A stretch of 20,416 nucleotides of DNA from a virus. The position numbers and the translations under genes are program-made. Within the stretch, counting starts at the first letter, position 1; each line of letters starts with the position of its first letter. The stretch covers positions 1-20,416 of IMG/VR virus record IMGVR_UViG_3300009537_000222. The stretch is one strand, 5' to 3'. The notes under the pieces are model-generated. The model ran no database searches, was not told where the DNA came from, and worked only from the letters and a program-made list of their open reading frames with translations. Shown one piece after another: positions 1 through 20,416 of this stretch.

Positions 1-105
1 AAAGTCAAAATCAGTGGCTCTGATATGCTCACTGTTGTCATACCCTATAACACCGACGGTAAGATTCGGGTCGGACGGTGTCAGTTGATAGAAATTGTCG
101 GCTGA
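1..105 (+). CDS. C-terminal fragment of an unidentified protein (cut by window edge)
   Basis: The plus-strand frame beginning at base 1 is open for 34 codons and ends in TGA at 103-105. The residues end in ...GRCQLIEIVG. The 5' end lies outside the window. The fragment is too short to identify. It is supported as a real gene by the hairpin followed by a T-rich stretch 19 bases downstream (124-143) and by the next gene (172-1023) being on the same strand. It could be the last gene of a plus-strand operon transcribed toward the late operon. Confidence 0.5.
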   Translation, partial: KVKISGSDMLTVVIPYNTDGKIRVGRCQLIEIVG

Positions 106-123
106 GTTGCATCGTGTTGATTG

Positions 124-143
124 CCCTCATATGTAGATGAGGG
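124..143 (+). terminator. Probable intrinsic terminator after the truncated first gene
   Basis: CCCTCAT (124-130) and ATGAGGG (137-143) form a perfect 7-bp stem with a six-base loop. It is followed by a T-rich run, TTTGTTGTGTTT. It lies between the stop codon at 105 and the Shine-Dalgarno site at 161-166. The T tract is interrupted by G, so termination may be partial. It could instead act as a leader hairpin for the gene at 172. Confidence 0.5.
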
Positions 144-171
144 TTTGTTGTGTTTATCTTAGGAGGATAAT

Positions 172-1023
172 ATGCAAAATAAAAATGAACAAAAACAAGC
201 CATTGGTAATGCTTATGATTTATTCTCGTATGAATACGAGTTACGGCATCCACAACCCCGTTTAAATGTTAGTCGCAAGCGTTGGACGTTGCGGCTACTG
301 CTAGGAGCATCGGTTGTGGCATCCGCCCGTCACAATATCCCGTTTTTCGTAGGACAAGCTGGGGACGGTTGGACGGCATTTGTAGTCGCGCTCATTTATG
401 CTATGGCGGTTGTAATTATGGTTGAAATCGGACTAGTGATATTCGGGGAGCAAATCGTAGAAGATTATGGTATGTATATTCTTAGAATCCGTCCAGTCCT
501 TGCCATCATGGGGACGATCCTTTTACTGTTGGTTGCTTTCGGTTCAAATGTTGCCGATGGCTTTGCGAGTAAGGATATCTTCATCTCGGAAACGGTTAAG
601 ACTGTCATTAATACCATTGCAAATATAACCGCCCCGCTGATGGCATTTATCATCGGTATCATGCAAGCCAGTCTCGATGCTAAAATACGCGAACATGATG
701 GATTATGGCAAACCAACAAGAACCGGGCTTGGCAACGTCACAAAAAAGATACAGGGATTGATTTAACTGTCAGTTATCCCCGTTTGCCATCAAATGCGTC
801 TGTCTATAACGTGTCCAATCAGACAGACAGTAGACAGACAGGGGCAGGGTACAACCGCGCTTCGACCGCCGTAGACAATGCCAAAACATGGTTATTAGAC
901 AATCCGGAGATGATGGATAAACCCTTACGCCAGCTAGCCGAATTGATACCGGACGCGGGGAAAGATTCTATCGCTAAGGCGCGGAATCAGATTCGTAAGG
1001 ACAGACAAAATACAGACGATTGA
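172..1023 (+). CDS. Predicted membrane protein with C-terminal helix-turn-helix-like region
   Basis: This is a 283-residue protein that I do not recognise as a named family. The start ATG follows AGGAGG (161-166) at a spacing of five bases. Residues about 38-58 (weakly hydrophobic), 67-91, 106-124 and 147-168 look like four membrane-spanning helices. A polar, basic linker follows (about 170-230, with RAWQRHKK). Residues about 234-277 look like a small helical DNA-binding domain: a helix in NAKTWLLDNP, then PLRQLAELIP, then a basic helix SIAKARNQIRKDRQ. The arrangement suggests a membrane-anchored regulator or DNA-tethering protein, with the DNA-binding part in the cytoplasm. It is the only complete, clear gene on the plus strand and converges on the structural operon. 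Transmembrane and helix assignments are by eye. The DNA-binding role is inference. Confidence 0.75.
   Translation: MQNKNEQKQAIGNAYDLFSYEYELRHPQPRLNVSRKRWTLRLLLGASVVASARHNIPFFVGQAGDGWTAFVVALIYAMAVVIMVEIGLVIFGEQIVEDYGMYILRIRPVLAIMGTILLLLVAFGSNVADGFASKDIFISETVKTVINTIANITAPLMAFIIGIMQASLDAKIREHDGLWQTNKNRAWQRHKKDTGIDLTVSYPRLPSNASVYNVSNQTDSRQTGAGYNRASTAVDNAKTWLLDNPEMMDKPLRQLAELIPDAGKDSIAKARNQIRKDRQNTDD
798..841. repeat. Cluster of GACAGAC / GTCTGTC motifs inside the membrane-HTH gene
   Basis: Two copies of AGACAGACAG lie at 821-830 and 832-841, one base apart. An inverted copy, GTCTGTCT, is at 798-805. A further GACAGAC is at 1000-1006 near the end of the same gene. The cluster falls in the polar linker of the encoded protein (residues about 209-224), where sequence constraint is probably low. 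It could be a binding site or simple-sequence drift. Confidence 0.4.
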
Positions 1024-1053
1024 TAAGCATTGTCTGATATACCGACCACTAAA

Positions 1054-1090
1054 ATAGCAAATGCCCCTCACAATGAGGGGCATTTGCTAT
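1054..1090. terminator. Bidirectional terminator hairpin between convergent modules
   Basis: Bases 1054-1070 and 1074-1090 are a perfect 17-bp inverted repeat with a three-base loop (CAA). The hairpin lies between the end of the plus-strand gene (1023) and the end of the minus-strand late operon (1152). Read on the minus strand, the stem is followed by a short T run (ATTTTAG), as for an intrinsic terminator of the late operon. Read on the plus strand it runs directly into AAGGAGG (1091-1097), so on that side it may also shape translation of the ORF at 1106. Confidence 0.7.
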
Positions 1091-1105
1091 AAGGAGGATA
1101 AAATT

Positions 1106-1273
1106 ATGTTTGGACTTCATGACTCTCTTGGAGCAGGGAGACACTTCCAGTTTAACGTATCGGTTGGTCTGTGTCAACTGCTTCGGTTGAGTCACCCTCA
1201 CTGGCTACGAGTGGCTCGGGTGATACACCCGTCTGCCGTCGCAAATCATTTAAGACCTCTGCGATGTCAATGA
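1106..1273 (+). CDS. Possible 55-residue small protein with a strong ribosome binding site
   Basis: AAGGAGG at 1091-1097 lies eight bases before ATG at 1106, a spacing and sequence typical of a strong ribosome binding site. The frame runs 55 codons to TAG/TGA-type termination at 1273. Its first 15 residues precede the opposing gene. The remaining roughly 40 are antisense to the minus-strand gene at 1152-1439 and look like shadow sequence (rich in H, R and L). I recognise no family. The start signal is real in the sequence, but whether a functional peptide is made is doubtful. It may be a remnant whose original 3' part was replaced. Confidence 0.25.
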   Translation: MFGLHDSLGAGRHFQFNVSVGLCQLLRLSHPHWLRVARVIHPSAVANHLRPLRCQ

Positions 1274-1439
1274 GTAAATCATCTACTTTAGTAGGGGTCT
1301 TTGCACTCGCTTGACTCAGACGGTCTAACAAATCGGCTGTTTGCTGGGGCGGAAAGCTACGATGACTCCAATAGAAAATCAATACCACTGCCAGCAAGGT
1401 CAATACTTGCATCACTTCACTAAATTGTAAATCAATCAT
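1152..1439 (-). CDS. Small one-span membrane protein, holin candidate
   Basis: This 95-residue protein has one clear hydrophobic helix near the N-terminus (about residues 8-24, VMQVLTLLAVVLIFYW). An amphipathic helical stretch follows (about 35-70, including DDLLIDIAEVLNDL), then an acidic, disordered-looking tail. TGGAG lies nine bases before the ATG. It is the last gene of the late operon, just after tail appendage genes, a place where many phages put lysis genes. Size, single membrane segment and position fit a class III-like holin or a spanin-like accessory protein. However, there is no endolysin next to it in the window, so the lysis role is inference. It could equally be a small membrane protein of unknown role. 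Confidence 0.65.
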   Translation of the reverse strand: MIDLQFSEVMQVLTLLAVVLIFYWSHRSFPPQQTADLLDRLSQASAKTPTKVDDLLIDIAEVLNDLRRQTGVSPEPLVASEGDSTEAVDTDQPIR

Positions 1440-1456
1440 GATAGAAACTCCAGAAT

Positions 1457-1648
1457 CTAATCGTCTTCATATTGTCCTAGATCGTGCATATGGATACGGA
1501 GTAGAGCGAGCATCGTGCGTTTGACGAGTCCCCAACGTTGGACGGCGGTGTAATCATCAAAATTATCACGGAACTCCAGTGCGAAGCGTTTAAGTTGCTT
1601 GCGCGCCCGATGGGTTCGTCCTTGTTTGTTTGGGTTAATATTGGTCAT
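1457..1648 (-). CDS. Small basic protein of unknown function
   Basis: This 63-residue protein is strongly basic in its first half (RTHRARKQLKRF) and acidic at its end (GQYEDD). Its ATG overlaps the TGA of the preceding gene as ATGA (1645-1648), so it is probably translated by coupling with the tail appendage gene upstream. I see no signal peptide, membrane segment or metal-binding motif. I do not recognise a family. Its place between tail appendage genes and a holin-like gene suggests a late function, but nothing more specific can be supported. Confidence 0.6.
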   Translation of the reverse strand: MTNINPNKQGRTHRARKQLKRFALEFRDNFDDYTAVQRWGLVKRTMLALLRIHMHDLGQYEDD

Positions 1649-2106
1649 GGTGACACCTCATTCACTGTAATAGTCGTTAGTCCTGACGCATAGCTATCAG
1701 ATTGGCGATAAATGCAAATGATAAATATCCCATTGGTCGGCGCAACTAAGGTCAGAGTCGCCGTTCCCGCCACGACCGGGGTCGTTCCACTATCGTAAAC
1801 CTCACCATCCATCATCACTGCATACCCGACCTCGCTATCGCCTACAATCTGGACATCAATACAACTGATAATCGGGTCAGGATCGCCTTCGGTCATGGTG
1901 GTTTTATCGGCCGTTACGGTCAAGCCATCATAATTATCTAAGATGGCTTGGGCGCGATTTTGATCGCTTGCGCTTGTACCATCGGGTAAGTGGAGAATTG
2001 CGCCATATACCCCGCCTGATGCACCGATTGTCGTTGGTATCATATCGCGCGCCAAAATATCAATCATAGTGGTATCGCGCTGTAATTCAGATGTTATATT
2101 TATCAT
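1645..2106 (-). CDS. Beta-rich probable tail appendage protein
   Basis: This protein of 153 residues has an N-terminal part rich in short polar stretches (about 25-60). From about residue 60 there are alternating hydrophobic strands, with D-P-D-P-I and a final strand set (ATLTLVAPTNGIFIICIYR) like an immunoglobulin-like or fibronectin-like sandwich. The ATG overlaps the stop of the previous gene (ATGA, 2103-2106), so the two are probably translated together. Together with the upstream beta-rich protein it lies downstream of the tail-tip gene, where siphophages usually encode receptor-binding or fiber proteins. The fold and role are inferred from composition and position. I see no enzymatic motif. 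An internal ATG about 15 codons in is an alternative start. Confidence 0.65.
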   Translation of the reverse strand: MINITSELQRDTTMIDILARDMIPTTIGASGGVYGAILHLPDGTSASDQNRAQAILDNYDGLTVTADKTTMTEGDPDPIISCIDVQIVGDSEVGYAVMMDGEVYDSGTTPVVAGTATLTLVAPTNGIFIICIYRQSDSYASGLTTITVNEVSP

Positions 2107-2597
2107 GCGATTAATCCTATTGTTTCACGAACATCAAATAAGGTTGTGCCAGCGACCAGGGTCGCCGTCCCGGATGATGTTTTCCAACGGAGTTTGAAGG
2201 TGTGTGACGCGGCAGACAGTCCAGTGAAGATATACACAAATGATACATTTGCCTTATCAGCCCCGTTATTGGTCTGATCTACTATAATTTCGTAATCTGT
2301 AGAATCAACATCAACCCCTATCGTTGTGTCAACATTATTGCCATTGCTAATATACCCGGCGAATGTCACCATTACATCACCGCCATCCGTTGTAAATGTT
2401 AACGCCAAATTCGTACCGTCTACATCAACTAGCGACGTGCTGGTGGTCGTATAATTGGTTGCGGTGCGTATATATTGCTTCGCCGTTCCGTCCAGTCGAT
2501 CCTTGATATAAGTCAGATTATCACTGACATAGGTGTTGAGATTGGCGGCGGTTACAATTTCGCCTGCTACCCATGTTCGAGGTGTACTCCATGCCAT
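2103..2597 (-). CDS. Probable tail fiber / appendage protein
   Basis: This 164-residue protein begins with WSTPRTWVAGEIVTAANLN, a short N-terminal segment of the kind (aspirational form: 'G-x-x-VTAANLN') often found at the start of small phage fiber and appendage proteins. A helix follows (NLTYIKDRLDG). The rest (about 40-164) is rich in T, V, G and D with regular beta strands and fits a jelly-roll-like trimerising or binding domain. AGGAG lies nine bases before the ATG. It follows the tail-tip gene by 11 bases. I infer a receptor-binding or fiber role from composition and order; no receptor can be predicted. Confidence 0.65.
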   Translation of the reverse strand: MAWSTPRTWVAGEIVTAANLNTYVSDNLTYIKDRLDGTAKQYIRTATNYTTTSTSLVDVDGTNLALTFTTDGGDVMVTFAGYISNGNNVDTTIGVDVDSTDYEIIVDQTNNGADKANVSFVYIFTGLSAASHTFKLRWKTSSGTATLVAGTTLFDVRETIGLIA

Positions 2598-2608
2598 AAA
2601 AGTTTCTC

Positions 2609-4162
2609 CTACGCTAAAATCGTGCCTGTATCCAATACACTGCTATCGAGTACCCAAACATCACCGAACGCGGCGGGTCGTAATACCCACTGTACTTCAT
2701 GACTGCCACCCCGTATAAAATGACGCTCTCCCGCCACTACATAATCTTTGGCATGACCGGTAATCGCATTTGTGATATACACAGTATTTCCAATAGTCTT
2801 GCTGAGGACACGTTCGGCAAGGTCATCTAAAGCGGTATCCTCAATTGATTGTATCATGGTTGTGATACCTTCGTAACGAGTCGTCGGGTCGCCATAGCGG
2901 ATTAAGAGTGAATCCGCCCATGCTTGGGCTTCACGCTCGGTATTCATAAAGCGCGCATAAATCGGTGGGAATGGGACACGACCGTAACGTTGCACCGACA
3001 CGGGATCAATCGCTTGCGCTTGCTCATCTTGATAGGTAATAACGGGTGTGCCACGTATTCGCAATAAAGTGACAAGCGCATTATCACTCGTCGGATTGTC
3101 AATCGTAAATTTAGTACCCGTCGCACCAACATCAAACCGCCAGCGCAAGGAATCGGTATAGTCTGTCCCGCCGACTTGTAATTGAGCACTGTAGTCGGTC
3201 GCCTTCACAGGGTCAATCATCGCCCGACCGCCAACGTTTGCATTTTCATTATCTGGGTCATAATATCGTCCAAATACGGTTCGTGTCTTACCCGCTTCAA
3301 CTAAAAAGGGGACATTGACATTAGTGTAGAGTACACTCCCAGCTGTGCCGTTCGAGCGTGGGATATAACTCACCACCACTTCGTTATAGACCACACCTTG
3401 TACCAATTGGAAATTAATGAACTCTTGCGCTGTGATGGTATCCCCACGTGCTTGAGAGGGGTCGTGATTGCGATTTTGGAATTCAAATTTGCCGTCCCGA
3501 TTGACAAAAAAGCGACCGCCGCGCTCTGGAATGACAATATCATTGATATACCCCATGGCACTAACGCCGGTGCCTCTATCGGCAGCATCGCCAGTGAAGG
3601 CAAGGGTCGTCAAGGCAGTTTCTTTCACTAAAAAGGTCTCATCAAATAAAACTGTGCCACTATCGAGGTCGGACGCATCGAGTATCCAATATGAACCAGT
3701 ATACGGATAAGCGACAATACTACTATCAAATACCGCTTGAATCTCATCGCTAATTGCGACATCAGTCGAGAAAGTGGGCAAGAATTCTGCATCTTGCAAT
3801 TGTAACATGCGATCTTCAAAAATAATCACGGTTTCTGCACCGTAACCCCGATCACTCGATTGAACATTGGTTATCCAACCGGTGACTAAAGTACGGACGA
3901 CACCGCCGTCAATCGAAGCGCGAATACGAATCATCATATCTCGGAGTTTGACAGCGAGTGGGGATGTACCTACATCTTGTGAGAAATCAAGATTGGGGTC
4001 TTGAATCCGAACGGATGCTAACAAGGGTTGGGCGATCTGTGCTTCCGCTGTTGGCATACCTAAAACCCAATTGGCATCAAGTACACGGTCACTGATATGA
4101 CCATTGCTATTGTTAAATGTCCCGTCTTTGTCAAGGTCAATCTCTACGGTATATGTGATCAT
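2609..4162 (-). CDS. Tail-tip / baseplate hub protein
   Basis: This 517-residue protein directly follows the tape measure gene, its ATG overlapping the tape measure stop as ATGA (4159-4162). The N-terminus has alternating strands around YTVEIDLDKDGTF and a segment VRIQDPNLDFS...SPLAVKLRDMMIRI. Such features are usual in distal-tail or hub proteins that describe oligosaccharide- or ring-like beta domains at the tail end. The short motif WILDASDLDSGTVL (residues about 159-172) recurs as WVLDSSVLDTGTIL at the extreme C-terminus (503-516). The position immediately after the tape measure is the standard one for the distal tail or tail-tip protein. The family assignment is by position and general character rather than by a diagnostic motif. 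Confidence 0.72.
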   Translation of the reverse strand: MITYTVEIDLDKDGTFNNSNGHISDRVLDANWVLGMPTAEAQIAQPLLASVRIQDPNLDFSQDVGTSPLAVKLRDMMIRIRASIDGGVVRTLVTGWITNVQSSDRGYGAETVIIFEDRMLQLQDAEFLPTFSTDVAISDEIQAVFDSSIVAYPYTGSYWILDASDLDSGTVLFDETFLVKETALTTLAFTGDAADRGTGVSAMGYINDIVIPERGGRFFVNRDGKFEFQNRNHDPSQARGDTITAQEFINFQLVQGVVYNEVVVSYIPRSNGTAGSVLYTNVNVPFLVEAGKTRTVFGRYYDPDNENANVGGRAMIDPVKATDYSAQLQVGGTDYTDSLRWRFDVGATGTKFTIDNPTSDNALVTLLRIRGTPVITYQDEQAQAIDPVSVQRYGRVPFPPIYARFMNTEREAQAWADSLLIRYGDPTTRYEGITTMIQSIEDTALDDLAERVLSKTIGNTVYITNAITGHAKDYVVAGERHFIRGGSHEVQWVLRPAAFGDVWVLDSSVLDTGTILA

Positions 4163-6582
4163 CCGCTACCCTGAACCCCCGTTCGGCTATCAACGCCCGG
4201 AGCATTGCCACCATTACGACGGTTATAATCGTATCCTAAGACTCGGAATAATCCGCTATCGTCAACATCGAGTTTCACAGGAATAACAATTGTACTATTT
4301 TGTAATGTGTTTAATTCTTCTGCAAAGGCTTCGACTGCTTGTTCCCATTGACCATCTTCATTCACTTGTAAATCATTAAGTTCTTGTTGAAGAACGGCGA
4401 CTGGAAGTAAACTTGTGCCGGTCTGTACCCACTCATCCCCAAATAATTCAAGATCATTTAATGTGCGTTGTAAGTCCTCAATGGGTATAATGTTTTCTGT
4501 TACCGACCATGCGTTATTCTCATTCAAAATCAATCCGTTTAATTCAAATTGCATCTGATCAATGGGTAAAATCGTCTCGCCTTCCGGTACCCACGCATTG
4601 TCTTGATTTAATACTAGATCGTTCATTTCATCTTGGAATGTTTCAAAGACGGGACGCGTATCTGGTTCAAAATCACTCTCTGGGAGTGTCCCACGTGTGA
4701 TTAAGGCTCCCCCACCGCCCATGTTATAGGTGCCGGGATAAATAAACCGTCCATCGCCTGTCGCTTGAATTTCTTCAATGCTATAGCCCGTTGTGCGTGA
4801 TAATCCCCAAGGCGTATCACCGGGTGCAATCGTCAATGTCCCGCCGTCCCCTGCTCCGAGTCCGAAGCCGAGTGCATCCAGAACCAACTCACGCGTTTCA
4901 TCGGGAGACAAGCCTGCAAATCGCGCATCTTTAAAGGCTTGATCCATCCGTTCGGCGGCTTCTGTTCCCATTGTTACGCCAAATTCGTCGAATATTTTGG
5001 CTAGGACGACACTCGCTTCATCTTCAAAAAAGATGGATGTATCGGTAGTTCGTCCACTTGATTGATCAAGGGCGGCACGGGCGGCGGCGCGTCTTTCAGG
5101 GTCTGCAATCTTTTCGACGACAGTATCCGTAATTTCACCCAATGTTCCGCCGCTCGTTTGACCGAACAACTCGGATAAATTCATATCATCAAATGCCTTG
5201 CGGGCCCGTTCAGCATTGTCGGCGAATTCTTTGGTCTCGTCTACAATCGAGCGAATTAGGTCAAGTTGATCATCTTTAATAAATGGATTCTCAGATAAGG
5301 TCGTGGCTTTTTTTTCTAAAAAAGAAACACTCGCTTTTAACGAGTCAAGGCTCTGACTATCCATCACCCCGCCGGCTCCAGTGTGTGCTCTACCATATTC
5401 CAGGGTGTTACTCGCATCCCTCTGGAAATTCCCCACGTTGATATCGAAAACGCCTTGCAATAAACTATGGATATCAATATTGCCAAGCCCGCCCCGAATG
5501 CCACGTCCGATCCCACCCATTCCCGAATTAAAACGGTCAATTTGCGCTTGGCGTTGCATTTGTTGTAATGTACCGACTTGATCATTAAAAAACTGTGATG
5601 TATTGGTAGCGTTCGATTGTGGGTTGGCGAGTCTGCTTGCCCCACCAATCACAAGATCATTATAACGTTGAAATAGAACGAGGGGATTCATATCGAGTGC
5701 GGCACTCCCGGCACCATGAGCCGCATTCCCGACGGTACTACCTAATGCACCGGTTAATATCTGATTGACAATCGCATGGCGATCGACATCTTCCATAAAT
5801 AATAAAAGTTCTGCCAGTTGTGCACCGGCTTCGAGTGCAGTTGAGACAAAGACAGATAAGGAACTCACGGCATTATCAATGCGCGTTCCCATTTTATCCC
5901 ACGCCGTGGCACTGATATTGGCAGCATCTCCCAATTTGGTCATCGCCACATCTGCTTGCTCAAAGGTCGCTATTTTGAATGCTTCCTCAGCATCCATACC
6001 CGACTCTTTTAACCCTTCCATACGGAGACGGACATTGCTTGCCGATATACCAAAAGTATCTAACCGACGGACGGATTGATTCATCAGCATCAACCCAAAC
6101 TCTTCCATCGCCGATGTAGCATCTTTGCCCATCGCCGCGCCGAGTTTGGTACTGATATTCACGATTTTATTGAGTTCATCGCCGGTTTGAGCCATACCGG
6201 AAAGCAATAATTTATTCGCCGCTAATTGTAAACTGGTATCATCAATCACGCCGTCCGTCGTTTGGCGCAAACGCGCCATTGCATTATCATACCCGCCGAT
6301 GGTCTTGCTCAGATTGCGGAATACCTTATCAGCGCGACCTGCTTCGATACCCATCTCATTAAGTTGTCCCACCGCTTGTCCAAATTGTTGTAGGACAGCC
6401 GCACCGAAGACACCTTGCACAACCCCACCCATATCTTTGAAGGACTGGGTTGCACCCTTATTAGTGGTTGACATCTTTTTGGTACTGGTTTCGGCTTTTT
6501 TCACGGCTTGGTCATATTTATTCATGACCGTCGTGAAGTTATCTTTCGCCGAGATGGTGATGGTAACTTGAGTATCTGCCAT
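4159..6582 (-). CDS. Tail tape measure protein with LysM-like domain
   Basis: This protein of 807 residues is the longest in the operon. The chosen ATG (6582) has AGGAA about eight bases upstream; a TTG two codons earlier is less likely. The first 60 residues carry the beta segment TQVTITISAKDNFTTVM and a helical, lysine-rich coil. Residues about 60-260 are alanine- and glycine-rich helix typical of phage tape measures, with a hydrophobic stretch near 240-263. Residues about 410-560 are charged helices. Near 581-622 is a LysM-like module (IAPGDTPWGLSRTTGYSIEEI, split here by eye as PGDTPWGLS then GYSIEEI). Near 649-761 are four imperfect repeats of about 28 residues. The protein sets tail length and is ejected or placed near the envelope at infection. 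By the usual 0.15 nm per residue, the tail would be at most about 120 nm. Confidence 0.9.
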   Translation of the reverse strand: MADTQVTITISAKDNFTTVMNKYDQAVKKAETSTKKMSTTNKGATQSFKDMGGVVQGVFGAAVLQQFGQAVGQLNEMGIEAGRADKVFRNLSKTIGGYDNAMARLRQTTDGVIDDTSLQLAANKLLLSGMAQTGDELNKIVNISTKLGAAMGKDATSAMEEFGLMLMNQSVRRLDTFGISASNVRLRMEGLKESGMDAEEAFKIATFEQADVAMTKLGDAANISATAWDKMGTRIDNAVSSLSVFVSTALEAGAQLAELLLFMEDVDRHAIVNQILTGALGSTVGNAAHGAGSAALDMNPLVLFQRYNDLVIGGASRLANPQSNATNTSQFFNDQVGTLQQMQRQAQIDRFNSGMGGIGRGIRGGLGNIDIHSLLQGVFDINVGNFQRDASNTLEYGRAHTGAGGVMDSQSLDSLKASVSFLEKKATTLSENPFIKDDQLDLIRSIVDETKEFADNAERARKAFDDMNLSELFGQTSGGTLGEITDTVVEKIADPERRAAARAALDQSSGRTTDTSIFFEDEASVVLAKIFDEFGVTMGTEAAERMDQAFKDARFAGLSPDETRELVLDALGFGLGAGDGGTLTIAPGDTPWGLSRTTGYSIEEIQATGDGRFIYPGTYNMGGGGALITRGTLPESDFEPDTRPVFETFQDEMNDLVLNQDNAWVPEGETILPIDQMQFELNGLILNENNAWSVTENIIPIEDLQRTLNDLELFGDEWVQTGTSLLPVAVLQQELNDLQVNEDGQWEQAVEAFAEELNTLQNSTIVIPVKLDVDDSGLFRVLGYDYNRRNGGNAPGVDSRTGVQGSG
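4300..4638 (-). repeat. Four imperfect 28-residue repeats at the tape measure C-terminus
   Basis: Each unit follows the pattern (L/M)-N-(D/G)-L-x-L, then an acidic or Asn-rich turn, then W, then about six residues, then (I/L)(I/L)P(I/V) and two or three residues to a Gln. Unit cores visible are MNDLVLNQDNAW, LNGLILNENNAW, LNDLELFGDEW and LNDLQVNEDGQW. The fourth unit lacks the I-I-P strand. Spacing between successive W residues is about 27-28 residues. The units diverge at the DNA level, so the duplication is old. Confidence 0.7.
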
Positions 6583-6591
6583 CGGCAATTC

Positions 6592-6870
6592 CTATAATAA
6601 TTGACTACGCATCAATAAAATGGCGTTTAGACCTTGAGCATTGATCTTGCCATCGGTTGTACTACGGGTTGCTTCAATTAGTTTGTCAACTTGGTGTTCG
6701 CGCCATATTTCACGGGCGAGACGTAAATCGCGCTCCCATGTGGGCAGGGCATACCATTGTGCGAAGTTATAATGCAGGCGTTCCATTGCTCGTAGTCGCC
6801 GTATGTCCATTGCGGTGAAATGTAGCAGACCGCGCCAACACAGTCGCCTCACCTTCGTTATGTAACTCAT
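6592..6870 (-). CDS. Tail assembly chaperone, downstream frame (probably made by frameshift)
   Basis: This frame overlaps the preceding chaperone gene by about 104 bases and stands +1 (equally -2) relative to it. Its characteristic part begins near LHFTAMDIRRLRAMERLHYN and continues with AQWYALPTWERDLRLAREIWREHQ. This helical, W-rich segment is typical of the second frame of G/GT-type tail chaperones, sitting just before the tape measure. None of its ATG codons (6870 and two internal ones) has a good Shine-Dalgarno site. The frame has a TGA immediately before the ATG at 6870. I therefore infer it is expressed as a fusion to the upstream gene rather than alone. A fusion shifting at 6817-6820 would be about 224 residues. 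Independent translation cannot be excluded. Confidence 0.65.
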   Translation of the reverse strand: MSYITKVRRLCWRGLLHFTAMDIRRLRAMERLHYNFAQWYALPTWERDLRLAREIWREHQVDKLIEATRSTTDGKINAQGLNAILLMRSQLL

Positions 6871-7267
6871 TCAAGCGCACGGCAATGGCGGATAAAAACC
6901 CAATTTCAAAATGCTCGTCAAGATAACGGGCTTGTTCATCGTTGGTATCGCCTTCGATGGTGGCTTGGATACAGCGCGCTATGCGCTTCAATTGAATCGT
7001 GGTGCGTCGTTGGGCAAGTCCGATCTGGTAATCGGGGTGATTGTAATCATACTTCACACCATCGGCAGACATGCCAGCTTTAACCCGCTCAGGATAAGGG
7101 ACGGCATGTTCTAACGCCATCCACTCGTAATTTGAGATGATTTCTATCTCAAATGCTATGCGCTCATCACGATAATCGACTTCCATCATCACGGTTCGAG
7201 AACGCTCTTTGACCAATGTTCCAAAATCAGTAATGGGTTTCGGTTGAGTAGAATCTTTATTCTCCAT
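6767..7267 (-). CDS. Tail assembly chaperone, upstream frame (gpG-like)
   Basis: This acidic, helical protein has 166 residues. The ATG at 7267 has GGAG about eight bases upstream. It overlaps the end of the tail-tube-like gene by 11 bases. The open frame extends further upstream but only through that coding gene in another frame. Visible features are a beta hairpin MMEVDYRDERIAFEIEII, then helices (LEHAVPYPERVKAG, QLKRIARCIQATIEG). Two overlapping frames between the tail tube and tape measure genes are the classic layout for lambda G/GT-type chaperones, which hold the tape measure during tail assembly and are absent from the finished virion. Assignment rests on position, size and the overlap. 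Confidence 0.75.
   Translation of the reverse strand: MENKDSTQPKPITDFGTLVKERSRTVMMEVDYRDERIAFEIEIISNYEWMALEHAVPYPERVKAGMSADGVKYDYNHPDYQIGLAQRRTTIQLKRIARCIQATIEGDTNDEQARYLDEHFEIGFLSAIAVRLNELHNEGEATVLARSATFHRNGHTATTSNGTPAL
6817..6820 (-). promoter_or_regulatory. Candidate programmed frameshift site
   Basis: Read on the minus strand, the upstream chaperone frame reads ACA TTT CAC. The Phe tRNA on TTT could slip forward one base to TTC, which enters the downstream frame at ACC GCA ATG. This is the only plainly slippery codon that I see in the roughly 100-base overlap. A -2 shift elsewhere in the overlap would give the same frame. There is no experimental support in the sequence itself. Confidence 0.35.
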
Positions 7268-7655
7268 ATGCACTCCATTCATTGGCATGATACAACAGGG
7301 GTGAAGTAAAGATATTGGCTTCGTTGCCATTGACACCATAAAAATCAAATGCACCGGAATAAAGATACAAGCCGGCACTCCCCATAGCATGGGAATGGGC
7401 GATATGGATATGTACCCCGGATGCTTGATTGAATAACTGAAACAAGGTGATATCCGGCGTAAAAGCAATATTCATCGACACATCCGCCCGTTGACCGGTC
7501 ACGGTGTTAAAATAATTGCCATTGATGGATTGTTGATTGATGATACCCCGGCTTAATGAAACATTGGTATTACGTACCAACGCGATCTCAACCGCCGGCG
7601 CAACACCCGTCCATACCGACAATGCGCCTTCGCTAAATGCAAATGATTCTGCCAT
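7257..7655 (-). CDS. Second tail-tube-like protein
   Basis: This 132-residue beta-rich protein has GAGG about ten bases before the ATG. It aligns by eye with the gene just upstream (7667-8116). Both have (S/R)EG(A/V)LS near residues 8-13, then a Pro, then (E)IA(L/F)VRN-N, a Gly-containing turn, and a V-x-(M/V)-(N/D)-x-AFT strand. The two are 11 bases apart. Size, beta content and position between the tail terminator and the chaperone pair fit a tail tube (major tail) protein. One copy may be the main tube and the other a tube initiator, cap or decoration. Which is which cannot be told here. Confidence 0.6.
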   Translation of the reverse strand: MAESFAFSEGALSVWTGVAPAVEIALVRNTNVSLSRGIINQQSINGNYFNTVTGQRADVSMNIAFTPDITLFQLFNQASGVHIHIAHSHAMGSAGLYLYSGAFDFYGVNGNEANIFTSPLLYHANEWSAYGE

Positions 7656-7666
7656 CGCTTACCTCA

Positions 7667-8116
7667 TTAACTGGTCGCCAAATATCCGCTCGCAGTAGCC
7701 GCATTATAACCAAGTGCGATAAATGAATCACTCATCGACCCTTCCTCAGCACCCTCACTGACAGTATGGGTTACTCGGTGGGCGTAATGCACTTGCCAGA
7801 AGGCTGACCCATTTTCGGCATTGTTCACATGAAACTCTAAATGAACAGGATAAGTGGGTAGACCGACACCCCCGGTAAAAGCATAATCTACATTCACGGT
7901 GATCGGTTGACGGTCAACGAGTTTCAAATGGTTGGGTGTGCCACGATTGGGAATGGCATTCACGGTTTGACCACTTGCAAAATTAAAGTTTCTCACAAAA
8001 GCGATAGCGATCCCACTGGCAGGGTTAGGGGCAGTCGCCCACGCATTCGCATTGCCAGGCCCGCCACTTGCAGAAACCCAACTTAAGACACCTTCACGAC
8101 TATTATATACGGACAT
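7667..8116 (-). CDS. Probable major tail (tube) protein
   Basis: This protein of 149 residues has a strong GAGGAG seven bases before the ATG, as expected for an abundant structural protein. Strands visible include IAIAFVRNFNF, PITVNVDYAFTG, VHLEFHVNN and FWQVHYAHRVTHTV. The gene starts four bases after the tail terminator stop and precedes its apparent paralogue. In siphophages the gene after the tail terminator is usually the major tail protein, which polymerises into stacked hexamers around the tape measure. No sheath gene follows, which argues against a contractile tail. Assignment is from position and composition. Confidence 0.68.
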   Translation of the reverse strand: MSVYNSREGVLSWVSASGGPGNANAWATAPNPASGIAIAFVRNFNFASGQTVNAIPNRGTPNHLKLVDRQPITVNVDYAFTGGVGLPTYPVHLEFHVNNAENGSAFWQVHYAHRVTHTVSEGAEEGSMSDSFIALGYNAATASGYLATS

Positions 8117-8120
8117 ACGG

Positions 8121-8630
8121 TTAACTCCTCAGTAAAGTATGATATCGGACTAAAAAACGTTCTCGTTTCAAATCAGGACTTGGGTCACTACCCACTTGAC
8201 GGGCTTCTAACCCATCAATATAAATCGCTTGATTAGCACTGCTACTATTCGGATAATCATCTAAAAATTCGGTTAAATTGACTGATAGAGCTTGATTAAC
8301 AGCGTCATTCAAGATACTCGCCATCCACCGCAATTCGGCAAGCCAATTGGCATTGCCCCGTGTGACCCAGGCGCTAATATCCATAAACGCATAATAACGC
8401 TGTCCCACATCAGCAGTTGAGACCCGTCGCCCCTGATAGAGGTCTTCGGTGCGAATGAATAAATGAGAAGCACTGAATTGTGGCGGTTGCAGGGGTTGCT
8501 CAGGCATATCGAAAATGACACGGTCGCCATCGAAGCCACTAAAAAAGGCAGGTGGTGAGTATGTCGCTATTTGCGTATTGAACCACGTGTTCAATGTGTT
8601 TTCAATATTGAAGACATTCGCAACATTCAT
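8121..8630 (-). CDS. Tail terminator protein
   Basis: This 169-residue protein begins with a helix containing FNIENTLNTWFNTQIA. A strand follows with FDGDRVIFDMPEQPLQPPQFSASHLFIR, a layout common in lambda gpU/SPP1 gp17-type tail terminators. A middle region follows with YYAFMDISAWVTRG and a helix WLAELRWMASILNDAVNQAL. The C-terminal strand RERFLVRYHTLLR is typical of the ring-forming beta sheet. Its ATG overlaps the stop of the gp10-like gene as ATGA (8627-8630). Position between the gp10-like and tube genes is the standard one. It would cap the tail tube and join the head connector. Confidence 0.78.
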   Translation of the reverse strand: MNVANVFNIENTLNTWFNTQIATYSPPAFFSGFDGDRVIFDMPEQPLQPPQFSASHLFIRTEDLYQGRRVSTADVGQRYYAFMDISAWVTRGNANWLAELRWMASILNDAVNQALSVNLTEFLDDYPNSSSANQAIYIDGLEARQVGSDPSPDLKRERFLVRYHTLLRS

Positions 8631-9007
8631 TTCCCAATATGCCCTTTCACATCTTTTACCATATTATTAACAAATAGCACAATCGCCTTTTCATGCTCTA
8701 CATCAATAAACCCCGCTGGGGCTTGTTGACTGTGCCCCTCATTCAAGGCTTCGATATACGGTAACTTCGAGCCTTGTGTGATGGCGAATCCATCGTCCTT
8801 AACATCCCATATCCCAGCTTCACCGGGAACACCCCAACTTGCCATCGCCGCGCCGGTATCGACGGGCATTCGTATTTTTATCATGCGCCGCGCTTGATTG
8901 GATGAGGCTAAGATATTCTCACGGGTTAAGCGATTCAACTCTCGGACATCATCACGCACCTTGTCCCGTAAGATACTCCACCCGTTGGCATCAAAATCAA
9001 TTTCCAT
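8627..9007 (-). CDS. HK97 gp10-like tail completion / head-tail joining protein
   Basis: This is a protein of 126 residues when started at the ATG at 9007; a GTG one codon upstream is possible. It matches the HK97 gp10-like family in its pattern: an N-terminal helix (WSILRDKVRDDVRELNRLTR), then RRMIKIRMPVDTGAAMASW, the family's 'P-V-D-T-G-x-L-x-x-S' type motif. ITQGSKLPYIEALNEGHSQQAP follows, the usual Y-x-x-x-x-E-x-G segment. The chosen start overlaps the methyltransferase stop as TGATG. Proteins of this family complete the tail or the head-tail joint. Normally they follow the head-closure gene directly. Here they are separated from it by the glycan cassette. Confidence 0.85.
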   Translation of the reverse strand: MEIDFDANGWSILRDKVRDDVRELNRLTRENILASSNQARRMIKIRMPVDTGAAMASWGVPGEAGIWDVKDDGFAITQGSKLPYIEALNEGHSQQAPAGFIDVEHEKAIVLFVNNMVKDVKGHIGK

Positions 9008-9690
9008 CACTCATCCTTGATACAAATTAAACGCACATAAAAATCTTGGATGACATTATTATACATCCGTTTCGCTTTCCAAAAGGCATCGGTGACTTGT
9101 CCATCCATAAAATAAGGCGGACACGCAAAATCGGGGGTCGGGCGGTATACATCCTGCACAACGATATCAAAATGTAATTGGTGATTATATTTGAATGGTG
9201 CTTCGGGATTCGGTTGCATACTATGGCGAAAGTGATATTCGTTCAAATAACGGGTATGACTAGGGTCACTGATAGCATCGCTCCCATGTCCATACGGACT
9301 GAGACAATGTACCATTGCCCCATGCGTTAAGACGCGGTGTAATTCGCTAAAAAAGGCATACCAGCCGTCTTGCATCTCTTGAAACCGTCTATGATCATCA
9401 GGGTGTACCATATGCGGGATATGCTCACAGACATGACTTAATAATGCTCCATTAAACGCATTATCATCAAAATCCCACGGATAGCGGAACAAATCAAGAC
9501 AGACATCAACCCCAACTTCGGGATTCTTATCGACGTTAACCCATGTAGGGTATTCAAAAATGGACTCGTCAACGAGTGCATGATGAATTGGACGGTCGGC
9601 AATTGGGAGCGGTAGAATGACGCGTCCACACCCTAAATTAAGCATCGGTTTCATCATCACCCGCCATTTATGAATAATCCAATAGGACAT
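9007..9690 (-). CDS. Class I SAM-dependent methyltransferase
   Basis: This 227-residue protein (or 216 if started at the internal ATG near 9657) carries a class I methyltransferase core. The SAM-binding loop is LNLGCG (17-22), with an acidic strand end WVNVDK (50-55, D54). Further on are CLDLFRYPW (D66) and the post-motif II segment LSHVCEHIPH (84-93), seen in Methyltransf_11/12-type enzymes. The helix WYAFFSELHRVLTHG and strand MVHCLSP follow, as usual. It is the last gene of the glycosyltransferase cassette, and its TGA overlaps the start of the gp10-like tail gene. The substrate cannot be read from the sequence. A sugar hydroxyl or other small molecule made by its neighbours is the reasonable inference; no DNA-methyltransferase motif (DPPY/NPPY) is seen. 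Confidence 0.82.
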   Translation of the reverse strand: MSYWIIHKWRVMMKPMLNLGCGRVILPLPIADRPIHHALVDESIFEYPTWVNVDKNPEVGVDVCLDLFRYPWDFDDNAFNGALLSHVCEHIPHMVHPDDHRRFQEMQDGWYAFFSELHRVLTHGAMVHCLSPYGHGSDAISDPSHTRYLNEYHFRHSMQPNPEAPFKYNHQLHFDIVVQDVYRPTPDFACPPYFMDGQVTDAFWKAKRMYNNVIQDFYVRLICIKDE

Positions 9691-9731
9691 TGCCCCGTTG
9701 ACAAAAAGTTACAATTTTGCTCGTCATATCG

Positions 9732-10610
9732 TTATACCTTCCGCTTGGTTTTAGACGATGGATAATGCTGCCTATACCACTCCACAATAACCTGTGCCCG
9801 GTTATCCCAGGTGTGGTCTGTCACCCACTCAAAGTCAGCGGCGAATGGTTCTTTGAGATAATGCTCAACAAAGGTCACGATGTCATCATGGCTTTCATAT
9901 TGAAATACTGAATTGGCAGTCATCGCTTTTAAGTCAGCACAAGGGTTACTCAAGACGACACACCCTAACGCTGCCCCTTCAAAAATGCGTTGATTTAAAT
10001 CACCTTTGATGGATACATTCAAGGCGATCCGCGTTTGGTGGTACACGGCGGCGTATTCATCATACAAAAGCCCTGTTAAAAAGCGCGTCTTGAAGCCTTC
10101 GGCAATTAACCGCTCAGCGATCTCGACCCGTTCTTCATACATCATCCCAATGAGCGATACATCAAATGTACGCTCAGCAATCGGAATGGGACTTGGGGTG
10201 AACGCTACCGGGTCATAACCACAAGGCAGCCACGTTGTATTATCCTGAGTCATATCCATAATTGACGGTTCGTTGTGTGCCAAAAAGTAATGCTCAATAC
10301 CAGCTTGGGTATAGTCCCTGACATGATTATCCATGCCATAAATAACATGCGGACTATCTGCATAATACGGGTGATGGAATGACCATTGTGATTCAAGGAT
10401 GATAATGAGGTCGGGCTTCCAACTCGGAATCGCTTCGGCAAGTGGCGCGTCAGGGTGATGTGACCAACGTCCAGAAACTTTCATCCCCCAAATTTGATCG
10501 CGGGTGCTATAGCCACAAGACTTGACATCATGCCCTAAGCGCATGAGTGCATCTTTCACATACCGTCCTGAACAGATGGGATAATGGATGTAAGCAAGTA
10601 AGATTCTCAT
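9732..10610 (-). CDS. CgeB-like glycosyltransferase
   Basis: This 292-residue protein has a GT-B layout. The N-terminal Rossmann-like half starts MRILLAYIHYP and includes KPDLIIILES and HVIYGMDNH. A linker then holds WLPCGYDP (about 127-134), and the C-terminal half carries FDVSLIGMMYEERVEIAERL. The signature LNQRIFEGAALGCVVLSN (205-222) matches the N-x-R-x-(F/E)E-x-x-A-x-G motif of the CgeB/spore-coat-associated glycosyltransferase group. It is slightly shorter than the roughly 350-residue members. ATGA (10607-10610) couples it to the small ORF upstream. It would transfer a nucleotide-activated sugar to an unknown acceptor in the cytoplasm. No signal peptide or membrane anchor is visible. 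Confidence 0.82.
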   Translation of the reverse strand: MRILLAYIHYPICSGRYVKDALMRLGHDVKSCGYSTRDQIWGMKVSGRWSHHPDAPLAEAIPSWKPDLIIILESQWSFHHPYYADSPHVIYGMDNHVRDYTQAGIEHYFLAHNEPSIMDMTQDNTTWLPCGYDPVAFTPSPIPIAERTFDVSLIGMMYEERVEIAERLIAEGFKTRFLTGLLYDEYAAVYHQTRIALNVSIKGDLNQRIFEGAALGCVVLSNPCADLKAMTANSVFQYESHDDIVTFVEHYLKEPFAADFEWVTDHTWDNRAQVIVEWYRQHYPSSKTKRKV

Positions 10611-10744
10611 TCGGTTTCATCCCTGACCGCAAATGTAGATATAGTGCTAGTAAAGCCCTTATCACGAAGTTTTTCATATGTCAAACCTTTGGGTATCAAA
10701 AAGGTAGTATGTTTTTCTGTTGCCTTTAGCTTGAATTTTTTCAT
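10607..10744 (-). CDS. Small 45-residue protein inside the glycosyltransferase cassette
   Basis: The frame runs from ATG at 10744 to TGA at 10607, 45 residues. It begins MKKFKLKATEKHTTFLIPKG and ends in AVRDETE. It is supported by a GAGAGG-type ribosome binding site about ten bases before the ATG. The start overlaps the GT2 stop as TAATG, and the stop overlaps the next start as ATGA. Both ends are thus joined to neighbours exactly as for the other operon genes. It is lysine-rich, without a membrane segment. I recognise no family. It could be a small accessory or chaperone subunit, or a coupling peptide that keeps ribosomes moving into the CgeB-like gene. Confidence 0.62.
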   Translation of the reverse strand: MKKFKLKATEKHTTFLIPKGLTYEKLRDKGFTSTISTFAVRDETE

Positions 10745-11511
10745 TACCAAAACCTCTCTGTCACGACCGTTATATCCGGCTCGATATACCCACTATCAAC
10801 CCATCGCTTTTTGAATTGATGGGCATTATAAGCAAAGTTGGGACTGCCCCCGGTGGTCGCCGTCACATGAATGAAGGTTGTTTTGGGTTGGTATAAAATA
10901 CGATAGCCCGATTGTACCACGCGCGCACACAAATCGATATCCTCCCAATACGACGGCTTGTAATACGTATCATCAAATCCACCCAATTCAATAAATAACT
11001 GACGACGAATCGCAAGTGCCGCGCCGGTGACAGCCGGTACGAACTCGGAGCGGTTGGCTAGCGGATAGGTATGGTCTGCATACCCAAGATAGCGGTGTGT
11101 CGGTTGACACTTGGCATCAAATTCAATCCCTGCATGTTGTAATTTACCATCAGGGAACATCAATTTAACGCCGACAATGCCAACTTCGGGATTCTCAAAC
11201 GCTTGTTCGAGCGGGATATCCCAATGTTCCGATAACCCATAAGAACCATAAATATCCTGATTGATAAAAAACAAGATATCTTGTGTGGCGCGTTTGGCAG
11301 CCGCATTACAATTCCCTGCGAAGCCGAGATTCACTGGATTCTGCTCCACACTTGCCGAACATAAAGGGATATACGCATCTAAGGGTTGCGACGGCGGATC
11401 GTCATCTTGCACTAAATATTGATGTTGTGTGAGTGCCAATATCTGCAAACTCGTCAAACAACGCATGATTGAGTGTAAGTCGCGGTAGGCAGGGATGATG
11501 ACTGATAACAT
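10744..11511 (-). CDS. GT2 family glycosyltransferase (rhamnosyltransferase-like)
   Basis: This is a GT-A enzyme of 255 residues. The N-terminus SVIIPAYRDLHSIMRCLTSL is the standard GT2 nucleotide-binding start. The segment QDDDPPSQ (35-42) corresponds to the first acidic motif. NLGFAGNCNAAAKRATQDILFFINQD (61-86) is the donor-binding helix and a variant of the D-x-D region (N-Q-D, where many relatives have N-P-D). GGFDDTYYKPSYWEDIDLCARV (177-198) is the catalytic-base region with the E-D pair. A His at about 215 follows. These are features of the WbbL/rhamnosyltransferase-like branch. TAATG overlap (11511) with the GT4 gene indicates coupled translation. Donor and acceptor cannot be predicted. 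Confidence 0.88.
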   Translation of the reverse strand: MLSVIIPAYRDLHSIMRCLTSLQILALTQHQYLVQDDDPPSQPLDAYIPLCSASVEQNPVNLGFAGNCNAAAKRATQDILFFINQDIYGSYGLSEHWDIPLEQAFENPEVGIVGVKLMFPDGKLQHAGIEFDAKCQPTHRYLGYADHTYPLANRSEFVPAVTGAALAIRRQLFIELGGFDDTYYKPSYWEDIDLCARVVQSGYRILYQPKTTFIHVTATTGGSPNFAYNAHQFKKRWVDSGYIEPDITVVTERFW

Positions 11512-12824
11512 TAGTCGCTCCCCTCACTGGCATTCACATGAATAATGGACGTTAATGTGCCCTGCGCTTCATTCTCGGCGGACAACTGTAAGGTCTTGCC
11601 GTTGGGGTTTTTCATAGGCGGTGGGGATGGTATCACGTCCGGCAGTACTTCAATCGCTGGTATTTGTGGCGGTCGCTCCCACTCCATCAAGGTTTCATAG
11701 ATGGCATCCGCTGCAGTATCCCACGTCTGTGACCGTGCCCAGGTTTTGCCATTCTGCGCTTTGGTAGCCCGTAACGCTGGGTTTTCATATAATAAGTTGA
11801 GCGCGTCAATAAACGCTGTAACATCGGGAATGGCATCCATCGCACCGCCCCAGGTGCTATATAATTGGCGGTCAATCGCTGGAATGAGCATCCCCCGTCC
11901 GTCGCCGACGATCTCCGTGCCACTACAATAGTCCATGGCGATACTGACAACCCCGCAGGCCATCGCCTCAACTAAAGGCAAACCGTAGCCTTCACGATGA
12001 GCGAGGACGGTATGTACGTCTAATAGGTTATAGCGGTCGGTTAAATCAGTTACGCCTTGACGGAAGCAATCTTCTCGAAAGATAAACTTACTCCGATCCC
12101 ATTGATTCTGCTCAATCAAGTGGGTTAAGTGCCAACCGACTGGACTGGTTTTATCCATATCTAAAATATAAAAGGCGTTCGGTTTATCCTTAGCAAAGGT
12201 ATTAAACCCTTCCATCATGAGGGGGATCGCTTTACGCCCCTGATTTTGTGCCATCGTGCCGACAATAAAAGCATCCTCGCCTAATAACATTTTGCGCCGT
12301 AGCTCTCGTTTGCGCTCTAGTGGATATTCATAAAAGATATTCGGATTAATTGCGGGTCGCACTAACCCCACTTTTACTCCGGCTTCACGGAAGGCATCAA
12401 CACCAAATTGACTGATTGTGAACGCCGCGTCAGCCTCTTTCATCAAATTAACCCACGCTGGTTCAATCGGCGCGCCATCAACCGGGGTAAGCATCACAAA
12501 CTTATGTTGTGACCAATCAATAGCGGCGTTGCGAACGGCTTCGCCGTAAGGGGCATCTTGAATAACAAAAACCACATCGGGCTTGGTGGCATATACCAAC
12601 TTTACAACATCTTCAACCCATTGTCCTGTCGCTCGCTTCACTTGTAAGGATGCCACATGGTAAGGCAGGCGTTGTAATTCCATGACTGCTGGCAACAAAC
12701 TATCATAAGCAAAACTCGCGGCAATAATTTGAATGCCCCGTTGAAATAAGCGAATGCCGAGATTATCCGCAATGCGTCCGAAACCGGTCGCTACGCCACT
12801 ATCTGATATCAAAAGGATATTCAT
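11511..12824 (-). CDS. GT4 family (GT-B fold) glycosyltransferase
   Basis: This is a protein of 437 residues. The N-terminal acceptor-binding half starts MNILLISDSGVATGFGRIA (Gly-rich loop). The C-terminal half begins near FIVGTMAQNQGRKAIPLMMEGF (186-207), containing the donor phosphate-binding Arg/Lys region. The hallmark E-x7-E motif is EGYGLPLVE (278-286), followed by AMACGVVSIAM and GTEIVGDGRGML. These define GT4/Glycos_transf_1 retaining enzymes. After about residue 382 a roughly 55-residue tail, Pro-rich then polar, extends beyond the usual domain end. TAGGAAG lies before the ATG. It is the first enzyme of the cassette, nine bases after a beta-rich protein gene. Confidence 0.9.
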   Translation of the reverse strand: MNILLISDSGVATGFGRIADNLGIRLFQRGIQIIAASFAYDSLLPAVMELQRLPYHVASLQVKRATGQWVEDVVKLVYATKPDVVFVIQDAPYGEAVRNAAIDWSQHKFVMLTPVDGAPIEPAWVNLMKEADAAFTISQFGVDAFREAGVKVGLVRPAINPNIFYEYPLERKRELRRKMLLGEDAFIVGTMAQNQGRKAIPLMMEGFNTFAKDKPNAFYILDMDKTSPVGWHLTHLIEQNQWDRSKFIFREDCFRQGVTDLTDRYNLLDVHTVLAHREGYGLPLVEAMACGVVSIAMDYCSGTEIVGDGRGMLIPAIDRQLYSTWGGAMDAIPDVTAFIDALNLLYENPALRATKAQNGKTWARSQTWDTAADAIYETLMEWERPPQIPAIEVLPDVIPSPPPMKNPNGKTLQLSAENEAQGTLTSIIHVNASEGSD

Positions 12825-12833
12825 AAGGTCTTC

Positions 12834-13220
12834 CTAACCATTTTGATTAATGCCCGCCCATGTCCATACACGGAAGGCTTCGATGTATAAATGTCCATCA
12901 TCAGTCGCAACTTGTCCACTGATGATATATGAGGACGCGGTTGTAAAATTCGCTTGTCCCGATAAGGTTAATTTACTAAAGGCTGACCCAGAACCTAGCG
13001 CGGAGGATGTGCCCCCATTCCATGCCGAAAAATTCAAAGCTGTCGCACTGGCAACGCCCGATAAACCGGTAGGAACATGCCATGCAAACGATGTAATAAT
13101 CTCATCGTCAATTAAGCGACCGGCCCAATCAATTTGTACAACACGCTTTTCAGCAGCGTGAAAGTCTCGAAACAGGTCGCCGCCAGCATTACGATTGGCT
13201 GTTCCCTCAGAGATACTCAT
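12834..13220 (-). CDS. Beta-rich protein resembling phage fiber-tail adaptor proteins
   Basis: This 128-residue protein has a central segment IDWAGRLIDDEIITSFAWHVPTGL followed by a strand-rich half ending TASSYIISGQVATDDGHLYIEAFRVWTW. This pattern (D-W...D-x-I-x-S-x-x-W-x-V-P-x-G-L, then repeated strands ending in an aromatic R-V-x-x strand) resembles small phage fiber-tail adaptor proteins, but I cannot confirm the family. It overlaps the gene upstream by one base (TAATG, 13220). It comes directly before the glycosyltransferase genes and is rich in Ser/Thr/Ala/Gly, so it is a candidate glycan acceptor. That last point is inference from position only. Confidence 0.55.
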   Translation of the reverse strand: MSISEGTANRNAGGDLFRDFHAAEKRVVQIDWAGRLIDDEIITSFAWHVPTGLSGVASATALNFSAWNGGTSSALGSGSAFSKLTLSGQANFTTASSYIISGQVATDDGHLYIEAFRVWTWAGINQNG

Positions 13221-13678
13221 TAGCGATCCTGTTCAATTGTGAAGCCGAAACGGAAGGGATCGTCATACGCCCCCGCCGTCAAATTCTCACGGGCTTCCAT
13301 CACGCCCCATACACTGCGCGTTCCGCCGGTACCATATACTGCGACACCGGGTGCTGTACTCTGAGCGACCATCTTTGAAGTCCCAGCACTCGCCCAGACC
13401 GTGAAATCAATGAATCCCAAATATTTATCATCATCCGCATTAGCGAGGACAAAGGTCGCGCCTGTGACATAGGCACTCGGCTGACTATGGAATAAATGCA
13501 AACGCATATCCGCATTGGCACTCGCATAGTCAATCAAGATGGCATTCTCAACCCGTCCACCATTCACCCCGATAGCAAGCGGAATCTCGAATCGGACGGA
13601 CATTGCATCTTTTGCCTCTACAGCACTGGCAGTCGCCACACCTAAAGCAGTTGCGTAGGTATGTATAAATTTAGTCAT
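13220..13678 (-). CDS. Beta-rich probable virion structural protein
   Basis: This 152-residue protein has an alanine-rich start (TALGVATASAVEAKDAMSVRF), then alternating strands such as AILIDYASANADMRLHLFHS, YLGFIDFTVWASAG and VWGVMEAR. It ends in a strand FRFGFTIEQD. The start directly abuts the stop of the head-closure gene. It shows no membrane segment or enzyme motif. I do not recognise a named family. Position among head-tail genes, and the co-directional coupling with the fiber-tail-adaptor-like gene, suggest a virion protein at the head-tail interface or an appendage. It may alternatively be a decoration protein. Confidence 0.6.
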   Translation of the reverse strand: MTKFIHTYATALGVATASAVEAKDAMSVRFEIPLAIGVNGGRVENAILIDYASANADMRLHLFHSQPSAYVTGATFVLANADDDKYLGFIDFTVWASAGTSKMVAQSTAPGVAVYGTGGTRSVWGVMEARENLTAGAYDDPFRFGFTIEQDR

Positions 13679-14047
13679 TTATTCACCTCGTTCTAATTTT
13701 ACTGTCCATTGTCCATTACTCCGACTGGGTTGCGGTTCGCTATCGACGCGATAGGTTGTACCATTCCAGATCAACTCATCACGCTTGCCGAATTGATAAT
13801 CGGATACGGCTTTTAATGATTGCACGATGACTTGGCCACCATCCGTCTGCATCTGCATATTATCCTGATACACCATATGCGCCGATACCCACGTTTCTCG
13901 ATAGTGCAAAGTTGCGCCAATACCGATGATACTATTGTCCGTCGTCGCGCTAACATACTCACGCCATAACACGGGATGACCTGCGTCACGCATGATCTGA
14001 GTCGCTTGTAAGGACAGCCGTCGGTGGTTCATGCCCCGATAACTCAT
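13679..14047 (-). CDS. Probable head-closure / head-tail stopper protein
   Basis: This 122-residue protein has an N-terminal helix (RLSLQATQIMRDAGHPVLWREY), then strands carrying IGIGATLHYRETWVS, QVIVQSLKAVSDYQFGKRDELIWNGTTYRV, and a closing strand QWTVKLER. A small protein whose C-terminal half has a '...G-D-x-(I/L)-x-x-x-G-x-x-Y-x-V...' strand pair is typical of head-closure proteins of the SPP1 gp16 / HK97 gp7-like kind. Its ATG overlaps the connector stop (ATGA, 14044-14047). Following a head-tail connector by order is the usual place for a stopper protein. Assignment is moderately secure from order, size and layout. Confidence 0.65.
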   Translation of the reverse strand: MSYRGMNHRRLSLQATQIMRDAGHPVLWREYVSATTDNSIIGIGATLHYRETWVSAHMVYQDNMQMQTDGGQVIVQSLKAVSDYQFGKRDELIWNGTTYRVDSEPQPSRSNGQWTVKLERGE

Positions 14048-14550
14048 GCTTGATTCTCTCCCCAGGATGTGATTTGACCGCCTTGAATGGCGGCTTGTGC
14101 GCCTTCATTGGATAGCCGATCATACATCGCATTCAATTGGTTCATCGCCATCGTATCATCAAATTGTGTACCATCGGGAGCGACCCACTTGGCGCGCTTG
14201 AGACTGTCAAACATCAACGTCGTAACTGCTTCGAGTGCCGCACCATTCACTGACCCGCCGGCTGTTATCAGGTGATCAATCTCATCATCACTGAAAACGC
14301 TATAGGTATAACTGACGAGGAAGGCACTATTGGCACTGATGGGGGTTGCGAAGACAACCTGTCCAGACTGGAAGGTTGCGCCGGTCGCTGACCATGTACC
14401 CGTCAGATTGACAAATGCACTCGCAGTTGTGGTATTGACATGTTGCAACCCATAACCCGTCGTGATGCCATCCGCCGTATATGTTTTGCGCTCAATCCGT
14501 GCTTGATCTTGTATCTTTAACCGAACTTGTTGTGCGGTTGTCAAGACCAT
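14044..14550 (-). CDS. Head-tail connector protein (gp6/gp15-like)
   Basis: This 168-residue protein starts TTAQQVRLKIQDQARIE, the helical N-terminus common to HK97 gp6/SPP1 gp15-type adaptors. It ends with VFSDDEIDHLITAGGSVNGAALEAVTTLMFDSLKRAK, the 'S-D-x-E-(I/L)-x-x-x-(I/L)' plus Ala-rich helix typical of the family. Between them (about 22-85) is an inserted beta-rich region with Y/V/T strands, making it longer than the roughly 105-residue minimal members. The C-terminal helix DTMAMNQLNAMYDRLSNEG follows. It lies two bases after the coiled-coil gene and overlaps the head-closure gene. Such proteins form the ring below the portal. Confidence 0.75.
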   Translation of the reverse strand: MVLTTAQQVRLKIQDQARIERKTYTADGITTGYGLQHVNTTTASAFVNLTGTWSATGATFQSGQVVFATPISANSAFLVSYTYSVFSDDEIDHLITAGGSVNGAALEAVTTLMFDSLKRAKWVAPDGTQFDDTMAMNQLNAMYDRLSNEGAQAAIQGGQITSWGENQA

Positions 14551-14552
14551 GA

Positions 14553-15071
14553 TTAGCTATCGCTTTCCTCAGACGAATCGTTATCATCGGTATCGACTGC
14601 ATCTTCTGCATCTTCTGCATCTTCTTCCGCGTCCGCTTCGGCTTCTAATTGAGCGATACGATTGCGAAGTCCGGTATTCATGCCCTTCAATGTTTCCTGA
14701 TATTTTTTCATGGCTTTCATATCAGCTTCTATCGCTTCTTTGAAGTCGGCAAAGGCTTTGGCGGTTTCATCAACGGCTACGGCAGTGTTTTCCAATGTTT
14801 GTTGGGCAGTTGCGGCTTCTTTAAAGAACATCATATCTTCATGCGCCGCGCGCATACTACTATGTTGGAATTGCTCCGCAAATTCGGTGGGGGTGAGATG
14901 TTTGCCCTTGAGGACATTCACATAATAAAATTTATAATGCCCTGCCAATTTGTTGAGATTATCAGCTTGATAGGCGGTCGCCTTGATAGTCGCTTCAATG
15001 AAGTCAATCAAGCCCTGACCGGCTTCTGTCAATTGCTTATTCTGAATGATTACGGGATATTGTATTGCCAT
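14553..15071 (-). CDS. Acidic coiled-coil protein of unknown function
   Basis: This protein has 172 residues. An N-terminal helical part includes GQGLIDFIEATIKATAYQADNLNKL and FYYVNVLKGKHLTPTEFAEQF. Residues about 85-145 look like long coiled-coil helices (ALENTAVAV...AFADFKEAIEADMKAMKKYQETL). The C-terminal 30 residues are almost all D, E, A and S. AGGAG lies ten bases before the ATG. The three-fold AED repeat comes from a 9-bp DNA repeat (14598-14624). Position directly after the major capsid gene and before the connector suggests a head assembly or internal scaffold/ejected protein. I recognise no family. Confidence 0.65.
   Translation of the reverse strand: MAIQYPVIIQNKQLTEAGQGLIDFIEATIKATAYQADNLNKLAGHYKFYYVNVLKGKHLTPTEFAEQFQHSSMRAAHEDMMFFKEAATAQQTLENTAVAVDETAKAFADFKEAIEADMKAMKKYQETLKGMNTGLRNRIAQLEAEADAEEDAEDAEDAVDTDDNDSSEESDS
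14598..14624. repeat. Three tandem copies of a 9-bp repeat
   Basis: TGCATCTTC occurs three times head to tail (14598-14606, 14607-14615, 14616-14624). On the coding (minus) strand it encodes repeated E-D-A. The repeat keeps frame, so slippage would change tail length in units of three residues without breaking the gene. Confidence 0.85.
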
Positions 15072-15090
15072 TGTTTTATACTCCTGTCAT

Positions 15091-15113
15091 GTGGGGACAT
15101 CAACTGCCCCCAC
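15091..15113 (-). other. Hairpin in the gap after the major capsid gene
   Basis: GTGGGG (15091-15096) pairs with CCCCAC (15108-15113) around an 11-base loop. It lies in the 59-base gap between the capsid stop (15131) and the next ATG (15071), one of the largest gaps in the operon. On the mRNA the Shine-Dalgarno site of the next gene follows a few bases after the stem. No T run follows, so it is not a plain terminator. It may protect the capsid message or reduce readthrough. Confidence 0.35.
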
Positions 15114-15130
15114 GATTAACGTAACTTAAT

Positions 15131-16252
15131 TTAACTTACCGTTGCATCAGTTGTCGAATCGGAGTAAACCCACGCCCGATCATCGACAAATCCAAGTCCG
15201 AAAATGGCTTGAATCATATAGTTGATGGAATCCAATTTCATATACGAATCACTCGTTTCTGACATGGATTCTTGGAAGATATTCCATCCTAAAACATTCT
15301 GACGGATGAAACTCATACGGGTTGAGTCACACAGTGCCCATTGAAAACTCGCACCGAACCACGGTGAGAATATCACGCGCCGAATTTGACCTTGAAACGG
15401 GTTACTTGTACCCGTCCCAATGGCTTCGACGGTCGTCGCGCCATGTGTGCGCTCCAATTGAGCACTGGTGAGCAGTTGCAGTACCGGAATTTCAAGCCGA
15501 GTCCCCGCGATGATGGTATCCGCATTGAATCCGAGATATGCACCGGACTTACGATCTTTGGCTGTCCCGATAATCGACTTGGCGGTACGTAAACTATCCG
15601 CATTAAACGTCAACGTTTGTTGGTTTGCACCAATGTCATTATCGTTGGTCGTCGAATTGCGAGTGTAGTTAGCGGTGTTGGTGATCGCGTCATACGCCGT
15701 TTGTTCATCGGTGAGAACAGCCGCCAGACCCATTTCTTGGGCAGTCTGCTTAACTTTGCCGATTTGGTCATAGCGAATCATATCACCCGTGATTGGCACG
15801 ATCATACTCCGTTGTTGATTGACAATGGTCGTGCCACCTTCAAACGCTTGACGCGCTTGGGGTCGCGGTGCGCCCGATTGATAAACTGGAATGACACCGA
15901 TTGCCGCGTCTCGGATATATTCTTCCTGTGGTTTATTAGATGCCATCTCACTCGTAAATGCCGTGTAGGTACGTTGGGCATTTGCCATCGCACTAAAGGC
16001 GACGCGCTTCAAGTCTGTTCGTAGGATATTTGTGAAGTCTGGATTGTTCAGGAAGGCTTCATGCAACGTCTGCCGAACAATATCTCCACCGGGTAGGTAA
16101 CGCACACGCAAGGCTTCAAGAAAATCGAAGTCAACATCCGGTGCGCGATTAAAGCTGATCGTCTCACGATTGATGATGCGCGCATTGTTTTCGCTATCAT
16201 AATCGACTTCGACAACCGTTGTTGGACTCTTGGGATTAGGCGTTAGCATCAT
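15131..16252 (-). CDS. Major capsid protein (HK97 fold)
   Basis: This protein of 373 residues follows the protease and decoration genes, the normal place for the major capsid. The ATG at 16252 has GAGG about ten bases upstream; a second ATG follows at once. An N-terminal region with a helix FLEALRVRYLPGGDIVRQTLHEAF precedes a segment rich in A and Q. NQQRSMIVPITGDMIRYDQI looks like the start of the HK97 E-loop to P-domain region, and VKQTAQEMGLAAVLTDEQTAYDAI like the long spine helix. NADSLRTAKSIIGTAKDRKSG and YLGFNADTIIAG are strands and helix of the A-domain; the C-terminus ends in SYMKLDSINYMIQAIFGLGFVDDRAWVYSD. Residue-level domain boundaries are by eye. Confidence 0.85.
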   Translation of the reverse strand: MMLTPNPKSPTTVVEVDYDSENNARIINRETISFNRAPDVDFDFLEALRVRYLPGGDIVRQTLHEAFLNNPDFTNILRTDLKRVAFSAMANAQRTYTAFTSEMASNKPQEEYIRDAAIGVIPVYQSGAPRPQARQAFEGGTTIVNQQRSMIVPITGDMIRYDQIGKVKQTAQEMGLAAVLTDEQTAYDAITNTANYTRNSTTNDNDIGANQQTLTFNADSLRTAKSIIGTAKDRKSGAYLGFNADTIIAGTRLEIPVLQLLTSAQLERTHGATTVEAIGTGTSNPFQGQIRRVIFSPWFGASFQWALCDSTRMSFIRQNVLGWNIFQESMSETSDSYMKLDSINYMIQAIFGLGFVDDRAWVYSDSTTDATVS

Positions 16253-16254
16253 GA

Positions 16255-16791
16255 TTATCCTCTCACATCTGGCGGTAACGCCACTACACGTAATAGCAAC
16301 TTACCCGTGCCCGCATTCGCAAAATCTTGCGACCCGATCACCGTCGCTACATTGGGTTGTTGAGCATTGGCTGTGCCTGATAATGCTGACCCATGCAACA
16401 CAACACCGGTATTCCATGTCGCGCCTACACCGGTCAAACCGGTTGCCGCATTGACACCGCTTCCGGTGGCATCTGGGTACGCACCGATCCCGAGCGTCGG
16501 CTGTCCACTAAAGGACGCACTTGCCAAGATCACACCTTCAATCATATAGAGAAGAGCTGAATTCAACACGCTCCGTCCCGCTTGGTCGGTCACCGGGTTG
16601 GCATCCATCGCAACCCCTGCGCCGCTTGATTTCCAAAAAGCGGTATGACCGCTATTGGTCGCCAGGACAAATTGACCACTATAAGCCAACCAGTCGCCGA
16701 CGTTGATTGTTCCTGTACCGCTCGTCTGCGCGAACCGAATATCGTTTTGATATGGGGTTTGTGGAATCGCAGATTGCGCTTGTACTGCCAT
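16255..16791 (-). CDS. Probable capsid decoration (cement) protein
   Basis: This protein of 178 residues starts at the ATG at 16791, which follows AAAGGAG by about nine bases. The open frame extends 12 codons further but only into the protease gene's end. The sequence is G/A/T-rich with many short strands, for example TINVGDWLAYSGQFVLATNSG, AFWKSSGAGVAMDANPV and TGKLLLRVVALP. Asp-Trp-Leu followed by alternating small residues resembles DUF2190-type capsid cement proteins, which are usually coded beside the protease and major capsid. It begins five bases after the protease stop and ends two bases before the capsid ATG. The decoration role is from position and composition. Confidence 0.65.
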   Translation of the reverse strand: MAVQAQSAIPQTPYQNDIRFAQTSGTGTINVGDWLAYSGQFVLATNSGHTAFWKSSGAGVAMDANPVTDQAGRSVLNSALLYMIEGVILASASFSGQPTLGIGAYPDATGSGVNAATGLTGVGATWNTGVVLHGSALSGTANAQQPNVATVIGSQDFANAGTGKLLLRVVALPPDVRG

Positions 16792-16796
16792 ATGAT

Positions 16797-17828
16797 TTAA
16801 CTCCTTTGGTTTATTCGCTTCTGCCAAGCATTAAAATCTTCATCGGCGCGTGGTTTCAGTGAGTTCGCCGATGACCCAACCGACACGGGAATATGCACCC
16901 GTTGCGGGGCAGGTTGTCGTGGGGTTGTTGTTTCACGCTTGGCTTGATGATACGCAAGGTCGAGGGCGGTTTGCCACTCGGACTCATCAATACGTATCAA
17001 GGTTTGACGTAATTGTTCCCGTCCTTCAATCGACAGGGGTAACTTGCGGATGTGTTTCTCAATCATCAATTCTCGGCTTACAGTCTCATGATCCGAGAGT
17101 GCAGTGGTGAGTTGTGATGTAAGACCTACATTGGTTGCTTCTAAAATTTTATGAGTCGCTTCAAGAGCTTGAATTTGTGCTTGCAACTCTCTGATGTAGC
17201 CCGTTTGTCGGACTTTCTTGGTTTTTTTAATTAATATATCTCGATAGTCTGTGCGGCCATCCGCCCATTCTCGATAAGTTAATTCACTCAATATCAAGGG
17301 CACAATACTATCGACACTCGCTGTTAATTTCGTGAATCCACCGCCCGCGGCCGGCGTGGTCACATCATCGACACTCAGAACATGGCTAATTGCTGTGACC
17401 TCTAAGATGCCATCATCACGCGGTTTGCCATCACCGAGGGCATTGATACTCGCACCAAATAAAGATGTGGGCGCATTGCCGTGTACAATTTCATACACCA
17501 TCTTCCATGCGTCTTGCCCTTTTTGGTTGGGGCTAAAATGCCGTGTGGCGACGATGGCTTGTTGGCTCTCATCATAACGCACATTGGATAACCAACCCGT
17601 TACATCAGTAAAAGAACGTTCGGGGCGGTTCTTTAAGTCTTGGCGCGTTGGGTGATCGGCGAAGGTCTTGGCATTCTCAAATAAAGGTGTTGCTGTTTGC
17701 AAAACCGCTTTGGGATACAAGCGGTTATTTTTAGATTGTCCCTCACGGATGATAATTTGCTGTACCGTCTGGTTGTCACTATCCGCTTCCAAAAATTCGA
17801 CGGCTTCACTGATAATATATTTGCTCAT
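16797..17828 (-). CDS. Prohead protease fused to a scaffold-like coiled coil
   Basis: This protein has 343 residues. The N-terminal about 170 residues form a herpesvirus/HK97-type prohead protease: IIREGQSKNNRLYP, FADHP (catalytic His about 59), DVTGWLSNVRYD, LFGASINAL (catalytic Ser about 127), and the family signature VLSVDDVTTPAAGGG (150-164). Residues about 205-265 form a coiled coil (GYIRELQAQIQALEATHKIL, then LTSQLTTALSDHETV). The C-terminal part is basic and Pro-rich (about 295-343). Such protease-scaffold fusions cut themselves and the capsid delta-type domain during head maturation. The gene begins two bases after the MuF stop and ends five bases before the decoration gene. Confidence 0.85.
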   Translation of the reverse strand: MSKYIISEAVEFLEADSDNQTVQQIIIREGQSKNNRLYPKAVLQTATPLFENAKTFADHPTRQDLKNRPERSFTDVTGWLSNVRYDESQQAIVATRHFSPNQKGQDAWKMVYEIVHGNAPTSLFGASINALGDGKPRDDGILEVTAISHVLSVDDVTTPAAGGGFTKLTASVDSIVPLILSELTYREWADGRTDYRDILIKKTKKVRQTGYIRELQAQIQALEATHKILEATNVGLTSQLTTALSDHETVSRELMIEKHIRKLPLSIEGREQLRQTLIRIDESEWQTALDLAYHQAKRETTTPRQPAPQRVHIPVSVGSSANSLKPRADEDFNAWQKRINQRS

Positions 17829-17830
17829 GG

Positions 17831-18919
17831 TTATTCCCTCGTACTCGTAACGGTCTTGGGGTCATCAAAAAAGTCTTTTAACAAAAAGGCGATACCGAGT
17901 GCATCCAGCCACCCCTCATAATCGCTAGGGGGGGGTGCATCATCCGGGATAACATCATCCGCCTGAAAAAACCGCTCATCAACGACCGGGATTAAACTAC
18001 AACGACAATTAAAATGGGTATCAACGACTGGTATCAATTGGTCAGAATCGCCTTGTTTCCAAACTTGCCCTTCAAGTGCCTCGCACTCAGGACATACCCG
18101 ACTATCTCTCGCTGTTAACCACTGTACGGCTGATACCACTGCTTGATTGTCACGATAACTATCGAGTGCCGCTTGATTATTGGCATGGATAAAATAACTG
18201 CGCGTCATGGTTTGTACGCGGTTAAAATTAGCTCGGACATCGGCGATACCTGTCCGACGGCGGTCAGTCGTCACACCTAAAATATCAGCGACTCCCCCCA
18301 TTAATTCACGAATCGTTTCGCCGTCTCCCATACCACGATTTAAACGACGGCGTATTTTGGGGATGATTTCGGTTAAATGATCGGCGTATTGTTCGCGCCA
18401 TTCTACCCCTAGCGTATCGTAAATGATCTGCGATGACACATCTTCTAGAATTGGATTGCGTAACACCAATTGACTTGCAGTTGCGCTATCCAGACGAGAA
18501 ATGGTTATGTTCTCATTGGGGAGCATCGAATCTAGCATCCATAATTTGCCGTAAAAAGCGACCATGTAACTTAACACCACTCGCTCAAAACTATACCGCG
18601 CTACATCTTGCGCTAAGCGATTGAGATGCCCCACGGTGACTGATAGCATCACCCGTCGCCATTGTAACCCCGTCGCATCATTGGCAAGGTTACGGATACC
18701 GAATCGGTCGGCAAGGTCTTCAGCTTCGGCACGAATGGCGCGGAACGTCGCTTGGTACATCCGCATGGTTTCGATAATGGTGCGATCTTCTAAGGCAAAT
18801 AAGCGGCGACGGATATAGGTTTCCGTATAACGTTGTGTCAAATTCGGGACGCGCTCGGGATCAACGTATTGCATCCCCTTGACCGTTAATACCCGCTCTA
18901 CTTGACGAGGGGTAGGCAT
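17831..18919 (-). CDS. MuF-type minor head protein
   Basis: This 362-residue protein has mainly helical N-terminal domains. The C-terminal region carries the MuF pattern: NRVQTMTRSYFIHANNQAALDSY (233-255), then WLTARDSRVCPECEALEGQVW (267-287) and DTHFNCRCSLIPV (300-312). The C276/C279 pair and H302, C305 and C307 match the usual zinc- or fold-stabilising residues of Phage_Mu_F. The start overlaps the portal stop as TAATG (18919), so it is translated after the portal. MuF proteins are coded next to portals, lie inside the head at the portal, and some have toxin domains at the C-terminus. Here the part after residue 320 is a short acidic/Pro-rich tail, with no toxin domain. Confidence 0.88.
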   Translation of the reverse strand: MPTPRQVERVLTVKGMQYVDPERVPNLTQRYTETYIRRRLFALEDRTIIETMRMYQATFRAIRAEAEDLADRFGIRNLANDATGLQWRRVMLSVTVGHLNRLAQDVARYSFERVVLSYMVAFYGKLWMLDSMLPNENITISRLDSATASQLVLRNPILEDVSSQIIYDTLGVEWREQYADHLTEIIPKIRRRLNRGMGDGETIRELMGGVADILGVTTDRRRTGIADVRANFNRVQTMTRSYFIHANNQAALDSYRDNQAVVSAVQWLTARDSRVCPECEALEGQVWKQGDSDQLIPVVDTHFNCRCSLIPVVDERFFQADDVIPDDAPPPSDYEGWLDALGIAFLLKDFFDDPKTVTSTRE

Positions 18920-20416
18920 TATAACCTATCCTCTGTTTCGGCTTTGGTCTCCAACTCATCATCACCCTCTAAACTATCAGGGCGCATCACTGGCGGACGT
19001 GGTAAGTTCCCACTGTCCATTTGCGATAAGACTTGCTCACGCTCGTCTATCAACTCGCGCTCCACTTTGTCTGGGTCAGTCCCCAATTGCAGGCGGGCTT
19101 CACGGGTTGAAATAAAGTTATTAATGACTTGTTTCTCCAACGCACTCGTCAAATTCAATAAGTCAGTTTCTATCAAGGCTTCATAGCGGACTTCAAACGC
19201 CGCTTCGGCTAATATCACGTCGCCGGTCGCATCACCTGCACCATTGAATTCCGGGACATAGAAATCGAGACGACCGGTTTCAACGGCGTATCGTATCACC
19301 TTTTTGAACATCGGTTTCCATAATTCCATAATCAATATCCGTTGCCAACCTTCAAATCGTGCGAGTGCTGGTAATTGCTGACGACTGGCACTCGCCAGAT
19401 TGACATTATGCCCGTCCGATAACATATATTCTGGGATTCCGAAACCTTTGGCGATTTGTAATAAGAGTTGCCGTCCATCATCCACTGCACTTGGTGCATT
19501 CGGTGTGGCTTGCATCGCTTCAACACCGACGCTCGCATGTTCTATCGCAATACTGCCCGGTTTGGGGGGCGTTGCCCAACGACGAACAACGTCTGACATA
19601 GCAACAGGGCTATTGGTATCAACCGTTACGCGCCATAGAATAACCGACAACCAATAATTAATACGGGCGCGATTCTCTAACCAATCTTTGCGGGCTTTCA
19701 ACCAGGGCAGAATTGCATACAATTGGCTTCGTCCTCGCACTTCATAGGCATGATTATTAACGGCGACAAATAATATCTCATCCGCATCAATTTGCACGCG
19801 TTCATTACGCTGTTCACTATTGGGTGTGTCATACTCATCTTGATGGAATTGAAATTGATAACTCAAAATATTGCGATAATTACCCAATTCAGTCGTGATG
19901 GACTCAAGTTCCCATGGCCGCAAGGGAAAGATGGCAGTTCGTAAACCGTCTTGATGCCATTGTAACACCAACTCACCATCGACTAGCAAATCAGCCATCG
20001 CCTGCCGTTCATATTCTCGAATACGATTTTGACTATCCTCAATGAACTCATTCAAGATGAATTCAACATCTGGATTCATCGTATTGAGATGAAAACCCTC
20101 GCCAACCACAAAACTCGCAATGGTATCAACTCCAACATTGGCATCTGGATTCCGGCGATAAGCGGCGTGGGTTTGCTCGAGGATATAACGGCGAGTCGCA
20201 ATATTCCATTCCTCAAGCGGATTCTCTGTAATCGGCACGAATGGCATATCCACTTTGTAAGGCGCGTCAAACTGAAACCGGACAGCTTGTGCATACGATT
20301 CTCTCAAGTAGGTTTCCATCATGCCCGTCTGTTGCAATTCTACTCGCAAGGTTTCGGGGAGCAAAATCGGCAAGGCATATAATAAGCCATCGACTACCGC
20401 CGCCGGGTCCTTCTCG
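18919..20416 (-). CDS. Portal protein (5' end beyond the window)
   Basis: The frame is open to the right edge. A TTG at 20373 is the first start-type codon within the window, giving 484 residues, but the 14 codons before it (ending ...VVDGLLYA) are also open and look protein-like. The true start may lie outside. Portal features are an N-terminal segment with RNPDANVGVDTIASFVVGEG, the helix FIEDSQNRIREYERQAMADLLVDGELVLQW (joining clip/wing), and a strand set with DADEILFVAVNNHAYEVRGRSQL. Then comes the long stem helix and crown (LASASRQQLPALARFEGWQRILIMELWKPMF), and the C-terminus KQVINNFISTREARLQLGTDPDKVERELI. It makes the ring through which DNA enters the head. The MuF gene overlaps it by one base. 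Confidence 0.9.
   Translation of the reverse strand, partial: EKDPAAVVDGLLYALPILLPETLRVELQQTGMMETYLRESYAQAVRFQFDAPYKVDMPFVPITENPLEEWNIATRRYILEQTHAAYRRNPDANVGVDTIASFVVGEGFHLNTMNPDVEFILNEFIEDSQNRIREYERQAMADLLVDGELVLQWHQDGLRTAIFPLRPWELESITTELGNYRNILSYQFQFHQDEYDTPNSEQRNERVQIDADEILFVAVNNHAYEVRGRSQLYAILPWLKARKDWLENRARINYWLSVILWRVTVDTNSPVAMSDVVRRWATPPKPGSIAIEHASVGVEAMQATPNAPSAVDDGRQLLLQIAKGFGIPEYMLSDGHNVNLASASRQQLPALARFEGWQRILIMELWKPMFKKVIRYAVETGRLDFYVPEFNGAGDATGDVILAEAAFEVRYEALIETDLLNLTSALEKQVINNFISTREARLQLGTDPDKVERELIDEREQVLSQMDSGNLPRPPVMRPDSLEGDDELETKAETEDRL

Follow-up and report, generated by a model that had tools for sequence, protein, structure and literature searches.

Organization of the Cassette

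The viral DNA analyzed here (IMG/VR record IMGVR_UViG_3300009537_000222; 20,416 nucleotides, hereafter the window) raises the question of what a group of sugar-transferring and methylating enzymes does between the head and tail genes of a phage. The initial annotation had described three glycosyltransferases (GTs), a small ORF and a class I methyltransferase (MT) on one strand of this interval, and gene coordinates, Pfam profiles and, for the MT, an AlphaFold model bear this out. Read from 12824 to 9007 on the minus strand, the genes encode a GT4-family (GT-B) glycosyltransferase (11511..12824; 437 aa), a GT2-family (GT-A) glycosyltransferase (10744..11511; 255 aa), the small ORF (10607..10750; 47 aa, with an alternative start at an ATG at 10744), a CgeB-like GT-B glycosyltransferase (9732..10610; 292 aa) and a class I SAM-dependent MT (9007..9690; 227 aa, a later ATG possibly being the true start). 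The small ORF is low in GC (0.354) and was not seen as a conserved cassette member in the relatives compared.

The cassette is flanked by head-closure and neck (tail-completion) genes, all on the same strand. Its right border is a neck1/tail-completion gene (8627..9010; phrog_169, 5e-12), a border conserved in relatives. The left border is a probable head-closure gene, Hc1 (13679..14047), whose matches to phrog_501/82 (E ~0.02) and PF05354 (0.0038) lie below cut-offs and identify it weakly; the gene is syntenic across relatives. Between Hc1 and GT4 lies a slot whose content varies between relatives, occupied here by b128 (12834..13220), with a weak, below-cut-off match to the podophage fibre-tail adaptor Gp77 (PF23148, E 0.0046), and b152 (13220..13678), which has no assigned family, a 35% homologue in the nearest long relative and no detected homologue in most others. 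Portal, MuF, protease and major capsid protein (MCP) genes lie further upstream of Hc1.

GT4 follows b128 after 9 bases and overlaps GT2 by 1 base, 41 bases separate the CgeB-like gene from the MT, and 4-base overlaps join the start of the CgeB-like gene to the small ORF and the MT to the neck gene. These spacings uphold the description of the genes as mostly joined by overlaps of one to four bases. Since the genes share a strand with the virion genes and are almost gap-free, late co-expression with them is implied. The cassette proteins were also said to have no membrane anchor, and none was found by hydropathy (maximum 19-residue Kyte-Doolittle mean, 1.47). PADLOC returned no defence match.

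Enzyme Families

Profile searches of each protein, proposed in the initial annotation, placed the three GTs above their Pfam cut-offs and the MT below. GT4 belongs to its family by both profile (PF00534, 2.7e-10, 40.5 bits against a cut-off of 26.4; phrog_2170, 4e-23) and motif, the two glutamates of its E-X7-E signature (EGYGLPLVE) being invariant in 12 aligned relatives, and its profile matched the structure of the chlorovirus GT B736L (3oy2, E 2e-11). GT2 (PF00535, 3.4e-8, 34 bits against 23.3) carries the DxD-like and ED residues of its family, with D36/D37, NQD and ED invariant in the relatives' alignment; its profile matched polypeptide GalNAc-transferases over nearly the full length (E 8e-5). 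The CgeB-like protein (PF13524, 1.3e-13, 51.5 bits against 25) has numerous invariant columns across 10 relatives, and its AlphaFold model (m01ecf5682069, pLDDT 86) has a GT-B fold. The top PDB match of this model was a methylmannose polysaccharide mannosyltransferase (7qsg, E 4e-10), and the fold search also returned the T4 glucosyltransferases AGT and BGT (1y6f, 1y8z, 1bgu). For the MT, PF08241 gave 15.3 bits against a cut-off of 21.2 (E 0.032), PF08241 being a broad family to which other models may be better suited. Its LGCG motif (the motif I glycine loop) is invariant in 10 relatives, and its AlphaFold model has the Rossmann fold of a class I MT, with 201 PDB matches at E<=0.001.

Conservation of the Cassette across an Uncultured Lineage

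Synteny, the second check suggested at the outset, proved strong. One uncultured phage lineage is represented by 35 distinct IMG/VR contigs, all metagenomic and mostly incomplete. GT4 occupies the same site in 34 of them, the 35th stopping before the site, and in all 18 capsid-retrieved contigs that extend to it. The full order GT4-GT2-CgeB-MT is retained in most contigs, and the arrangement is kept at ~30-60% identity over dozens of them, so that GT genes lie within the virion operon at a conserved position, as expected of a virion-glycosylation cassette. GT4 is the most constant member: contigs without GT2 or CgeB (L061, L069, L071, L029) still have GT4 with an MT or other GTs, L071 combining a GT4-like protein with a GT17 and L029 carrying a CgeB-MT fusion. 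Pairwise distances of the cassette proteins correlated with those of the capsid (GT4, r=0.70; GT2, 0.67; CgeB, 0.60; MT, 0.62) to a degree comparable with the structural genes (r=0.44-0.81). Similarly, identity to the nearest long relative was 44-54% for cassette genes, 48% for the capsid and 45% for the neck protein. On sequence evidence, conservation across dozens of contigs places the arrangement beyond chance and marks the cassette as a lineage-fixed block rather than stray cargo.

Scanning genomes for GT4 recovered one phage-like contig (L037), inside an Anaerolineae MAG and 97.6% identical to IMG/VR contig L013. The remaining matches were weak, came without the lineage's virion genes and were set aside as probable host GT4s. 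When the capsid, CgeB-like and MT proteins were searched singly against the phage collection, none gave a match, and GT2 gave distant ones, mainly to unannotated gut contigs; a mixed alignment of GT4 proteins proved too heterogeneous for use in the viral scan.

Comparison with Known Systems

The initial annotation had held that phage GT or conversion genes usually sit in separate modules. This should be softened, since GT/MT blocks occur in virion operons of the Corndog cluster of mycobacteriophages and of Synechococcus phage S-CBS4, Pontimonas phage phiPsal1 and Microcystis phage Mae-JY09. In Corndog, an O-methyltransferase and GTs are encoded between portal and protease, and the proteins are present in infected cells and absent from virions; capsid peptides are under-represented, and capsid modification was proposed (PMC4351075). 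The Corndog cluster (cluster O), compared here through Firecracker and Dylan, resembles the present cassette in having four co-directional, near-overlapping genes, one MT plus GTs, in the virion operon (Firecracker gp33-gp36). However, that block sits between portal and protease rather than between head-closure and neck genes, and the Firecracker proteins gave no match to the GT4, CgeB or MT profiles, one GT matching GT2 weakly (7e-6). S-CBS4, phiPsal1 and Mae-JY09 encode a homologous GT4 (profile E 1e-29 to 1e-32) together with a GT2 and/or MT, inside or beside the head genes. They differ in position, in giving no CgeB-like match and in their MT (28-30% in alignment with the MT here), and the Mae-JY09 block has an extra NDP-sugar epimerase. 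S-EIVl, whose GT4 relative lies apart from annotated virion genes, was left out of the comparison.

Chlorovirus PBCV-1 uses mostly soluble virus-encoded GTs and methyltransferases (A064R, A061L, A111/114R) to make an O-methylated glycan on its major capsid protein (PMC9614988). The GT4 profile matches chlorovirus B736L, and PBCV-1 differs in its unrelated capsid and host, its N-linked glycan and the early expression of its genes. Among mycobacteriophages, PMC12619734 (citing Freeman 2023) describes Che8-type glycans on the C-termini of capsid and tail-tube subunits, and the Che8-related F1 phage Maravista has its GT genes near the genome 3' end, outside the virion operon (PMC11256854).

Proposed Function and Candidate Acceptors

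We consider it probable that the cassette is a virion-glycosylation pathway within the structural operon, in which soluble enzymes would equip one of the virion proteins with a methylated glycan. The earlier proposal that the cassette acts late with virion proteins and places a glycan on a head or tail protein gains partial support from the arrangement, the predicted solubility of the enzymes, fixation across the lineage and the precedents above. GT4, GT2 and the CgeB-like GT would be produced late alongside head and tail proteins and would draw on host nucleotide sugars, assembling a short glycan on a virion protein during assembly. Neither a thymidylate-synthase-type hydroxymethylase nor a sugar epimerase was found in 12 long relatives, and host sugar donors are therefore likely used. 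In the presumed order of steps, GT4 would be the enzyme most likely to recognize the acceptor and make the first transfer, and the remaining GTs would elongate. The MT would then cap or decorate the glycan, probably by sugar O-methylation, at a position that, like the identity of the sugars, we infer. The presumptive benefit to the phage would be shielding, stability or adhesion.

The most likely acceptor is the MCP (15131..16252, minus strand; PF25209, 1.2e-13, residues 68-362), at a Ser/Thr-rich C-terminal tail (YSDSTTDATVS) past the PF25209 domain that would be a candidate for O-linkage. The tail is conserved in relatives (last 12 residues, 46% S/T) and is the most S/T-dense conserved window among 8 virion families (0.55). 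The tail is absent from 19 homologous MCPs of prophages in whose surroundings no cassette gene was detected, S/T there being 7%. This is a single phylogenetic contrast rather than several independent ones, and the tail could instead be structural. Since the MCPs of S-CBS4, phiPsal1, Mae-JY09 and the Corndog-type phage Firecracker have no S/T-rich ends, the acceptor would differ in those phages. A fuller version, in which this uncultured lineage, some of whose phages may infect Chloroflexota, has a dedicated cytosolic pathway as a fixed core element of the virion operon and puts a methylated oligosaccharide on a lineage-specific C-terminal S/T sequon (approximately YS-S-STTAPTV) of every MCP copy, is possible but tentative.

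A variant that overlaps with our own reading, in which the glycan sits on a protein of the tail or neck (such as the tail tube, the slot proteins or Ig-like extensions) instead of the capsid, seems rather unlikely. The cassette does adjoin neck and tail genes, tail-tube subunits of mycobacteriophages are also glycosylated (PMC12619734), and the tail149 C-terminus carries a conserved GPT-S-GY motif; however, that C-terminus is 24% S/T and the others 4-16%. The slot proteins were rejected as acceptors because they are variable or absent while GT4 persists.

It is improbable that the enzymes instead remodel envelope glycans of the host late in infection (O-antigen, capsule or teichoic glycan), for instance to exclude superinfecting phages or to keep progeny from binding debris. 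Enzymes of the GT2 and GT4 families typically make surface glycans, and SAR11 myophage glycosyltransferases have been so interpreted (PMC7029224), but the block encodes no protein with a membrane anchor and neither a flippase nor a lipid-linked GtrB-like glucosyltransferase of the kind that marks Gtr-type O-antigen conversion. Moreover, its site between two neck genes is fixed even at deep divergence, and the inferred late expression with virion genes would leave scant time for exclusion.

It is very improbable that the GTs glycosylate phage DNA bases, as the T4 alpha- and beta-GTs do, with the MT taking part in base hypermodification. The CgeB-like fold does resemble AGT and BGT, but the top fold matches are sugar or polysaccharide GTs, and the block adjoins neck rather than replication genes. 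The hydroxymethylase search gave 0 of 12 in long relatives (33-67 kb, contigs that may be incomplete) while detecting its positive controls; a Tet/JBP search gave no match, but neither did its control, and that absence therefore carries no weight. Finally, although glycosyltransferases are frequent phage cargo and PHROGs classes the GT4 family under morons, neutral insertion by chance is scarcely credible, being contradicted by lineage-wide conservation of position, order, catalytic residues and co-inheritance.

Virion glycosylation by the cassette would belong to a kind of system already known, GT/MT blocks in virion operons, of which this is a further case. In the papers cited here, the virion glycosylation traced in tailed phages is that of mycobacteriophages; here it would extend, as read from genes, to a large uncultured lineage. 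Since the GT-MT block is kept as firmly as the capsid genes, sugar-coating may be argued to be a core virion trait rather than an accessory one. If this is true, the lineage would be a source of cytosolic protein-glycosylation enzymes together with a short candidate acceptor sequence.

Results and Discussion

The 20,416-base window comes from an IMG/VR virus record, and its minus strand forms a virion operon, with genes for the portal (20373-18919), MuF (18919-17831), the protease (17828-16797), a protein without assigned function (16827-16255), and the major capsid protein (MCP; 16252-15131). The TTG start listed for 16827-16255 gives a 31-base overlap with the protease gene, and the real start is probably further downstream. 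After MCP come connector-like and head-closure-like genes, two unknown proteins, and then the cassette, i.e., the glycosyltransferases (GTs) GT4 (12824-11511), GT2 (11511-10744), and a CgeB-like protein (10610-9732), and a methyltransferase (MT; 9690-9007), all on the minus strand, together with a non-conserved ORF of 47 aa. Next on the same strand lie neck1/tail completion (9010-8627), tail genes, and a gene resembling a tape measure. Two adjoining small tail proteins (8116-7257; 149 and 132 aa), tail-tube-like by position, are paired lineage-wide. The sole long plus-strand gene candidate (172-1023), at the contig end, encodes a 283-aa protein that contains hydrophobic segments and matches no family. 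On recheck, the coordinates, strand, motifs, and spacing that the initial annotation gave for a glycosyltransferase-methyltransferase cassette inside the virion structural operon were all correct. The three GTs scored above Pfam cut-offs and MT below; the AlphaFold model of MT is a class I methyltransferase, and the CgeB-like protein is confidently of GT-B fold. GC contents of the four enzymes (0.44-0.49) are similar to those of adjoining virion genes.

The virion-operon glycan cassette is real and lineage-wide. Profiles of the CgeB-like protein, MCP, and GT4 retrieved 11, 19, and 33 contigs, respectively, for a total of 35 distinct contigs, several of them near-duplicates. Gene maps showed a single order, in which the portal is followed by MuF, the protease, a small head protein, MCP, a connector, head closure, and a variable slot; past the slot, GT4-GT2-CgeB-MT leads into neck1, a tail terminator, a pair of tail-tube-like paralogues, and often a tape measure that can be recognised. 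GT4 occupied the same site in 34 of the 35, the last (L022) stopping short of it. The fairer figure is 18/18 among MCP-profile contigs that extend to the site, since the enzymes play no part in that search, even though the profile itself was built mostly from contigs retrieved via the CgeB-like protein. The complete four-gene set occurs in 22 contigs; the rest are cut by a contig end or are variants that retain GT and MT functions. Among these, L029 carries a probable natural CgeB-like GT/MT-domain fusion (8370-10370; 666 aa; PF13524, 4.5e-11; PF08241, 0.0038), L061 is without GT2, L069 combines GT4 with a second GT4-like gene and two MTs, and L071 has GT4, GT2, GT4-like, GT17, and MT.

In L004, the nearest long relative, a MuF-like head protein (L004:2051-4207) contains an intein (PF14890, 3.6e-10), and ORFs that are HNH endonuclease-like by eye (one tested, no Pfam match) interrupt the cassette (12125-12874) and precede the tape measure (17866-19032). 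The lengthened head-closure ORF of another contig (L015:4456-6129; 557 aa) includes a bacterial Ig-like domain (PF19078, 2e-12), possibly a neck appendage. IMG/VR contig L013 shares 97.6% identity with L037, a 5.8-kb contig from an Anaerolineae MAG, and this hints weakly at Chloroflexota as hosts. A search for phage integrases in 12 long relatives found none, a result compatible with a lytic life style without proving it.

Pairwise distances of cassette proteins correlated with those of MCP (r 0.60-0.70, compared with 0.44-0.81 for other virion proteins; all p about 0.0005 by permutation), and catalytic residues were invariant among aligned relatives. These sequence comparisons argue for a virion-linked function, and such co-inheritance and invariance rule out a recent moron. 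We propose that soluble, late-expressed enzymes would draw on host nucleotide sugars to synthesise a short glycan attached to a virion protein, with first transfer probably by GT4, the most constant member, elongation by GT2 and CgeB, and methylation by MT. An epimerase was sought in the 12 long relatives and none was found. Action on the host surface (conversion) is less likely, considering the fixed position and the lack of anchors or flippase. DNA glucosylation, compatible with the GT-B fold taken alone, is unlikely, since the same 12 relatives yielded no TS-type hydroxymethylase.

Modification of a virion protein has parallels. In Corndog-cluster mycobacteriophages, an O-methyltransferase and GTs sit between portal and protease; these enzymes turned up in infected cells and were not detected in virions, and the paper suggested that the capsid is modified (PMC4351075). 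The block of Firecracker, a Corndog-type phage, has the same layout, but the lineage profiles identify none of its enzymes as homologues, apart from one weak GT2 match. In mycobacteriophages, virion glycans are described at the C-terminal ends of capsid and tail-tube subunits (Freeman et al., 2023, as cited in PMC12619734). Synechococcus phage S-CBS4, Pontimonas phage phiPsal1, and Microcystis phage Mae-JY09 carry a homologous GT4 inside or adjoining head genes; the Mae-JY09 virion-operon GT block also includes an NDP-sugar epimerase (L008:11591-12508; PF01370, 6e-32). Chloroviruses glycosylate and O-methylate their own capsid by virus-encoded enzymes (PMC9614988), and the lineage GT4 profile matched chlorovirus B736L.

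Throughout the lineage, the MCP C-terminus is a tail of the type YYSSSTTAPTV, with Ser/Thr making up 46% of the last 12 residues vs. 14% elsewhere. Among conserved windows of eight virion families, this tail had the highest Ser/Thr density (0.55; next, 0.40). Homologous chromosomal-prophage MCPs, mostly protease-fused and mostly from Chloroflexota genomes, served as controls; they end near a DYRG-Y motif without the tail (7% Ser/Thr), and no cassette genes were detected around them in fetched stretches of up to 18 kb. The Ser/Thr-rich tail is a candidate glycan acceptor, a lead rather than proof, since lineage vs. prophage is one phylogenetic contrast. No such tail is present on the MCPs of comparator phages whose cassettes are related or analogous; therefore, the acceptor may differ from lineage to lineage. 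The cassette belongs to a kind already known, to which a specific acceptor hypothesis is now added.
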